A program made the position numbers and the translations under genes. Below are positions 1 to 64,000 of a stretch of DNA of 64,000 nt, in pieces; the stretch's first letter is position 1, and every line of letters begins with the position of its first letter. The notes beneath the pieces were generated by a model. It saw nothing but the letters and a program-made list of their open reading frames with translations. It was not told the origin of the DNA and ran no database searches. This DNA comes from an uncultured Nitrospirales bacterium (GTDB taxonomy: Bacteria > Nitrospirota > Nitrospiria > Nitrospirales > UBA8639), in NCBI GenBank assembly GCA_958295805.1, contig OY282373.1, positions 2,017,001 through 2,081,000 on the forward strand. Direction: 5' to 3'.

Positions 1-28
1 TTCGCACAAGGCCGCATCGACGTGTACA

Positions 29-1033
29 CTATTGCAACACGAAATGTCCGCGTCGATTCTGCTGCCAGCACTCCGGTTTGGATTCTCGACAAAAGGGTTT
101 CTCTTTCCCGTAACTGACAATCCGGATTCTGGACGCTTCCACTCCGAGGTCGACCAAATAATCTTTCACGGCCTGGGCCCGACGTTTGCCTAATTCGACG
201 TTATAGTCCGTCGTCCCACGTTCATCACAATGGCCTTCAACCAGGACGTTGGAATCTTTGTATGTCTCGTCAAGCAGTTTGGCGTTTTTTTCTAACACGG
301 ATGCGGCGTCATCACGAATGGAATATTGATCAAAGCCGAAAAAGACGTGCTCCAACTTGCTGTCCACCTTCTCGACTTCAGGGACCGGCTCCTCCTGAGT
401 CGGAGGTTCTTCAGGCACAATGTCGGACGAGGTTAATGTTTCGACGGCCGGTTCGGCTTCAACGATTGGTTCGGCTTCAACGATTGGTTCGGCTTCAACA
501 ACTGGTTCGGCTTCGACGACTGGTTCGGCTTCAACGACTGGTTCGGCTTCGACGCCCTCCGTCGGCTCAACCGGACTCGCAACTTCAGGCGTATCAAGGA
601 CGGGTTGAGGAGGTAATTCAGGAACATAGTCTGAGGCCGGGCCACGACTTCCCTTCGGAAATTCCAACGGCACTGTTGGAAGTGCTCGAGTCGGAGGAGT
701 GGCTTCAAAAACGACTGCCTCAGACTCCACGTCAGGTAATTCAATTAATTCAGGCTCCACTTCCGGTAATTTCGGACTCTCAGGAAACGTCGGGCTGGGA
801 GGGCTTTCCGGAATAAAATCTGATGAGCCGAATTCTTCGACGTTTATCATTTCCTCAACCATCGAATCCCCACTCCCCGTGTCATCCTCGCCGTCGGACT
901 GTACTTGACGCTGCTCACGAACGTCCTCGGCACTCATGACCGCAGCACGTTTCGTCGTTTCACATGCGGAGAACGTCACAAGGAGCCCTAGGCCCACGAG
1001 GATAAGAGTCGCCGCATTTTTTACGTTGGACAT
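29..1033 (-). CDS. pal: Pal-like OmpA-domain outer-membrane lipoprotein
   Basis: Lipoprotein that would anchor the outer membrane to peptidoglycan. I start it at the ATG ending at 1033 because AAGGAG lies 8 bases upstream; a longer in-frame reading to 1072 lacks such a site. The signal peptide has a hydrophobic stretch and a lipobox ending FSAC, with Cys24 as the lipidated residue. Next comes a spacer of about 190 residues rich in Pro, Glu and Val, including six tandem EAEPVV-type units. The C-terminal 105 residues are an OmpA/Pal domain with FFGFDQYSI, the VEGHCDERGTTDYN peptidoglycan-binding motif and LGKRRAQAVKDYL. The spacer is much longer than in E. coli Pal, where the linker is short. 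No tol genes lie beside it in this window, so the Pal name rests on the domain only. Confidence 0.85.
   Translation of the reverse strand: MSNVKNAATLILVGLGLLVTFSACETTKRAAVMSAEDVREQRQVQSDGEDDTGSGDSMVEEMINVEEFGSSDFIPESPPSPTFPESPKLPEVEPELIELPDVESEAVVFEATPPTRALPTVPLEFPKGSRGPASDYVPELPPQPVLDTPEVASPVEPTEGVEAEPVVEAEPVVEAEPVVEAEPIVEAEPIVEAEPAVETLTSSDIVPEEPPTQEEPVPEVEKVDSKLEHVFFGFDQYSIRDDAASVLEKNAKLLDETYKDSNVLVEGHCDERGTTDYNVELGKRRAQAVKDYLVDLGVEASRIRIVSYGKEKPFCRESKPECWQQNRRGHFVLQ
450..557 (-). repeat. Six 18-bp tandem repeats inside the Pal-like gene
   Basis: Six consecutive 18-base units, each carrying GGTTCGGCTTC on the + strand, start at 450, 468, 486, 504, 522 and 540. On the coding strand they encode EAEP followed by VV, IV or AV. 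The unit is a multiple of three, so changes in copy number would alter the length of the periplasmic spacer without breaking the frame. Confidence 0.9.
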
Positions 1034-1077
1034 CCAAGCTGCTCCTTTCATCTCAACCCTTTTATCGCTCACGATCT

Positions 1078-1106
1078 AGCATACATGTTCTTGAGACAAT
1101 TGTCTC
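1078..1106 (-). promoter_or_regulatory. Putative pal promoter with a 14-bp palindrome
   Basis: On the - strand, GAGACA (1106-1101) and TATGCT (1083-1078) are 17 bases apart, which would place a transcript start close to 1071, about 38 bases before the pal ATG. A perfect palindrome, GAGACAATTGTCTC, lies at 1093-1106 and covers the -35 hexamer, as an operator might. A second candidate further upstream is TTGACA (1266-1261) with TAGTAA (1243-1238), also 17 apart but with a poor -10. The rest of 1034-1413 holds no gene that I can see. Confidence 0.35.
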
Positions 1107-1312
1107 CCTCAATTTCCGACCATCACTCCATGACACGACGACAACGTTGACAATGGAATTGAGAAAAACAATTGATAAAGACAAAGGAATGGCAAAACGG
1201 ACGATTAGGATGATTATCTTGAATCTGGTGATCGCCTTTACTAATAAATTCTGCTTAACTTGTCAACATGTTTTCAGAAAATGCCTTTTGCACGCCTTCG
1301 ACTGAGTTCGGC

Positions 1313-1342
1313 TTGACGAAGGTTTTTTCAGGCCAGTATGAT
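1313..1342 (+). promoter_or_regulatory. Putative promoter of the ABC operon
   Basis: TTGACG (1313-1318) and TATGAT (1337-1342) are separated by 18 bases, each matching the sigma-70 consensus at five of six positions. The expected start point near 1349 leaves a leader of about 65 bases before the ATPase gene at 1414. A short inverted repeat (CCTTCG at 1295, CGAAGG at 1317) followed by six T overlaps this site. It looks like part of an intergenic repeat and not a terminator, since no + strand gene lies upstream. Confidence 0.45.
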
Positions 1343-1413
1343 TCGACGCCTGCCACGTTCTTCATGCCGACGTTTCATGTGCTCAACGTTGTCGGATCAC
1401 GTCCATTGTTTGC

Positions 1414-2409
1414 ATGATTACCGTCCAACACGTGTCGAAACATTATGGACGCCACACGGCCGTTCATGACGTGACGTTCCACGTCCGGAAAGGCGACGTT
1501 CTGGCGTTCCTTGGTCCAAATGGTGCAGGGAAAACCACCACGATGCGAATCCTGGCTTGCTTTATGCCCCCAAGTGACGGCACGGCTCACGTCGCGGGAT
1601 TTGACTGCCTGGAACAGCCAATGGAAGTCAAACGACGCCTTGGATATTTGCCTGAAACTCCTCCCCTCTATCAGGAACTCACCGTCAACGAGTATTTAAC
1701 GTTCGTGGGGCGGTTGAAGGGCATCACGCCGTCGCGTGTGCCTTCACGGAAGGCACAAGTGATTGAGCAAGTGGGGCTCGGACCCGTGCATCACCGGGTG
1801 ATTGGACACCTCTCCAAGGGCTATCGACAGAGAGTCGGTCTGGCCCAAGCCCTGATTCACGATCCACCGGTTCTGATTCTGGATGAGCCGACCGTGGGGC
1901 TTGATCCCAACCAAATACGTGAGATCCGCAGCCTGATTAAAAGTCTGTCCGGGTCGCACACCATTATCCTGAGTACCCACGTTCTTCCCGAAGCCACCGC
2001 CATCTGTACCCGGGTCATGATTATTCACCAGGGCCGAATCGTGGCCGAGGATTCTCCGGAACGGTTATCCTCCCGCGTGCGTCAATCTGAAAAGCTGAGC
2101 CTCACGGTCAAACAGCCGTCGGCCGATTGGCTGGATCGGCTTGGCACGCTTCCCGGTATCCTCAACGTCTTCCCGACCGCTCAACCGGATACCTGTACCA
2201 TCGAGTGTCAACTCGGACAAGACCTGCGTGACGACCTCTCCCGATTCGTCGTGAGTCAAGGGTACGGACTGCTCGAACTCACACCCTTGTCCCTTTCTCT
2301 TGAAGACGTGTTTCTGTACCTCACGCAACGAGAAGAATTTTCTGAGGGAAGTCCGACGGCCCCTGCCCAGGTCACACCATCGCGCGCAGATGAGAGAGCA
2401 GCGACATGA
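1414..2409 (+). CDS. ABC transporter ATP-binding protein, GldA-like
   Basis: Cytoplasmic ATPase of an ABC-2 type transporter. Visible motifs are Walker A (GPNGAGKTT, about residues 34-42), a Q-loop region, the signature LSKGYRQRVGLAQAL, Walker B with D-loop (LILDEPTVGLD) and the H-loop STHVLPEA. A C-terminal domain of about 100 residues follows the nucleotide-binding fold, as in GldA and other ABC-2 ATPases. The gene overlaps the permease gene by four bases (ATGA), so the two are probably translationally coupled. The next genes are GldF-like and GldG-like, which supports assignment to that complex. The substrate is unknown; no gliding-motility genes are seen nearby. Confidence 0.9.
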   Translation: MITVQHVSKHYGRHTAVHDVTFHVRKGDVLAFLGPNGAGKTTTMRILACFMPPSDGTAHVAGFDCLEQPMEVKRRLGYLPETPPLYQELTVNEYLTFVGRLKGITPSRVPSRKAQVIEQVGLGPVHHRVIGHLSKGYRQRVGLAQALIHDPPVLILDEPTVGLDPNQIREIRSLIKSLSGSHTIILSTHVLPEATAICTRVMIIHQGRIVAEDSPERLSSRVRQSEKLSLTVKQPSADWLDRLGTLPGILNVFPTAQPDTCTIECQLGQDLRDDLSRFVVSQGYGLLELTPLSLSLEDVFLYLTQREEFSEGSPTAPAQVTPSRADERAAT

Positions 2410-3176
2410 CGCCGTTTCACACCTTGCTGGCTAAGGAATTACGGTGTTTTTTCGTGTCGCCGGTCTTGTACGTCGTCGGAACGGTGTTCCTTTTTGTCTC
2501 CGGCTTCATCGCCCACCTCATGGTCGTCAACGCCGGCCAACAAGCCCTTCGGTTGTTACAAATTCAAAATACCTACGCCCAACTGAACCTCAATGAGCTG
2601 GTGTTCCGGTCACTGTTTTACAGTTTGGATTTTGTCCTGATGTTTCTCCTCCCGATTCTGACGATGCGTCTGTTTGCGGAAGAACGGAAACTGCGAACGT
2701 TTGAACTCCTGCTCACGTCTCCCATCGGAATCAATGAAATCATTTCGGCCAAATACATGAGCGTCCTGCTCATCTATTGCGGTCTCCTCTGCCTCACCGC
2801 ACTCACGCCCGTTCTGCTGTCCTTGTCCGGCAGCTTTCACTGGGCGCCCGTTGTCACCGGCTACGTGGCCTTGGCGTTACAAGGCGGCTTGTTCTTAGCC
2901 TGCGGCGTGCTGGCCTCTGCACTGACTGAAAACCAGGTAGTCGCGGCCTTCCTGAGTTTCGGCATGATCGTCGTGATATGGCTGATCGGAGGGTTTGGGG
3001 CTTTGTTAGGCGACAGTACGATCGGCACGATCTTCTCCTACGTCTCGTTCACCGAACATTATGATCGACTGGTCCGCGGCCTGTTAGACGCCAAAGACGT
3101 TGTCTATTACGTATCCGGAATTGTGCTGACGTTATTCACGGCACACCGGGTCGTGGATTCACACCGATGGCACTGA
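2406..3176 (+). CDS. ABC-2 type permease, GldF-like
   Basis: Inner-membrane subunit of 256 residues with about six hydrophobic segments, including the N-terminal helix after the conserved LLAKELRCFFVSPVLYV start and a cluster near the C-terminus. The motif MRLFAEERKLRTFELLLTSPI, in the first cytoplasmic loop, is typical of ABC-2 permeases next to GldG-like proteins. It follows the ATPase with a 4-base overlap and itself overlaps the next gene by 10 bases. Transport role is inferred from family and context; the cargo cannot be read from sequence. Confidence 0.88.
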   Translation: MTPFHTLLAKELRCFFVSPVLYVVGTVFLFVSGFIAHLMVVNAGQQALRLLQIQNTYAQLNLNELVFRSLFYSLDFVLMFLLPILTMRLFAEERKLRTFELLLTSPIGINEIISAKYMSVLLIYCGLLCLTALTPVLLSLSGSFHWAPVVTGYVALALQGGLFLACGVLASALTENQVVAAFLSFGMIVVIWLIGGFGALLGDSTIGTIFSYVSFTEHYDRLVRGLLDAKDVVYYVSGIVLTLFTAHRVVDSHRWH

Positions 3177-4699
3177 ATCATCTGTTACCCATCCTGGGCA
3201 CAGCAGGAATCGGAATGGGACTGGGGGGCATGGTCCTTTCGCAAATCGACCCGACTCGGCAAAGCACCGTCTTCGCGTTGGAAGGGTTGGGACTTCTCTG
3301 CCTCTTCGTGTATTTCGTGGGAAACTGGAAACGCCTGAAGACTTTTTCCAGCCGCCGGTCGACTCGCCTTGGATTCAACGGCATTCTGAGCATTCTCCTG
3401 ATGACGGGCATCCTCGTGATCATCAATTTTCTGGTCATCCGGCACGGCGCCCGGTGGGACTTTTCGGAAACGCAACACTTCTCATTGGCCCCGCAAACCC
3501 TTCAAGTGCTGGGGAACCTCAAGCAGAACGTTGCCATTACGGTGTTCTCTCATGAGCGAAGCCCCGGATTTCGGACCTATCGGGATTTGTTGGAGGGGTA
3601 CACCTATACAAGCCCGCAAATTTCCGTGACCTACGTTGATCCTGAACAAGCACCGGACAAAGCCCGCGACCACGAGATTTCCAAAATCGACACGGCCGTC
3701 TTTCAAAGCGGCGAACGGACGATTCACGTCACCAAACCCACTGAAATGAACCTGACGAGTGCATTGATCCGCGTGACGAAGGATCAAACCAAACGACTGA
3801 TTTTTCTGGAAGGGCACGGCGAACGGCAAATTACGGACCAGGAACGCGGGGGATTCTCTCTGGCCCGAGATAATCTGGAAGCCCACGGATACACCGTCGC
3901 ACGCGGCTCACTCATGACCGATCCGACCCTCCTTGAAGACGCGGACGTCCTCATCGTTCCCGGCCCCCGTGAATCCCTTGCACCCGTGGAACTCCGACGG
4001 ATCACGCGCTTCGCGTCTGAAGGAGGGCGACTCCTGTTCCTGCTTGATCCCCGCACCACGACCGGACTCGACCCGTGGGTCTCAGAATGGGGGCTCACGC
4101 TCGGCCCGGGGGTCGTCGTAGACCCTGAGGATCGAGTGGCCCAAGGCAGCCCGACGGCCTTACTCGTCCGTCGATTCACGAACCACGCCGTGACCAAAGG
4201 ATTTACGGCTCCCGTGTTGCTCCCCGTCTCCCAATCCGTCACGTTTGATCGACAAGCCGCAGCCGCCGACCTGACGTTTACGTCTCTGATGCAATCATCG
4301 GAACAAAGTTGGGCGGAAACAACGTTTCATCAAACCACCCCGGAACTTGAAGAAGGGCAAGATATCAAGGGACCCTTTGCTCTTGCCGGCGTCCTGGCAC
4401 GGAAAACCGAGCCCTCGGGTTCACCGGTCACTCCTGCGATGGTGATCGTCGGGAACTCGGCCTTTGCGAGCAACGCCTACGTCAAATTTCCAGGCAACGC
4501 GGATTTCTTCCTCAATGCCGTCTCGTGGTTGGCGGATGAAAGCACGTTGATTTCGATCAGCCCCAAAGAATCGACGTTCGCCCCGTTTATTCCGAATCCC
4601 ACCCAAGAGCACCTGCTGTTGGCCGTGCAAGTCTTTTCGATTCCTTTCCTCCTTCTCTTTCTCGGGGTCACGATCTGGAGGCGGCGACGCAGCCTGTGA
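3167..4699 (+). CDS. GldG-like ABC transporter-associated membrane protein
   Basis: 510-residue protein with two N-terminal membrane helices, a third near residues 80-100, a large extracytoplasmic region and a single C-terminal helix followed by the basic tail WRRRRSL. The central part resembles the GldG family: RWDFSETQHFSLAPQT, then LIFLEGHGER and a segment around DVLIVPGPRESL. In this family the domain is thought to work with a GldA/GldF transporter; what it binds is not known. The start overlaps the permease gene by 10 bases, which fixes the operon order ATPase, permease, GldG-like. Confidence 0.87.
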   Translation: MALNHLLPILGTAGIGMGLGGMVLSQIDPTRQSTVFALEGLGLLCLFVYFVGNWKRLKTFSSRRSTRLGFNGILSILLMTGILVIINFLVIRHGARWDFSETQHFSLAPQTLQVLGNLKQNVAITVFSHERSPGFRTYRDLLEGYTYTSPQISVTYVDPEQAPDKARDHEISKIDTAVFQSGERTIHVTKPTEMNLTSALIRVTKDQTKRLIFLEGHGERQITDQERGGFSLARDNLEAHGYTVARGSLMTDPTLLEDADVLIVPGPRESLAPVELRRITRFASEGGRLLFLLDPRTTTGLDPWVSEWGLTLGPGVVVDPEDRVAQGSPTALLVRRFTNHAVTKGFTAPVLLPVSQSVTFDRQAAAADLTFTSLMQSSEQSWAETTFHQTTPELEEGQDIKGPFALAGVLARKTEPSGSPVTPAMVIVGNSAFASNAYVKFPGNADFFLNAVSWLADESTLISISPKESTFAPFIPNPTQEHLLLAVQVFSIPFLLLFLGVTIWRRRRSL

Positions 4700-4706
4700 T
4701 CCGATA

Positions 4707-4743
4707 TCTCCCTCTCCCCTCGGGAGAGTGCCAGGGTGAAGGT
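4707..4743 (+). repeat. REP-like intergenic hairpin element
   Basis: Between the GldG-like and DUF4340 genes lies CTCTCCC (4712-4718), a 3-base loop and GGGAGAG (4722-4728), a perfect 7-bp stem. The flanking bases resemble the CCCTCTCCC...GGGAGAGGG...AGGGTGAGGG element that I recall from intergenic regions of many bacteria. Its end, GAAGGTG, is also the best ribosome-binding site for the following gene. Confidence 0.5.
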
Positions 4744-4751
4744 GTTATCGC

Positions 4752-6110
4752 ATGACGCCGTATCGAACGACTTTTTTTCTTGCCGTCGTCTTCGTCGTGC
4801 TTGGAATCTACGTCTCGACCATTGAAGTTCCCACCATGGAAGAAGACACGGCGCAACGCGCGGAAGCGCAACGCCTGTTGCCCTTTGATTACCGGGAGGT
4901 GACACACTTGGTCTATACCACGCGAACCGAACGCATTGAGATGAATCGGGATCACCGGAGTCGCTGGCGAATCATCAAACCCGTTGAGGCAAAGGGGGAT
5001 GCTCGTGAGATCGGCAACGTGTTACGTGCCTTGGAAATCGGCAAAATCTCTCGCGTCATTCAAGAGGACCCCACGACCCCTGAAACATACGGCCTGCAAT
5101 CACCCTACGTGAAGATTGAAATCCAAACGGACGCGTATGCCGAAACTCTGGCTCTGGGCAACGCGGGGCCGTTGACTTCCACTTTATACGCGCAACGCGA
5201 ATCAGACGGCACGATCGTGTTGACGACGCTCTCGATTGCGGATTTTCGCAAAAAAAGCCTGTACACCTTTCGACTCAAAGATATCCTTCTTTTTGATCGA
5301 ACGGCGGCTGAACGCATTCAACTTCAGACCCCGGACCAGAACGTCACGCTCCAGCGGGGAGCCGCGTTCCATGGCCCAACGTCCCATTGGCGCTTCACCT
5401 CACCCATTGAAGCCCAAGCCGATAAAACGGCCGTGGGGATTTTCCTCATGACCCTGGATGATTTAACGGCCACCGGATTCATTGATGCTCAGGCTGAGAA
5501 ACGCGCGCTGCTGAAAACCTTTCACGCTCCCTGGTTGACGGCGACCGTTCATACAAAGCACAAAGGATACCGCGTGGCATTCTTTCAACCTCCGACGCCT
5601 GAAGAGGAGGCTTATGCCGTCACGTCAATCAATGAGCCTCTTTATCGGATACCGGCCCACGTTCTCAAAAAGTTGCCGAGTCGGGCCTTTCACCTTCAGG
5701 ACAAGCGATTGTTTGGAATGGAAGTTGGAGAGATTGCCCTGTTAACCGTCAAAACAGAGGCTTGGCACTACACCCTGATCCAACAACATGAGGAATGGTA
5801 TCTGGAGGGGAAAGAATCGGACGAGGTTAACCAGGAACGGGTGAAACTGCTGGTCAGCCGTATTGTCGATCTGCCCGCGGAACTGTCCATCAGTCTGACG
5901 CAAAACAATCTCGGCCACTACGGCCTTGCCTCACCCAACGTTGAAATCGTCGGCATCGACACGAAAGGCCGATCTCGCGGGCTTCTGACGCTGGGCACAC
6001 GGGAAAAGGGATTAGTCTATGCAACGGGAGCCGGATTGCCCGGAATTTATCAAGCTCGTTCGGTCATTCTGACGCAGATCCCTTCGTCCGACGGCCTTCT
6101 GGAGCATTAA
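4752..6110 (+). CDS. DUF4340 domain-containing protein
   Basis: 452 residues with one N-terminal membrane anchor (residues about 7-20, FFLAVVFVVLGIYV) and the rest probably extracytoplasmic. Two repeated modules each contain a strand-rich core and a phrase of the type TYGLQSPYVKIEI or HYGLASPNVEIVG, which is the hallmark of DUF4340. Its position directly after a GldG-like gene is common for this family and suggests that it acts with the transporter. The ribosome-binding site AAGGTG comes from the preceding hairpin element. No enzymatic motif is visible. Confidence 0.85.
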   Translation: MTPYRTTFFLAVVFVVLGIYVSTIEVPTMEEDTAQRAEAQRLLPFDYREVTHLVYTTRTERIEMNRDHRSRWRIIKPVEAKGDAREIGNVLRALEIGKISRVIQEDPTTPETYGLQSPYVKIEIQTDAYAETLALGNAGPLTSTLYAQRESDGTIVLTTLSIADFRKKSLYTFRLKDILLFDRTAAERIQLQTPDQNVTLQRGAAFHGPTSHWRFTSPIEAQADKTAVGIFLMTLDDLTATGFIDAQAEKRALLKTFHAPWLTATVHTKHKGYRVAFFQPPTPEEEAYAVTSINEPLYRIPAHVLKKLPSRAFHLQDKRLFGMEVGEIALLTVKTEAWHYTLIQQHEEWYLEGKESDEVNQERVKLLVSRIVDLPAELSISLTQNNLGHYGLASPNVEIVGIDTKGRSRGLLTLGTREKGLVYATGAGLPGIYQARSVILTQIPSSDGLLEH

Positions 6111-6113
6111 CGT

Positions 6114-6434
6114 TTACGAGGGATTGGGTGCCATAACGACGAGCACGCGCAGCCTGGCTCCGGAATGATTCACGACTCCATGTTCTTCGCCGGCCGGGGC
6201 CAATGTCCCCTGCCCGGGACCCAACACCCGTTCCTGATCGCCGACGCGAAAGGTGCCGTGGCCCTCCAACACCACGTACATTTTGTCCTCATTGGCATGG
6301 ATGTGCCCCTTTTGCACTTGATCCGGTTCAAAACAGTACACGTCGCAAAAAAAGCGCGGCGTTTGAAACAGATTGTGTTTTGTCATTTTCTCGCTGGAAA
6401 ATCCCTGAAAATCCGTCAAACTGATAACCTTCAT
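6114..6434 (-). CDS. Small cupin-domain protein
   Basis: 106-residue single cupin barrel. Metal-binding residues can be read in the first motif (GHIHANEDKMYVVLEG) and in the second (GTLAPAGEEHGVVNHSG). The start at 6434 is chosen because AGGAGGTGA sits just upstream of that ATG; the longer in-frame form to 6470 is less likely. It is convergent with the DUF4340 gene, with a 3-base gap. Such proteins include sugar isomerases and sensors, and nothing here selects between them. Confidence 0.8.
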   Translation of the reverse strand: MKVISLTDFQGFSSEKMTKHNLFQTPRFFCDVYCFEPDQVQKGHIHANEDKMYVVLEGHGTFRVGDQERVLGPGQGTLAPAGEEHGVVNHSGARLRVLVVMAPNPS

Positions 6435-6624
6435 CTTGTCACCTCCTCGAAACGTTCCAACCACCACCACGGCATTGTACCAAAGGCACGTGAGGCTCCC
6501 AACAACGACACGCGATCATTCTTGACTGATTCAACCCGTGCGATGATTTTGCTCCGTTGGACTCAATCATGGTAGCCTGGGACGGCCTTGACGCTTTTTC
6601 AGAATTGACCACAAGGAGCCATTG

Positions 6625-7251
6625 ATGAACGTATCGCGAAACGAATGGACCATCCTTTCAACCGTTGCCCTGCTGCTCCACCTGCTGGCCATCGGGGGTC
6701 AGGCTTCAGAAAAATTACCCGGCGACTATGAAACGATCGAGGGTGAACCTTCCCTTCACGCCCCTGGGAAAGTCTTGCTCTTGGAGTTTGCTGATTTTTA
6801 TTGTCCGCATTGCCATCTTTTCGAAAAAATCGTGACCGCACGATTGAAAAAAGAATTCGGCCAACGATTAGAGGTGCGCCTGATCGGGTTTCCCGTGATT
6901 CGCGGAAAACTCCCCACGGCGTTTGAAATGTATGAACAGGCCAGAACCATGGGGAAAGGTGCTGAAATGAAGGAGGTCTTATTCCGAACGATTCATCAAG
7001 ATACGATCCATCTGTTTGATCGAAGCCTCCGCGCACTGCTGGTTCGAGAAGTCGGGTTGGACGTCAAATCGTTCGAAGACGGGTTAGCCAGCGGTGAACC
7101 CTATAAATCCCTTGAAAAAGGCAAAGCCTGGGGGGAACGCATTGGCGTCAAACATACCCCGACCGTGGTCCTGGACGGAAATCTTCTGGTCTCGAATCTG
7201 GACATCGAGAATATTCGCACGCTGATCAACGGCATTCTCAAGAACGACTGA
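6625..7251 (+). CDS. DsbA-like periplasmic thiol:disulfide oxidoreductase
   Basis: 208 residues with an N-terminal signal sequence ending near residue 28 (GGQAS/EK). The thioredoxin-fold active site is C60-P-H-C63 in FADFYCPHCHLF, the same dipeptide as E. coli DsbA, and a cis-proline loop is visible at HTPTVVLDG. An inserted helical region lies between them, as in DsbA. The ATG at 6625 has AAGGAG six bases upstream, which is preferred over the TTG just before it. It probably introduces disulfides into exported proteins; LptD in this window has cysteines that could be clients. Confidence 0.85.
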   Translation: MNVSRNEWTILSTVALLLHLLAIGGQASEKLPGDYETIEGEPSLHAPGKVLLLEFADFYCPHCHLFEKIVTARLKKEFGQRLEVRLIGFPVIRGKLPTAFEMYEQARTMGKGAEMKEVLFRTIHQDTIHLFDRSLRALLVREVGLDVKSFEDGLASGEPYKSLEKGKAWGERIGVKHTPTVVLDGNLLVSNLDIENIRTLINGILKND

Positions 7252-7271
7252 ACCCGAGAGGCCCCATCCCC

Positions 7272-7475
7272 ATGAGCAAGAAAAAACAACCGAAGGCCCC
7301 CTTTCCCGAGCTGGAGGCCATGCTCGAAGACATGCAGGAATTACTCACGGATGAGTATGGAAATCCCCTTCCACCCGATCATCCACAAGTCAAAAAACTC
7401 CACCGCCTTGCTGAACACATCGGAACCGCCTCAGATGAGAACGAGGGCCGGAACTCACCGGCGGGACACGCCTGA
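7272..7475 (+). CDS. Small hypothetical protein, 67 aa
   Basis: Acidic and lysine-rich 67-residue protein, 20 bases after the DsbA-like gene and in the same direction, with a weak GAGAGG upstream. It begins with a Lys run and contains PLPPDHPQVKKLHRLAEHI. I do not recognise a family. The position and composition look like a genuine cytoplasmic small protein rather than a chance frame. Confidence 0.55.
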   Translation: MSKKKQPKAPFPELEAMLEDMQELLTDEYGNPLPPDHPQVKKLHRLAEHIGTASDENEGRNSPAGHA

Positions 7476-7530
7476 CCCGTGAACGCTTGCCCGCCTTCCA
7501 AAAACAAAAACCTTCGCTGAACAAATCGCC

Positions 7531-8784
7531 GTGGCCTTCAGTCAAACACTCAAGAACGTATCGAGCGTTTCTCCTGAAATGATTGTTCGATATGGGCTGA
7601 TGACGCTTGCGTTGTTGATGATGGTGGCCAAATTACACCACGTGGTTGAGTACCTGTTCGTCGGACTGCTGATTCTATGGGGCAGCGTCAAGTGGAGCCG
7701 TCGAGACTTCCACTTCGTCAGGACTCCGTTAGATCTTCCCATCCTGCTGTTTCTCGTTTGGATCGTGGCAACCATCCCCTTCTCCGTTGACCCAAGTTAC
7801 AGCTTGACGGAATGTCGCAAGACCGTTTCCAAAATTCTCATGTTCTATTTTGTGGTCAACGTCGTGCGCAATGAACAAGACGTGCGCCAGATTCTTCTTG
7901 CCTTTATGGTGGGAGTCGGATCGTTGAGTGCGTTCGGCATTGTTGATCACGTGGCGAGAGGTGACAGCCTTTTTGACAGAAATAGTCACGCGGCGTCTCT
8001 CACTTCTGCAGGGCAATGGTTTTCCAGTTATCTGGTGATGGCCGTTCCGTTTGCCTGGTTGTTCTTTCAGGAACGTGAGGAGAGATACTCGACGTTGTAC
8101 ATGGGAGGCTTCTTCGTCCTCATCATTGTGGCTTTGTTCTTATCTCATACACGGGGCGCATGGGTGGCCGTGTTCGCACAATTGACGGTGGTCGGATTGC
8201 TGCGTGCTCCACACAAATGGCACAGGTGGGCCATCGCGGTAGGTCTATGTTTGATATTGATCCTCGTGGGTGGGTCCTTGTTCATGGGATTTCAGGACGT
8301 CCTTATTCATAACGTGAGTGGAAACCCTCTTTTGAGTTTTGGGAGCATGAACATTCGACTCAATATCTGGCACGTAGCCGTTGAACAAATTGTTGCTCAA
8401 CCTCTCCTGGGTTATGGATACGGCAATCACACGTTTACAAAAATCAATGAAGAACTTCCATTCAAGGTTGATGGTTTACCGACGACTCACGTCCATAACG
8501 TATGGTTATCGCTCCTCTATGAGGTAGGGCTACCCGGCTTCGCTCTGTTTGCTTTTGTCCTGTTCGGTATAAGCAGGACGGCACTGCTGGGATGGAAAGA
8601 AAAGGGAAGGACTTTCGTGGGGAATCTCGGCATCTGCGTTTTTCTCCTGGTTGTAGGAATTGTCACGCGAAACATGTTTGACAATATGTTTGTCGGAAGT
8701 CTGGCTTACCTGTTCTGGTTGTTGACCGGCCTGTATTTCGCACTCTGGCTTCGCCGGGACGTCAGTGGTCAAGCATCACCATAA
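7531..8784 (+). CDS. O-antigen ligase / Wzy-like membrane protein
   Basis: 417 residues with about ten to eleven hydrophobic segments. The large periplasmic loop with PLLGYGYGNH and THVHNVWLSLLYEVGLPG is the Wzy_C (O-antigen ligase family) signature, and the phrase SHTRGAWVAVF precedes it as in other members. It would ligate or polymerise polysaccharide on the periplasmic side. The start is a GTG without a clear ribosome-binding site, so the N-terminus is uncertain. It lies close to glycosyltransferase genes, in keeping with a role in surface polysaccharide. Confidence 0.8.
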   Translation: MAFSQTLKNVSSVSPEMIVRYGLMTLALLMMVAKLHHVVEYLFVGLLILWGSVKWSRRDFHFVRTPLDLPILLFLVWIVATIPFSVDPSYSLTECRKTVSKILMFYFVVNVVRNEQDVRQILLAFMVGVGSLSAFGIVDHVARGDSLFDRNSHAASLTSAGQWFSSYLVMAVPFAWLFFQEREERYSTLYMGGFFVLIIVALFLSHTRGAWVAVFAQLTVVGLLRAPHKWHRWAIAVGLCLILILVGGSLFMGFQDVLIHNVSGNPLLSFGSMNIRLNIWHVAVEQIVAQPLLGYGYGNHTFTKINEELPFKVDGLPTTHVHNVWLSLLYEVGLPGFALFAFVLFGISRTALLGWKEKGRTFVGNLGICVFLLVVGIVTRNMFDNMFVGSLAYLFWLLTGLYFALWLRRDVSGQASP

Positions 8785-8927
8785 CCAGCCCCGCATGGAA
8801 GAACACGGGATCACCCTCACAGACTGATAGACCTATTCCCACTCGCAACATATTGACGGGCTTTGCCTAACTCAGTAGGATAGCATCCGTTGTGGCGCGG
8901 CAGGATATGACGTGGGAGGATACATTC

Positions 8928-9170
8928 ATGGGTGTACTGGCGTTTAATACACACAAAGCCGTCAAGGTTCTTCGAGACGCCGGCGCAGATGAATTGGCGG
9001 AAGCCGTTGTCAATACCATTGGCTCGGCTATGGGCGAGAACGTCGCAACGAAGGCTGATATAGCCGAATTGAAAGTCTGGTTGCTTGGCCATTTGTGGGT
9101 AGCGGTTGGTGTTATTATCGGAGCTCTCTCGTTGCTTGCCTATCTGTTTCTTCCTAACCGTCCAGGATAA
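8928..9170 (+). CDS. DUF1640-like small coiled-coil membrane protein
   Basis: 80-residue protein: an N-terminal segment AFNTHKAVKVLRDAGADELAEA, the motif VATKADIAELK, and one C-terminal membrane helix (WVAVGVIIGALSLLAYLF). This plan matches short DUF1640-type proteins that start with a 'FDT..FVK.L..AG' segment. GGGAGGA lies seven bases before the ATG at 8928, so I discard the longer frame from 8892. Two proteins with the same plan occur at 16041 and 58632. Function unknown. Confidence 0.65.
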   Translation: MGVLAFNTHKAVKVLRDAGADELAEAVVNTIGSAMGENVATKADIAELKVWLLGHLWVAVGVIIGALSLLAYLFLPNRPG

Positions 9171-9268
9171 ACCGGTTTGCTTCACTCGAACGGCACTGGC
9201 CATTTCCACGCCCTCCGGTATGGTGGGAAGTGAATGTTTACGAATAAACCAATCAACAAAGACCATAC

Positions 9269-9359
9269 GGAGAGGTGGCCGAGCGGCCGAAGGCAACGGT
9301 TTGCTAAACCGTCGTAGGCTAACCCCCTACCGCGGGTTCAAATCCCGCCCTCTCCGCCA
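9269..9359 (+). tRNA. tRNA-Ser (anticodon GCT), CCA encoded
   Basis: The acceptor stem GGAGAGG (9269-9275) pairs with CCTCTCC (9349-9355), followed by G and an encoded CCA. The anticodon arm is ACGGT-TTGCTAA-ACCGT with anticodon GCT, reading AGC and AGU serine codons. A long variable arm (GTAGG...CCTAC) marks a class II tRNA, and the T arm contains GGTTCAAATCC. No integrated element is evident at its 3' end. Confidence 0.97.
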
Positions 9360-9459
9360 TTTCATGAGCGAGTCCAAAACCCCTTCCCTTGACGCACGTT
9401 CTGCGGCATCCCATTGACCGGATGGGACGGCCTTTTCCATCTCCCGGAGAAACGCGCTC

Positions 9460-10521
9460 ATGCGTGAACAGCGGTGGGAATCCCGTCAACGTCTCAGCTT
9501 CCCGCAGGTTCTCGACCTGCTCAATCGACTCCAGGCGAAAGGATTGTCTCCCGTTGATCCTGAAAAAGAAGGCATCTGTTACGTGGAAGAATGGCCGGTG
9601 TCGTCACCGGAGGCCATTCAACAACTCGATCAATGGGTGCTTGAAGACGTCACGATGGTTCAGGTGCTTGACGAGTGGACGGGTGATTTTTTTCTCCTGG
9701 CCGGCCGCCGTCATTCCATTTTTCAACGCTACCAATCCGTCGGCACCTATTGCTCCATCAGCCACCCATGGCGTCTTTCCGGTCACGCCGCCACCCTGCA
9801 TCCTCTGGCCATGTTCTGGATCGGGTTTCGCCATACGCACTCATTTATCAGAATTCGACTCCACACGTCTGAAGTAATCGCCCCGGGTGAACCCCACGCC
9901 TCCCATCAAGGACCGGTGTGGGTCGAAGAACGACGGACCGCGTTTTGCGAAGCCATCGACCTGCTCGACTTACCGATAGAGGTCTCGATTCAACAAGGCC
10001 GCGTCACGCTGCACAACGCACACAAAGAGGTCCCGTTCTTTTGTTCGTGGCCCGATGCGTTCGGGCCATGCCAATTCGAATTGAATTCCTCGGATCCGTT
10101 CGCGTTTCTCGTGCCGGCCAGCGCGTTGGCTTCGACGCATCAATTGCCGACGGCCACGGTCCGCGTCTATTTGACCGGCTTTTCTCAAGAAGCGTTGAAC
10201 GAATTCACGACGACTGAACCCAGGACGCGCACGGTCTACCGATGCTCCGCGCATGTCCGTCTCACTGATCTTCCCGACCTCCTGGAAATTGTTGGAAAGG
10301 GGGGACGACTGTACACCACGGTTTCGGAATTTCGTACGCAATCCGTTCTTCCCGATTACCCGGATGCCGCCGCCATCGTGGGAATCATAGGAACAACGCA
10401 TCACTATCAGCTTGAAGTCCGGTTCAACAGGATGCCCTTACCGATGAGTGAGATGGACCGTTGGCTCGAAGATTTGTTGACCTTCCCCATGACCTATGCC
10501 CCGCTTTCTCCCTTTCCATAA
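9460..10521 (+). CDS. Hypothetical protein, 353 aa
   Basis: I do not recognise this protein. It has no signal peptide or membrane segment and reads as a soluble, mixed alpha/beta cytoplasmic protein. Landmarks are an N-terminal helical part (SFPQVLDLLNRLQAKG), a central HPLAMFWIGFRHTHSFIRIRL strand region and a C-terminal DRWLEDLLTFPMTYAPLSPFP. GGAGAAA precedes the ATG. It stands between tRNA-Ser and a convergent glycosyltransferase operon, so context says little. Codon use resembles that of its neighbours. Confidence 0.7.
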   Translation: MREQRWESRQRLSFPQVLDLLNRLQAKGLSPVDPEKEGICYVEEWPVSSPEAIQQLDQWVLEDVTMVQVLDEWTGDFFLLAGRRHSIFQRYQSVGTYCSISHPWRLSGHAATLHPLAMFWIGFRHTHSFIRIRLHTSEVIAPGEPHASHQGPVWVEERRTAFCEAIDLLDLPIEVSIQQGRVTLHNAHKEVPFFCSWPDAFGPCQFELNSSDPFAFLVPASALASTHQLPTATVRVYLTGFSQEALNEFTTTEPRTRTVYRCSAHVRLTDLPDLLEIVGKGGRLYTTVSEFRTQSVLPDYPDAAAIVGIIGTTHHYQLEVRFNRMPLPMSEMDRWLEDLLTFPMTYAPLSPFP

Positions 10522-10550
10522 GACGATCATCCATCGTGCCGTCGTCTTAT
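10518..10550. terminator. Convergent-gene hairpin containing both stop codons
   Basis: ATAAGACGA (10518-10526) and TCGTCTTAT (10542-10550) form a perfect 9-bp stem with a 15-base loop. The stem contains the TAA of the upstream + strand gene and the TAA of the - strand glycosyltransferase gene. No strong T tract follows on either side, so its strength as a bidirectional terminator is uncertain. Confidence 0.45.
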
Positions 10551-11557
10551 AACAACGCGTTCGCTTCCTCCAGCACTTCATCAACCGTGATCAATTTCAT
10601 GCAGCGTTGTTCCCCTCGAAAGCAATCGGGATGAAAACACTCGCGGCAATCGAGTCCTTTATGGATAGGTTTGACGTGTTTCCCTCGCGGTGCCCAAACG
10701 GCCGGATCGGAGGGCCCAAATAGCGCAACCACGGGGCAGCCCACGGCGGCAGCCATGTGCATCGGTCCGGCATCGTTGCCGATGAAGAGGCGGCACCGCG
10801 TCATCAGGGCGGCCAACTCCAACAGGCGCGTGTTGCCGATCAGCGAAATCATGGAACGCTTGGCAATCTGAAGAATCTCCGTTTCGATGGATCGGTCATC
10901 CGGGCTTCCCACCAACACAACCTGAAATCCCCGTTCATGGAACGCATCGCCCAACGCGGCGAACCGGTCAGGAGGCCACGCCTTAAACCAATAGCGAGCC
11001 GCGGGATGGATCATGATCCACCGCGTCCGATCAAGCTGCAATGATTCCACGACGTGATGAGCTCGTTCGTGATCTTCCCTGGACAGCGGCAGAATGGGTT
11101 CTCCTCCCTCCATGGAAAGACCCAGTGACGGCAGGGCCATCGCGTGGTAATCAATCACGTGCATGGCGTCGTAGGACGCCTGGACGCAACGTGAATACAG
11201 CCGACCCCGCAAGCGATTTTCATGATTAAAGCCGATGCGCATGCGTGCTCCCGTGATAAACGAAATAAACGCCGACCTGTCGCCGTCCGTCAGGTCCACG
11301 ACGCAATCAAACCGGCGTGCGCGTAATTCACGATAGCACTGCACTTGCGGGATCAATCCCGTGCGCGGGAGACAGAGGACCTCATTCACGTCGGGATTGT
11401 GCCGCAGCACCTCGCCGGTGCCGGGATTCACCAGCACCGTCACCCGAGCGTCAGGGAAGCCTCGCCGCAACACGCGCAGAAACGGCGTGGTCAGCAACAC
11501 GTCGCCAATGTAGCGAAGCTTCACGACGAGGACGTTGGAAATCACTTGACGTTTCAC
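10547..11557 (-). CDS. Glycosyltransferase family 9 (heptosyltransferase III / WaaQ-like)
   Basis: 336 residues with two Rossmann-like halves. The N-terminal motif VVKLRYIGDVLLTTPFLRVLR is typical of the heptosyltransferase III-like branch, and the C-terminal half has the acceptor and nucleotide-binding signature FIGNDAGPMHMAAAVGCPVVALFGPSDP. A cysteine-rich tail (CRECFHPDCFRGEQRCM) is usual in this family. It would add heptose or a similar sugar to the LPS core at the inner membrane. Last gene of a three-gene - strand glycosyltransferase operon. The start is GTG. Confidence 0.82.
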   Translation of the reverse strand: MKRQVISNVLVVKLRYIGDVLLTTPFLRVLRRGFPDARVTVLVNPGTGEVLRHNPDVNEVLCLPRTGLIPQVQCYRELRARRFDCVVDLTDGDRSAFISFITGARMRIGFNHENRLRGRLYSRCVQASYDAMHVIDYHAMALPSLGLSMEGGEPILPLSREDHERAHHVVESLQLDRTRWIMIHPAARYWFKAWPPDRFAALGDAFHERGFQVVLVGSPDDRSIETEILQIAKRSMISLIGNTRLLELAALMTRCRLFIGNDAGPMHMAAAVGCPVVALFGPSDPAVWAPRGKHVKPIHKGLDCRECFHPDCFRGEQRCMKLITVDEVLEEANALL

Positions 11558-11633
11558 TCTCTCGAGAGAAGCACACGGATCGTCTCAAGCGTGGGAATGC
11601 CTTTGGATGGACACGACGGCCCGACGGATAGAA

Positions 11634-12740
11634 CTAGGCACAAAGTTCTTCATAGACGGCCAAGGTTTGCTCGGCCGTGCGTTGCCACGTGAAACGATTC
11701 GCTTGTTTCAAGCCCTTCGCAATCAATGCCCGGCGGAACGAGCCGTCTTCGATAATTCGCAACAACGCCTTCCGCACGTCCGTTTCGTCGTGAGGATGAA
11801 TGAACACCGCCGCGTCCCCTGCAACTTCAGGAAGCGCCGTCACGTTGGACGTAATCACCGGCGCGCCGCACGCCATGGCTTCGAGCACGGGAAACCCAAA
11901 CCCTTCATACGTGGATGGAAAGAGAAAGGCCGTGGCATGAGAATAGAGAAGACGGAGCACGTGTCTCGACACCGTGCCCGGACAGTACACGCGCTCGGCA
12001 ATGCCCATGGCCCGAGCCGTTTCCAGGAGATCATCGCCGCGAGACTGACGACTTCCCACCATAATCAAGGGGTAGTCGCGTAACGGTGCCGGTGCCTGAC
12101 TGACCGCGTGACAGACGAGGCGATGATTCTTCCGCGGATCGGCTCCCCCGACAAACAACAAATACGCCGTGTCGGGAAGCCCAAGGTCATGCTTCACCTT
12201 TATCCATGCCGGCTCATTATGATCGGGATAAAATCCGACGGGCGTGCCGTGATGAACGACGTGGATGCGCTCCGAAGGAAAATTCAGCCATTCTTGAAGG
12301 TCTCGTGCCGTCGATTGAGAGACGGCGATGACGCGCTGAGCCGACCACACGCGCCGCTTCAATCGCTGCAACGCCCATCGCTCACCACCCAGCTTCTTGC
12401 TGTATTGAGGATACCGCCACAACCACAAATCATGGAGCGTGAGCACGGTGCCGGAAGCCCCCGTGGTGTGGAGTTGAAAGTTTGTCCCATGGTACACGTC
12501 CAACTGATCCCGTTTCCCCGTTGTTCGCCGATTCCACCAACGCATGGATGCCCACGACGCGGCACCCGTTTTCGTGACGTCTCTCAAATCCTCAGGAAGG
12601 GACGTCCCTCGTGGCGTATACAGTCGCAACTCATGACGCGACTTGCGATCGACCAATGATCGGATCAAATGCCGCACGTAGAGCCCTACTCCGCCGTGAC
12701 TCGCCACCACCGGCCCTGCATCGATTCCCACGCGCATCAT
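11634..12740 (-). CDS. Glycosyltransferase family 4 (GT-B fold)
   Basis: 368-residue GT-B enzyme. The N-terminal glycine loop is [16 protein letters not shown], the donor domain has [15 protein letters not shown], and the catalytic E-x7-E motif reads [22 protein letters not shown]. It retains a nucleotide sugar donor, with specificity unknown. The start overlaps the stop of the upstream glycosyltransferase gene (ATGA), showing translational coupling. Probably part of LPS or exopolysaccharide synthesis. Confidence 0.88.
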
Positions 12741-13885
12741 CCCCTCGCCAAGCTGCCACCGGACCTGGTTCGTAAGACGTTCTCATAACCGTGAACAAGT
12801 TCGTCCATCATTCTCGCAACGGTGAACCGTTCTTCCACTCTCCGACGTCCTTGAACGCCAAAGGCTCGACGACGTTCAGGATCTGACAGCAAGGTGAGCA
12901 CGGCCCGTGCAAGGGCCTGAACATCACCGGTTTTGACCAGCAACCCCGTGCGTTGATGGTGAATTCCCTCTGACAGACCGCCTGCGTCCGTTACGACCAC
13001 GGGTCTTTCCATGGCCATCGCCTCAAGAACCGCAAGACACAGACCTTCCGTCCGTGACGGCTGGATGTAGACGTCGAGCGTTGCGACGTAAGCAGAGACG
13101 TCGGATTGGAAGCCGAGAAAATGGACGTGTCCCTCAAGTCGCAGCCGTTTGACTTCACGGCGAAGCCGTCGTTCGTATGCACCCTCGCCTTTGCCGATAA
13201 TCAGATAGTGCGTATGGGGAAATTCGGCGATGATGCTCGGCATCGCTTGAAGTATCAAGTCATAGCCTTTCCATGGAAACAGATTTGCCACGGTCCCCAA
13301 CACCGTGTCGTCACGGGAAAGACCAAGCGTCTGCCGAATATGATGGCCGTTCACGTTCAAGGTGAAACGATCCAGGTCAAGACCGCTGTACAGAGTCTGT
13401 ACCCTGTGTGGGGCAATCCCACTGGCTTCAAGAGAATGGCGGATGTGATTGGAGACGACAAAAACATGAGCCATGTTATTCAATTCATACAAGATGGCCC
13501 TGGACGGTTCAATTTCTGCGCGAACGTGCGCCATAACCGGGATGGGAAACTGTCGAGACGCTCGCAAGACTTGCGGCACCCACCAGATGTCATTGACGTG
13601 GATGATGTGGGGGCGTATCGATGCAATGAGTGATTCGAGAGCCTGAACGCTTTTGCTCCGAGCAAAGAAGGCATTCCATTTTCTCCACGCCGGAAACGGG
13701 GCATCGCGTGTTTCCATGGAACAAGCGGCCAGTTCCTGTTGCAGAGGGGATGGGCATGGACACACGACAATGGGACGGTACCCCCGCCGAGCAAGCTGAT
13801 TGACAATCAGAATCAGCTCACGTTCAGCCCCGCCGATGGCACCAATGCCATGAACGAACGCTATCGTCTTCCCGTCCAACGCCAT
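12737..13885 (-). CDS. Glycosyltransferase family 4 (GT-B fold)
   Basis: 382-residue GT-B enzyme with an N-terminal GIGAIGGAERELILI loop, the donor-site phrase GTVANLFPWKGYDLILQAM and the E-x7-E region PSRTEGLCLAVLEAMAMERPVVVTDAGG. First gene of the three-gene operon 12737-10547. No obvious promoter was found in the 193 bases upstream of it (13886-14078), which separate it from the accessory module. Sugar specificity cannot be deduced. Confidence 0.87.
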   Translation of the reverse strand: MALDGKTIAFVHGIGAIGGAERELILIVNQLARRGYRPIVVCPCPSPLQQELAACSMETRDAPFPAWRKWNAFFARSKSVQALESLIASIRPHIIHVNDIWWVPQVLRASRQFPIPVMAHVRAEIEPSRAILYELNNMAHVFVVSNHIRHSLEASGIAPHRVQTLYSGLDLDRFTLNVNGHHIRQTLGLSRDDTVLGTVANLFPWKGYDLILQAMPSIIAEFPHTHYLIIGKGEGAYERRLRREVKRLRLEGHVHFLGFQSDVSAYVATLDVYIQPSRTEGLCLAVLEAMAMERPVVVTDAGGLSEGIHHQRTGLLVKTGDVQALARAVLTLLSDPERRRAFGVQGRRRVEERFTVARMMDELVHGYENVLRTRSGGSLARG

Positions 13886-14078
13886 TTCAACCCAAAAGCC
13901 TTATCATCTCCCCTCGGGCATCCCCGCCGTCTTTCCAGTGACACATTCATCCTGTCACGTTGAAACAACCGTATTGCGACCGTTTTGCCGATGAGAAACC
14001 CAGGGACAAGACGAAGGGCGTTCGAGTTGGCAAGGTGGTGATACTCGCCATGGGGAGACAGCAGATCGACGATGACGG

Positions 14079-15401
14079 TCAGATTCGATCAAGGGCGTCG
14101 GTTATCGCGTCTCGTTCAATGCGCCCGTTGTTGACCAGCAACGTGCGAATCGTCAGCGGCGAAACCTTGAAGCGCTCTGCCGCGTCGTCGCGGCGTTCTT
14201 CGGAGAGGTCGTCGCCGAGAAACGCATCCACCGCCTCGAACGGGCACAGCAGTTCAGCCGCGAAGGCGCGTTGGACCTTCTGCCGGTAGGTATAGGACTG
14301 AGTCGCCGGCAACAGCGGTTCTTCGCCGCCACCGCACAACCGGTCTCCCACCAGCCTCGCCAAATCGAAACGCCGCCCCGTCTCCCACTTCGAGCGCAGA
14401 GTAACGCGCGAACCCCCGTTGCCGTCATCGAACATGAACGATATCAATTTCGTAGGCCGGTCAGGGACGTCGACCGCAGCCTGCATGGTTCCGGCAAGAT
14501 CGGCCAAACGTGAATTTTCGATGGTCTCCCCATTCAGCGCCTCCTGACGCCGCAACGCCCGCGCCGCCGTCACGCCTACCTTCCAGGCTTCGCACGAACC
14601 CCAGGCCGGGATACCATCGCGTGAATCCAACCTCACGGCGTCCTGCGGCCGAGAATCGAACCCGTGAAGTCTTGATTCCTCTACCACTTCCGCGGCGGAC
14701 GGGACGCCGATGCCCTGCCATGGGTGAGCCGCCAACTCCTCCAGCGCGTCATGACCGAGGCGCGTCGCGTCTGCGAGTGACGTAAGGATCTCGTTCTCAT
14801 CAACCTCGTCTGGATCATGGCCGAGACGCGCCTCAAAGCGGCGGAAACGCGAAAGCGCCTCATCTTCCCGCGCCCGTTTGAGATCGTGCCACAAACGGTG
14901 GAGATTCGTATCACGGACGTTCCGCTCATTCAGCAGTTCAAGGACGCATACGATAAAGCGGTCCATGCTCTGCTCCAACACGCCGGCGGACACCGACTCT
15001 GTTCTTGGTGCACCGACGTATCGAAACAACGCAGCTTCGGGTTCGACGGTCGGAGCCGACGTCAAATGTGAACGAAATCCGTCAGACGAAATTTCGACGT
15101 TGGGCCATACATACCCTTCTCCGATTGACGACAAGCGATGAGCAAAGTCCCACTCACGACCAGCCTCACCCGCCGGTCGAGATTCCCAGAGCAGCCGCCA
15201 CCAATTCCAAGCCAGCCACTGAGCAACGTGGTAACCCGAAACATACGGCCCAGACCGAAGTTCGTTTCCGTCGACACCAACGCCTTCGGTCAGACGCCGC
15301 CCATTCGCTTTCAAGACAAACGCGCCGAACGTCGCGCTCTCTTCCTCAGACCCGCGGTCAAGGGTTTCTGGAACCAGCGATAACGTCAGGTGTTCCTGCA
15401 T
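14079..15401 (-). CDS. Degenerate IrrE/ImmA-like protein of a two-gene module
   Basis: 440 residues. The last 97 (from about 344) resemble the C-terminal half of ImmA/IrrE metallopeptidases: RRFDLARLVGDRL, then QRAFAAELLCPFEAVDAFLGD, AAERFKVSPLTIRTLL and NNGRI. The zinc motif HExxH expected at LAHELGH is absent (LARLVGD), so peptidase activity is unlikely. The first 340 residues are unrecognised, soluble and rich in Trp, Arg and Glu. The start is set at 15401 because AAGGA lies six bases before that ATG, inside the upstream gene; the overlap with that gene is 16 bases. Possibly a regulator or a defence component; function unknown. Confidence 0.6.
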   Translation of the reverse strand: MQEHLTLSLVPETLDRGSEEESATFGAFVLKANGRRLTEGVGVDGNELRSGPYVSGYHVAQWLAWNWWRLLWESRPAGEAGREWDFAHRLSSIGEGYVWPNVEISSDGFRSHLTSAPTVEPEAALFRYVGAPRTESVSAGVLEQSMDRFIVCVLELLNERNVRDTNLHRLWHDLKRAREDEALSRFRRFEARLGHDPDEVDENEILTSLADATRLGHDALEELAAHPWQGIGVPSAAEVVEESRLHGFDSRPQDAVRLDSRDGIPAWGSCEAWKVGVTAARALRRQEALNGETIENSRLADLAGTMQAAVDVPDRPTKLISFMFDDGNGGSRVTLRSKWETGRRFDLARLVGDRLCGGGEEPLLPATQSYTYRQKVQRAFAAELLCPFEAVDAFLGDDLSEERRDDAAERFKVSPLTIRTLLVNNGRIERDAITDALDRI

Positions 15402-15817
15402 GTCCATTCCTTAATCACCCATTCGCGCATGGTCCAGTCGTCTTTGCGCAATCGATATCCATGGTAGCTTCGCCCATCACCTCCGAGCTTCGCTTCGTAC
15501 ACGTTGCCCTGCTCGTCTTGCGCCCAGATGTACTTAGGCAAGTCGTTCTGCTGCTCCATGCTGACCATGCCGCGAGCAATACCGTCCTTGAAGAGCCGCG
15601 TAGCTTCCTCAAGTCTAATGACTCGTTTGTCATCGCACAACGATTTCGAGGGTCTCGGACTGGCCGGCGGGTGAAATCCGTAATCAGCAGGTTGACTCTT
15701 GTGATGTGGACTCCCACGATAACGCCCCGTGCCCGCGAAGTCGTTGAGTTGTTCTTCAGTGAAATGATCGGCTTTTGCAATCCGACGCTTGGGATTGTTT
15801 CCCATGTATTTCTTCAT
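15386..15817 (-). CDS. Small partner protein of the IrrE-like module
   Basis: 143 residues, soluble and basic at the N-terminus. Recognisable blocks are NPKRRIAKADHFTEEQL, a Pro-rich centre (PPASPRPSKSLCDD), IARGMVSMEQQNDLPKYIWA and YEAKLGGDGRSYHGYRL. I recall similar 'NPxRR...GSPxHK...PPAxPRPxKxLCD...HGYxL' proteins next to large ORFs in other genomes, but cannot name the family. It is the first gene of the pair and overlaps its partner, so the two products are probably made together. A promoter with a palindrome lies 70-100 bases upstream. Confidence 0.6.
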   Translation of the reverse strand: MKKYMGNNPKRRIAKADHFTEEQLNDFAGTGRYRGSPHHKSQPADYGFHPPASPRPSKSLCDDKRVIRLEEATRLFKDGIARGMVSMEQQNDLPKYIWAQDEQGNVYEAKLGGDGRSYHGYRLRKDDWTMREWVIKEWTCRNT

Positions 15818-15886
15818 CGGCTTCGGTCAACAACGTGCATGACGTTCAGGATACACAATGCGCGATGAGGGGACGAGAGGTAAAAC

Positions 15887-15915
15887 ATACTGCCCAACGT
15901 CATGACACGTGTCAA
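15887..15915 (-). promoter_or_regulatory. Putative promoter and operator of the IrrE-like module
   Basis: On the - strand TTGACA (15915-15910) is followed after 17 bases by CAGTAT (15892-15887), a perfect -35 with a weak -10. The 12-bp perfect palindrome TGACACGTGTCA (15903-15914) covers the -35 hexamer, where a dimeric repressor would block polymerase. Confidence 0.4.
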
Positions 15916-16040
15916 CCTCTTCGGGTACGTTTCGGCCACTCTACGTCTAGTGGGACGATACGTTGAACAAGGTCGATTTTCTCTGCTAGATTGATGCACC
16001 AATCCAATGTTCCTCCAAGCTGGAGGCTCCCACGAAGTCG

Positions 16041-16367
16041 ATGAGCACGATCAGTTTTGATACCCATACGTTTGTGAAGCGCCTGACCCAGGCGGGCATG
16101 CCGATAGCGCAAGCCGAAGTGCTGGCGGATTCCCAGGCTCAACTGATTGATGACAGACTCGCCACGAAGCACGATTTGAACGAATTGGAAGCCCGGCTGA
16201 CCCGCGACATCAAGAAACCAGAATCCCGACTGGCCCTCACCATCAAGGAAACGGAAACCAATCTGTCCCATGCACTCAACGAATTTGCCCGGCAGCTCAC
16301 GATCCGTTTGGTTTCCATTGTGGTCATCGCTATTGGGGTCGTGGCCATGCTGGTAAAACTCCTTTAA
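16041..16367 (+). CDS. DUF1640 family coiled-coil membrane protein
   Basis: 108 residues with the typical plan of short bacterial DUF1640 proteins: FDTHTFVKRLTQAGMPIAQAE at the N-terminus, the LATKHDLNELEARL block, a predicted coiled coil of about 40 residues and a C-terminal membrane helix (LVSIVVIAIGVVAMLVKLL). It would be inner-membrane attached with the coiled coil in the cytoplasm. It resembles the products at 8928 and 58632. These proteins are often dispersed in many copies in a genome; role unknown. Confidence 0.75.
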   Translation: MSTISFDTHTFVKRLTQAGMPIAQAEVLADSQAQLIDDRLATKHDLNELEARLTRDIKKPESRLALTIKETETNLSHALNEFARQLTIRLVSIVVIAIGVVAMLVKLL

Positions 16368-16471
16368 TCTAGTCATCCCCCGGATCCGAAGGCATCCACA
16401 ACAATGATTTCATTCATCCGCCGCGTTCGGGCGGGCCTTTTCGGAGCAGGAATTCACCGTCAGCAAACGTC

Positions 16472-16505
16472 TTGACAAGAAATGACCGGCCATACAAACT
16501 GGTCA
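16472..16505 (+). promoter_or_regulatory. Putative autoregulated promoter of the phd-like gene
   Basis: TTGACA (16472-16477) and TACAAA (16493-16498) are 15 bases apart, slightly short. An imperfect inverted repeat, TGACCGG (16483-16489) and CTGGTCA (16499-16505), brackets the -10, as expected for an operator bound by a Phd-type antitoxin. The gene starts at 16507, so the transcript would have almost no leader. Confidence 0.4.
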
Positions 16506-16506
16506 C

Positions 16507-16755
16507 ATGGAAACGATTGAGGCATCTGACTTTAAGGCGCGCTGTCTGGCTATCCTTAATCGCGTGCAGGCGACGGGTCAGCGAGTCGTCATCCTGAAGC
16601 GTGGCCGGCCTGTCGCGGAACTCTCGCCCACACGTCCAACCATGGCTGAATATCCCCAGATGGAGTTGAAGGGCTCCGTTACTGTAGTCGACGACATCAT
16701 TGGGCCGGCGATTCCAGAAGAGCACTGGGACAGCGACAAGGTATCTCTCCAATGA
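16507..16755 (+). CDS. Phd/YefM-family antitoxin
   Basis: 82 residues with the standard N-terminal fold: METIEASDFKARCLAILNRVQATG, then VVILKRGRPVAELSP, the DNA-binding and dimerisation part of Phd/YefM antitoxins. The C-terminal part (LKGSVTVVDDIIGPAIPEEHW) is the toxin-neutralising tail found with VapC toxins. The next reading frame begins inside its stop codon and encodes only the end of a VapC. The antitoxin itself looks intact and could still act as a repressor. Confidence 0.85.
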   Translation: METIEASDFKARCLAILNRVQATGQRVVILKRGRPVAELSPTRPTMAEYPQMELKGSVTVVDDIIGPAIPEEHWDSDKVSLQ

Positions 16756-16904
16756 TCGCGACGGAACTGGCGTCATTGCCCAATTCCTTTCACCGTGACC
16801 CAGCGGACCGGATTCTTGTAGCAACCGCTCGCGTGCTTGGCGCGACGTTGCTGACGCAAGATCACAGAATCGTCGACGCGGCGCTGGTCGACACGGTGAA
16901 CTGA
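16752..16904 (+). pseudogene. Remnant of a VapC (PIN-domain) toxin
   Basis: A 50-residue frame overlapping the antitoxin stop codon (ATGA). It contains LPNSFHRDPADRILVATARV and LLTQDHRI, the third and last conserved blocks of PIN toxins that accompany Phd antitoxins. A complete toxin has about 130 residues; here the N-terminal 80, with the first catalytic aspartate and the helix pair, are missing. The deletion looks internal, since the usual start overlap is kept. It should have no RNase activity. Confidence 0.8.
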
Positions 16905-16981
16905 ACGAGACCCCACCACTTGCAGCCATGTTCGAACCAAGTCTGTTTTCATAAAATCCTATCCTGAATCTCTCTCCACCT

Positions 16982-17935
16982 ATGCCGCTCATCAGCGTTA
17001 TCATTCCTACCTGCAACGGCCGGGCACGCTTTGTGGATCAGGCATTGGCAAGTGTGGCGGCTCAAACGTTTCAGGATTTCGAACTCATTCTTGTGGACGA
17101 TGCCTCCACGGATGGAACCCTGGAGTATGTCCAAGGCATGATGCCTCAGATCATGGCGGCCTACCCGGAGGGACGGCCCCATCGACCCGTCATCTATTCT
17201 CAAAGAGAAACCAACGGAGGCCCATCCTCGGCCAGAAACGATGGGGCCAAACGCGCCAACGGCGAATTTCTGGCCTTCCTGGATCAGGATGACCTGTGGG
17301 CACCAACGTTTTTAGAAGAAACCTCGCAGCTTCTGCAAACAATGGGGCAGGAGATTGCCGCTCTATACGTGGATGGTTATTGCATCAATGCGAATAAAGA
17401 CATCGTGCGCTATCTAAAAAGCAGGGAGACGAATCTACAATACAATTCTATATCTTCGCCTTTAAGCGACGGGCATAATATCCCCATCCAAGGGTCGCTC
17501 TTAAGAAAGGAGGCATTCGAAACCGTAAAGGGATTCGACGAAAATATAAGAATTTGGGAAGATCGCGATTTCGTTATCAGGTTGATCCAACACTATCGTG
17601 TCGCACATATCCCGAAACCGTTCTATTCTTTGAGACGGTACGGGGAACGGAGTGTGTGCGCGAATACCAAGTCAGAATTAGCCTTTGCCAGCAGAAAATA
17701 TTTTTTGGAAAAACACGCGCCCATCTGCCAGCAGGCCCCGTACTTACGAAAAGCCTTGCAATACGAGTGGAGCATGCTCTATAGCGACATGGGCAAATAT
17801 CATCTTTCCCAGAATCAAAGGAAGACCGCCCGCTCGTTGTTTCGTGAATCCCTCAGATCGTTTCCCTTTTCCCGAAGAACGTGGCTTCGCTATCTGCGCT
17901 CCTATGTGCCTTCTTTCTCGACGACGCGTGTGTGA
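16982..17935 (+). CDS. Glycosyltransferase family 2 (GT-A fold)
   Basis: 317-residue GT-A enzyme: ISVIIPTCNGRARFVDQALASV at the N-terminus, LVDDASTDGT, and the DXD-type metal site in LAFLDQDDLWAP. The acceptor region contains GFDENIRIWEDRDFVIRLIQHY, with the ED motif of many family 2 enzymes. The middle of the gene (about 17380-17720) is only about 40 per cent G+C in the lines I counted and uses ATA and AGA codons, unlike the flanking genes. This suggests acquisition from another source. It is the only + strand glycosyltransferase in the cluster. Confidence 0.87.
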   Translation: MPLISVIIPTCNGRARFVDQALASVAAQTFQDFELILVDDASTDGTLEYVQGMMPQIMAAYPEGRPHRPVIYSQRETNGGPSSARNDGAKRANGEFLAFLDQDDLWAPTFLEETSQLLQTMGQEIAALYVDGYCINANKDIVRYLKSRETNLQYNSISSPLSDGHNIPIQGSLLRKEAFETVKGFDENIRIWEDRDFVIRLIQHYRVAHIPKPFYSLRRYGERSVCANTKSELAFASRKYFLEKHAPICQQAPYLRKALQYEWSMLYSDMGKYHLSQNQRKTARSLFRESLRSFPFSRRTWLRYLRSYVPSFSTTRV

Positions 17936-17953
17936 TTGATACCCGGCGAAGCG

Positions 17954-18760
17954 TCACGTCCGATCCGCAACGCGCTCCCCATTGCCTTCGGATGGTGACG
18001 TTTCCAGAATCGAATACGCCTTCGCGTACTTCACAAAGGTGTGAAAACCCGAAAACATCGCAGCGATCAATCCATGCAGCCCATCCTTCCACCCCCGTCG
18101 AAGGATGAAGACCTTGAAGATGATCCAAAGGTGATGCCCAAAGAGATGCGTGAACGTAACCCGACGAAGTGTTTTTAATTTTTCCCGGGCGGCCAACGAC
18201 GTATAGTGGATCATCTTCCGAACGTGATGCGCCATCGTGGGTACGGAATGATGGTCAAGAAACCCTTGGAGGTTCTTAACCTCTCCCTTGAGCAGGAGTC
18301 GTTCATGAAGTAGCGTGTCGTCATATCGGCCCGCGTCCTTCCGAAAGAAGCGCAACTGACGGTCTGGAAACATCCCTCCATGCTGCATCCATCGTCCGTA
18401 GAAAAAATTTCGGCGCGCAATGCGATACCCTGCAACGTGCGACGCTGGGCCGTTTTGTAACATCTCCTGAATTTCATTCCGCAAGCCGACCGTGACGCGC
18501 TCATCCGCGTCAACGATGAGAATCCATGGACCGTTCGCGTGCTCAATGCCGAAATTCTTTTGAGGACCGAACCCTCGCCACGGCACCACGTACACCTGAC
18601 TCGTCAAACGTTGAGCCAACTCCACGGTTCGATCCGTGCTTTCCGAGTCCACGACGATGATCTCCGAGACCCACTCGACCGATTTGAGACAATCCGTCAC
18701 GTTCGATTCTTCATTCTTCGTGAGAATGACCGCCGTAACGTGGGACGCGCACTTATTCAC
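17954..18760 (-). CDS. Glycosyltransferase family 2, WaaE/KdtX-like
   Basis: 268 residues: VTAVILTKNEESNVTDCLKSV, IIVVDSESTDRTVELA, GFGPQKNFGIEHANGPWILIVDADERVT with the DXD site, then RRNFFYGRWMQHGGMFPDRQLRFF. This is the WaaE-type pattern of enzymes that add glucose or a related sugar to inner-core heptose. A paralogue with the same plan lies at 20430-21185. The start is GTG. It is the last gene of the long - strand envelope run. Confidence 0.87.
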   Translation of the reverse strand: MNKCASHVTAVILTKNEESNVTDCLKSVEWVSEIIVVDSESTDRTVELAQRLTSQVYVVPWRGFGPQKNFGIEHANGPWILIVDADERVTVGLRNEIQEMLQNGPASHVAGYRIARRNFFYGRWMQHGGMFPDRQLRFFRKDAGRYDDTLLHERLLLKGEVKNLQGFLDHHSVPTMAHHVRKMIHYTSLAAREKLKTLRRVTFTHLFGHHLWIIFKVFILRRGWKDGLHGLIAAMFSGFHTFVKYAKAYSILETSPSEGNGERVADRT

Positions 18761-18822
18761 GGAAGCCTCTTCTCCACCACGTGGATAACGGTTTCAAACG
18801 TCCTGACCTCACGTTCCTCAGC

Positions 18823-19070
18823 CTACCCTCGAAACCCTTGCTTCAGGACGGCTCGATAAAACGCCGGCTGCAACCAGCGTTCGCGTCTCTCCTTGAGCAC
18901 GGGGTAACACGAGACCCGTTGGCCCATCACCGCGGGATGCGAACCGGAAAATTTCTTCATGACGTGATAGTCGGGAAAGTCAAAGACTTCTTTGGAGACC
19001 CGGTCCGGCTTGGGCGGGCCCAAATTTTTTCTTCGATGGACAGATGTTCCAAGGGTATTGAAATCGCCAT
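18823..19070 (-). pseudogene. Frameshifted C-terminal glycosyltransferase-like fragment
   Basis: AGGAGG lies just before an ATG ending at 19070 that reads MAISIPLEHLSIEEK. At a run of six A (about 19026-19031) the frame must shift by one extra base to continue as PKPDRVSKEVFDFPDYHVMKKF, then SGSHPAVMGQRV and RRERWLQPAFYRAVLKQ, to a stop at 18823. The conceptual product is about 82 residues and resembles the tail of some family 2 glycosyltransferases (a 'SGSHPAVM' type ending). It could be a gene remnant, a sequencing error or a small frameshifted gene. Confidence 0.4.
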
Positions 19071-19164
19071 CACACCTCCTATGGTTCCATATTTTGAAAG
19101 ACAGCGATCAAACTCCATGGCGGCATTGCCGTCAGGTGACGTGCCTTGTTGTGGTGATTGCCCG

Positions 19165-20280
19165 TCAACCGTATCGGTCTCGTAAATTTTCATAAAGCCG
19201 TTCGGTTTGATTCAACGTTTCTTCGAAGCTGTATTTTTGAACGACCAGACGCCGACCGGCCCAGCCAAGTTTCTCCCGCAACGCAACGTGATCCAGTAAT
19301 TGTTCAATCTTCTCCGCCAACGCTTCGGGCCGTGCCGGAGAGACGAGCAATCCGGTCTCCTCGTGCGTGATGACTTCAGGAATACCACCGACGTTCGTCG
19401 CAATCACCGCACGGGCCATGGCGAGCGCCTGCGTAAGCGCCTGGGGCACGCCTTCAGCCTCAATCGAACTCAGGACAAAGACGTGAACCAACGACAGAAG
19501 ATTCTGTACGTCTTCACGAAACCCAAGAAACCGCACTCGGCTTTCAACGTCGAATTGTCGGGCCAACTCCAGCAAAGACGATTTCTCCGGACCATCGCCG
19601 ACAATGACCACGTGTACGTTGTCCCGGCGGGCTAAGACAATTTGTACGGCGGCGAGTAGATCACCAAGCCCTTTATACTTTCGCAAAAACGCCACGGTCC
19701 CCACGACGAGATGATCACGGGGAATGCCCAACGTGTTTTTTAACGAGAAATCGGGTTCGCGTGGAGAAAACACCGTCACGTCCACGCCCGTGGGGATTGA
19801 AATAACCCGATCTTCACGCAGCCCGTTCTTCTTCATCAGGTCCTGACGAATGCGTTCACCGGTCGTCACCACCGCGTGCGGCAAGTATCGATACAACGTC
19901 GCATGTCGAAGGGTGGGAGAAACCGCGGTCGATTTATGACGCGTCCGAATGAGTACGGGTTTCGTTGCGGCTAATCGCGCGGCAATGCCGCACGTCCAAC
20001 TATCAATTGACCCATGCGTATTCACAATTTGAACGTCAAATCGCTTCATCAATTTCAGGAACGTGACGATCAACCACGCCCATCGCACGGTCGTCATCCG
20101 GACGGGGATGACGCACAGCCCGGAATTTTGAGCTTTATGAAATAAGGGACTCGCAGGCTGAACGGCCAGATACACTTGATGACCGCGCGCCTTCATGCCC
20201 AGACACTCGTGTAACGTTCGGAACTCCTGACCGCCCAATACTTTGGAAGATTCCGTATGAAGAATTCGTAATTTCTGCAC
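19165..20280 (-). CDS. Glycosyltransferase family 4 (GT-B fold)
   Basis: 371-residue GT-B enzyme. The N-terminal ILHTESSKVLGGQEFRTLHE is a known variant of the glycine loop in LPS-cluster family 4 enzymes. The donor half has GTVAFLRKYKGLGDLL and the E-x7-E region SSIEAEGVPQALTQALAMARAVIATNVGG. It lies in the - strand core cluster between two WaaE-like family 2 genes and probably extends the LPS core oligosaccharide. Donor unknown. Confidence 0.87.
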   Translation of the reverse strand: MQKLRILHTESSKVLGGQEFRTLHECLGMKARGHQVYLAVQPASPLFHKAQNSGLCVIPVRMTTVRWAWLIVTFLKLMKRFDVQIVNTHGSIDSWTCGIAARLAATKPVLIRTRHKSTAVSPTLRHATLYRYLPHAVVTTGERIRQDLMKKNGLREDRVISIPTGVDVTVFSPREPDFSLKNTLGIPRDHLVVGTVAFLRKYKGLGDLLAAVQIVLARRDNVHVVIVGDGPEKSSLLELARQFDVESRVRFLGFREDVQNLLSLVHVFVLSSIEAEGVPQALTQALAMARAVIATNVGGIPEVITHEETGLLVSPARPEALAEKIEQLLDHVALREKLGWAGRRLVVQKYSFEETLNQTERLYENLRDRYG

Positions 20281-20333
20281 CGTTCCCTCAACGGGACTAT
20301 CTCAGCCCTCTGTCCTGCACCATCGGCTGCCCT

Positions 20334-20360
20334 GGATTCTTCGCTTTGCTCAGAATGACA
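20334..20360. repeat. Copy of a widespread intergenic repeat motif
   Basis: The 27 bases begin GGATTCTTCGCTTTGCTC and end AGAATGACA. On the - strand this is the 'TGTCATTCTGAGC...GAAGAATCC' motif that I recall from intergenic regions of many environmental bacterial genomes. It lies in the gap between two glycosyltransferase genes, followed by a shorter partial echo (GGAATGACAAAGAGGG). Confidence 0.45.
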
Positions 20361-20429
20361 AAAAGGGGAATGACAAAGAGGGAACGTGAATGAGGCATGG
20401 GCTGGCGTCATCCGTTTACGAGATACCGT

Positions 20430-21185
20430 CTACCCATTCCTGTGAATCTCCCAGAGCTTGGCGTACTTCACGAAAGTATAGTAGGCATAGAGCCCGGCCA
20501 GAATCAGGCCGGGCTTGCCGTCCAGAATCCCCCTTCTCAGCACGTACATCTTGAGAAACGTAAACAGCGGATGAGAGAGCAGTTGATGAGCGTGAAACCG
20601 CCGGCCTCGTTTGACCATTTCTTCCGCCATGAGCGTGGAATACCGATCCATCTTCATCAGATACTGATCCACGTCACGAAACGGGTATTGCTCAACGTGC
20701 GAGTGCAAATAGCCAAGTCGGCCATCCAGTTGAAACGATTCGTGCACTAAATCTTCCTGATACCGCATGTGGTCTTTGTGAAAAAATTGAGGCTGCCGGT
20801 AGTCCGGATACCATCCACTTCGTTTGATCCACCGGCCTAAAAAGTAGTTCCGTCGCGGCACGAAAAAGGCCTGCGCGTCGGGACCCCGTTCCAGTTGTAC
20901 CCGGATTTCCCGCTGTAATTCCTCCGTCGCTCGTTCATCCGTATCCAGACTGAATATCCAGCCGTGCGTGGCATGAGCCACGGCCTCATTACGAAGTTTC
21001 CCGAATCCGGAAAATTCATGCTGGAACACCTTATCGGTGTATTCACGGCTGATGGTTTCCGTGGCGTCCGTGCTGTGCGAATCCACCACAATCAGCTCAT
21101 CGGCCCATTTCAGGCTTTCCAGACACGGCCTTATATTGGGTTCATCGTTATAAGCAATGACGACCGCCGATACTTTAGGTGCCAT
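20430..21185 (-). CDS. Glycosyltransferase family 2, WaaE/KdtX-like
   Basis: 251 residues: VSAVVIAYNDEPNIRPCLESL, LIVVDSHSTDATETISREY, GFGKLRNEAVAHATHGWIFSLDTDERAT, and the downstream RRNYFLGRWIKRSGWYPDYRQPQFF block shared with WaaE-type core glucosyltransferases. It has the same architecture as 17954-18760, so the two are paralogues that likely act at successive steps of the core. The stop is followed by a 149-base gap that holds an intergenic repeat. Confidence 0.88.
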   Translation of the reverse strand: MAPKVSAVVIAYNDEPNIRPCLESLKWADELIVVDSHSTDATETISREYTDKVFQHEFSGFGKLRNEAVAHATHGWIFSLDTDERATEELQREIRVQLERGPDAQAFFVPRRNYFLGRWIKRSGWYPDYRQPQFFHKDHMRYQEDLVHESFQLDGRLGYLHSHVEQYPFRDVDQYLMKMDRYSTLMAEEMVKRGRRFHAHQLLSHPLFTFLKMYVLRRGILDGKPGLILAGLYAYYTFVKYAKLWEIHRNG

Positions 21186-21220
21186 GAAATGAAGAATCCA
21201 ACGCGGAACGTCTTGCAGCT

Positions 21221-22270
21221 TCAGGATGTCGCTAACATTCTTTCGGCCTGGCGGACAACGTCTTCAACCGAGATCGATTCCAGGCATTCCAGATGATGAG
21301 GATTGCGGCACGTCCGTAACCCACACGGACGACACGCCGTTGTCCGGCTCACCATGCTCACGTGGCCGGTCCCATACGGACCGGTCGCTTTGGGATTCGT
21401 GGGACCAAAACACGCAATCACCGGCACACGACACGCCGCAGCCACGTGAATCGGGCCTGAATCATTGGCGAGACACAGCCGAACGTTATCAAAGACGAGG
21501 CTTAATTGGCGAATCCGCGTTTTTCCGATCAGATTGATTAGCGCCGTTCCCAGAGCATTGGAAAAACGTCGGCCGATTGGATGGTCACGTGGTGATCCGA
21601 GGAGCACAATTTTCCTATTTCGTTGTTCAACCAAAGACGCGGCCACGGCAACGAACCGTTCGACGGGCCAGTTTTTCACGGTTCGTCTGGAAACCGGTAC
21701 CATCGCAATGAGCCGATCGTGCGGTTCCACTCCGGCTTCTGCAAACAACTGCTTGATCACGGCTCGATCTTCATCCCATCTCGGCAACCAGAACTGAGGC
21801 GGATCCGTGAGCGCACCAAAAAATTTTGCCACTTCGAGATTTCGGTCAACCGCGTGAATATCGAGGAGCCGCCAAGGGGCGTCGTCAGCACCCGGCAACG
21901 GCACCCGGTGGGTGTAACACCAGGGGCTGCCCTCCCGTCCTCGGGCAAATCCCACGCGAAGTGAGGCTCCCGACAGTGCCGCAATCAGCCCGGACCGGAG
22001 CAACCCTTGCAGATCAACGACGCAATCAAACGCCCGAGCACGAACGCGTGAGATGATCTCCCACCAGGAACGAACGCGAAAATCCACGGAGATGACTTCA
22101 GAGAGGTCCGGATGCCCTTCCAATATTTCCGCCCATTCCGATTTGACCAGCCAGGAAATTCTGGCATGAGGAAACGTTCTCCGTAATGCACTCACGGCAG
22201 GGAGGGCATGGATAATGTCTCCCAATGAGCTGGGTTTGATAATCAAGAGATTTTTCGGTTGAACGGTCAT
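21221..22270 (-). CDS. LPS heptosyltransferase, WaaC-like (GT9)
   Basis: 349 residues of family GT9. The N-terminus NLLIIKPSSLGDIIHALPAVSAL matches heptosyltransferase I more than II. The C-terminal half carries LCLANDSGPIHVAAACRVPVIACFGPTNP and a Cys-rich tail (CRPCGLRTC). It would transfer the first L,D-heptose from ADP-heptose to Kdo. It lies downstream of gmhB and waaF in the same orientation, a consistent core-biosynthesis context. Confidence 0.82.
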   Translation of the reverse strand: MTVQPKNLLIIKPSSLGDIIHALPAVSALRRTFPHARISWLVKSEWAEILEGHPDLSEVISVDFRVRSWWEIISRVRARAFDCVVDLQGLLRSGLIAALSGASLRVGFARGREGSPWCYTHRVPLPGADDAPWRLLDIHAVDRNLEVAKFFGALTDPPQFWLPRWDEDRAVIKQLFAEAGVEPHDRLIAMVPVSRRTVKNWPVERFVAVAASLVEQRNRKIVLLGSPRDHPIGRRFSNALGTALINLIGKTRIRQLSLVFDNVRLCLANDSGPIHVAAACRVPVIACFGPTNPKATGPYGTGHVSMVSRTTACRPCGLRTCRNPHHLECLESISVEDVVRQAERMLATS

Positions 22271-22292
22271 CGTGCGTGGATGGAGACCATGC

Positions 22293-22847
22293 CTACCGCC
22301 GAAGGATCCATGAGACGGCGTCGGAAAAGCACGGCGCCACGAAATCGACCGGCAACCGTTTCTCCCGACAGACGGCTAGTGCCTCCTGACTATCGCGGCC
22401 GGTCATGACCAGAATGCCCTTGGCCCCTACGCCGTGAGCCATCTCGATATCGCGGGACTGATCGCCCACCACGTAACTTGCCGCGACATCTATCGGATGA
22501 CGAGCCACGGCGCGTTCAATCATTCCAGGATTCGGTTTCCGACACCGACATCCATCATCAGGATGGTGCGGACAAAACAGCACGTCATCCAACCACGCAC
22601 GGGATTTGGCAAGATCGTCCTGCAATTTCCGATGGATATCCTCCAGGTTCTGAAGCGAAAAATATCCACGGGCAATTCCTGATTGGTTCGTCACCATAAT
22701 GACGGTGAGACCCGCACGATTTAATTGCAGGATCGCCTCGGGGACGGTCGGGAAGCATTCAAATTCCTCAGGAGACGCGATGTATCCGGGGTCGGGATTC
22801 AACGTCCCGTCGCGATCCACAAAGACGGTCGCCCGTTTTACGGTCAT
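22293..22847 (-). CDS. gmhB: D-glycero-D-manno-heptose 1,7-bisphosphate 7-phosphatase
   Basis: HAD-superfamily phosphatase making heptose 1-phosphate for ADP-heptose, the donor used by the heptosyltransferases next to it. Motif I is FVDRDGTLN, motif II VTNQSGIARG, the zinc-binding segment is CPHHPDDGCRCRKPNPGMI, and motif III/IV is VVGDQSRDIEMA. I prefer the ATG at 22847, which gives a family-like N-terminus and starts 11 bases after the waaF stop; a frame reaching 22898 would overlap waaF. The sugar-specific zinc loop supports the GmhB call. Confidence 0.9.
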   Translation of the reverse strand: MTVKRATVFVDRDGTLNPDPGYIASPEEFECFPTVPEAILQLNRAGLTVIMVTNQSGIARGYFSLQNLEDIHRKLQDDLAKSRAWLDDVLFCPHHPDDGCRCRKPNPGMIERAVARHPIDVAASYVVGDQSRDIEMAHGVGAKGILVMTGRDSQEALAVCREKRLPVDFVAPCFSDAVSWILRR

Positions 22848-22857
22848 CGGCGAAGAT

Positions 22858-23967
22858 TCATTCACGTTCTGAAGCCGCCCGCCCATCAGGACGCTCATTG
22901 TCCACGATCTCTCTCGCAGCCTGAAATACTTGGTCCGTAGAGATGGACGTCATGCAACGGTGATCAATCGGACAGTCTCGAAGCCAACAGGGTGAGCACC
23001 TCACGGGGTTTCTGACGACCGCGTGCCGGGCATGATACGGTGCCGTGGCAACGGGATCAGTGGGACCGAAGATCGCCACAAGCGGCACGCCCAAGGCATC
23101 GGCCATGTGCATCGGACCGGTATCGTTCGTCACAAACAGCCGGCACCGTTTCATAATGGCCTTTAATTCTCTCACCGACGTCTTTCCCGAAAGCACGAGC
23201 GGATTGGAAACCATTTGTTGAGCAACGGCGTCACCCAATGCCTCTTCCCCCGGACCGCCGACGATCAGACATCGAACGGGACGTGGAGCGAGTTGACCGA
23301 GTTCAACGACTAACCGATCGGCCACCGCCGCAAACCGTTCGGATAACCAGCGCTTCGCCCGGCCATACACGGACCCCGGGTTCACGCCGATGAGAATTTC
23401 TGATTGCCGGATGCCGCTTTGCTGCAATAAACGATCCGCCGCGTCCTGCTCTTCCGACGACACGTAGAGCGTCGGCTTCATCGTCGACGTCTCCCGTACA
23501 ATGGGGCGCAGCATCTCCACGTAATAGTCAACCTGGTGTAACGTCCGTCGGGAATTCGGAAGATCGACGGGATGCGTGAGCAACAACCGTCGGCCATCCG
23601 TGGCATATCCGTATCGCAGAGGAATGCCGGCAAGCACCCCCAAGAAGGCGGCCTCAAACGCATTCTGAAACAACAACGCCAGATCATAGCGTTCCCGTCG
23701 AAGACTTGCGGCCAACCTGCGTTTGCCCAGCCATCCCGCGTGAATGCCTTGATGGTCATAACTCACAACGTGATGCACGCCGGGATGCCCGACAAATAAC
23801 TCGCCGATGGATGGACGAACCAACAGGAAAATTTCCGAGTCCGGAAACGCGCGAGCCAGCGCGGTCAACGCCGGGATACACGTCACGGCGTCCCCGATCC
23901 AATTCGGGCCCCGAACCAGAATCTTCTTGATCGCTTCCGGTCGGATCGTGGAAAAATTGACGGCCAT
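22858..23967 (-). CDS. waaF: LPS heptosyltransferase II
   Basis: 369 residues. The N-terminal KKILVRGPNWIGDAVTCIPALTAL is the classical WaaF opening, and the C-terminal half has LFVTNDTGPMHMADALGVPLVAIFGPTDP, with CSPCWLRDC and HRCM near the end. It adds the second heptose to the inner core from ADP-L-glycero-D-manno-heptose. It is placed between lpxK and gmhB on the - strand with only 12 bases to lpxK, so it is part of the lipid A and core operon. Confidence 0.9.
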   Translation of the reverse strand: MAVNFSTIRPEAIKKILVRGPNWIGDAVTCIPALTALARAFPDSEIFLLVRPSIGELFVGHPGVHHVVSYDHQGIHAGWLGKRRLAASLRRERYDLALLFQNAFEAAFLGVLAGIPLRYGYATDGRRLLLTHPVDLPNSRRTLHQVDYYVEMLRPIVRETSTMKPTLYVSSEEQDAADRLLQQSGIRQSEILIGVNPGSVYGRAKRWLSERFAAVADRLVVELGQLAPRPVRCLIVGGPGEEALGDAVAQQMVSNPLVLSGKTSVRELKAIMKRCRLFVTNDTGPMHMADALGVPLVAIFGPTDPVATAPYHARHAVVRNPVRCSPCWLRDCPIDHRCMTSISTDQVFQAAREIVDNERPDGRAASERE

Positions 23968-23979
23968 GGCTGTGGAACG

Positions 23980-25083
23980 CTATTCCCGCGACACCGCCTC
24001 TAACGCGGCTTCCAATCGACTCCGGCCCTTGACGAATTCCAACGTGAGACGGACGGCAAACACGGGAGTGGGAATCGACCAATTCGATTGGCACTTCACC
24101 AAATCCTTTTCCGTCGTAAGAACCAGATCCGGCTGAAACCGTTCAACGTGTCGATAAATCTTTGCAACCGTCGAAGGAGCATACGGGTCATGATCCTGAA
24201 AAACCAGTTCACTCACCACCCGGACGTTCAGCGCGTCTACGGTCCGTCGAAACTGCTTCGGATTTCCGACGCCGCTGAAGATGAGCACGTTCTTTCCCTG
24301 AATCTCCGAAAGCGGTTGATGCGTGGACGCCGATATTCCATGCAACCCCTGTACCGTAAATCTCGTGGTAATGGGATGGATCGCGGTACCCAGAACCGTC
24401 TCTATCGGTTCCATGACGCGGGACGCCCCTGATTCCCGTTCAACCCGGGTGATGATGATCTCTGAAGCTCTTTGGGCGGCATCAAGAGGTTCACGAAGCC
24501 TCCCCATTGGAAGCAGTTCTTCCATTCCGTTGACGTCGGACCCGTCAATCAACAACAAATTCACGTCGCGATGGAGACCCAGATGTTGGAATCCATCATC
24601 CAGAACGAAGCAGTCAATGGGCATCTGCCTCAACATCCAACGGCCCAGTTGATATCGATCGGCACCGACCGCCACGATGACCCCGGGACATCGACACGCC
24701 ATGAAATAGGGCTCATCGCCCGCCTCACGGTGCCCCGCAAGGATCGACCGTCCATTCGAAACCAGCAAAAATTCTTTCCGGCTTTTTCGACGATATCCGC
24801 GACTGAGAATCCCAACCGTTCTTCCCCGTTCCAGCAGCCTCTGAGCCACCCACATGGTCACGGGAGTTTTGCCCGTTCCGCCAACCGTAAGATTGCCCAC
24901 GCTGACGACCGGGCACGGCAATCGACGTGTCTTCAACCACCCATGGTCATACAGCCACGTGCGAGAACGCGTCGCGAACTTGTATGGGGCCGTGACGAAA
25001 GACTTCCATCCGTTTCGCATTGGTTCAAGATTCTTCCGGCTTCTCCTTTGAGGGAAAGGAACGGATAAGCGCGTCCAGCCCAT
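23980..25083 (-). CDS. lpxK: Tetraacyldisaccharide 4'-kinase
   Basis: Phosphorylates the 4' position of the lipid A disaccharide at the inner membrane. The P-loop region reads VVSVGNLTVGGTGKTPVTMWVA, followed by ILSRGYRRK, DEPYFMACRCPGVIVAVGADRY and DCFVLDDGFQHLGLHRDVNLLLID, all LpxK signatures. The C-terminal part contains FQDHDPYAPSTVAKI and TTEKDLVK. Start: the ATG at 25083 (after a GTG at 25086) lies a few bases past the waaA stop; an ATG at 25020 is an alternative. Expected membrane-associated N-terminal helix is short here. Confidence 0.92.
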   Translation of the reverse strand: MGWTRLSVPFPQRRSRKNLEPMRNGWKSFVTAPYKFATRSRTWLYDHGWLKTRRLPCPVVSVGNLTVGGTGKTPVTMWVAQRLLERGRTVGILSRGYRRKSRKEFLLVSNGRSILAGHREAGDEPYFMACRCPGVIVAVGADRYQLGRWMLRQMPIDCFVLDDGFQHLGLHRDVNLLLIDGSDVNGMEELLPMGRLREPLDAAQRASEIIITRVERESGASRVMEPIETVLGTAIHPITTRFTVQGLHGISASTHQPLSEIQGKNVLIFSGVGNPKQFRRTVDALNVRVVSELVFQDHDPYAPSTVAKIYRHVERFQPDLVLTTEKDLVKCQSNWSIPTPVFAVRLTLEFVKGRSRLEAALEAVSRE

Positions 25084-25088
25084 CACTT

Positions 25089-26420
25089 TTATTCTCTCTC
25101 CGGGCGACGAGGACGTGGGCGAAAATTGATGATTGCCTCCATCATGTTCAAATTTTTCTCGACGACGCCCCGATTGTCATCAACAACCTTCCGAGCCTTC
25201 CGTCCTGCATGAGACACCCAATCCCGATCCTGAATCCCTTTCATAAACGTTCCCGTCACTTCCTCTTCGTTCCGGACCCGAACTCCGCCTCCGGTCTCAA
25301 TCAACAATTCCGCGATCTCTTGACAGTGGTCGGTATACGGACCAAAAGACACTGGCTTTCCCCACGCCGCCGGCTCCAAAAGATTATGTCCTCCAATGGG
25401 AGCCAACGTCCCACCGACAAATGCCAGCACGGCTAATCCGTAGGCCTGCGCCAGTTCTCCTCGGGTATCGAGAAGAATGACGCGAGGTCCGACGGAGGTC
25501 TCCACGGGCGACGCGTTCTTCAGCAACCGGCTCCGTCTCACGACCGGAAACCCGAACTGCTGAATGGTTTGAGTCAGGACGTCACTGCGCTCAACGTGCC
25601 GTGGGGCCAGCAACAGAATGACCTTGGGCAGGGAACGTGCCATCGTGCGATAACTTTGCAAGAGCACGGCTTCTTCGGGATGATGCGTACTGCCCGCGAC
25701 AATGAGCATCTCGTCCTCCGAAATCCCCAGTGCCGACCGTGTCACGGACGGTTCAGAGACTCCATTCATGACGTGATCGCATTTCATGTTGCCCGTGCCG
25801 TGCATCCGATCAGGAGAAGCCCCTAACTCAACGAAACGACGTCGGTCTCGGGAAGATTGCAGAAGCCCCAACGACACGGTTGAGAGGACGTGACGCATGA
25901 AAGGCCGAATCCATTGAAATCTGGAGAAGGACCGAGAGGATAATCGGCCATTCACGATAATGGCAGGAATGCCCCGCTGAGAAACGGCACGCAACACGTT
26001 CGGCCATAACTCGGTCTCGACCACGACAAACCCCACCGGGTTCATGGACTGAAGAAATCGGCGGACGATCCACGGGTAATCCAGGGGAAAAAAGCAATGG
26101 GTGGCGACGCCGGCTAAGCGTTGCTCCACGGCTTCTCGTCCGGTTTCCGTCACGGTCGAGACGATAATCCTGACTCGTGGATGCCGACGGTGCAGCGCGG
26201 TGAGAAAGGGAACGATTGTCAACACTTCACCCAACGATACGGCATGAACCCATAACGCGGTCTCGTGAGGGGCGCAACCGGGCGGCGGCACCCATCCCAT
26301 CCTTTGCCACAGGCCGGCTCGACATCGCTTTTTAAGCAGTAAGGTGAGAAGAACGATGGGAAAACAGAGAACAAGGAGGAGGTTATAGAGACGGTACCAC
26401 ATCTCGGCCGGCGTCTTCAT
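25089..26420 (-). CDS. waaA: 3-deoxy-D-manno-octulosonic acid (Kdo) transferase
   Basis: Adds Kdo to lipid IVA. The N-terminal membrane anchor MWYRLYNLLLVLCFPIVLLTLL is followed by WVHAVSLGEVLTIVPFL, the active-site glutamate region of WaaA. Further motifs are VVETELWPNVLRAV, VNGRLSSRSF and the donor-domain part AGSTHHPEEAVLL and FVGGTLAPIGGHNLLEPAAWGKPVSFGP. I start at the ATG of 26420; a TTG at 26462 would extend it without a better ribosome-binding site. It sits between the acyltransferase-like gene and lpxK. Confidence 0.93.
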   Translation of the reverse strand: MKTPAEMWYRLYNLLLVLCFPIVLLTLLLKKRCRAGLWQRMGWVPPPGCAPHETALWVHAVSLGEVLTIVPFLTALHRRHPRVRIIVSTVTETGREAVEQRLAGVATHCFFPLDYPWIVRRFLQSMNPVGFVVVETELWPNVLRAVSQRGIPAIIVNGRLSSRSFSRFQWIRPFMRHVLSTVSLGLLQSSRDRRRFVELGASPDRMHGTGNMKCDHVMNGVSEPSVTRSALGISEDEMLIVAGSTHHPEEAVLLQSYRTMARSLPKVILLLAPRHVERSDVLTQTIQQFGFPVVRRSRLLKNASPVETSVGPRVILLDTRGELAQAYGLAVLAFVGGTLAPIGGHNLLEPAAWGKPVSFGPYTDHCQEIAELLIETGGGVRVRNEEEVTGTFMKGIQDRDWVSHAGRKARKVVDDNRGVVEKNLNMMEAIINFRPRPRRPERE

Positions 26421-26513
26421 GAAATGAGAGAGAGGAACGATCACGCCTTGTGTTCTCAACAAGAGAAGCGAGGAAGTGTTGCGTCCGGCATCGGTCGGAG
26501 CAACGTGTGCCCG

Positions 26514-27169
26514 TCACTCGGGCCGGTGAACCATCGCCTCAGCTTCAGACGAGAGCGTGGATAACGTGGCTTCAAGTTCCTGCCGCGTCCTTTCCATGGC
26601 ATCGGCATCGGCGTCTCGATCAACCCAGATCGGCGTTCCCCACGTAAACGTCCCACGTGAAAATGGATACGGGACCATAAACCGGTCCCAACTGAAAAAG
26701 ACTTTTTTTTTGAATACGCCGCAATCAGAGGGACGATGGGCTGGCCGGTGGCTCTGGCAAGGGCCACGACGCCCGGTTGGACAACGTGCCTGGGACCCTT
26801 GGGACCATCAGGCGTGACGACCAGATCAACGCCCTGCCGACCTGAACGAATGAGTTGACGCAAGGCCCCTTCCCCGCCCCTCGTGGTCGATCCACGGATC
26901 GCTTCAAACCCGAACCGCTTGACGACTTGATAAATGAGTTCTCCGTCCCGATGCCGACTGATCAGAATCCGCGCCCGACGGCCACGGTAGGCTAACGGCA
27001 TCATCAATTGTTGTCCGTGCCAGAACGCGATGATCATCGTGCGCCCTTCCCGATAGAGCAGATCGACTTGCTCGGCTCCGTACACGCTCCACGACATCGA
27101 CCGGCCGAGCATGCGAATTGCCGCGGCACCACAAAACGGCAACGGGTTCAATCTTAGCCAATTCATCAT
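26514..27169 (-). CDS. DUF374 lysophospholipid acyltransferase-like, frameshifted at A9
   Basis: The upstream part (about 155 codons) reads well: IIAFWHGQQLMMPLAYRGR, the acyltransferase HxxxxD-type site in ISRHRDGELIYQVVKRFG, TPDGPKGPRHVVQPGVVALA and PIVPLIAAYS. At a run of nine A (nine T on the + strand, 26703-26711) the frame as given turns into a nonsense basic tail that ends at 26456. One extra A restores a family-like end: FFSWDRFMVPYPFSRGTF, then WGTPIWVDRDADADAMERTR, stopping at 26514. The corrected protein has 218 residues and no longer overlaps waaA. It probably acylates lipid A or a glycerolipid at the inner membrane. Confidence 0.8.
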
Positions 27170-27184
27170 GGAACGCGATCGACG

Positions 27185-28945
27185 TTACGTCGTGACCATG
27201 GATTCAACCGGAGCGTCGTGGAATTGAGTCTGATACAGACGCCGGTACACCGCGCTTTGAGACAACAACTCATGATGTCGCCCGACCGCTATCATCCGTC
27301 CTTCGTCAAGGACCACGATCCGATCAGCGTGCTGAACCGTGGACAGACGGTGGGCAATGACCAACGTCGTCCGATTTTTCATCAATTCGGTCAACGCCCC
27401 CTGAACGTTTCGTTCCGATTCGGTATCCAGCGCGGACGTGGCTTCATCAAGAATCAGCAGCGGCGGATTCCGCAGGATCGCTCGAGCAATGGCTAACCGT
27501 TGGCGTTGTCCGCCCGACAGTTTCACCCCGTTTTCTCCAATCAACGCGTCCAACTTGTCAGGCAATTCCTCAATAAATTCCCATGCGTGCGCGGCCCGTG
27601 CCGCTTGCAGAATTTCCGCTTCACTGGCTTCCGGACGACCGTACCCGACGTTGGCCCGAATGGTTTCATCAAACAACACGGTATCTTGAGAGACAATGGC
27701 AATCTGCGCCCGCAGCGACGGTAACGTCGCCTCTTTAATGTCTCGACCATCAATGAGCACTTGACCGTTCGATGGGTCATAAAATCGCGGGACGAGACTC
27801 ATCAGGGTGGATTTGCCGCTCCCGCTCCTCCCGACCAACGCAATGACTTCTCCACGGTGGATGGTGAGGTTCACGTCTTCAATCGCCGGTGCGTCGGCAC
27901 CTTCGTAACAAAAACTCACGTTTCGAAACTCAAGGGAACGCGAGAAATTCGGCAACGCCATCCGACCACGATCATGGACGAATTCATGCTCCTTATCCAT
28001 CATTTCAAACACTCGATTCGCGGCGGCCAGTGCTCGTTGCAGCGCCGCATTCGTCGCGGCAACTCTTCTCACCGGTCCATAGGCCATCACCATCGCCGTT
28101 AAAAAGGAAAAAAATTCGCCGGGTTGCATCTGATCGTTGATGACTAAAGACCCACCGTACCAGATAATCAGGGCAATGCCTCCTATCCCGATCATCTCTA
28201 GAAGGGGCGACGTGACCGCCATCAATTGTTCCGACTTCATATTCGCCCGCAAAAAAGACCTGTTTCCCTCGGCAAAACGCCGTTGTTCAACGATTTCTCC
28301 TCCGTAGGCTTTCACGATTCGAATGCCGGCAAACGCTTCCTTCAACGTGGCACCCATGTCTCCCATGGACTCTTGCCGCCTGGTGGCCAATTTGCGTAAT
28401 CGCCTGCCGATGGTGACGATGGCATAGCCTGAAACCGGCATCATCAGAAACAACACCGTGGCCATTTTCCAATTCTGATAAAACGCCACGCTGCTTAACG
28501 CAAGAAAGGTCAGTCCTTGCTGAATCAAATCCTTAATCACGTTGGGAACGGCATTGACCATTTCGTTGACGTCGTTGATGACTCGTGAAGCTAAACGACC
28601 ACCGGAATGTCTGTGATGAAACGTCAACGAGAGACGAAGAAAGTGGCTGAACAATTGCTGACGAATGTCCGCAACGATTCGATTGCCCACGTAACTCATT
28701 AAATACGCCTGTCCATACGCGAAGGACCCCTTGAACGTGGCCGCACCCACGATCACCAGGGGCAACACCATGAGCAACACTTGATCCTTCGCAATGAAAA
28801 TTCCATCTAAGACGGGCTGAACGAGCCAGGCGTAGACTCCGGACATTCCCGCGACGCCCACCGCACACAGACAGGCCGTGATCACTCGAAACCGATACGC
28901 ACGAAGATACGACAGAATTCTGAGAAAAACGGTCACGCTTGACAT
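27185..28945 (-). CDS. msbA: Lipid A export ABC transporter, MsbA-like
   Basis: 586-residue half-transporter. Six membrane helices span residues 1-310, with the MsbA-type motif NRIVADIRQQLFSHFLRLSLTFHH. In the nucleotide-binding domain, Walker A is ALVGRSGSGKST, the Q-loop follows, the signature is LSGGQRQRLAIARAIL, Walker B is LLILDEATSALD, and the H-loop is VIAHRLSTV. It should flip core-lipid A across the inner membrane. Its 3' end is 15 bases before the acyltransferase gene and its 5' end overlaps lpxB by 13 bases. Confidence 0.92.
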   Translation of the reverse strand: MSSVTVFLRILSYLRAYRFRVITACLCAVGVAGMSGVYAWLVQPVLDGIFIAKDQVLLMVLPLVIVGAATFKGSFAYGQAYLMSYVGNRIVADIRQQLFSHFLRLSLTFHHRHSGGRLASRVINDVNEMVNAVPNVIKDLIQQGLTFLALSSVAFYQNWKMATVLFLMMPVSGYAIVTIGRRLRKLATRRQESMGDMGATLKEAFAGIRIVKAYGGEIVEQRRFAEGNRSFLRANMKSEQLMAVTSPLLEMIGIGGIALIIWYGGSLVINDQMQPGEFFSFLTAMVMAYGPVRRVAATNAALQRALAAANRVFEMMDKEHEFVHDRGRMALPNFSRSLEFRNVSFCYEGADAPAIEDVNLTIHRGEVIALVGRSGSGKSTLMSLVPRFYDPSNGQVLIDGRDIKEATLPSLRAQIAIVSQDTVLFDETIRANVGYGRPEASEAEILQAARAAHAWEFIEELPDKLDALIGENGVKLSGGQRQRLAIARAILRNPPLLILDEATSALDTESERNVQGALTELMKNRTTLVIAHRLSTVQHADRIVVLDEGRMIAVGRHHELLSQSAVYRRLYQTQFHDAPVESMVTT

Positions 28946-30069
28946 TCCGCCAACACCACCTCTGCGGCTCTTCGAGACGCCCCCGGCGTGCCCAGTTGTG
29001 CACGGATGCTTTCGAAGGCGCCTTGCATCTGCTCATACCGCGTTCGGTCCTTCAGAAGCCGAAGCGCCTCCTGGCTCAGTCGTTCCGCGGTCGCTTCCGA
29101 TTGTAATAATTCCGGGACAATCCCACGGCCGGCCACCAGATTGACTAAACCGACGTGGTCAACCGTCATGAGCATTTTGGTCACGAGATACGTGATCCAG
29201 GAAACGCGATACGTGAGGATCATCGGCGTACCGATCAAGGCCGCCTGCAAGGTGGCCGTCCCCGAGGCCACCAACAACAAGTCGGCCGTGGCCATGACTT
29301 CATTCGGGCAATTCGGAACCACGGTCACGGGATACTGCTTTCGATCAACGCCTTCGTCAATCCATTCCGCCGGCACGGTGGGCGCTTGTCCGATCACGCA
29401 GTGAATGGCAGGGAAATCCTCTCGAATGCGCAACGCCGCCTCCATCATGACCGGCAACAGGGATCGAATCTCTGCGCGACGGCTCCCCGGGAGGACGCCA
29501 AGAATCAACCCTTCAACGGGAAGCCCCCATTGTTGTCGCAGTCGAGCCTTGTCATAGCGCGGCGCCAGACTGTCGAGTAAGGGATGCCCCACAAAACTAC
29601 AGGGAACGTTGGCGGCACGGTACACGGATTCCTCAAACGGTAAAATCACGATCATCCGCCGGACGACCCGCTTGATCACGTTGATCCGGCGTCGGCCCCA
29701 CGCCCAAATTTGCGGCGCAATATAATAGATCACCTTGTGCCCGAACTTTGCCGCGATTCTGGCCAACCGGAGATTCATGGACGGATTATCGACAAAAACG
29801 ACTCCATCCAGGGATTCCCGTCTGAAAATCCGCTTCAGGGTCAACACGTTGGCAATCCCCTTCCCAATCGTCACCGGCCCAGGCACGCCCATGGCGTCCA
29901 CTCGATGTAACCCCTGGATCAACTCGACTCCGGCGGCGTGCATGTGTTGGCCGCCCACGCCAATCAGTCGCACGTCGGGCCGAAGTTGTTTCAACGCTTT
30001 TGCCAAGTGTGCGCCATGGAGATCTCCTGAAGCCTCGCCGGTCACAATCATGATTGAAAGGCCAGCCAT
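28933..30069 (-). CDS. lpxB: Lipid-A-disaccharide synthase
   Basis: Joins lipid X and UDP-diacylglucosamine into the lipid A disaccharide at the membrane surface. Motifs: IMIVTGEASGDLHGAHLAKAL at the start, VDNPSMNLRLARIA, HKVIYYIAPQIWAWGRRRI, FVGHPLLDSL, GVLPGSRRAEIRSLLPVMMEAA and LLVASGTATLQAALIGTPMILTYR. Length 378 is normal. It overlaps msbA by 13 bases, and the preceding Gfo/Idh/MocA gene ends only 15 bases upstream. Confidence 0.95.
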   Translation of the reverse strand: MAGLSIMIVTGEASGDLHGAHLAKALKQLRPDVRLIGVGGQHMHAAGVELIQGLHRVDAMGVPGPVTIGKGIANVLTLKRIFRRESLDGVVFVDNPSMNLRLARIAAKFGHKVIYYIAPQIWAWGRRRINVIKRVVRRMIVILPFEESVYRAANVPCSFVGHPLLDSLAPRYDKARLRQQWGLPVEGLILGVLPGSRRAEIRSLLPVMMEAALRIREDFPAIHCVIGQAPTVPAEWIDEGVDRKQYPVTVVPNCPNEVMATADLLLVASGTATLQAALIGTPMILTYRVSWITYLVTKMLMTVDHVGLVNLVAGRGIVPELLQSEATAERLSQEALRLLKDRTRYEQMQGAFESIRAQLGTPGASRRAAEVVLAECQA

Positions 30070-30084
30070 GGCTCCGGCACGATT

Positions 30085-31062
30085 CTACGCAACGGGGACG
30101 CCGACGTTCGACGCCCCGGCCAGCGGATGAGTCGCTCCACGGATGGAATCAGTAATCGCATGGGCCAACTCCAGGGCCGCCACGCCCTCTTCACCGGAGA
30201 CGCCGCGGGAGACGCCGCGTTGAATGGATTCCACGAAGGCTTCCATCTCCCGTCTGAGGGGTTCTTCATCGCCGCCCTGAATGGATTCCTCAATCACGGA
30301 CAATTCATCAGTGGGAATCCCCGTTTGTCGATACACGATGCCTTGGCGAGATTGATAATCAACGGAGAGATACAAATTCTCCTGGAACAGACGCATTTTT
30401 CGCAACCGGCCGGTCGACACTCGGCTTGCGGTAAGATTGACGACGCACCCTTCGGAAAATGCGACCCTCGCATTGGCAAAATCGACCTGCGAGGACAGAA
30501 CGCTGACGCCGATGGCCTCCACGGTTTTCACCCGTCCCAACTCAAAAGACAACACCAGATCGACGTCGTGAATCATCAAATCCAACACCACGTCGACGTC
30601 GGTTCCCCGCGATTGAAAGGGTGCCAAACGATGACATTCGATAAACCTGGGATTCTGAATCACATGGTGGATCCTGTCTCTCACCGGATTAAATCGTTCC
30701 ACGTGCCCCACGTGCAAAATCAATCCCCGGCGGCGGGCGTTCTGGACCATCTGCCGCCCTTCCTTCACCATGGACGCAATGGGCTTTTCAACCAGGACGT
30801 GAACCCCGGCGTGAAGGCAGAGTTGAACGATCTCATAATGTTGCAACGTGGGCACTGCGACGCTGACGGCGTCGACTTGACCGAGTAACTCCTGATAATC
30901 CGAAAACGTCGACACGCCAAAACGATGGGCGATTTCTGCGGCGCGGTTCTCGTCACGATCCACCACGCCCACTAAATGGGTCTGCGGCAACTGGGCGTAA
31001 ATTCTCGCGTGATGTTGCCCAAGGTATCCGACGCCTATCACCCCGACGTTCAGCGGTTTCAT
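30085..31062 (-). CDS. Gfo/Idh/MocA-family oxidoreductase in the lpx cluster
   Basis: 325 residues with an N-terminal NAD(P)-binding Rossmann fold (VGVIGVGYLGQHHARIY), the EKP motif (HAGVHVLVEKPIASM) and the C-terminal domain with HVGHVERFNPV and MIHDVDLVLSF. In organisms such as Acidithiobacillus and Leptospira, a relative (GnnA) oxidises UDP-GlcNAc for amino-sugar lipid A. Here the location between lpxI and lpxB suggests a lipid A related step, but no GnnB aminotransferase is in the window. Substrate not proven. Confidence 0.82.
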   Translation of the reverse strand: MKPLNVGVIGVGYLGQHHARIYAQLPQTHLVGVVDRDENRAAEIAHRFGVSTFSDYQELLGQVDAVSVAVPTLQHYEIVQLCLHAGVHVLVEKPIASMVKEGRQMVQNARRRGLILHVGHVERFNPVRDRIHHVIQNPRFIECHRLAPFQSRGTDVDVVLDLMIHDVDLVLSFELGRVKTVEAIGVSVLSSQVDFANARVAFSEGCVVNLTASRVSTGRLRKMRLFQENLYLSVDYQSRQGIVYRQTGIPTDELSVIEESIQGGDEEPLRREMEAFVESIQRGVSRGVSGEEGVAALELAHAITDSIRGATHPLAGASNVGVPVA

Positions 31063-31158
31063 CGTTTGTCTTCCTCAGATTCAGCGTCGTCCGACGTTCT
31101 GGAAGGAACGTGACGCACCGGCGGAACACGGTGCATCGGAGCGACGGCCACGCACGCG

Positions 31159-32004
31159 TCACGCGGGTAGACCAAGAATCGCGATACCGGACTGACGGGC
31201 GTTCTCCAGCATCTCCTCCCGATCGAGCATGATGGTCTTGTCGGCCTCGACGGCCAACACCAAGGCCTTGGCATCATTCATCACGTGAATGGTTTGCGGA
31301 CCAACCGCGGGTAAATCAAATCGTAAATCCTGTTGAGGTTTGCAGCGTTTCACGACGACCGCGCCGTTCCGAGCCAATCGGCCCCCACGTCGAATCGCTT
31401 CATCCGTGCCTTCAACGGCTTCAACCGCGACGATCACGCGATCCTTGACGACAACGCATTGGCCAACGTCCATTCGACCAATCTCTTGAGCCACGTTCCA
31501 TCCGTAGGACACGTCCTCCCGTTCCGCCTTGGACAACCGTCGAGTCAACTCCCCTTCAGGAACCAGAAGATCGGCCAATCCAAAAGTCGATTCTCGAACG
31601 GCAATGCCTTCTTCTTCCAGCCACGCGGCAATGGCTCTGAGAATGGCGTCATCCTTCCAGGACTTCAATTTCGTGAAGAACGCAACGGCCCACAGGTCAG
31701 GACGAACGCTCGAAAAGAGATGCGTTTTTTTCATCCCGCCCAGCATGACGACTTGCCGGACTCCGTCTCCCTTCAGCGCGCGAATGACCTTGCCGAACTG
31801 CCCGATGCGAACCCAGTGGATTCGATCAACGACCTGCTCCAACTCAGGGACCGTCTCTCCCTGATGCGCAACGGCCGAGACGCGCAACCCAAGCTTTCTG
31901 GCATTCTCGGCAAAGATGACGGGGAATCGTCCATTTCCTGCAATGAGACCGATCCAGTCGCCGGGAGTCGGGCGCGGCGACGAAGATGAGAGGACGTCAG
32001 ACAT
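31159..32004 (-). CDS. lpxI: UDP-2,3-diacylglucosamine pyrophosphatase, LpxI type
   Basis: 281 residues of the LpxI (DUF1009) family, which replaces LpxH in many bacteria and yields lipid X. The start region is GLIAGNGRFPVIFAENARKLG, followed by GQFGKVIRALKGDGVRQVVMLGGMKKTHLF. The C-terminal domain has DVGQCVVVKDRVIVAVEAVEGTDEAIRRGG and KRCKPQQDLRFDLPAVGPQTI. It is separated from lpxA by 15 bases and precedes the oxidoreductase gene by 96. No lpxH-like gene is present in the window. Confidence 0.93.
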   Translation of the reverse strand: MSDVLSSSSPRPTPGDWIGLIAGNGRFPVIFAENARKLGLRVSAVAHQGETVPELEQVVDRIHWVRIGQFGKVIRALKGDGVRQVVMLGGMKKTHLFSSVRPDLWAVAFFTKLKSWKDDAILRAIAAWLEEEGIAVRESTFGLADLLVPEGELTRRLSKAEREDVSYGWNVAQEIGRMDVGQCVVVKDRVIVAVEAVEGTDEAIRRGGRLARNGAVVVKRCKPQQDLRFDLPAVGPQTIHVMNDAKALVLAVEADKTIMLDREEMLENARQSGIAILGLPA

Positions 32005-32019
32005 CGGTTGTGTCGCTCC

Positions 32020-32829
32020 CTACAATTCTTCGGGATCGTCTTTATCTTTTTTCGCGGCACGACACGTGCCGCGAGTCGAGCTTTCCAAAAACGTGAGCAG
32101 AACCAAGACGTCCGGGCTATTCTGAAATTGGTGACGCGCCAGTTTAATCGCGTCGGCCATGCGCTGTTTTTTTCGGAAGAGTACGAGATAAGCCTGTTTC
32201 AAAATTCGAATGCGCTGAGCCGAAAACCCTCCTCGACGAAGGCCAATGGCATTGACCCCGTAGAGATTGGCTCGATTCCCAACGGCCCGCATGAACGGAG
32301 GCACGTCCCGGGCCACGGCCGAGCACCCGCCGACCATCGCGTAATCGCCGACTCGCGCATATTGATGAATGCCCACCAGTCCCCCGATGACGGCATAATT
32401 CCCAACCGAGATGTGACCGGCCAGCGTTGCCCCATTGGCCATGACCACGTGATCCCCGACGTGACAATCATGCGCAACGTGGACGCAGGCCATGAGAAAA
32501 TTCTGCCGACCAACGGTCGTGATCCCTCCGCCGAACGACGTCCCACGATGAATCGTGACGCACTCGCGGATGATGTTGTCGTCGCCGATACTCAGCCGAG
32601 TCGGTTCATCATGGTACTGCAAGTGTTGAGGTGGCCCACCCAGAGACACGTAGGGAAAAATTTTGCACCGTTGCCCGATTTCCGTGATTCCTTCTATGGA
32701 CACGTGCGAACGCAATTCGGTTCCCCGACCGATTGTTACGTCCTCACCAATCACGCAATGAGGACCGACGACCACGTCCTCGTCAAGCGAGGCGTTGGGA
32801 TGCACGATAGCCGTTGGATGAATGGACAT
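32020..32829 (-). CDS. lpxA: UDP-N-acetylglucosamine O-acyltransferase
   Basis: First enzyme of lipid A synthesis. From the ATG at 32829 the protein opens MSIHPTAIVHPNASLDEDVV, the family start; a longer frame to 32949 is rejected because its N-terminus is arginine-rich non-homologous sequence inside fabZ. It consists of left-handed beta-helix hexapeptide repeats (VVVGPHCVIGEDVTIGRGT and more), with the catalytic region at VHVAHDCHVGDHVVMANGA. The C-terminal helices include GGFSAQRIRILKQAYLVLF. Length 269 is slightly longer than E. coli LpxA (262). Confidence 0.94.
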   Translation of the reverse strand: MSIHPTAIVHPNASLDEDVVVGPHCVIGEDVTIGRGTELRSHVSIEGITEIGQRCKIFPYVSLGGPPQHLQYHDEPTRLSIGDDNIIRECVTIHRGTSFGGGITTVGRQNFLMACVHVAHDCHVGDHVVMANGATLAGHISVGNYAVIGGLVGIHQYARVGDYAMVGGCSAVARDVPPFMRAVGNRANLYGVNAIGLRRGGFSAQRIRILKQAYLVLFRKKQRMADAIKLARHQFQNSPDVLVLLTFLESSTRGTCRAAKKDKDDPEEL

Positions 32830-32866
32830 TTCAGACGTTCGCCAAACCGACGCGCGCGTCGTCCGG

Positions 32867-33340
32867 CTAATCCACCTGCGCGGCCGGTGCTCCCTCCGAC
32901 GACACCATGGCGCTCGATTCAGCCTGACAGACAAGATCCGGCCCGACAAAAGCCCTCCCTTGCATCTTCCAATGGGGTGGCCGTCGTTTTATCACTTGGA
33001 CTTCCAGCCGGACTTGATCCCCGGGAACGACGGGTTTGCGAAACTTTGCTTTATCAATCCCCGTGAGATACACGATCGGCGTTTTCTCGACCTTCGAGGA
33101 CCGAAGGGCTAAGATTCCGCCTAATTGCGCAAGGGCTTCCAGGATCAAGACACCCGGAAAGATCGGCCGACCAGGAAAATGGCCTTGAAAGCAGGGCTCG
33201 TTGGCCGTGATGTTTTTCAGCCCCACCGCACGTTGATCAAGAACAAGCTCCACGACGCGATCAACCAGCAAAAAAGGGTACCGATGCGGTAAGATGGACT
33301 GGATTTCACTATTCTCTATGACGGGGTGATCATCAGCCAT
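32867..33340 (-). CDS. fabZ: (3R)-hydroxyacyl-ACP dehydratase
   Basis: Hot-dog fold dehydratase of fatty acid elongation. Catalytic His is in ILPHRYPFLLVDRV, and the active-site Glu in GVLILEALAQLGG after HFPGRPIFPG. I use the ATG at 33340, which has GGAGG five bases upstream, and not the TTG at 33352. The product has 157 residues. It sits between the Skp-like gene and lpxA, the standard position for supplying acyl-ACP control next to lipid A synthesis; lpxD, which often lies here, is absent. Confidence 0.94.
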   Translation of the reverse strand: MADDHPVIENSEIQSILPHRYPFLLVDRVVELVLDQRAVGLKNITANEPCFQGHFPGRPIFPGVLILEALAQLGGILALRSSKVEKTPIVYLTGIDKAKFRKPVVPGDQVRLEVQVIKRRPPHWKMQGRAFVGPDLVCQAESSAMVSSEGAPAAQVD

Positions 33341-33398
33341 CCGTTCCTCCAATGCGACGCGTCCCGACGCGCGGCGCCCCTCACGTGATCCATGAGGC

Positions 33399-33998
33399 TT
33401 ATGATTGACCTGCCGTTGACGTCTCTCGATCCAAGGCTTCCTTGACCGCGGGAGAAAGATCCAGGCTCGGTTCGTAATACCGGGTGGAGGTTTTCTGTCC
33501 CTTTTCTATCACGAGTGCCATCCCTTGATCGAGAGCAATGCGTTTCACGATCACGTCCACTCGATCACGAAATTCGTCCAGCGACTCAACCCGTTTTGCC
33601 TGCACCTCTCGGTTCATGTCTCCGGCTTTTTGTTGATACGCGACCATGCGCCGTCGAAAATCTTCTTCTTTTTGCTGCCTGGCGGACGGACTTAAGACGC
33701 TGCCCTGACGCAACAATTGATTTTCCAGGCGACGAAGTTCCTGTTGTTCAAGTTCGAGCAACGCTTGCCGATTCTGCATAAACGTCTCGAGGGTCTCGCT
33801 GACTTGGCGTCCAAGCTTGGATTCTTTCAACAACCATTCCGTATCCACCACCCCGATGGAGAGACCGGACAAAGCAGACCGTTGCTCACCAGACGTTCCC
33901 GACGGTGAAGTCGAACAACCCGTCACGACGACCACGAAGATCAGGCCGGCCGACAGCATCCTGACCCGATTCATCCTGAACACGGTTGAACGCCGCAT
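33399..33998 (-). CDS. OmpH/Skp family periplasmic chaperone, predicted lipoprotein
   Basis: 199 residues. Its signal peptide ends in a lipobox (VVVVTGC), so it may be membrane tethered, unlike soluble E. coli Skp. The Skp-type domain starts at SIGVVDTEWLLKESKLGRQV, and a long charged coiled coil follows (LELEQQELRRLENQLLRQG...). The end has GMALVIEKGQKTSTRYY. The ATG at 33998 is chosen because AAGGTGA precedes it. It is 16 bases downstream of bamA and would hold unfolded outer-membrane proteins for BamA. Confidence 0.85.
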   Translation of the reverse strand: MRRSTVFRMNRVRMLSAGLIFVVVVTGCSTSPSGTSGEQRSALSGLSIGVVDTEWLLKESKLGRQVSETLETFMQNRQALLELEQQELRRLENQLLRQGSVLSPSARQQKEEDFRRRMVAYQQKAGDMNREVQAKRVESLDEFRDRVDVIVKRIALDQGMALVIEKGQKTSTRYYEPSLDLSPAVKEALDRETSTAGQS

Positions 33999-34014
33999 GA
34001 TCTTCACTCACCTT

Positions 34015-36345
34015 CTAAAAGACGTTCCCAACGGAAAATTCAAAGACGGTGCCTTGCTCTTGCGGGCGACGATCCAAATTCAGCCCCCACGCCGCCCGTA
34101 ACGGCCCAAATGGAGAGAGCCACCGCACCTCCAACCCCGTCGCCGAACGCAAGCTGAAGTCCAGATTTTCGTTTTCTGAAAATCCCTTCCCATAATCAAA
34201 AAAGACGACCCCGTTCAACTTGGCGTCGGGAAGCACGGGAAAAATAAGCTCGGTGTTAAAGATGAGTTGTTTATTCCCGCCCGCCAAGGTTCCGCTGGGG
34301 GACACGGGGCCTGCACGACCGAATCGAAAGCCACGCACCGTATTAATGCCCCCCACAAAAAAGAGTTCCGACAAGGGCGCGGAATCCCCGCCATATCCTT
34401 GGGCCATCCCAATCCGACTACGGAAAGCCGTCCGCAAGTCCCAAATGGGTAAGGGAACGTACTGCAGTCCGTCCAGAGCAAACCGATAAAAATTATTGGT
34501 GCCTCCCAGAAACTCAGTACCAAACCCGAGGCGCACGCCCGCTCGCGACCCCGAACGAGGATCCTGGAAAAAATCTCGTGTATCGCGGAACAGACTCGCC
34601 CGAAAACCGGTGGTCGATTGGTCACCGAGTTGGGCCCTGATGAGAGCCGGCGCGTCAGCAGCCAGACCGCTGATCGTAATCGCCTCCCCCACCAACGTCA
34701 AACTCCCGGCGATATATTCGGAAAAAGCTCGGCCCAATTGGAGCGTTCCCCCGCTTCGTTGTTCCGTATACGTCAAAAAATTGGTTTCCGTGCTGAAGCC
34801 GTCCGCCTGAAAGGACATGGGACCATCAAACAGCGCGGGATTCCTGAACGTCAAAACCCCGATGGTTCTCCGTCCACCAAGCTGCCCACGAACCCGCACT
34901 AAATACCCTAATCCGAATAAATTGCCCTCCGAAACGTTGGCGATTGCCGTAAACTGATCGAGGGTGCTGAACCCGCCCCCGACGCTGAACTGACCCGTGG
35001 GTTTCTCTTTGATCGTGACGGCAAGATCAACTTTATCTTCTTCGACGTGACTGGGAAGAATCTCGACCGTTTCAAAAAAATTCAAATTATTCAAACGTTG
35101 AAAACTTCGCTTCATGTCCACGGAACTCAGGACTTCCTGTTCATTCACGCGCAACTCACGTCGAATGACGTTGTCGCGCGTCTTATCATTCCCGGAGATG
35201 TGAACCTCTCGCACGCGAATAAGCGATCCCTCCGAGAGGGTAAACGTCACGTCCGTCGTGAGCGTTTCCGAATTGGGCTTCAACCCGGGGGTCACTTCTG
35301 CAAAGGAATACCCTTTTTCCCCGTACAGATCGGTCACCCGGGAGACTTCTTCGCGCACCGTCGTGCGCTGAAACACGTCATCAGGTTGGATCAAGGAGTT
35401 TTGTTCCAACTCTTCGTCGTCAAAGACGGTGTTCCCTTCATAACGAACCGTTCGCACCGTATACGGACGGCCTTCCAGGATGCGAAACGTGACGGTGAAG
35501 AATTCCTTATCCTCATTGAGTTCAACGCTCGGCGTCCCGACTTGCACGTCCAGGTAGCCCTTATTCGAATACAATTCCTTGAGGCGTTTCACGTCATTGG
35601 CCAGTTCTTCTTTGTGCAAAATACCGGCGTCCGTGATTAAAGACACGATCGGGACCCATTCTCGATTCGCGATAACGTCGAACAATTCACTTTTGCTGAA
35701 GACCGTTGCGCCTTCGAAATGAATCGTTTGAATCCTGGCGCGTTCACCTTCCTGAATAAAGAAGGTCACGCGATTGCGGCTCTCATCGAACGCCTGCACG
35801 ATGGGAATCACGTTGGCGGTATGGTACCCGTTCTTCTCATATTCCGCCCGAATCTTCTCCGCACTCAGCGTCATCGCTTGCTGGTCGAGAAACACTTGAT
35901 TCTGCAACGAAATCACTTCTTTCAATTTGTCATCCGACAACTCCTCATTGCCATCAAACACGATGTCAACCACAAACGGTTTTTCCCTGACCACAAAGGT
36001 TACCGTCACGCCGTCGGGCGTCGCGTCGGTCCGGACTTGCACGTCCTCGAAGAACCCCATGTCATAAATTTTTTGAATTTGTTCTCGAACCACCTGAGGC
36101 GTCATGGGATCTCCGGTTTTCAGCGTAATCTTTTCAAGGATCGCCGACGATTGGATGCGGTGGTTTCCTTCCACGGTCAGGGTCCCCACGACCGAATTTT
36201 CTGATTGGCTCCACGCGGACCACGGTCCACTCACGATCAGGAGCGTTGAGCAGAGCACTCCACCGACAACCCGGACGAGTTTCGACGGCCGAGGAGTCCC
36301 TGAGTCAGAAAGAGCAGAACGATTCCACCGTGAACCGAAATTCAT
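34015..36345 (-). CDS. bamA: Outer membrane protein assembly factor BamA
   Basis: Omp85 protein that inserts beta-barrels into the outer membrane. After the signal sequence (hydrophobic LVRVVGGVLCSTLLIVSG and a cut near SAWS/QSE) there are five POTRA repeats of about 75 residues each, followed by the 16-strand barrel that starts near residue 430 and ends in the C-terminal phenylalanine FSVGNVF. The lid-lock motif VRGF occurs as VRGFRFGRAGP. I start at the ATG of 36345, with a weak GAGCACGAGA site upstream; the ORF reaches 36432, but the extra residues look non-homologous. First gene of the lipid A operon, with a strong promoter upstream. Confidence 0.95.
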   Translation of the reverse strand: MNFGSRWNRSALSDSGTPRPSKLVRVVGGVLCSTLLIVSGPWSAWSQSENSVVGTLTVEGNHRIQSSAILEKITLKTGDPMTPQVVREQIQKIYDMGFFEDVQVRTDATPDGVTVTFVVREKPFVVDIVFDGNEELSDDKLKEVISLQNQVFLDQQAMTLSAEKIRAEYEKNGYHTANVIPIVQAFDESRNRVTFFIQEGERARIQTIHFEGATVFSKSELFDVIANREWVPIVSLITDAGILHKEELANDVKRLKELYSNKGYLDVQVGTPSVELNEDKEFFTVTFRILEGRPYTVRTVRYEGNTVFDDEELEQNSLIQPDDVFQRTTVREEVSRVTDLYGEKGYSFAEVTPGLKPNSETLTTDVTFTLSEGSLIRVREVHISGNDKTRDNVIRRELRVNEQEVLSSVDMKRSFQRLNNLNFFETVEILPSHVEEDKVDLAVTIKEKPTGQFSVGGGFSTLDQFTAIANVSEGNLFGLGYLVRVRGQLGGRRTIGVLTFRNPALFDGPMSFQADGFSTETNFLTYTEQRSGGTLQLGRAFSEYIAGSLTLVGEAITISGLAADAPALIRAQLGDQSTTGFRASLFRDTRDFFQDPRSGSRAGVRLGFGTEFLGGTNNFYRFALDGLQYVPLPIWDLRTAFRSRIGMAQGYGGDSAPLSELFFVGGINTVRGFRFGRAGPVSPSGTLAGGNKQLIFNTELIFPVLPDAKLNGVVFFDYGKGFSENENLDFSLRSATGLEVRWLSPFGPLRAAWGLNLDRRPQEQGTVFEFSVGNVF

Positions 36346-36499
36346 TCTCGTGCTCGTTGGGGGTTGAGGTAAAAAATGCTCACGTGAGGCAGGAACAAAA
36401 CGGGACCGTTCCCAATAAGAGCCCAATGACAAGCCGTTTCTTCGGAGGTCTGTTTCAGATACGCATCAACCTCTAAAGGAGCCCCAGGCAGGCGGAGCC

Positions 36500-36528
36500 A
36501 TTATAAATAGCTGCATGTTGCTTGTAAA
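36500..36528 (-). promoter_or_regulatory. Strong putative promoter of the bamA-lpx operon
   Basis: On the - strand TTTACA (36528-36523) and TATAAT (36505-36500) are 17 bases apart: five and six consensus matches. The transcript would begin near 36493 and carry a leader of about 147 bases before bamA. This is the best promoter seen in the window and could drive the long - strand envelope cluster. Confidence 0.65.
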
Positions 36529-36556
36529 GTGCTGGACTGTTATGGATTTTCCTTCC

Positions 36557-36586
36557 TTGACAAGTATTTTTTTGTTCACCTACTAT
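36557..36586 (+). promoter_or_regulatory. Putative sigma-70 promoter of lon
   Basis: TTGACA (36557-36562) is followed after 18 bases by TACTAT (36581-36586). Transcription would begin near 36593, about 140 bases before lon. It diverges from the bamA promoter within the same 387-base gap (36346-36732). I see no heat-shock (sigma-32) type promoter here, although lon often has one. Confidence 0.5.
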
Positions 36587-36732
36587 CAAGCGTTCCGTCG
36601 GAAAAATACGTCGGAACGGACCCGTTGCGGCAACGTGAACAACGATCGCGTTCTTGCCCCGTGCAGGAACCATCGTGCGACTGAGAAGAGGCCGTTTCCG
36701 CCCGTCGTTCCGTACCGCCCTCAACAATTTTC

Positions 36733-39243
36733 ATGAAAAAGTCAGATCGCAAATCGATGAATCAAGACCGCCGTCCCGCGCAACGCGACGTTGACATCCC
36801 TGACCGTCTGCCGCTCATTCCCGTCAGAGATATCGTCGTGTTTCCGTATATGGTGTTGCCCCTGTTTGTCGGACGAGACATGTCGATCAAAGCCATTGAG
36901 GCGGCCCTCGCCGGGAATCGATTGGTGTTGTTAGCGGCACAAAAAGCCCACGATACGGAATCTCCGAAACCCGACGACATCTTCGACACGGGCACGGTCG
37001 GCATGATTATGCGTATGCTGAAACTCCCCGATGAACGGATCAAAATCTTGGTTCAAGGTCTGACAAAAGCCAAAATCGTAGACTACGTTCAGTCCGAACC
37101 GTTTTACTCGGTTCACGTTCACACGTTTCCGGCGTCTCAAGAGCCTCCCTCTTCCCTGGAAACCGAAGCCGTGATTCGGACCGCCAAAGAGGGATTGGAC
37201 CGACTTGCCAGCCTAGGAAAAGTCTTGATGCCGGACGTCATGGTGGTCATTGAAAACCTGGATGAACCAGGCCGTCTGGCGGACATCATCGTCTCGAATC
37301 TCGGACTGAAAGTGGAGCCAACCCAGGAGATCCTGGAAATCGAAGACCCGGTTGCCCGACTCAAACGCGCGACCGAGATTCTCTCGAAAGAAATTGACGT
37401 TTTGTCGATGCAACAAAAAATCCAAGCGGACGCCAAGGGTGAAATCGATAAAACTCAACGGGAATATCTCCTTCGTGAACAGTTGAAAGCCATCCAGAAA
37501 GAATTGGGTGAATTAGACGATCGCGCCGAGGAAGTGGAAGAATTTCGAAAGCGCATTGAAGAATCCAACATGCCGGAAAAAGTTGTCAAAGAGGCGGAGA
37601 AGCAACTGAAACGGTTGGAAAAAATGCACCCCGACACGGCTGAAGCCGCGACTGTCCGAACCTACCTGGAATGGATGGTCGAGATTCCGTGGAGTAAGGC
37701 TTCCCCGGACAATCTGGATATTCAGTCGGCCCAGCAGGTCCTCAACGAGGACCACTATGATTTAGAAAAAGTCAAAGAACGCATCCTTGAGTATTTAGCC
37801 GTCAGGAAACTCAAGGAGAAACTGAAAGGGCCAATTCTGTGCTTCGTCGGCCCCCCGGGCGTGGGAAAAACGTCCCTGGGGAAATCGATTGCACGGGCCT
37901 TGGGTCGAGAATTCGTGCGCATCAGTCTGGGAGGAGTACGGGACGAAGCCGAAATCAGGGGACATCGCCGAACGTACGTAGGCGCCCTCCCCGGACGCAT
38001 GCTCCAAGGCATCAAACAGGCCGGCACCAATAATCCGGTGTTCATGCTGGATGAAGTCGATAAAGTCGGGATGGATTTTCGAGGCGATCCTTCGGCTGCC
38101 CTTCTGGAAGTCTTGGATCCCGAACAGAACCACGCCTTCACGGATCATTATCTGGGAGTGCCGTTTGACCTCAGCCACGTGATGTTCATCACCACCGCCA
38201 ATCTCATTGACCCCATCCTCTCCGCGCTCCGAGACCGGATGGAGATCATTGAAATTCCGGGATACACGGAAGAAGAGAAGCTCGGGATTGCCCGGCGGTA
38301 TTTAATCCCGCGGCAACTGGAGAAACACGGGATCTCGGAGAAACACTTTCGGATGACCGATCCTGCCCTCCAGCGAATCGTCACCCACTATACGCGAGAG
38401 GCAGGGGTCCGCAACCTGGAACGAGAAATCGCCAATACCATGCGAAAAGTGGCGAGACGGGTGGCCGAAGGCAAGTCGAAACGGTATGCCATCACCCCAC
38501 GCACTCTGCAAAAATATCTGGGAGTGCCCAAATATCTCCCAGAAACCGAAAAAGAAAAAGATCAGGTGGGACTGACCATCGGACTCGCGTGGACGGAAAC
38601 CGGCGGAGAAACGTTGCACATCGAAGCCACCACGATGAAGGGCAAGGGCAATCTGACCTTAACCGGCCATCTCGGGGACGTCATGAAAGAATCCGCCCAG
38701 GCGGCTCTGAGCTACGTTCGTTCGCAAGCCCAAGCTCTTGGCATCAAGCAGGAGACCTTCGCCAACACCGATATTCACATTCACGTTCCCGCCGGGGCAA
38801 TCCCCAAGGACGGGCCGTCGGCGGGTATTACCATGGCCACCGCCATCGCATCGAGTTTAGCGAACGTTCCCGCCCGCCACGACGTGGCCATGACCGGAGA
38901 AATTACGCTCCGCGGTCGGATCCTGCCCATTGGCGGACTCAAAGAAAAAATACTGGCGGCAAAGCGCGCAGCCATCACCACCATCATTCTCCCCAAACAC
39001 AACGAAAAAGATTTAGAAGAACTTCCGAAACATTTACTGAAAGGCGTGAACATCATTCTTGCGGAAACCGTGGATCAAGTGTACGCCGCTGCGCTTCACG
39101 TCCCATCCCGCGCCCGCACCAAACCCAAAACACCGAAACCGTCCCAACCCAAACGCATGCCGTCGAATCGAACAAAACGGGCGGCGGCGCCCGTGAAACG
39201 GGCTCGACGAGCGGCGGCCTCACCGTTCGTGCTTCCTCAATAA
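36733..39243 (+). CDS. lon: ATP-dependent Lon protease
   Basis: 836-residue cytoplasmic AAA+ protease. The N-terminal substrate domain begins [23 protein letters not shown]. Walker A is GPPGVGKT at about residue 373, and Walker B is in [11 protein letters not shown]. The serine-lysine dyad is in [14 protein letters not shown] (Ser about 696) and [13 protein letters not shown] (Lys about 739). Sensor and arginine finger regions are complete. A basic, Lys/Arg/Pro-rich C-terminal tail of about 45 residues is not part of the usual domain and may bind DNA. The stop overlaps the thiL start by one base. Confidence 0.96.
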
Positions 39244-40283
39244 TGAGCAGAACCTCCGGACGCGACTCCCTGAGGACGGTCGGAGAGTTCGGCCTTATCC
39301 AACGACTCAGACGTCAATGGCCAACGTCCTCGCCGCAGGTGGTGCAGGGCATTGGAGATGACGCGGCGATTCTCCAACCGTCACCCGGCCAACAACTCCT
39401 GGTCAGCACCGACGTCTTCATCGAAGGCGTGCATTTCGACCTGGCCTTTCAAACGCCGCGAGACGTGGGCTTTCGCGCGGCAACGGCCAATCTCAGCGAC
39501 ATTGCCGCGATGGGAGGAAACCCGTTATATCTCCTGGTGTCAATGGCCATACCCGATCATCTTCCGATCACAAACGTTCGAGCATGGTATCGAGGACTCC
39601 AGGAGGCTTGCAGCCCCTATCAGGTCGAATTAATCGGCGGTGACACTTCATCGTCTCTTCATCACGCGTTTCTCAGCCTGACCATCATGGGAACGATTCA
39701 ATCGAATCGTTCACTCACCAGAAACCGGGCCAAAGTGGGCGATCACATCTACGTCACCGGGACGTTAGGTGATTCCCACGCCGGGCTCCACGTCTTGCGA
39801 ACCCGTGCGAATACGCGCCCACGGGTCAGATTACGCAGAGACGAACAATGGTTGGCCCAACGCCATTTGCGTCCGACCCCGAGAATCGTCGTCGGACGAC
39901 TCCTGGCACGCCAAGGCATTGCTCACGCCGCCATTGATCTCTCGGATGGACTATCCGGCGACATCTGCCACGTCTGCAAAGAGAGTCGGGTGGGAGCCGA
40001 AATCTGGGCCACGGCACTTCCCCTCTCATCTCACTTGCGCACGTTTGCCAAAAACAACGGGGTCGATCCAGTTGAATTCGCGCTCAGAGGCGGCGATGAT
40101 TATGAACTGCTGTTTACCGCCCCTTCCAAATATCATCAGAAGGTGTGCGACGTGGCACAAAAGACCAAGGTGTCGATTTCCTGCATTGGAACCATACAAC
40201 CGAAATCATTTGGACGCAGACTCAGACACGACCAGGGTCGTACCCAAACACTGAAGAAGCAGAGTTATACTCATTTTCGTTGA
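39243..40283 (+). CDS. thiL: Thiamine-monophosphate kinase
   Basis: Phosphorylates thiamine phosphate to the pyrophosphate cofactor. Motifs of the PurM-like fold: GEFGLIQRL near the start, VVQGIGDDAAIL, STDVFIEGVHFDL, AATANLSDIAAMGG, LIGGDTSSS, and IDLSDGLSGDICHVC with RGGDDYELLFT. The ATG at 39243 shares its first base with the end of the lon TAA, so coupling to lon is likely. A frame running back to 38589 is read-through over the lon C-terminus and is not real. Length 346 is normal. Confidence 0.95.
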   Translation: MSRTSGRDSLRTVGEFGLIQRLRRQWPTSSPQVVQGIGDDAAILQPSPGQQLLVSTDVFIEGVHFDLAFQTPRDVGFRAATANLSDIAAMGGNPLYLLVSMAIPDHLPITNVRAWYRGLQEACSPYQVELIGGDTSSSLHHAFLSLTIMGTIQSNRSLTRNRAKVGDHIYVTGTLGDSHAGLHVLRTRANTRPRVRLRRDEQWLAQRHLRPTPRIVVGRLLARQGIAHAAIDLSDGLSGDICHVCKESRVGAEIWATALPLSSHLRTFAKNNGVDPVEFALRGGDDYELLFTAPSKYHQKVCDVAQKTKVSISCIGTIQPKSFGRRLRHDQGRTQTLKKQSYTHFR

Positions 40284-40341
40284 CGGCAACGTCCGTTACG
40301 ATATTCACGAAGTCTTTCTCCACGTTCGGACTCCACGCGTG

Positions 40342-41715
40342 ATGTTAACCCCGATTCGTCATGAAGTGTCCCTGATTGCCGATCCGATCCATCAATACAT
40401 TCAATTCACGGTGCCTTCCTCCGGCTCAACGGAAACGACTGAAAAAGATTTAATCGATTCTCCCTGGGTCCAACGGCTGCGATACCTCTACCAACTGCAA
40501 AGCGCGCGATGGGTCTATCCGGCCGCGGAACACAGTCGGTTCCAACATTCTCTAGGGGCCATGCACCTCGCCGGACGATACGCCAAACACGTGTATCCCT
40601 CCCTCGCCAAAACCGTTCGACGCGTTCCCTCGCTCCCCTACGTCGAAGAATTGCTCAGAGTCACCGCGTTGCTTCACGACGTGGGACACGGACCCTTCTG
40701 TCATTTTTTTGATCACCACGTCCTTCGCCGGTTTGGGTTATCCCATGAATTGATGGGACAAACGATTATTCGCGACGAATTAGGCGCAATGATCCGCCGA
40801 GTGCGGCGCAGTCCCTCGGGAACGTTTGCGAAAGGTGAAACCCTGAATCCCGAGCACGTGGCTTTTCTGATCCTGAAGGATCCCAATAAGCGGAGCCAGC
40901 CGTATCCTCGATGGCTGCAACTGCTCCAGCCGCTCATCGGAGGACTATTCACGGCGGACAACTTTGATTACGTCCTGCGCGACTCCTACATGTGTGGGGT
41001 GGCCATCGGTCCCGTCGACATTCAACGACTCATTCACTACACGTTGATCACGCCGAAAGGGTTAACGCTTCATAAAAACGGTCTGCCCGCCCTGCAAATG
41101 TTTCTCAATGCTCGGCTCTATCTCTATGCCAACGTGTACTATCATCGCACCACCCGGGCCATTGACCTCCACCTCTTGGAGATTTTTCACGAAACCATGG
41201 AACGTCTTTTTCCCGACAACCCCCTGCACCACCTCGACGACTATCTTCGGCTGACCGATTGGTCTCTTCTGGAAACGGTCCGAACTTGGGAACGGGCGTC
41301 TGATCGAAAAAAACAGCAGTTAGGGAAGGAATGGCATCGCGTGTTGGGACGACAGGTGAAATGGAAAACCGCCTACAGTAAAGTCTTGACCCTTCGTGAC
41401 GACCATCCACGCGGTCCCGTCGCGACGCCGGCCAAACTGGAATCCCGGATTCGTCAACGACTCCCTCGCCGGCTGAAAGGTCTCACCTTTCACGTGGATA
41501 TCGCCAGCAGAGATACGCGCCCCTTTAACGTGCTGAACATGGGACAATTTCAGTTTTACGTCTATGATCCGGCAACCCGGTCGGTTGAAAAGGAAACGCT
41601 ACGGGAACTGTTTGAGTATTTTCCTTCTCGCATCGTGCAACTCCGAATTTTTGCGGAAGATCATCACGCCGATGCAGAATTAGTGCATGCCGTGGAGCAG
41701 GTTCTTCGCAGCTAA
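40342..41715 (+). CDS. HD-domain phosphohydrolase, SAMHD1/dNTPase-like
   Basis: 457 residues. The metal site of the HD superfamily can be read as H64 (in AAEHSRFQHSLGAMHLA), the H112-D113 pair (TALLHDVGHGPFCHFFDH) and the later Asp in FTADNFDYVLRDSYMCG. This pattern is that of COG1078 deoxynucleotide or nucleotide phosphohydrolases. The ATG at 40342 is preferred to the GTG just before. It follows thiL by about 58 bases. Exact substrate, likely a nucleotide, is unknown. Confidence 0.87.
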   Translation: MLTPIRHEVSLIADPIHQYIQFTVPSSGSTETTEKDLIDSPWVQRLRYLYQLQSARWVYPAAEHSRFQHSLGAMHLAGRYAKHVYPSLAKTVRRVPSLPYVEELLRVTALLHDVGHGPFCHFFDHHVLRRFGLSHELMGQTIIRDELGAMIRRVRRSPSGTFAKGETLNPEHVAFLILKDPNKRSQPYPRWLQLLQPLIGGLFTADNFDYVLRDSYMCGVAIGPVDIQRLIHYTLITPKGLTLHKNGLPALQMFLNARLYLYANVYYHRTTRAIDLHLLEIFHETMERLFPDNPLHHLDDYLRLTDWSLLETVRTWERASDRKKQQLGKEWHRVLGRQVKWKTAYSKVLTLRDDHPRGPVATPAKLESRIRQRLPRRLKGLTFHVDIASRDTRPFNVLNMGQFQFYVYDPATRSVEKETLRELFEYFPSRIVQLRIFAEDHHADAELVHAVEQVLRS

Positions 41716-41776
41716 CGTGGAACGCCCAAGGATCGACCCTGCCCACGTGAGGGAGACCGACGCGTTGTCATCCTCA

Positions 41777-44065
41777 TCAATTTGGAGCCCACGGCAGACC
41801 CGGCTCACCCTGTAAAAGAGGACCTAAGATACTCTGAAGGACCTGGGTTCCTAATCCAGCCGTGGCGCCCACGCCCCGTAAGGTCAGGACGAAATTGAAT
41901 TGATTGCGCTCGGGAAGATTGTTGCCCTCCTCCAATCGAATATAGTACAGGCCCAACGACCAACATTTGCAGGGGTTTTGATACAACCCAACCACGTCCC
42001 ATTCAGGAGTCTGCCCCTTGGCCGCGTCATGATAGACCTTTGTCCCAACGGTCCACCCCAAGGGAAGACGCACGGCACCGCCCGCCGTCAGAAACGTAAT
42101 GTTGTCTTTTTGAGGCGCCAACACTTCATTAAAGGATAAGGGATTCCAGATATCTCCACGGCGTGGGACGGTCCCGGCTCGGGTATAGCGATGCCCCACC
42201 TGCACGTACGCCCGCCGATGAGCCTGCACCGCGACGTCCGAATTAAACTGCGTGAATTCGCCGTCGTACGGATCGTAGAACACGTCAAACGTCAGGCGCA
42301 GGAGACTCAGAGACCTCGGTAATTGGGCCACGGGAAGTTGAAGAGTCGTCCTTGTCCACACGTCGGAAAAAATATTCGCCTGGCCCGGTACGTCGCCAAG
42401 ATGATAACTTTGTGCCATCACGAGATCCAGCAGAGTCGTAGACCGTGGGGCGTTGCGTTCGTCCGACAATCGCGTTCTCACGGAGTAGGTCACCAAGTGC
42501 TTCTTCAATAAATTATCCACGGCGTCAATCTGAGGAAGATCGGATTGTTTGGAGGTCGGGACGTATTCGTAGAACAGACTGGGTTTAATCGTGTGACGAA
42601 GACGTCCCTCTCCCACTGAAAATCGACGGGACAGGTTCGAGACTGCCTCCAAACCGAGCCAGAACGTTCCGCGGTCCCGAGCGCGACTTTGTGAAGGCTT
42701 CCGTCCATGAGAATACAGAACTTCTCTGAATTTCACCTGGGGACGAAGACCAATCACGTGCCCCACGTGCAAACTGTTCACGGAAAGAGACGGCATGAGA
42801 TCGAATCGACTGACGTTGAACCCTTTTTCACGAGCAAAATGAACAAACGTCGAATCCACGCCCACATCGAAATTGAGGACGTTTCCTCCCTGAATCACCC
42901 GACGATATCGATGCCCGATTTCGGGTAACCGTTGAAACGTGCGTCGTCCACCGGCGCCCAAGGGTTGTAAATATTGGGCCATCAGATACGCCTTGCCTCC
43001 CGTCATGCGATACGTGAGGTTCAGCACCGACTCTTGGCTCGGAAGCGCACGAACGATGCCGGACGTACTCAGGTTTTGTAAAAGCGTCCGATCCGTCGCG
43101 TAGTTGATCTTGGTTTGCAGAAGAAGATCGTCGTGTATTTGATGAACGTGGGCACCGGCAATCTGCGCGCGCACTTGATCTTCCTGGGTGTCGTTAAACG
43201 TGTTGACCACCCAGTTTCCCCTTGAACGGCGACTCAGGATGTACCGATAGTCGAGATCAAGGCCTTGCCCGCGTTTGGATAATATTTGTGGCGTCACGGT
43301 CAGGTCCTGGCTCGGAGAAATGGCCCAATACAATCCTTGCCGATATTGAGCTCCGAACACGTTGTCGAACCCGACCGAAGGGATCAGCAGTCCGGTTTTT
43401 CTGGCCCCCGGCATCGGATAACGCAGCATGGGAAGCGGGATAATCGGGTGATTGCGGACGTTCACCCACACGTTCTTGGCAAACAGACTGTCGCCCCGTT
43501 CCAAATCGACGTCTTGAAATGAAAAACTCCAATCAGGAATCCGTCCGTCATCCGCGTCGCACGTCGTAAACGTGCCCTCCTTCACGCGATAATGCGTTTC
43601 CGAAAACCGTTGCAAGAGACGACCACGGACCCATGCGTTGCTTTCTTTCAGAAAAATTTTTCCGTTGGTGATGTCCCAGGCTTCCGTATTCACGTTGCCG
43701 GTCAGGTCCTCGGCCCAGACGTCGGTCCCGCGATCACTCAGATGAACGCGCCCCTTGCCACTTAATCGACCGGAAAGCTTATGAAGGACGGCTTGATCCG
43801 CGGTCAACCGAAAGATTCCCTGCGTGACGGTCACGGAACCAAACGCTTTGAATTCCTCAGTGTCTCGATGAAACTCGGTTCGGTCGGCAGTGACCTCCAA
43901 CGACTCGGATGTTCCCGATTCTGATGACGTCGACGCAGGAAACTTGGGTTGCGCGTGGACGTCCTCACGCCCAAGGAGGACGGTCTGAATGCCAATCAGA
44001 AGACAAATGAACAGTCCGGCGACCACCGAAGGGCTCACCGATGCGTTATCCAACGACGGGTTCAT
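41777..44065 (-). CDS. lptD: LPS-assembly protein LptD
   Basis: Outer-membrane protein that places LPS in the outer leaflet. The N-terminal signal region is followed by an OstA/LptA-like jellyroll (VTADRTEFHRDTEEFKAFGSV, HKLSGRLSGKGRVHLSD), then the LptD C-terminal barrel of about 500 residues starting near SVGFDNVFGAQYRQGLYW. Cysteines that in E. coli form inter-domain disulfides have counterparts: one in FTTCDADDG and a C-terminal CKC in place of the E. coli adjacent pair. It overlaps the upstream folC gene by 20 bases. Confidence 0.94.
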   Translation of the reverse strand: MNPSLDNASVSPSVVAGLFICLLIGIQTVLLGREDVHAQPKFPASTSSESGTSESLEVTADRTEFHRDTEEFKAFGSVTVTQGIFRLTADQAVLHKLSGRLSGKGRVHLSDRGTDVWAEDLTGNVNTEAWDITNGKIFLKESNAWVRGRLLQRFSETHYRVKEGTFTTCDADDGRIPDWSFSFQDVDLERGDSLFAKNVWVNVRNHPIIPLPMLRYPMPGARKTGLLIPSVGFDNVFGAQYRQGLYWAISPSQDLTVTPQILSKRGQGLDLDYRYILSRRSRGNWVVNTFNDTQEDQVRAQIAGAHVHQIHDDLLLQTKINYATDRTLLQNLSTSGIVRALPSQESVLNLTYRMTGGKAYLMAQYLQPLGAGGRRTFQRLPEIGHRYRRVIQGGNVLNFDVGVDSTFVHFAREKGFNVSRFDLMPSLSVNSLHVGHVIGLRPQVKFREVLYSHGRKPSQSRARDRGTFWLGLEAVSNLSRRFSVGEGRLRHTIKPSLFYEYVPTSKQSDLPQIDAVDNLLKKHLVTYSVRTRLSDERNAPRSTTLLDLVMAQSYHLGDVPGQANIFSDVWTRTTLQLPVAQLPRSLSLLRLTFDVFYDPYDGEFTQFNSDVAVQAHRRAYVQVGHRYTRAGTVPRRGDIWNPLSFNEVLAPQKDNITFLTAGGAVRLPLGWTVGTKVYHDAAKGQTPEWDVVGLYQNPCKCWSLGLYYIRLEEGNNLPERNQFNFVLTLRGVGATAGLGTQVLQSILGPLLQGEPGLPWAPN

Positions 44066-45359
44066 AGGTCAATCCGGTCATGAGGCTTTTGACGTGCCCG
44101 ACGAGAAACAACGATCCGGTGACGCACACAAGGTCGTCCTCTTCCGCCAGACGGGTTGCCAAATCAATGGCCGTTTGCGGCGATTCACGCTCATACACGG
44201 GGACGTCAACGACAGGGAGTGCCCGTTTCAAGGCAAGTACGGGAGCCGACCGAGGATGCTCGATTTGCGTCAGAATGACCCCATCAGCAAGTGGAACCAG
44301 CGCGTTCAAAAAAGCAGGCAGGTTTTTGTCCTGCATCATCCCGATGACCACAATCAGCCGTCGCCCGCTTTGCTCTTCAAGAAGACCTTGCAAATGGCTT
44401 TTTAAGCATTCCGCCGCGGCCGGATTATGCGCTCCGTCGCAGAAGATCAAGGGACGACGCTGAAGTCGTTCCAGCCGGCCCGGCCACGAAACGGACTCCA
44501 GGCCACGTCGAATGACCCGTTCGGAAATGGAAAAATGGGGCATCACGCTGGATTCAAGCGCGACGACGCTACAGGCGGCATTGACCGCCTGGTGACGGCC
44601 TTCCAGGGAGCAGCGAAGGTTCAGATATTCCGCCCTCGTCCCCGTCACGTCGAATGACCCCGCGTGATGAGACACACAAAGAAATTCCTTGCCGAATGCA
44701 ATCAGCGGAGCGTTCTCGTGTTGCGCCCGTTCCTGCAACACGGTGTAGACGTCTCGTTCGGCCGGCCCAACGACCACGGGCACGCGTCGTTTGATAATCC
44801 CTGCTTTTTCAAACGCAATGTCCGGGAGGGACGATCCCAGGTACCGCTCATGATCGAATGAGACGTTCGTAATGATCGTCCCGAGCGAGTGACAAACGTT
44901 CGTGGCGTCGAATCTCCCCCCCATCCCGACTTCAACGACCGCAATATCGACCTTTTCTTCGGCAAAATACTGGAAAGCCATGACGGTGGCCACTTCAAAA
45001 AACGTCGGTTGCACAAGAAAAGAAGGAAGGGCTTGGACGCGAGCAAACAGATCAGCCACCCGATCGTGGGGGACATCGATCCCCTGAATCTTGATCCGTT
45101 CGCAAAAATCGAGAAAATGAGGAGACGTGTATAACCCGACGCGGACTCCGGCGGCCTGGAGAATCGAAGCCGTCATCGCGGCAACGGAGCCTTTGCCATT
45201 GGTGCCCGCAACGTGCAGAGCGTGAAAACGCCGTTGGGGATTGCCCAGTTCCGACAACAACGCGGAGACCGTCTCCAGTCCCAACTTGATTCCGAACCGC
45301 TGCAACCCGTAGAGACGCTTGAGTGTGGCCTCGTAGGAAAACACCGTCCAGGTTCCCAA
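44046..45359 (-). CDS. folC: Folylpolyglutamate synthase / dihydrofolate synthase
   Basis: Mur-ligase-like enzyme adding glutamate to dihydropteroate or folates. The P-loop is HVAGTNGKGSVAAMTASIL (about residues 49-67), followed by TSPHFLDFCERIKIQG, VEVGMGGRFDATNV, ITNVSFDHERYLG and AGIIKRRVPVVVGP. The C-terminal part has LIFCDGAHNPAAAECL. Length 437 is typical. Its gene lies between accD (28 bases upstream) and lptD; accD-folC is a common bacterial pair. Confidence 0.95.
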   Translation of the reverse strand: MGTWTVFSYEATLKRLYGLQRFGIKLGLETVSALLSELGNPQRRFHALHVAGTNGKGSVAAMTASILQAAGVRVGLYTSPHFLDFCERIKIQGIDVPHDRVADLFARVQALPSFLVQPTFFEVATVMAFQYFAEEKVDIAVVEVGMGGRFDATNVCHSLGTIITNVSFDHERYLGSSLPDIAFEKAGIIKRRVPVVVGPAERDVYTVLQERAQHENAPLIAFGKEFLCVSHHAGSFDVTGTRAEYLNLRCSLEGRHQAVNAACSVVALESSVMPHFSISERVIRRGLESVSWPGRLERLQRRPLIFCDGAHNPAAAECLKSHLQGLLEEQSGRRLIVVIGMMQDKNLPAFLNALVPLADGVILTQIEHPRSAPVLALKRALPVVDVPVYERESPQTAIDLATRLAEEDDLVCVTGSLFLVGHVKSLMTGLTYEPVVG

Positions 45360-45387
45360 TGATGGGCTGACCCTCTACCTGCTCGCT

Positions 45388-46224
45388 CTACGCGCTTGGA
45401 GCCAGATGCCGTAAAATCGCGTGGAGCCTGTCTCGAAGCTGGGGTCTGGCCACAATGGCATCAATCATCCCATGGTCAAGTAAAAATTCCGCACGCTGAA
45501 ACCCATCCGGCAACCGCTGCTTGATGGTCTGCTCAATGACTCGAGGCCCCGCAAACCCGATAAGGGCCTTCGGTTCCGCCAGAATCACGTCCCCCAACAT
45601 CGCCACACTCGCGGTGACGCCACCGAAGGTGGGATCCGTGAGAAGAGAAATGAACGGCACGCCGCTTTCATGCAGCCGGGCGATGGCCGCGGACGTCCTC
45701 GCCATTTGCATCAGCGAGAGAATGCCTTCTTGCATTCTCGCGCCACCGGACGTGGTGACCAGGAAAAACGGCGTATGGCTTTCTCTGGCCCGACCCACGG
45801 CCCGACAAATCTTTTCTCCGACCACGGACCCCATGCTGCCGCCCATGAATGCAAAATCAAAGATCCCGACGATCACCGGACGATCATGCACCCGCCCTTC
45901 CCCAGTTACGATCGCATCGTTTCTTCCGGTTTTTTTTTGATAGGTCTTAACCCGTCCGGCGTACGGTTGCGTGTCTATGAACGTCAACGGATCGCCGGGA
46001 GCCAATTCAACGTCCCATTCCTGAAAGCTGTCGGGGTCAAGCACGAGGTCAATCCGTTCCAAGACGGATAAGGGAAAATGGCATCCACACTTAGGACAGA
46101 GTTTCAGGTTTTGTTCGACGCTTTTCCGATACACCATCGCTCGGCAAAAGGAACATTTAATCCACATGCCCTCTACGATTTTCAATTTTCCCGAGTCTTT
46201 CGAGGAGTCTTTTCTAAACAATGC
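45388..46224 (-). CDS. accD: Acetyl-CoA carboxylase carboxyltransferase subunit beta
   Basis: 278 residues with the N-terminal zinc ribbon C25-x2-C28...C44-x2-C47 (WIKCSFCRAMVYRK, LKLCPKCGCHFPLS) and the crotonase-like transferase domain with the phrases GGSMGSVVGEKI and TSGGARMQEGILSLMQMARTS. I start at the ATG of 46224, giving MALFRKDS..., the familiar N-terminus; the upstream in-frame extension to 46320 is arginine-rich and not homologous. It catalyses carboxyl transfer to acetyl-CoA with AccA, which is not in this window. Confidence 0.94.
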   Translation of the reverse strand, partial: ALFRKDSSKDSGKLKIVEGMWIKCSFCRAMVYRKSVEQNLKLCPKCGCHFPLSVLERIDLVLDPDSFQEWDVELAPGDPLTFIDTQPYAGRVKTYQKKTGRNDAIVTGEGRVHDRPVIVGIFDFAFMGGSMGSVVGEKICRAVGRARESHTPFFLVTTSGGARMQEGILSLMQMARTSAAIARLHESGVPFISLLTDPTFGGVTASVAMLGDVILAEPKALIGFAGPRVIEQTIKQRLPDGFQRAEFLLDHGMIDAIVARPQLRDRLHAILRHLAPSA

Positions 46225-46316
46225 CATTGACGTGCACCGACGTAAGTTCCCGAGAAACACGACACGGGATCGAGGTCGAATCCGAAAAGGCAGAGTCCTC
46301 TCAGAGGCAGGGAGAA

Positions 46317-47375
46317 TCACCCGCCGCGCGCGTGCATTTCCAAATGAGGGTCCTGACGCAACTCGTTAATCTCAATAAATTGACCACGCATGCGTGAGGA
46401 TTCAAGAGCTTTGCGCTCTTCAGCGCCACGGTCGGTCCGATGTTGCCATCCGGAGCGAATCCGATCTCGCACGGTGGCGAAATCTTTCATCCGAAGCGGC
46501 TCTCGCAAATCCAAACCGTGTTTGGCATAGAGACACAGATACCACAAGCCGTCAGCCGTCAGCCGACTCCGATCGCACGTGGCACAGAACGGCGTCGTGG
46601 TTGAAGGAATAATTCCGAACGTGGTGGCGTCACCCAACCGAAACCGCTGGGCGGGGGCCGAACTGTTTTCCTCAATCGGCTCAATTGGTCCATAGACCCG
46701 TTGGAGCTTCAGCAGAATTTCCGCGCGAGAACAGACTTTTTCCATGGCCCAATCATTCGCCCCACCCACGTCCATGTATTCAATGAACCGAACCTCTCCC
46801 TTCACGGTCTTCCCATACTCGATCAACTCGACGAATTCGTCATCGTTGAACCCCTTGATCGCGACGGTATCGATTTTCAGTCCCGTAAATCCAATCCTGT
46901 TGACTTCTTCAATGCCTTCAAGAACGCGATCAAAGGTATCGCGTCTGGTCAGAACTTTGAAGCGGTCTGGCCTCAAGGTATCAAGACTCACCGTGATGCG
47001 ATGTAAGCCGGCTTGATAGAGTGAGTCAGCTTGTTCCTTGAGCAAAATCCCATTCGTCGTCAAGGCAACGTCGTCAAGAGGAGCCTGTTGTCTTAACAGT
47101 CGGATCAAAGTGGGAAGATCACGACGAAGCAAAGGTTCGCCTCCCGTCAACCGGATTTTATCAACGCCGAACTCGGTAAACATTGCCACCAGGACGTTGA
47201 TTTCTTCAAAACTCAGAAGGGTTTCACGGGGAAGCCACGCGTATTCCTCTTCCGGCATACAATATTGACAGCGCAGATTACACCGATCCGTCACCGAGAC
47301 GCGTAAACTCCGCAACGGACGATTGAACGTATCAGACAGAGCGGAACGGAACGATGGCGTGGAAACCGATTTCAT
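46317..47375 (-). CDS. moaA: GTP 3',8-cyclase (radical SAM)
   Basis: First step of molybdenum cofactor synthesis. The radical-SAM cluster motif C32-x3-C36-x2-C39 lies in SVTDRCNLRCQYCMPE, with LTGGEPLLRRDLP downstream. The C-terminal [4Fe-4S] site is CATCDRSRLTADGLWYLCLYA. The protein ends in Gly-Gly, which MoaA needs for activity. It overlaps moaE by four bases on the same strand. Length 352 is a little longer than E. coli MoaA (329). Confidence 0.96.
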   Translation of the reverse strand: MKSVSTPSFRSALSDTFNRPLRSLRVSVTDRCNLRCQYCMPEEEYAWLPRETLLSFEEINVLVAMFTEFGVDKIRLTGGEPLLRRDLPTLIRLLRQQAPLDDVALTTNGILLKEQADSLYQAGLHRITVSLDTLRPDRFKVLTRRDTFDRVLEGIEEVNRIGFTGLKIDTVAIKGFNDDEFVELIEYGKTVKGEVRFIEYMDVGGANDWAMEKVCSRAEILLKLQRVYGPIEPIEENSSAPAQRFRLGDATTFGIIPSTTTPFCATCDRSRLTADGLWYLCLYAKHGLDLREPLRMKDFATVRDRIRSGWQHRTDRGAEERKALESSRMRGQFIEINELRQDPHLEMHARGG

Positions 47376-47818
47376 GGATGTTGCTCAACCCACGTTTCCC
47401 CGTCCGGGGTGCGTTCACATTTCCAGATCGGCGTGATCTGTTTTAATTCGTCGATGCACCATCCGCAGGCCTTAAACGCCTCCGGTCGGTGCATGGCTCC
47501 CACCACGATCAACACAATGTTCTCCCCGATGGCAATTTCTCCATACCGATGGAGAATCAGCACTTCAATGACGTCAAATTCGCGTAAGGCGCGTTCACGG
47601 ATTTCGCGGAGCGTCTTTTGGGCCATTCCCTCGTAGTACTCAAACGTGATGCTCCTGACGTCCCGGCCTTCGGACCGATCCCGAGCCGTTCCAAGAAAGG
47701 TGGCAATCCCCCCAATGCGCGTGGACCGACTGCGCACCCGATTGATTTCTTCATCCACCGAAAACGTTTCACGTTGGACTCGCACCAACGTGGCTTCGCG
47801 TGTATCGACGGTAGACAT
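47372..47818 (-). CDS. moaE: Molybdopterin synthase catalytic subunit
   Basis: 148 residues. Typical MoaE blocks are GGIATFLGTARD, followed by an acidic ITFEYYEGMAQKTLREI segment, ILHRYGEIAIGENIVLIVV and HRPEAFKACGWCIDELKQITPIWKCE, which contains the conserved active-site lysine. It joins sulfur from MoaD to precursor Z. The ribosome-binding site AAGGAGG lies within the end of moaD. The gene overlaps moaA by four bases. Confidence 0.95.
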   Translation of the reverse strand: MSTVDTREATLVRVQRETFSVDEEINRVRSRSTRIGGIATFLGTARDRSEGRDVRSITFEYYEGMAQKTLREIRERALREFDVIEVLILHRYGEIAIGENIVLIVVGAMHRPEAFKACGWCIDELKQITPIWKCERTPDGETWVEQHP

Positions 47819-47824
47819 CGGCGT

Positions 47825-48097
47825 TCATCCTCCTTGGCCGCGTGATCCACCGGAAAACGGTGGAAGCAACGCGATTTCGTCGGAACCGGAGAGTTCCACG
47901 TCGCCATCGGCAACGTCGTGATTGACCGACACGAGGACTTTCTTTTTCAACAGCAACTCCCCCACCACGGGATTCATCGCCTGAATGGCCGCAATCAAAT
48001 CATTCACCAGGCCCCCTTGCCGTAACGTCACCGTCAGTTCGGACCCCGTGCCCAACTGAGTTTTGAGCATACCAAACAATTTCACGGTGACGGTCAT
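47825..48097 (-). CDS. moaD: Molybdopterin synthase sulfur carrier subunit, extended tail
   Basis: 90-residue ubiquitin-like protein: [18 protein letters not shown] at the start, [16 protein letters not shown] in the middle and [10 protein letters not shown] near the end. A MoaD normally stops at that Gly-Gly, which becomes thiocarboxylated. Here six more residues, SRGQGG, follow before TGA, so the protein again ends in Gly-Gly. The last codons GGA GGA also form the ribosome-binding site of moaE. It overlaps moaC by four bases. Confidence 0.92.
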
Positions 48098-48624
48098 GAT
48101 AGGATTCCCTGGGCCGGCGTGACCTCCACCCCGCCCGCTCGTACATAGGTCCCGGATTTCCCTCCGGATTTTGAGACCAGAAACGTTTCACCGAAAGTCA
48201 TACCTTTATCCACGGCTTTACACATGTCATAGATCGTCAAGGCCGCAATCGTCACCGCGGTCATGGCTTCCATTTCAACGCCGGTTTGCCCGTTGGTTTT
48301 GACCGTAGCCCGAATGGTGAGAGCACACCGGCCGGCGTCATTGGGCTGCGCGTCTTCTTGAAAATCAACGTTCACGCCGGTGATCATCAATGGATGACAC
48401 ATGGGGATGACGTCCGGCGTCCGCTTCGCGCCCATAACGCCGGCCACTTGGGCCACGGCCAGCACGTCGCCTTTCGCGATTTTTCCTTCCTGGATGAGGC
48501 GAAGCGTGTCGGGCAGCATGAACACGTGACCTTGAGCCACCGCCACGCGTTCCGTCACGGCCTTGGCGGAGACATCAACCATCCGCGCCCGTCCAGACTC
48601 ATTAAAATGTGTAAAATCGGCCAC
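48094..48624 (-). CDS. moaC: Cyclic pyranopterin monophosphate synthase
   Basis: 176 residues. Conserved blocks: [57 protein letters not shown] and [31 protein letters not shown]. With MoaA it makes cyclic pyranopterin monophosphate. Start is GTG at 48624, which gives the family N-terminus. First gene of the moaC-moaD-moaE-moaA-accD-folC-lptD run, with a strong promoter about 35 bases upstream. Confidence 0.96.
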
Positions 48625-48658
48625 GTATCAGACCATTTCTTCGTCGAAAATTTCTGTC

Positions 48659-48688
48659 ATTATAGGAGTCCAGCGAAAAGCAGGTCAA
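48659..48688 (-). promoter_or_regulatory. Strong putative promoter of the moa operon
   Basis: On the - strand TTGACC (48688-48683) is followed after 18 bases by a perfect TATAAT (48664-48659). Transcription would start near 48652, leaving a leader of about 28 bases before the GTG of moaC. That is too short for a molybdenum-cofactor riboswitch, and none is visible. Confidence 0.6.
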
Positions 48689-48715
48689 GCAACCGAGCCA
48701 CCGACTCCCTAAGGC

Positions 48716-48744
48716 TTGACACGTATTTCCCCCTTTCCGACAAT
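48716..48744 (+). promoter_or_regulatory. Putative promoter of the folB fusion gene
   Basis: TTGACA (48716-48721) and GACAAT (48739-48744) are 17 bases apart. The expected start point, six to seven bases beyond, is the ATG of the gene at 48751, so the mRNA would have no leader. It diverges from the moa promoter in a gap of 126 bases. Confidence 0.5.
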
Positions 48745-48750
48745 GCCTCC

Positions 48751-49698
48751 ATGCACGGCCTGAACGAAGGCAACGACGCCATCATCATTGAGAGCATACG
48801 GTTTCAAGGCCGATGTGGAGTCACGCTTGAAGAACGACAACGACCACAACCGCTGTTGGCTGACGTTGAGTTTACCTGCTCAACGGAAGAGGCCATTTCT
48901 TCCGATTCCATCGCAAAAACCGTGGACTATGCCCAAGTCATTCAACGAGTCGTTGACGTCGGAACAACCCATGAAATGGCGCTGCTTGAGAGATTGGCGG
49001 ATCAGATCTCGCAGGTCTTACTGACGGAATTCCTCATTGATCGATTAACGATCTGGCTTCGAAAAGCCGAGCCGCCGCTCCCGAACGTCACGGGTTCCGT
49101 GGGCGTGCGCCTGACCTATCCACGACCACGCACGAACGTGGTCGGCCCACCGGCCGCAAACCCCTCCCCTTTTCTTCTCACCAATGTCCATCTGCTCCCT
49201 AAAGGGAAAGTGCTGGATGTGGCCGCCGGACAAGGACGCCACGCCCTGTACCTGGCCTCTCAAGGGTATGAAGTAATCGGACTTGATCGAGACACGACGG
49301 CCCTTGACGCTTTGGCGCGGACGGCTGCTGATTATCACCTGGCGAAGCTTTCAACGTGGGAACTCGACTTGGAAACGAACCCGGATTCCCCACCCTCTCT
49401 CGGCGATGAAATCTATGATGGAATCCTGGTGTTTTTCTATCTCTTCCGACCGATGTTTCCTTCGATCTTCAGGGCACTCAAACCGGGCGGCGTCCTCATG
49501 TATGAGACCTTTCTGATCGATAATCATCATCTGTTTCACCACCCGCGAAGAAAGGAATTCTGTCTGGATCATAATGAACTGCTTCACCTGACCACTGGGC
49601 TGAGAGTGCTCTCCTATCACGAAGGTACACACCGCTCTTCTTCCCCGGATTCCTCTGCCGTCACCGCACGGCTTGTCGCGCAAAAGTCCTCTTCATAA
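48751..49698 (+). CDS. Dihydroneopterin aldolase-methyltransferase fusion
   Basis: 315 residues in two domains. Residues 1-126 are a FolB aldolase: IIIESIRFQGRCGVTLEERQRPQPLLADVEF with the catalytic Glu region, TVDYAQVIQRVV, LLERLADQISQVLL and LRKAEPPLPNVTGSVGV with the active-site Lys. From about residue 145 there is a class I SAM methyltransferase: KGKVLDVAAGQGRHALYLAS, VIGLDRDTTALDALA, GILVFFYLFRPMF and LKPGGVLMYETFL, similar to TehB-like small-molecule enzymes. FolB is usually a separate protein of about 120 residues. Folate genes (folC) lie nearby. The ATG has no ribosome-binding site; the long frame from 48286 runs through moaC and is rejected. Confidence 0.85.
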   Translation: MHGLNEGNDAIIIESIRFQGRCGVTLEERQRPQPLLADVEFTCSTEEAISSDSIAKTVDYAQVIQRVVDVGTTHEMALLERLADQISQVLLTEFLIDRLTIWLRKAEPPLPNVTGSVGVRLTYPRPRTNVVGPPAANPSPFLLTNVHLLPKGKVLDVAAGQGRHALYLASQGYEVIGLDRDTTALDALARTAADYHLAKLSTWELDLETNPDSPPSLGDEIYDGILVFFYLFRPMFPSIFRALKPGGVLMYETFLIDNHHLFHHPRRKEFCLDHNELLHLTTGLRVLSYHEGTHRSSSPDSSAVTARLVAQKSSS

Positions 49699-49818
49699 CG
49701 TGGCGGGCCCAATGGCATGAATTGATCGATACCGTCACACCATCGACTCCGACGGCGTCAGACGAGATGCACGCATGAGAGTTTCTCTCGATTACGTTCA
49801 ACGTGATATATTAGGCAA

Positions 49819-50783
49819 ATGAAGAATCATCCGATGGACCGACTAGATAAGGATCCGGAGATTCGAGAGAAACTTCTTCCGTTTTGCCGGCTCAAAAACG
49901 GCGAAATATGGGAAGACCCAATTTGCGGACACCGTATTGGCTGCCTTGATGCAGCCTCTCACGAAGATATCGAGTTGCTCATGAAGGGCGAGAGGGCAAC
50001 GCTCTCGATTCAAGACCCTCCATATAACCTGATTGCATTTGAGAAACGATCCGTCCAAGCATTCATTGATTGGTGCAGGAAATGGGTAGACACGACGGAA
50101 CAGACTCTTGCGGATGACTCCGCCCTTTACATTTGGCTGGGCGCCGATCAGGAGAACGGCTTCCAGCCATTACCTGAGTTTATGATGATGATGCGTGAAT
50201 TCAAGTCATTAAAGAGCCGGTCTTTTATTACGATGCGGAATCAACGAGGGTATGGGACACGGCACAACTGGATGGCGGTACGGCAAGAGTGCCTGTACTA
50301 TGCAAAAGGGATCCCAGAATTTGCCGTTCAATATACTGAGATTCCCAAAATCCTTCGTGGATATTACAAGGAAGTGAATGGAGAAAAGACCGAGAACCTC
50401 GAACGAAGCAAATCCCCAAATATCCGTCCCGGCAACGTCTGGGTCGATATCCAGCAGGTCTTTTATCGCATGGAGGAAAACGTCAATGGGTGCTATGCAC
50501 AAAAACCGTTGAAATGTATCGAGAGGCTGGCGCTTGCCAGTTCGCGGGAAGAGGCGATCTTGTTGCAGATTTCTTTGGACATTCAGGCTCCACTCTGATC
50601 GCAGCGGCCAGGCATAAGCGAAGGTGCTTTACATGCGACATCGATCCCGTGTTTGCAGAAATCATGATTCGGAGAATAGAACGCTATCACGCGATTGGCG
50701 AGGAAGGCTGGCAGAACGGCAACCCCTTTGAAAGGGAACTGTTTGAAGAGTTTGAACCGGCACAAACAATTTTGAAGATCTAA
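49819..50783 (+). pseudogene. DNA methyltransferase (beta type), frameshifted
   Basis: Two overlapping frames make one enzyme. The first (49819-50598) has the catalytic motif SIQDPPYNLIAF near residue 65 and continues to NVNGCYAQKPLKCIERLALASSREE. Near 50548-50556 one base must be added; the second frame (to 50783) then supplies DLVADFFGHSGSTLIAAARHK, the SAM-binding FxGxG motif, and CDIDPVFAEIMIRRIERY. The order DPPY then FxGxG marks a beta-class N4-cytosine or N6-adenine methylase. No restriction gene is seen beside it; a 27-codon frame (50787-50870) after it could be a remnant. No homopolymer lies at the shift. Confidence 0.75.
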
Positions 50784-50866
50784 TCCGTGGATATTCTACA
50801 AAAGGCACTCGATAGGCGAATTGACGAGCTCGATCACGCGGAAGAGTTTCGACGGCAAGGTGCCGG

Positions 50867-51880
50867 CTAATTTTCCGGGGCTTCGACGATGTGATTTTCA
50901 AACCGGGTGCAGCCCTCGGCCAGCAGGCGATTCGTCAACATTTCCCCAGGCCATTCAATCGGCAGGTCGGCCGTAAAGACCCAGACGTCGGGCGACGTCC
51001 AGATGGGACCGTGGTCCTCCGGCAGTTCCGGATCGAATAAGTCGGTCCACACCGGCATATACACCCCATTGCCACATTGCGTGTGCAGATGCACGATCGT
51101 CCGACCTCGAACGGGGGGATCAAGATCATGCCACACTGCGGCGGTTTCATCAGCCAGTCGATGGAGACGCACGGCATTTTGAGCGTCGAACATGGCATAG
51201 GCGGCATACACGGGCACTTCCAATTTATTCGGCGCCAGGGCGATCTCAGGACATTGCTCCATCAGACCCTGCAACAACGTTTCACGATCCCCGTCTTCGA
51301 TGGTTTCCGGGATGGAGGAATCCTTCGCGCCGATCAATTCAAACAGTAAAAACGCCGTCGATTCGACCGGAGGATGCAAGCGGGCGGCAATGGGCTGCCG
51401 ACGCTGAGAATTGGCCATGTCGGAGACGTGTTCGTGCAACTTCTGAAGCGTTAAAAAATCGAACGTGGTATCCGTCAGCAACCGCGGTTCGACCGTCACC
51501 ACCGTGCCCGGAGGAATTTGCAAACATTGCCGCAATAATTCCGCGGTCTTCTCTGGATGCAGCTTCAAGCCGATGGGTACCGCCAAATTCGCCTGCAACG
51601 AGAGTTCGAACGCACCCAAAATGGCATAGGCCGGGGCGTCATCGGAATCACCCTCGATGACGACCGAGCAGGAAGCCTCCGCCAACAGGTCAAACAGCCA
51701 CTCGGCCATTTCTTCATCCAATGCCGCAAGAACGGTGAGCACGTCATGTTCGCGGTCTTGCTCAAGCAACGCCTGAAGCACGTCAATGGCGAGTTCGGAA
51801 TCACCATGATCGTGACGGCGTGCATTGATCAGATGAATCAGGTCACGGGTTAAGGGATCTGGACGATACCATCTCGACAT
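50867..51880 (-). CDS. Hypothetical protein, 337 aa
   Basis: I do not recognise this acidic soluble protein. From the ATG of 51880 it opens MSRWYRPDPLTRDLIHLINA; the frame runs back to 52069, but that part is basic and unlike the rest. It contains EMAEWLFDLLAEASCSVVIEG, LKLHPEKTAELLRQCLQIPPG and a C-terminal region rich in Asp and Pro (LFDPELPEDHGPIWTSPDVWVF). It shows no transmembrane helix, signal peptide or metal motif. It is convergent with the methyltransferase, whose remnant frame touches it. Confidence 0.6.
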   Translation of the reverse strand: MSRWYRPDPLTRDLIHLINARRHDHGDSELAIDVLQALLEQDREHDVLTVLAALDEEMAEWLFDLLAEASCSVVIEGDSDDAPAYAILGAFELSLQANLAVPIGLKLHPEKTAELLRQCLQIPPGTVVTVEPRLLTDTTFDFLTLQKLHEHVSDMANSQRRQPIAARLHPPVESTAFLLFELIGAKDSSIPETIEDGDRETLLQGLMEQCPEIALAPNKLEVPVYAAYAMFDAQNAVRLHRLADETAAVWHDLDPPVRGRTIVHLHTQCGNGVYMPVWTDLFDPELPEDHGPIWTSPDVWVFTADLPIEWPGEMLTNRLLAEGCTRFENHIVEAPEN

Positions 51881-51926
51881 GGGCTGGCGTCTCTCGATGA
51901 CCGACACCGGAATGATAAACGTTTGA

Positions 51927-52544
51927 TTACAGGCCGAAGGACTTAGGTTGAAAGCCCTCTTTGTTGGCAATGCTGGCACTGCTTCCCGTGGCCCTGATGA
52001 TAAACAGGCCCTTTTTTTCCGCGCTCTTGTCGGAACCCTGATTGGCCTTGAGATAAGCAACGGCCCCATAAATGGTGTTGCGTTGATACTCGGGAAAGAC
52101 CTTCTTGAAATCCTTCAGCTTTCTGATAAAGTGATCAACGTCGTTGGCTCTTAAAGTCGTTTTAACTTCCACCACGACAATTTCAGCACCGTTGACGGCG
52201 ATGATGTCGAATTCGTATTCCACGCCGTTGAATGGTCGCGAATGTTCTTGGGAGAGGCCTCCCACTTCAATGCCCTTCTCATTGAGGAGTTTGATTAAAT
52301 CTCCCTTCACGAGGCTCTCCATCAACTTCCCCCATTGAGTGGTAAAGAGGTCGTGCAGCGAGCGAATGCTCTGCCTGGTCTCCTGGATTTGGCGGTCCGT
52401 TCTCTCCTGAGACTCGGAAAGTTCGCTGATTTGGCGGTCCGTTTTCTCCTGAGACGCAGAAAGTTCTTTCTGCGATTCGGAAACTTCTCTGAGAATTTTC
52501 CAAATTTCTTCCGGGGTGGCTTTTTCGGCGGTAGGACTTGCCAT
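51927..52544 (-). CDS. DUF3782-type PD-(D/E)XK nuclease-like protein
   Basis: 205 residues. The N-terminal half is a coiled coil with repeats of the type SxSQExTDRQI. The C-terminal half has the nuclease core of the PD-(D/E)XK fold: VEYEFDIIAVNGAEIVVVEVKTT (acidic residues and a lysine in the E-x-K arrangement), then HFIRKLKDFKKVFPEY. I use the ATG of 52544, preceded by AGGAG at eight to nine bases, and not the frame start at 52577. Such proteins are common but their role is unknown. It neighbours another unknown gene on the same strand. Confidence 0.75.
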   Translation of the reverse strand: MASPTAEKATPEEIWKILREVSESQKELSASQEKTDRQISELSESQERTDRQIQETRQSIRSLHDLFTTQWGKLMESLVKGDLIKLLNEKGIEVGGLSQEHSRPFNGVEYEFDIIAVNGAEIVVVEVKTTLRANDVDHFIRKLKDFKKVFPEYQRNTIYGAVAYLKANQGSDKSAEKKGLFIIRATGSSASIANKEGFQPKSFGL

Positions 52545-52768
52545 CAGTTTTTCTCCTCTCCAGTGAGAAAGTAGCAAGGGGAATTTGTGAGGTCAATAAC
52601 TTTCATCATTGTGCCGGCAAAAATGGTTGTTCCGGGAATCAGCACCGACGGCTCCCGCTTCATTGCCGGCCCCCGTTTGACATGCCTCAGGGGGAGTGAT
52701 ATGAAGAAGAGGCGACGCGACTGGAATCAGTCCACTTCGCATGCACCCTGTCACAAGCGAGAGTCCTC

Positions 52769-53323
52769 ATGACCGTGACGCTCTTCCCGTCTTCCCAGCC
52801 GCTCCACCCGTTCTTCTTTGCGCACCAGGACGACCAGGACCTTGACGTTGACGACCGCTTCGAAGACTTTCACTTCCGACGTCAACCACCCGGTCGACGA
52901 CCTTTCAGGATCATTTTAGCCGTTCTTTTACTCATAGGCCTGGGATACGTCGTCATGAATCCGGACATCATGTCCTCCCTCATCGACGTGGCGTCGATGC
53001 GGGACGGCATATTTTCCAAGCCACGGACTGAGGCTCCCGTTCCTCAACGACAAGGCACACGTCCTGCTCCATTGCAGACTCCTCCCGTTCCTACCTATTA
53101 CGAAGAACAAACCGTGACCGTCGTCCTGCGAGCAACCGACGGTACTCGTCTCAGGTTGAGCAATGACGCCGCAGGCAAACAGCCCGGCCCGCTGGTGAAA
53201 GCCGGAGAAATGCTCACCGTCCTGGATGGGAGTCTCATCAGAAAGACGTGGGTCTATTTCGTCAGGACGCAATCCGGCGCGTCGGGATGGATTAAAGAAC
53301 AGAACCTTCAAGCACGATCCTGA
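52769..53323 (+). CDS. Single-pass membrane protein with SH3-like C-terminal domain
   Basis: 184 residues: a cytoplasmic acidic N-terminus (about 45 residues), one membrane helix (IILAVLLLIGLGYVVM), a Pro-rich linker, and a C-terminal domain VTVVLRATDGTRLRLSNDA...WVYFVRTQSGASGWIKEQNLQ that looks like a bacterial SH3 fold. The orientation should put the SH3-like domain in the periplasm, where it could contact the wall. The exact family is uncertain. It lies just before the squalene/phytoene synthase-like gene, with no clear link. Confidence 0.6.
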   Translation: MTVTLFPSSQPLHPFFFAHQDDQDLDVDDRFEDFHFRRQPPGRRPFRIILAVLLLIGLGYVVMNPDIMSSLIDVASMRDGIFSKPRTEAPVPQRQGTRPAPLQTPPVPTYYEEQTVTVVLRATDGTRLRLSNDAAGKQPGPLVKAGEMLTVLDGSLIRKTWVYFVRTQSGASGWIKEQNLQARS

Positions 53324-53340
53324 ACGGTAAACCGGTTCAG
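53320..53340 (+). terminator. Weak hairpin after the SH3-like gene
   Basis: CTGAAC and GTTCAG pair around GG-TAAA-CC with one bulged base, and the stem includes the stop codon. No run of T follows, so this may only be an mRNA end hairpin. Confidence 0.25.
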
Positions 53341-53499
53341 CCCCGCCACCCGTCCTTACACGTTGCACGGCGTCAGGCGAGGAACCTCGTCGCCATCGTT
53401 GTTCCGCCTTTTCCGACAACGCCACGTTCGCTACAATGAGTGCCGCGAACCTTTCCGCTCACGGCTTCATTCATATTTTTCACCGCGATGGTGACTCAA

Positions 53500-54402
53500 A
53501 TGACTCCCGCAGAAGCGCACGCTTATTGCACGCAAAAAACGAAAGAGAGCGGGAGCAATTTTTACCACTCATTTTTCTTTCTTCCCCGTCCGCGGCGGGA
53601 AGCCATGTATACCATTTACACGTTTTGTCGCGAGCTTGATGATACCGTCGACCATCCTCCACGCGGCATTGATCCCCACGACCAACTGGCGCAATGGCGT
53701 CAAGAAATTACAGCCGTGTATCACGGCACGCCGCGGTACCCGGTCACCATCAGCCTGGCGGATCACGTCAGGACGTTCGGCGTTCCACAGGCCTATCTTG
53801 AAGAACTCACGGCCGGCATGGAAATGGATCTGACGATCAGACGATATGCGACGTTTGACGATCTGTATCTCTACGGCTATCGCGTCGCCGCGGTCGTCGG
53901 ACTGATCTGTCTGAACGTGTTCGAGACCACGACGCCGCGCGCGCAGGATTACGCGATCAATTTAGGAATGGCTTTTCAACTCACCAATATCATGCGCGAC
54001 GTTGGATCGGATGCCGATCGGGATCGAATCTATGTGCCCCAAGAAGACCTCGCGAGGTTTGACTATTCGGAACAACAGATGTTGGCCAAAACCTATTCCC
54101 CGCAATTCATCCGTCTCATGGAATTCCAGGCTGCTCGGGCACGTGACTACTATCAAAAGGCGCAGGCCGTGTATGCCACGCTGTCTTCGACGACCCGTCA
54201 ATCTCTCCTTTCGGCAGAAATCATGCGAGCAATTTACTTCAGCCTCTTGACCCGCATTGAAAAGGCTCGCTTTGACGTTTTTTCTTCTCGCGTTCGCGTA
54301 CCACCGTCACTTTGCATTCTCAAAGCTCTGATGACGTGGGCACGCTTGTCGCTGAGCAATCACTCTGCGCGTGAATCATCGCGAGGAGGAACTGCCTCGT
54401 GA
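53500..54402 (+). CDS. hpnD: Presqualene diphosphate synthase, HpnD-like
   Basis: About 300 residues of the squalene/phytoene synthase family. The first aspartate-rich motif is in TFCRELDDTVDHPP and the second in IMRDVGSDADRDRIYVP; GMEMDLTIRRYATFDDLYLYGYRVAAVVGLI is typical of HpnD, which joins two farnesyl diphosphates into presqualene diphosphate for hopanoids. Start: the ATG at 53500 gives MTPAEAHAYCTQKTKESGSNF, the HpnD-like start; the frame reaches 53440. No hpnC, hpnE or shc genes are in the window, so a carotenoid role cannot be excluded. Confidence 0.82.
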   Translation: MTPAEAHAYCTQKTKESGSNFYHSFFFLPRPRREAMYTIYTFCRELDDTVDHPPRGIDPHDQLAQWRQEITAVYHGTPRYPVTISLADHVRTFGVPQAYLEELTAGMEMDLTIRRYATFDDLYLYGYRVAAVVGLICLNVFETTTPRAQDYAINLGMAFQLTNIMRDVGSDADRDRIYVPQEDLARFDYSEQQMLAKTYSPQFIRLMEFQAARARDYYQKAQAVYATLSSTTRQSLLSAEIMRAIYFSLLTRIEKARFDVFSSRVRVPPSLCILKALMTWARLSLSNHSARESSRGGTAS

Positions 54403-54464
54403 GGCTCCACGGGTTGTCGTCGTTCGTTGACAACCAGGATTGGGCGTTTTTATGATCCACGCGC

Positions 54465-55079
54465 ATGTCTCTTTCCGCTCTTCACGATTCATTGCGCAAC
54501 TGCCAAGAATGCCGTCTCGCGTCCGGACGCACCCAAGTGGTATTCGGAACCGGCAATCCCAACGCGTCAATCATGTTTGTAGGAGAAGCCCCCGGGTTTC
54601 ACGAGGACAAACAGGGAATTCCGTTTGTGGGGGCAGCGGGAAAACTGTTAACCGAATTATTGGAATCGGCGGGACTGTCTCGATCTCAGATATACATCGC
54701 AAACGTCATTAAATGTCGTCCTCCGAACAACCGCAATCCCGAGCCCGATGAAGTTGACGCGTGCCAACCATTTCTTCTTCAGCAAATTCAGCTCATTAAG
54801 CCCCACTTGGTCTGTTCACTGGGAAACTTTGCGACGCAGACGCTCCTGGGCAGAAAAGTCGGAATCACGAAGGTACACGGACGGCAGGTTCAATTAACGG
54901 ATTTTCTGTTGTTTCCGCTGTATCATCCCGCAGCGGCCCTCCACCAGGGCAATCTTCTCTCCGCGCTCCGTGATGATTTTCAAAAACTTAAGCAGTTGCT
55001 AGATACGATGGCGAAAACGCAGCAGGAAGGAGCCGACTCGCCCGTCGTCAGGAAGCCGGTTCAGATGGATTTGTTTTAG
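54465..55079 (+). CDS. Family 4 uracil-DNA glycosylase (Fe-S)
   Basis: 204-residue DNA repair enzyme that removes uracil. Four cysteines expected to bind a [4Fe-4S] cluster are C13, C16, C84 and C100 (NCQECRLASGRTQVVFG, IKCRPPNNRNPEPDEVDACQPF). Motif A is MFVGEAPGFHEDKQGIPFVG, and the C-terminal HPAAALHQGN motif completes the active site. The 3' end overlaps the convergent hypothetical gene by 32 bases. Typical for Gram-negative family 4 enzymes. Confidence 0.93.
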   Translation: MSLSALHDSLRNCQECRLASGRTQVVFGTGNPNASIMFVGEAPGFHEDKQGIPFVGAAGKLLTELLESAGLSRSQIYIANVIKCRPPNNRNPEPDEVDACQPFLLQQIQLIKPHLVCSLGNFATQTLLGRKVGITKVHGRQVQLTDFLLFPLYHPAAALHQGNLLSALRDDFQKLKQLLDTMAKTQQEGADSPVVRKPVQMDLF

Positions 55080-55518
55080 AGCCGGCGTGCTCCGGGTCGG
55101 CTTGCTCTTCATCCAAGACCTCGGATTCTTCACGTTCTTCTTCTGGAGTCTCAAACCACTTGACCAACGTTTCATCCCACCACGCCTGATCAACCTCGGC
55201 ACCCGGATCAACCCCTAACAAGGCCACCTCCGCGTCCGTCAGAGTCGGATCAATATCCGCGGGACGAAATCTGGCACGATCGATCACTTCTTTGGTCGCA
55301 TATCCCCCCACGATCCACGAAGGCGGGTCGGCACGCCGGGATTTGTAAGCCTGGAGGTGAACCTTGAGGTACACGAAAATTTTCCGTTGCGTCTCATCCT
55401 CAAACCCGCTGGGCGGAAGACTCAACGTTTTCTCAATTTTTTTTCGCCATTCCCGCTGGTCATATCGCGAGGTGACCAACTGTAAGACTTTAACTCCATC
55501 CTCAACGTCAAGTGGCAT
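55048..55518 (-). CDS. Hypothetical acidic protein, 156 aa
   Basis: Soluble protein with a moderately basic N-terminus (SRYDQREWRKKIEKTLSLPPSG) and a strongly acidic C-terminus (TPEEEREESEVLDEEQADPE). GAGGAG is seven bases before the ATG. The 3' end overlaps the uracil-DNA glycosylase gene by 32 bases. I do not recognise a family. The good ribosome-binding site and composition make it a likely real gene. Confidence 0.6.
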   Translation of the reverse strand: MPLDVEDGVKVLQLVTSRYDQREWRKKIEKTLSLPPSGFEDETQRKIFVYLKVHLQAYKSRRADPPSWIVGGYATKEVIDRARFRPADIDPTLTDAEVALLGVDPGAEVDQAWWDETLVKWFETPEEEREESEVLDEEQADPEHAGSKTNPSEPAS

Positions 55519-55629
55519 GATGACTCCTCACGTCTACGGCTTCACGGCTCAGGCGTACCACGGCCGCGTGAAGCCCGCAGTTTTCTCCGTGGTCTCGACA
55601 GAGGTCCGCATCATGCCGGACACGTACCG

Positions 55630-56991
55630 TCACTGCCCCGCCACCGTCATTTCACGTATTTTCAGGGTGGGACTCGCGAGTTTACCTCGAAAGACTAAAT
55701 CATTGCCGATCGATTCAACGTCTTGAAACATACGCTTCAGATTACCGGCAATCGTGACCTCTTCCACGGGATAGGCCAATTCGCCGTTTTCAATCCAAAA
55801 ACCGGAAGCCCCCCGCGAATAATCCCCGGTCACCAGGTTCACGCCAAATCCAATCAACTCCGTGACCAACAAACCCTGTTTGACGGATCGAATGATCTCA
55901 TCGGGAGACAGGGTGCCCGGATGAAAGAAGAAATTCGTGGGAGACACGGAAGGACTATCGCCAACGCTTCTCGCGGCGTTTCCCGTGGAAGCCATCCCTA
56001 ATTTTCTACCGGAATACGTATCCAACAAATAGCTGACGAGCCTGCCGTTCTCGACAACCATGGTTTGTCGGGTTGGCAAGCCTTCGGCATCAAACGGACG
56101 AGACCCCAACTTGCCGGGCAGTAAGGCATTATCCTCAACGTGGACGTATTCCGGCGCGATGGGCTTTCCCAATTGTCCCAGTAAAAACGAAGCACTCTTA
56201 TACAGTGAATATCCAGAAATCGCACTCGACAAGTGACCCAACAAACTCTCAGCGGTTTCCGGATCAAAAATCACGGGAACCCGCTGGGTTCCCACCTTCC
56301 GAGCCCCCAAGCGGCGCAGCGTCCGCGACGCGGCAATTTCACCGATTGATTCCGGACTCTCCAATTCCCGATATTTCCGCGAGACCGTATACCACGAGTC
56401 TCGCTGCATACTTTGCCCGTTTGATCCTTCAGCCACGGGCGCCACGGAGAGGGAAAACCGGGAACTGCGATAACGCCCGACAAAGCCATGTGTATTCGCC
56501 AACACCACGGCGCCATGGGCCGACGAACAATCCGCACCGTCGGAATTGGTAATGCGAGCATCCACGTTCATGGCGGCTTGCTCAGCACGTTGCGCCAGAT
56601 GAATTTCCTGGTCCACGGTCAGGGTGGTCGGATCACAGAGATCCAAATCAGGGACGTCGGTGGCCATCGCCGCAGCGTCCGGCAGCCCCGACGTCTCGTC
56701 TTCAGCCACGGCTTTGGCCAGTTCACAGGTGTCGGCAACCAATCGATCCAAGGACTCGTTTGAAAAATCGGAGGTGGACGCACTCGCGGACCGTTTGCCG
56801 AAAAAGACGCGCAGGCCCAAACTCTTCTCACGCGCTTTGCTCAAACAATCCACGGACGCTAATCGCACCTGAACCGAGACGGAATCCCCTTCCGCGACCA
56901 GCACGTCCGCTTCCGTGGCTCCTCGGGACTTGACCCGATCAATCAACGTGGCGGCAAGGGTCGTAAACGCTTCCGATGAGGTTTCCATCAT
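55630..56991 (-). CDS. tldE: TldE/PmbA-family peptidase subunit
   Basis: 453 residues of the inactive partner in the TldD-TldE metalloprotease. It has KSLGLRVFFGKRSASASTSDF, DCSSAHGAVVLANTHGFVGRYRSS, and near the end GLLVTELIGFGVNLVTGDYSRGASGFWIENGELAYPVEEVTIAGN, with no HExxxH zinc motif. The heterodimer degrades unfolded or modified peptides in the cytoplasm. It lies 48 bases after tldD on the same strand, the normal pairing. Confidence 0.93.
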   Translation of the reverse strand: MMETSSEAFTTLAATLIDRVKSRGATEADVLVAEGDSVSVQVRLASVDCLSKAREKSLGLRVFFGKRSASASTSDFSNESLDRLVADTCELAKAVAEDETSGLPDAAAMATDVPDLDLCDPTTLTVDQEIHLAQRAEQAAMNVDARITNSDGADCSSAHGAVVLANTHGFVGRYRSSRFSLSVAPVAEGSNGQSMQRDSWYTVSRKYRELESPESIGEIAASRTLRRLGARKVGTQRVPVIFDPETAESLLGHLSSAISGYSLYKSASFLLGQLGKPIAPEYVHVEDNALLPGKLGSRPFDAEGLPTRQTMVVENGRLVSYLLDTYSGRKLGMASTGNAARSVGDSPSVSPTNFFFHPGTLSPDEIIRSVKQGLLVTELIGFGVNLVTGDYSRGASGFWIENGELAYPVEEVTIAGNLKRMFQDVESIGNDLVFRGKLASPTLKIREMTVAGQ

Positions 56992-57039
56992 GGCTTCTCT
57001 GAACGGATTGAAAAAAAGCGTGAGGAATATGCCGGCGCA

Positions 57040-58479
57040 CTAGGCGGAAGTTCCGCCCACGGTAATTTCATCTATGCGAATCGTGGGCAACCCGACGCCC
57101 ACCGGCACGGACTGGCCTTCTTTTCCGCAGGTCCCAACGCCGGAATCCAATTGCAAATCGTGCCCCACCATGGAAACCCGTTTGAGGATGTCCGGCCCGT
57201 TCCCGATGAGCGTGGCCCCTTTGACGGGCTTCGTCACTTTTCCATCCTCAATGAGATAGGCTTCGCTCGCGGAAAAGACAAACTTACCGTTGGTGATGTC
57301 CACTTGGCCGCCTCCAAACGAAACCGCGTACAACCCTTTTTTCACGGACCGAATGATATCGGCGGGATCCGACGTACCCGCCAGCATGAAGGTATTCGTC
57401 ATCCGCGGCAGAACAACACTTCGAAAATCTTCTCGCCTGCCGTTGCCGGTTAATGGAATGCCCATCAACCGAGCATTGAGACGATCCGTTATGTACCCGT
57501 GCAGGATCCCCCGTTCGATCAAGACGGTCCTGGTGGTGGGCGTCCCTTCGTCGTCGATATTGAGCGACCCGCGCCGGAAGGGCAACGTCCCGTCGTCAAC
57601 GATCGTACACTCCTCGGAAGCCACGCGTTGACCGAGCAAATGGCTGAAGGCCGACGTTTTTTTTCGATTGAAATCTGCCTCCAGACCGTGCCCAATGGCC
57701 TCGTGCAAGAGAATGCCCGGCCATCCACTGCCCAACACCACGGGCATGATTCCCGCGGGCGCGTCAACCGCCTCAAGATTCAAAATGGCCTGGCGGGCAG
57801 CTTCCCGAGCATACGACCGGGCCCGCTCTTCCTCATGATAGAAGGAAAATCCGACCCGGCCGCCTCCCCCAAAAGTCCCGACCTGCCGATTGTGGCCGTC
57901 TTCGGCAATGCACGTCACCTGAAGCCTGGACAACGGCTGAACGTCGCCGACGCGCAACCCTTCCGTCGTTGCCACCATCATCGTTTTCGACTCGGTATTC
58001 ACCGACGCCATGACCTTCGTAATGCGCGGATCATATCGGCGCGCTTCCTGATCGATAAGCGTCAGAAGATCCACCCGTTCATGGGTGGGAACGTCGGCGT
58101 TCGATGGGTCAAGCGGGTAGAGATTCTGAGTTTTGGCGGGACAAGGGGTGACCGAAATTCCCACCGGCGTCTCGCCCTGCGGGGAATTCGCAATATAGCG
58201 AGCCGTATCCGCTGCACTTTCCAAATCCCGTCGAGACAACTCATCGGAATAGGCAAATCCCGTTTTTTCGCCGGCAGTCGCCCGCACCCCGGCGCCCTGA
58301 GAAATGCTCTTGACGGCCCGCTTGACGATTCCCTCTTCCATGGACACGGCCTCGGAAATCGTGGATTCAAAATAGATGTCGGCATAATCCACGTCACGCA
58401 CGTTGACCCGCGCCAACGCCTGCGCCACTTCACGTTCCTGAAGAGAAAACCGTTCGAGGTCAACATCCTGCTCAGACAT
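57040..58479 (-). CDS. tldD: TldD-family metalloprotease subunit
   Basis: 479 residues; catalytic subunit of the TldD-TldE complex. The zinc site HExxxH is visible in GILLHEAIGHGLEADFNRKK, and the second block SVVLPRMTNTFMLAGTSDPADII and GGQVDITNGKFVFSASEAYLIEDGKV carries the remaining ligand region. I start at the ATG of 58479, since the frame to 58506 begins with TTG and lacks a ribosome-binding site. First gene of the tldD-tldE pair. Confidence 0.94.
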   Translation of the reverse strand: MSEQDVDLERFSLQEREVAQALARVNVRDVDYADIYFESTISEAVSMEEGIVKRAVKSISQGAGVRATAGEKTGFAYSDELSRRDLESAADTARYIANSPQGETPVGISVTPCPAKTQNLYPLDPSNADVPTHERVDLLTLIDQEARRYDPRITKVMASVNTESKTMMVATTEGLRVGDVQPLSRLQVTCIAEDGHNRQVGTFGGGGRVGFSFYHEEERARSYAREAARQAILNLEAVDAPAGIMPVVLGSGWPGILLHEAIGHGLEADFNRKKTSAFSHLLGQRVASEECTIVDDGTLPFRRGSLNIDDEGTPTTRTVLIERGILHGYITDRLNARLMGIPLTGNGRREDFRSVVLPRMTNTFMLAGTSDPADIIRSVKKGLYAVSFGGGQVDITNGKFVFSASEAYLIEDGKVTKPVKGATLIGNGPDILKRVSMVGHDLQLDSGVGTCGKEGQSVPVGVGLPTIRIDEITVGGTSA

Positions 58480-58631
58480 GATCCGTACACTTACCACGTC
58501 AACCAAACCGTTCGCAAGAAAGAGAGAACAATCTTTTTTCCATATCGTTATCCGCGGTCAAGTACTGAAGACAAGGCCAAGCATCTGAAAAACAGCTTGC
58601 CTCAACTAACCAACAGGCATAAACTACTGCC

Positions 58632-59213
58632 ATGCCTCAGACCGACACCGACCAAGTAGCGACAAAAGCCGACCTGCAAGCTGGACTTGTAACGCTAGAG
58701 AACAAAATCTTGATGTGGCAGTCCGACTTGAAGGACTTTCTCATCAAGAGGCAGGACGATCTCATGGCGAAGCAAGACGCCAAGATAAACGATCTCATGG
58801 CGAAGCAGGACGCCAAGATAAACGGCCTCATGGAAAAACAGGACGCCAAAATAAACAACCTCATGGAAAAGCAGGACACCAAGATAAACGGCCTCATCGA
58901 GAAACAGGACGCCAAGACAAACGGCCTCATGGAAAAACAGGACGCCAAGATAAACAACCTCATGGAAAAGCAGGATGCCAAGACAAACGGCCTCATCGAG
59001 AAACAGGACGCCAAGATAAACAACCTCATGGAAAAGCAGGATGCCAAGATAAACAACCTCGTCGAGAAGCAGGACACCAGGACGAACGCCCTCATTGAGA
59101 AACAGGACGCCAGGACGAACGCCCTCATGAACAAGGTCTTATGGGTTCATGGGGTTTTGCTCGTAGCCGTTATCGGCGCCGTAATCACCGGAATCATAGA
59201 GACAGTCTTCTAA
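58632..59213 (+). CDS. Tandem 11-residue-repeat coiled-coil membrane protein
   Basis: 193 residues. N-terminal VATKADLQAGLVTLENKI recalls the 'ATKxDL' block of the DUF1640-type proteins at 8928 and 16041. Residues 44-164 are eleven consecutive 11-residue units of the form LMEKQDAKINN with small substitutions. A C-terminal helix (VLLVAVIGAVITGIIETVF) follows. Eleven-residue (hendecad) periodicity implies a right-handed or straight coiled coil, probably oligomeric, held to the inner membrane by its tail. No ribosome-binding site is clear. The function is unknown; repeat number may vary between strains. Confidence 0.8.
   Translation: MPQTDTDQVATKADLQAGLVTLENKILMWQSDLKDFLIKRQDDLMAKQDAKINDLMAKQDAKINGLMEKQDAKINNLMEKQDTKINGLIEKQDAKTNGLMEKQDAKINNLMEKQDAKTNGLIEKQDAKINNLMEKQDAKINNLVEKQDTRTNALIEKQDARTNALMNKVLWVHGVLLVAVIGAVITGIIETVF
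58761..59123 (+). repeat. Eleven 33-bp tandem repeats
   Basis: Eleven consecutive 33-base units inside the gene above, with phrases such as CTCATGGAAAAGCAGGA recurring. A partly alternating LMEK/LIEK order hints at 66-base higher-order duplication. The unit is divisible by three and free of stops in other frames, so long antisense and alternate frames (58637-59134, 58715-59098) appear here as by-products. Confidence 0.95.
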
Positions 59214-59422
59214 AAAGCCACGGCTTCTCCTCTTCAAGAAAACGTTCAAACGTGAGAGCAACGGTGGACCCCTTCAAGACATTGACACCCACTTCCCCTG
59301 CTGCTCCGCGATTTATCGTTGTCCGTCGGCCGGTCGGCTGACGTCCACCGTGACAGCCAGGCCCGCAGCGATGAATCCGCCGGAGAATTTCAAGCTGAGA
59401 CACTCCCGACCACTCCCTTCGT

Positions 59423-59451
59423 TTGACAAGCTGGAGTCTCACAATTAGACT
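59423..59451 (+). promoter_or_regulatory. Putative promoter of the uppS operon
   Basis: TTGACA (59423-59428) and TAGACT (59446-59451) are 17 bases apart, in the 303-base gap between the repeat gene and uppS (59214-59516). The predicted start near 59458 precedes an in-frame GTG at 59460 and the ATG at 59517. I see nothing else that I can support in this gap; a 126-codon antisense frame there is probably chance. Confidence 0.5.
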
Positions 59452-59516
59452 AGCTCCCGGTGCCTTCGCACTTGGGAGGCGGATTCTCTGGCGCATCCTG
59501 CCACAACGCACGGCTG

Positions 59517-60311
59517 ATGATTTCCCGTTCAAGAGAAAATTTCTCAGAACTGACGGACAACGACCTGTTGTCACAACTGGATCACAGCGTCCTGCCCCAT
59601 CACGTAGCCATCATTATGGATGGAAACGGCCGATGGGCTTCTCATCGCGGTCTCCCGCGGATTGCCGGACACAAGGAGGGATTGATTGCCCTTCGCGAAG
59701 TCGTCAATACCTTCTCGGACCTGGGAGTGCCGTTGCTCACGGTTTACGCGTTCTCTCAGGAAAACTGGAAGCGCCCCAAGGCCGAAATTGCCTTGCTCAT
59801 GATGCTGCTTGAGGAATTTCTCGATCAGGAACGACACACCTTTCATGAGCGGAAAATCAGGTTTCTTCCGATTGGCCAGATTCATACGCTTCCCCCTTCC
59901 ACTCAAAAGCAGGTGCAGGCCGTCGCCGACGAAACCAGGCATTTTACCGACCGCACCCTGACGGTGGCACTGAGTTATGGCGGACGTTGCGAGATTGTTG
60001 ACGCCGTCAACGACCTGATCGAAGACGTGCAACGCGGAAACGTGTCGGGACCGATTACTGAAAGCCTCTTTGAACAATACCTCACCACCGCTGCGCTTCC
60101 CGACCCGGACTTGCTCATTCGGACCAGCGGAGAAGCGAGAATCAGTAATTTTCTCCTTTGGCAAATCGCCTACACCGAGTTGTATTTTACAAACACCCCG
60201 TGGCCCGACTTCCGACGACGCGACACGTTGGTGGCTCTGCTGAACTACCAGAAACGGGAACGTCGTTTTGGTCGTCTCTCCTCCACGCTGTCTCATCAAA
60301 ACGGGTTGTGA
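59517..60311 (+). CDS. uppS: Undecaprenyl diphosphate synthase
   Basis: cis-Prenyltransferase making the lipid carrier for peptidoglycan and O-antigen. Motifs: HHVAIIMDGNGRWASHRGLPR with the catalytic Asp, VYAFSQENWKRPKAEIALLM, ALSYGGRCEIVDAVNDLIED, and LLIRTSGEARISNFLLWQIAYTELYFTNTPWPDF. The ATG at 59517 gives 264 residues, near the usual length; a GTG at 59460 would add 19. Its stop overlaps the cdsA start. Confidence 0.95.
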   Translation: MISRSRENFSELTDNDLLSQLDHSVLPHHVAIIMDGNGRWASHRGLPRIAGHKEGLIALREVVNTFSDLGVPLLTVYAFSQENWKRPKAEIALLMMLLEEFLDQERHTFHERKIRFLPIGQIHTLPPSTQKQVQAVADETRHFTDRTLTVALSYGGRCEIVDAVNDLIEDVQRGNVSGPITESLFEQYLTTAALPDPDLLIRTSGEARISNFLLWQIAYTELYFTNTPWPDFRRRDTLVALLNYQKRERRFGRLSSTLSHQNGL

Positions 60312-61198
60312 GCACGAAGGTGGTTGAGCCCACCTCCAGGGGCCAATCAAATCATCCGGACCCCGTCCCGTCACGATCCTTCGCGTCAAGAATCGATCCG
60401 AAACGGATCTATTCCGCGCTGGTGTTCATTCCACTCTTTTATCTCCTGACCCGCCATCTTCCCCCCGTGGCGTTTTTTGTGCTGATCGGCGCGACCGTCC
60501 TGATTGCCCAATGGGAATTTTTGAGGCTGCTCATTCCTGAACGTGCCCTTCTTGGACACGTCATCGTCGGGATTCCGGGAACCCTGCTTCTCTTAAGTGC
60601 GATGCAGTGGCCAACGACGATCAGTTTTCATCTGGCCTTATTGATAACTCTCACGGGCTTCCTGGTGTATCAAGTCGGTTACGCTCCGCTTGGCACCAAC
60701 CACCTGTCCATGGTCGTTTTACTGTTCGGCATGATCTATATTGGCTATACACTCGGGCACTTGCTCTGGTTGAGAAACCTCAAAGACGGGGCTTTTCTGG
60801 TTTTTTTTGTGTTGTGGGTCACGTGGGCAGGCGACACCGCCGCGTATTTCATCGGAACACGTTGGGGAACCCGTCCCTTGGCTCCGCAATTAAGCCCGAA
60901 GAAAACCCTGGAAGGTTTTCTCGGCAGCTTGGTCGTGGCCCCCATCATGGCCTGGGTCGGCCACGTCTGGTTTCTCCCGATGGTCACTTCCCTGGATTGT
61001 CTGGTCCTGGGGCTGCTGTTGACGATGCTGGGAGTCATTGGGGATCTGTCTGAATCAGCCTTGAAACGCCACGTCGGCATCAAAGACACGAGTGCCTTGA
61101 TTCCCGGACACGGCGGAATATTCGACCGAATCGACAGCCTGCTTCTCAGCGTGCCGGCGTTTTATTATTACATGGCGTTCGTGAAGGGCTTGTCGTGA
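60308..61198 (+). CDS. cdsA: Phosphatidate cytidylyltransferase
   Basis: Inner-membrane enzyme making CDP-diacylglycerol for phospholipids. It has about eight hydrophobic segments and the signature KKTLEGFLGSLVVAPI... and LKRHVGIKDTSALIPGHGGIFDRIDSLL. Start: GTG at 60308, overlapping the uppS TGA (GTGA), so the pair is coupled; the frame extending to 60158 reads through uppS and is rejected. Length 296 is normal. Confidence 0.95.
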   Translation: MSTKVVEPTSRGQSNHPDPVPSRSFASRIDPKRIYSALVFIPLFYLLTRHLPPVAFFVLIGATVLIAQWEFLRLLIPERALLGHVIVGIPGTLLLLSAMQWPTTISFHLALLITLTGFLVYQVGYAPLGTNHLSMVVLLFGMIYIGYTLGHLLWLRNLKDGAFLVFFVLWVTWAGDTAAYFIGTRWGTRPLAPQLSPKKTLEGFLGSLVVAPIMAWVGHVWFLPMVTSLDCLVLGLLLTMLGVIGDLSESALKRHVGIKDTSALIPGHGGIFDRIDSLLLSVPAFYYYMAFVKGLS

Positions 61199-61298
61199 GA
61201 CGGTGAAAAAGCCTATCCTTCCGGCTTCACCCGTCCCGCGGCCTGGCGAAGGGAAGGATTGGGAACCCGTCGTTTTTTGCGAAGGTGAACAACCGTCA

Positions 61299-62456
61299 AT
61301 GAAACAGATCGTGCTTCTCGGCTCAACCGGATCCATAGGCGACAATACGCTTGACGTTGTCGCCAGGTTTCCAGATCAATTTTCGATTATAGGACTCGTT
61401 GCCCGTCAGAGTGACGAAAGACTTGCAGAACAGATTCGATTGTTTCGTCCAAAATGTGTGGCGCTTGCCGATCCTGACGCCGCGAAACGACTGCGCACCC
61501 GCGTTGATGATCCCGCGGTTCAAATCCTTGACGGCCCCGACGGCGTCACCGAAGTCGCGACCCATCCCGAGAGTGATCTGGTCATCTCCGCCATCGTAGG
61601 GGGCGCCGGCCTGGTTCCCACCTTGGCGGCCATTCGTGCGGGCCGTCGAGTCGCCTTGGCCAACAAGGAACCCATGGTGATGGCCGGGCAGCTCATGCAA
61701 GAGGAGGCGCGCCGCCGGGGGATTCCGATTTTTCCCGTTGACAGCGAACACAGCGCGATCTTTCAGTCGCTTGTCGGCCATAGACGGGAAGACGTGCGCC
61801 GCATCATTCTCACGGCCTCCGGCGGCCCGTTTTGGGAGTGCTCAAAAGACTTCATGGACGCGGCCACGCCCGAACTGGCGCTCAAACATCCGAACTGGAA
61901 AATGGGGGCGAAAATTACCATTGATTCCGCGACCCTGATGAATAAAGGCCTGGAGGTCATCGAAGCCCGCTGGCTGTTCGATTGTCCGCCCGAGCAACTG
62001 GAAATTCTGATTCACCGGGAAAGCATCATCCACTCTCTGGTAGAATATCGAGACGGGTCCGTCATGGCCCAATTGGGATTACCCGACATGCGAACCCCGA
62101 TCAGTTACGCGATGAATTACCCTCACCGCGTGCCGCTCGATCCCCCCTTGCTGAATTTATGGAAATTCGGAACGCTGACGTTTGCTCAACCTGATCCCGT
62201 GCGCTTTCCCTGTCTGCGGTTGGCCTATGAGGCGCTCGAACGCGGCGGAACGTGTCCCGCGATTCTCAACGCCGCGAACGAGGTCGCCGTCGAGGCGTTT
62301 CTGAATCATGGCCTCCCCTTTGGAGACATTGCCAACGTCATTGAACACACTCTACAATGCACCGACGTTCACCCACTCACGTCACTGGAAGACGCCCTGG
62401 ATGCCGACCGGAGTGCCAGGGAAAAAGCTTCGGATCGTATTCTGAGTGTAACCTGA
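61299..62456 (+). CDS. dxr: 1-deoxy-D-xylulose 5-phosphate reductoisomerase
   Basis: Second step of the MEP isoprenoid pathway, feeding UppS. NADPH-binding start KQIVLLGSTGSIGDNTLDV, NKEPMVMAGQLM, VDSEHSAIFQSL, TASGGPFW, HPNWKMGAKITIDSATLMNKGLEVIEA and the metal/flap region. From the ATG at 61299 it has 385 residues; GAAGGTGA is upstream. The frame continues to 61203, but the added residues are not homologous. It lies 100 bases after cdsA. Confidence 0.96.
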   Translation: MKQIVLLGSTGSIGDNTLDVVARFPDQFSIIGLVARQSDERLAEQIRLFRPKCVALADPDAAKRLRTRVDDPAVQILDGPDGVTEVATHPESDLVISAIVGGAGLVPTLAAIRAGRRVALANKEPMVMAGQLMQEEARRRGIPIFPVDSEHSAIFQSLVGHRREDVRRIILTASGGPFWECSKDFMDAATPELALKHPNWKMGAKITIDSATLMNKGLEVIEARWLFDCPPEQLEILIHRESIIHSLVEYRDGSVMAQLGLPDMRTPISYAMNYPHRVPLDPPLLNLWKFGTLTFAQPDPVRFPCLRLAYEALERGGTCPAILNAANEVAVEAFLNHGLPFGDIANVIEHTLQCTDVHPLTSLEDALDADRSAREKASDRILSVT

Positions 62457-62495
62457 TGAAACCCGTCACGCATCCGCTTCTCTACGAGCCAAACC

Positions 62496-63860
62496 GTGTC
62501 TCCTGATATCATTTACGTCGTCACTCAGAAGGTCTGGTGGTTTCTGGTCGTCCTGGGCGTGCTCGTGACCTTTCACGAGTTCGGACACTTTATTGTGGCC
62601 CGGTGGGCGGGCGTCAAGGTGCTGAAATTTTCCTTGGGGTTTGGGCCAAGATTACTGAGTCGCCAAATTGGAGACACCGAATACGTCGTCTCGGCCATTC
62701 CGTTGGGAGGGTACGTCAAAATGTTCGGTGAAGACGTGGGTGACGTGGCCTCTACGGAAGAACGGGAGCAATCGTTCGTTCATAAACCGTTATGGAAACG
62801 CACCCTGATTGTCGCCGCGGGACCGGGATTCAATTTTCTCCTGAGTTATTTGATTTTTTCAGCCTGGCTGGCAACGGGCTCTCCATTGCCCATTCCAACC
62901 TTTGCCGAGTTGTCACCCACGATTGACGCCATCAAGGCGGACTCGCCCGCCGACAAAGCCGGCCTGCAAGTCGGCGACCGTATTATCACGATTAACGAAC
63001 AGGACGTGCCCACGCGAAGCAGCGTCTATGCGGCCATTGCCGAAAGCCGCGGGCGTTCCCTGATCGTGGAAGTCCGGCGAGGCGATGCACTCAAGGCGTT
63101 CGTCGTGACGCCCACGCTTTATGCTCCGGACGATCTCAAGAATCCGGTGTACGTGATCGGAATTGAAGAAGCCCCTCCCCTCGTCACCTCCGTGATGCCC
63201 GATACGCCGGCCGAACGGGCAGGGTTGGCAGACGGAGATCGCATTCTTGCGATTCAAGGGGATCAGATTCACACTTGGGGACAGATGACGAAAATCGTGA
63301 GGGCTCATCCAAATGAACCGCTGACCACGCAGGTCGAGCGTGAAGCCACGACGATCACGTTGACGATCACCCCGGAACCCCATGAAGTCACGGAAGAAGG
63401 TCACACGACAGTCATCGGCAAAATCGGCATTATGGGTCCCGGTCGATCGGTGGTGCGTGCGTCCTCTCCTTTCACGGCCGTGGTCCAAGGGGTCAAGGCG
63501 ACCTGGGGATGGTCGGAACTGACCGTGGTGGGCATCTACAAGATGATCACCGGAGACATTGCCTTAAACAACCTCGGGGGACCACTCATGATCGCGAGTG
63601 CCTCGGGAACGGCTGCGGAACGAGGCATCCCCGACGTGATGTTCTTTGTGGCCATTTTGAGTATCAACCTGGGCATTCTGAATTTACTCCCCATTCCAAT
63701 TCTGGACGGCGGACATCTCTTTTTCTTTGCATGCGAAGCGGTGTTGGGTCGTCCGTTGGCCGAACGCCAACGGGAAGTGGCCCAACAAGTCGGCATCGTG
63801 CTGCTGTTTGGAATTATGATTTTTGCTTTTTTCAATGACATTCAACGAATGCTTCAATAA
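62496..63860 (+). CDS. rseP: RIP metalloprotease RseP (site-2 protease)
   Basis: Membrane-embedded zinc protease that cleaves anti-sigma factors in the envelope stress response. HEFGH at residues 27-31 supplies two His and the Glu, and the third ligand is in LPIPILDGGHLFFFACE. Two PDZ domains lie between (SPADKAGLQVGDRIITINEQD and TPAERAGLADGDRILAIQGDQ). Three or four membrane helices flank them. The start is GTG. It directly follows dxr by 39 bases, completing uppS-cdsA-dxr-rseP. Confidence 0.94.
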   Translation: MSPDIIYVVTQKVWWFLVVLGVLVTFHEFGHFIVARWAGVKVLKFSLGFGPRLLSRQIGDTEYVVSAIPLGGYVKMFGEDVGDVASTEEREQSFVHKPLWKRTLIVAAGPGFNFLLSYLIFSAWLATGSPLPIPTFAELSPTIDAIKADSPADKAGLQVGDRIITINEQDVPTRSSVYAAIAESRGRSLIVEVRRGDALKAFVVTPTLYAPDDLKNPVYVIGIEEAPPLVTSVMPDTPAERAGLADGDRILAIQGDQIHTWGQMTKIVRAHPNEPLTTQVEREATTITLTITPEPHEVTEEGHTTVIGKIGIMGPGRSVVRASSPFTAVVQGVKATWGWSELTVVGIYKMITGDIALNNLGGPLMIASASGTAAERGIPDVMFFVAILSINLGILNLLPIPILDGGHLFFFACEAVLGRPLAERQREVAQQVGIVLLFGIMIFAFFNDIQRMLQ

Positions 63861-63959
63861 TTCGGCAACCTTTTCCCGGAAACGGTCGTCCATCCGCTGC
63901 CACGCCGGACTCCTGCCTGACCACGGCGTTCGGTGAACGTTTGACCCATTACTTCAGTT

Positions 63960-64000
63960 ATGCGAACGAGCCAACTCTTCATTCCCACCCTGCGCGATAA
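63960..64000 (+). CDS. proS: Prolyl-tRNA synthetase, N-terminal fragment
   Basis: The last 41 bases encode MRTSQLFIPTLRD and run off the window. Bacterial ProRS begins with a very similar 'MRxSxLFIPTLRE' stretch, and proS commonly follows rseP. The frame is open at the edge. Only 13 codons are visible, so the assignment rests on this short match plus gene order. Confidence 0.7.
   Translation, partial: MRTSQLFIPTLRD

What the first reader, a model, noticed from the sequence alone, without database searches (positions are those of the whole stretch)
14079..15817. Two-gene module: degenerate IrrE-like protein plus small partner
A 440-aa protein with an ImmA/IrrE-like C-terminus lacking HExxH, and an overlapping 143-aa protein with an unnamed conserved pattern. 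They share a promoter covered by a perfect palindrome. They sit in an accessory patch next to a decayed toxin-antitoxin pair. Arrangement, overlap and operator-like site resemble a toxin-antitoxin or phage-defence regulatory pair, but no known system matches.
Basis: inference. Interest (0 to 1): 0.6.

Follow-up and report, generated by a model that had tools for sequence, protein, structure and literature searches.

The report
Uncatalogued toxin–antitoxin-like pair with dead protease
Two overlapping genes form a mobile pair found together in bacteria of many phyla; the pattern of gene loss suggests that the small one is a cell-stopping toxin and the large one, which carries a family-wide dead ImmA/IrrE protease domain, is its antidote, but toxicity has not been tested.

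Summary
Window 14079-15407(-) encodes 442 aa (440 from the second Met) and 15386-15817(-) encodes 143 aa; the genes overlap. Neither protein matches Pfam, NCBIfam, PADLOC or PHROGs. Both have relatives in at least eleven phyla and on plasmids, but not in the 59 nearest genomes. Of 104 loci, 87 carry both genes intact and adjacent. In 11 the large gene is intact while the small one is broken or absent. In none is the small gene intact without an intact large one. Two alphaproteobacterial surveys, one per gene, hit the same 6 of 337 genomes. AlphaFold models (pLDDT 92 and 94) show the large protein's C-terminus with the ImmA/IrrE fold (CapP Z 12.1), its HExxH replaced family-wide by R..GD. Its N-terminus weakly resembles CdiI immunity proteins (Z 6.6). 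The small protein's only structural hints are ribonuclease toxins (CdiA-CT Z 4.5; MqsR, RelE and HigB lower). One R. etli homologue of the large protein sits beside a TumE toxin gene instead. Best reading: a RosmerTA-like toxin-antitoxin system with a pseudo-ImmA antitoxin and an undescribed toxin family. The palindrome is not conserved and no promoter was found; a phage-defence role is untested.

The parts
15386..15817 (-). Small gene, 143 aa: predicted toxin. Invariant Y33, H39, C61, P94, W98, E108, Y118, G120; near-invariant K40, R55, K58, D62, H119, Y121, W138
14079..15407 (-). Large gene, 442 aa (440 aa from the second Met at 15401): predicted antitoxin
14913..15407 (-). Large protein residues 1-165: alpha/beta domain, weak fold similarity to CdiI immunity proteins and Whirly/PUR-alpha proteins (Z 4-6.6)
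14613..14912 (-). Large protein residues 166-265: helical linker region containing invariant R189, E192, A193, G196, G218, E224
14082..14612 (-). Large protein residues 266-442: pseudo-ImmA/IrrE domain (aligned 276-442 to CapP Z 12.1), including an HTH-like stretch 388-434
14343..14357 (-). Residues 351-355, position of HExxH, here RLVGD; R351 in 100% and D355 in 89% of the family
14241..14285 (-). Residues 375-389, family signature RQKxQRAFAAExLCP, replacing the helix that carries the third zinc ligand in ImmA/IrrE
15386..15407 (-). Overlap of the two reading frames (22 bp; 16 bp if the second Met is used)
15903..15914 (.). Perfect palindrome TGACACGTGTCA, 85-97 bp upstream of the small gene; probably incidental

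Best explanation
A mobile toxin-antitoxin-type operon. The first gene encodes a small toxin, most likely a ribonuclease of the BECR/RelE-like or CdiA-CT kind. The overlapping second gene encodes a neutralising antitoxin. Its N-terminal CdiI-like domain is inferred to clamp the toxin, and its C-terminal pseudo-ImmA/IrrE domain, which has lost the catalytic HExxH site, is inferred to sense a signal or regulate rather than cut. When the antitoxin is lost or its sensing domain is triggered, the freed toxin would halt growth, protecting kin from phage or stabilising the carrier. Shown here: pairing, order, overlap, wide horizontal spread, family-wide loss of HExxH, C-terminal fold (predicted), and loss of the small but never of the large gene alone. 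Inferred: toxicity, neutralisation, RNase activity, which domain binds, and the trigger.
For: Pairing: 87 of 104 loci have both genes intact and adjacent; in 79 of 79 measured pairs the large gene starts within 30 bp of the small gene's stop, 33 with the ATGA overlap. Surveys of the same 337 alphaproteobacterial genomes with each gene separately hit the same 6 genomes, always adjacent. Direction: 11 loci keep an intact large gene with the small one broken or absent (two more are contig edges), including three tandem solitary large genes in L046; no locus has an intact small gene without an intact large one. The 13 intact small genes found by searching with the small protein all have the large gene. 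Where the large gene is broken or gone (L044, L075, L105, L115, R. etli NXC12 plasmid L141) the small one is broken too. Partner swap: an R. etli plasmid homologue of the large protein, fused to an HTH, follows a TumE gene (PF20126, E 9e-7), and TumE is an experimentally validated toxin (PMC10584680). Relatives: RmrA models hit 45 of 67 members, and RmrA is the ImmA-domain antitoxin of RosmerTA (PMC10440598). Fold: small protein ranks CdiA-CT, MqsR:MqsA, RelE, HigB; large N-domain ranks two CdiI proteins. Pairwise distances of the small protein follow the N-domain (r 0.62) better than the C-domain (r 0.43). Spread: 19 phylum changes on the tree.
Against: No toxicity or neutralisation data. The fold matches for the small protein are weak (best Z 4.5; Foldseek none below E 0.4), and for the large N-domain moderate (Z 6.6). 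Most loci were found with the large gene, which under-samples broken large genes. No conserved operator. The R. etli partner swap is a single case.
Confidence: 0.72

Rival explanations
1. Reverse roles: the large protein is the toxin or effector and the small protein its inhibitor or regulator.
For: Small-first order and a large multi-domain second protein also fit an effector with a small regulator; 442 aa is long for an antitoxin.
Against: Solitary intact large genes exist, including three in tandem, and small genes decay alone, while the converse was never seen. ImmA-domain proteins are antitoxins in RosmerTA. The catalytic residues of the large protein's only recognised enzyme-like domain are gone.
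Confidence: 0.12
2. A non-toxic regulatory or sensor pair: pseudo-ImmA protein plus small partner forming an obligate complex that regulates other genes.
For: HTH-like stretch in the C-domain (residues 388-434); HTH_DeoR hits in 5 members; ImmA/IrrE proteins are mostly regulators (PMC2701414).
Against: Mobile and sporadic distribution, one-sided gene loss, partner exchange with a known toxin.
Confidence: 0.12
3. An orphaned contact-dependent-inhibition toxin/immunity cassette: the small protein is a secreted-toxin tip cut loose from its delivery protein, the large one an immunity protein.
For: Best fold matches are a CdiA-CT and two CdiI proteins; solitary immunity-like copies in tandem in L046.
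Against: The small gene is a free-standing reading frame overlapping the large gene, with no delivery domain noticed; CdiI proteins with an ImmA domain are not known to me.
Confidence: 0.1
4. A catalytically active RosmerTA-type protease that uses different metal ligands.
For: R351 and D355 are conserved at the HExxH position rather than drifting.
Against: No HExxH in any of the relatives, and the third-ligand helix reads RQKxQRAFA.
Confidence: 0.04

Closest known systems
RosmerTA (RmrT-RmrA) anti-phage toxin-antitoxin systems
   Same: Two-gene module; ImmA/IrrE-fold protein as the presumed antitoxin; varied toxin partners; PADLOC RmrA models hit 45 of 67 relatives at E<=1, best 1.4e-7
   Different: Protease motif lost family-wide; N-terminal CdiI-like domain where RmrA-type proteins often have an HTH; small partner matches no PADLOC model better than E 0.019; no PADLOC hit for the window proteins
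ImmA/IrrE/PprI/CapP metallopeptidases (Peptidase_M78, COG2856)
   Same: C-terminal fold, CapP Z 12.1, PprI 9.8, IrrE 9.5
   Different: HExxH and third-ligand helix replaced in all relatives
TumE-TumA (DUF6516) toxin-antitoxin systems
   Same: One large-protein homologue (L010, R. etli plasmid) sits just downstream of a TumE gene
   Different: Window small protein is not TumE; no Pfam match
BECR-fold RNase toxins (CdiA-CT, MqsR, RelE, HigB)
   Same: Weak structural rows, Z 2.2-4.5; similar size
   Different: No sequence match; Foldseek finds no confident match

Membership tests
Type II toxin-antitoxin system | Two adjacent, overlapping co-directional genes retained together across genomes | tested here: met
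   87 of 104 loci intact and adjacent; 79/79 within 30 bp
Type II toxin-antitoxin system | Toxin gene not tolerated without antitoxin gene, antitoxin may stand alone | tested here: met
   0 loci with small intact alone versus 11 with large intact alone
Type II toxin-antitoxin system | Toxin stops growth and antitoxin neutralises it by binding | not testable with these tools
   needs expression assays
Type II toxin-antitoxin system | Autoregulation through an operator upstream | tested here: inconclusive
   HTH-like stretch in the model, but palindrome not conserved and no promoter found
RosmerTA | Antitoxin carries an ImmA-type domain recognised by RmrA models | tested here: inconclusive
   45 of 67 relatives at E<=1, best 1.4e-7, but the window protein has no hit
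RosmerTA | ImmA protease domain with HExxH | tested here: not met
   no HExxH in any relative
RosmerTA | Partner is a described RmrT toxin | tested here: not met
   the small protein and 59 relatives match no RmrT model in PADLOC-DB 2.0.0
RosmerTA | Phage protection | not testable with these tools
   needs phage challenge
ImmA/IrrE (M78) metallopeptidase | Fold | tested here: met
   CapP Z 12.1, 157 residues, rmsd 3.1, on a predicted model
ImmA/IrrE (M78) metallopeptidase | HExxH zinc site | tested here: not met
   R351..G354 D355 in its place
BECR/RelE-like RNase toxins | BECR fold | tested here: inconclusive
   CdiA-CT Z 4.5, MqsR complex 3.6, RelE/HigB 2.2-2.8
CdiI-type immunity protein | Fold of the N-terminal domain | tested here: inconclusive
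   B. dolosa CdiI Z 6.6 over 121 residues, E. cloacae CdiI Z 5.3

The most novel reading that the evidence does not exclude
An undescribed, cross-phylum family of toxin-antitoxin defence systems in which a catalytically dead ImmA/IrrE domain, fused to a CdiI-like immunity domain, acts as the phage or damage sensor that releases a new family of ribonuclease toxin: toxin release by a pseudo-protease, not by proteolysis.
Probability: 0.3. Interest if true: 0.75.

Novelty: new variant of a known kind. Interest (0 to 1): 0.58.

Why it matters
It would add a toxin family with hundreds of members in at least eleven phyla that the Pfam, NCBIfam, PADLOC and PHROG copies searched here do not cover. It would also pose a clean question about ImmA-domain antitoxins: do they need their protease, or is the domain a sensor? 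A family that has lost catalysis everywhere but kept the fold and the partner makes that testable.

Tried and rejected
Single-protein scans against Pfam, NCBIfam, PADLOC and PHROGs found nothing for either window protein at E up to 10; a later NCBIfam scan of three other typical pairs also found nothing. Single-protein scans of viral contigs found nothing; an alignment scan gave one viral contig; phage records gave none, so the module is rarely carried by known phages. Profile search of PDB sequences gave only chance rows. Foldseek of the small model against PDB and viral structures gave nothing confident. Palindrome-operator idea rejected as unconserved. PADLOC scan of 130 flanking ORFs returned scattered hits, at most 2 members per family, with no control set, so no defence-island claim is made. 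A search for an empty site in congeners failed because the neighbouring glycosyltransferase is also without a strong match in the 13 other genomes of the genus. Literature searches found no paper describing the pair, but the library is open-access only.

Full report
OBSERVATION. The 442-aa frame runs 15407 to 14079 on the minus strand and the 143-aa frame 15817 to 15386. Neither protein matches any Pfam, NCBIfam, PADLOC or PHROG model at E up to 10. The ImmA/IrrE likeness is therefore below single-sequence detection in this protein, but it is real in the family (below).

NOT ANCESTRAL TO THE HOST. Neither gene occurs in the 59 other genomes searched, which include 13 congeners. The tree places the window protein with two Pseudomonadales MAGs (support 99/93; best identity 58%), inside a clade that mixes Pseudomonadota and Rhodothermota. 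The large gene's G+C is 0.604 against 0.549 for the window. Horizontal acquisition is the likely origin (inference).

A WIDESPREAD FAMILY. tblastn found both genes side by side, in the same order, on plasmids of Massilia, Sphingomonas, Rhizobium and Allorhizobium. Profiles also found small homologues beside the large gene on Agrobacterium and Tistrella plasmids. Phage records hold none and 2.9 million viral contigs gave one.

PAIRING AND ITS ASYMMETRY. A profile of the small protein finds it directly upstream of the large gene in 82 of 88 loci. Over 104 distinct loci, 87 have both genes intact, and in 79 of 79 measured pairs the large gene starts within 30 bp of the small gene's stop, most often with the ATGA overlap. 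Searches with each gene on the same 337 alphaproteobacterial genomes return the same six genomes. On 340 cyanobacterial genomes the eight full-length large genes all have the small one beside them, one of these frameshifted. Loss is one-sided: 11 loci keep a full large gene while the small gene is truncated, frameshifted or absent (L012, L015, L023, L029, L046, L048, L056, L058, L083, L084, L114), and two more are undecidable at contig edges. No locus has an intact small gene with a broken or missing large gene. Where the large gene is damaged or gone (L044, L075, L105, L115 and the R. etli NXC12 plasmid L141) the small gene is damaged too. L075 passed the automatic length test as intact, but one search shows both its genes cut short. 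L046 carries three tandem large genes and no small gene. The ascertainment caveat is that most loci were found through the large gene. The 13 further intact loci hit in searches with the small gene also all have the large gene. This is the pattern expected if the small protein is harmful without the large one.

STRUCTURE. AlphaFold2 gave confident models from family alignments: small, pLDDT 92.4; large, 94.2. In the large protein, residues 276-442 match CapP (Z 12.1, 157 residues, rmsd 3.1) and Deinococcus PprI/IrrE (Z 9.4-9.8). At the HExxH position the family has R351 (100%) and D355 (89%), and the helix bearing the third ligand reads RQKxQRAFAAExLCP. No relative has HExxH anywhere. The protease site is lost throughout the family, not just decayed in this genome. 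Residues 5-155 give B. dolosa CdiI (Z 6.6, 121 residues), E. cloacae CdiI (Z 5.3) and Whirly/PUR-alpha proteins; such Z values can be only a common arrangement, so this is a lead. The small protein has no confident Foldseek match. The VIA-align second look ranks a CdiA-CT complex chain (Z 4.5, 65 of 69 residues), MqsR:MqsA (3.6), RelE, HigB and the RelE-domain protein Cami1 (2.2-2.8). The scores are weak, but most of the list is ribonuclease toxins. Distances of the small protein correlate better with the large N-domain (r 0.62) than with its C-domain (0.43), consistent with, not proof of, the N-domain being the contact surface.

LINKS TO KNOWN SYSTEMS. PADLOC's RmrA models hit 45 of 67 large proteins at E<=1 (best 1.4e-7) and capP 19, through the C-terminal half. 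[quoted passage not shown] Makarova et al. had already noted COG2856-Xre fusions beside RelE and PIN toxins (PMC2701414). In R. etli IE4771 a homologue of the large protein, fused to a winged HTH, lies just downstream of a TumE gene (PF20126, E 9.1e-7); TumE is a validated translation-targeting toxin (PMC10584680). That is one example of the large protein's family pairing with an unrelated, proven toxin family.

MECHANISM. Most likely the small protein is a growth-arresting toxin, probably an RNase, and the large protein is its antitoxin, with the N-terminal domain as clamp and the pseudo-ImmA domain as sensor or regulator. CapP- and PprI-type domains have been linked to DNA-damage or single-stranded DNA signals (general knowledge; a PprI-ssDNA structure is), so a nucleic-acid trigger is a plausible guess. 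The trigger, the RNA target and any phage role are inference.

MEMBERSHIP AND NOVELTY. It works like a RosmerTA-type system, but is not filed as one: the protease motif and the known toxin partner were tested and not met. It is not an M78 peptidase by its active site. It is a new variant of a known kind, with a toxin family absent from the four libraries searched.

PALINDROME AND PROMOTER. TGACACGTGTCA at 15903 is one of 18 perfect palindromes of at least 12 bp in the window (about 16 expected by a simple 1-in-4096 count); relatives show no excess of palindromes upstream and no sigma-70-like site was found.

DEFENCE ISLANDS. Some plasmid copies lie near defence genes: Dpt genes in Massilia, restriction endonucleases in Agrobacterium, a DNA methyltransferase in Rhizobium Pop5 and, beside a fragment of the large gene, an N-6 DNA methylase in Acidithiobacillus. 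The flank scan had no control, so no enrichment is claimed.

Noticed in passing
window 16507-16904: Phd-type antitoxin gene intact (PF02604) followed by only the C-terminal ~54 codons of what looks like a PIN toxin: another case of toxin lost, antitoxin kept.
   Followed up: partly
window 12737-13885: Glycosyltransferase gene next to the module has no strong match in 13 other genomes of the genus, so the surrounding polysaccharide cluster may itself be accessory.
   Followed up: partly
L046:4441-8925: Three tandem large-gene homologues without any small gene (Hasllibacter MAG), like an immunity-gene array.
   Followed up: partly
L031:1878-8201: Chromatiaceae locus with several copies: a complete divergent pair, a truncated small gene with an intact large one, and large-gene fragments.
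   Followed up: no
L010:6940-8903: R. etli plasmid: TumE toxin gene followed by a winged-HTH protein fused to the large-protein family, a possible new TumE antitoxin type.
   Followed up: partly
window 16041-16367: Small CCDC90-like coiled-coil gene matching PHROG 17872 (E 8.7e-15), unknown function.
   Followed up: no
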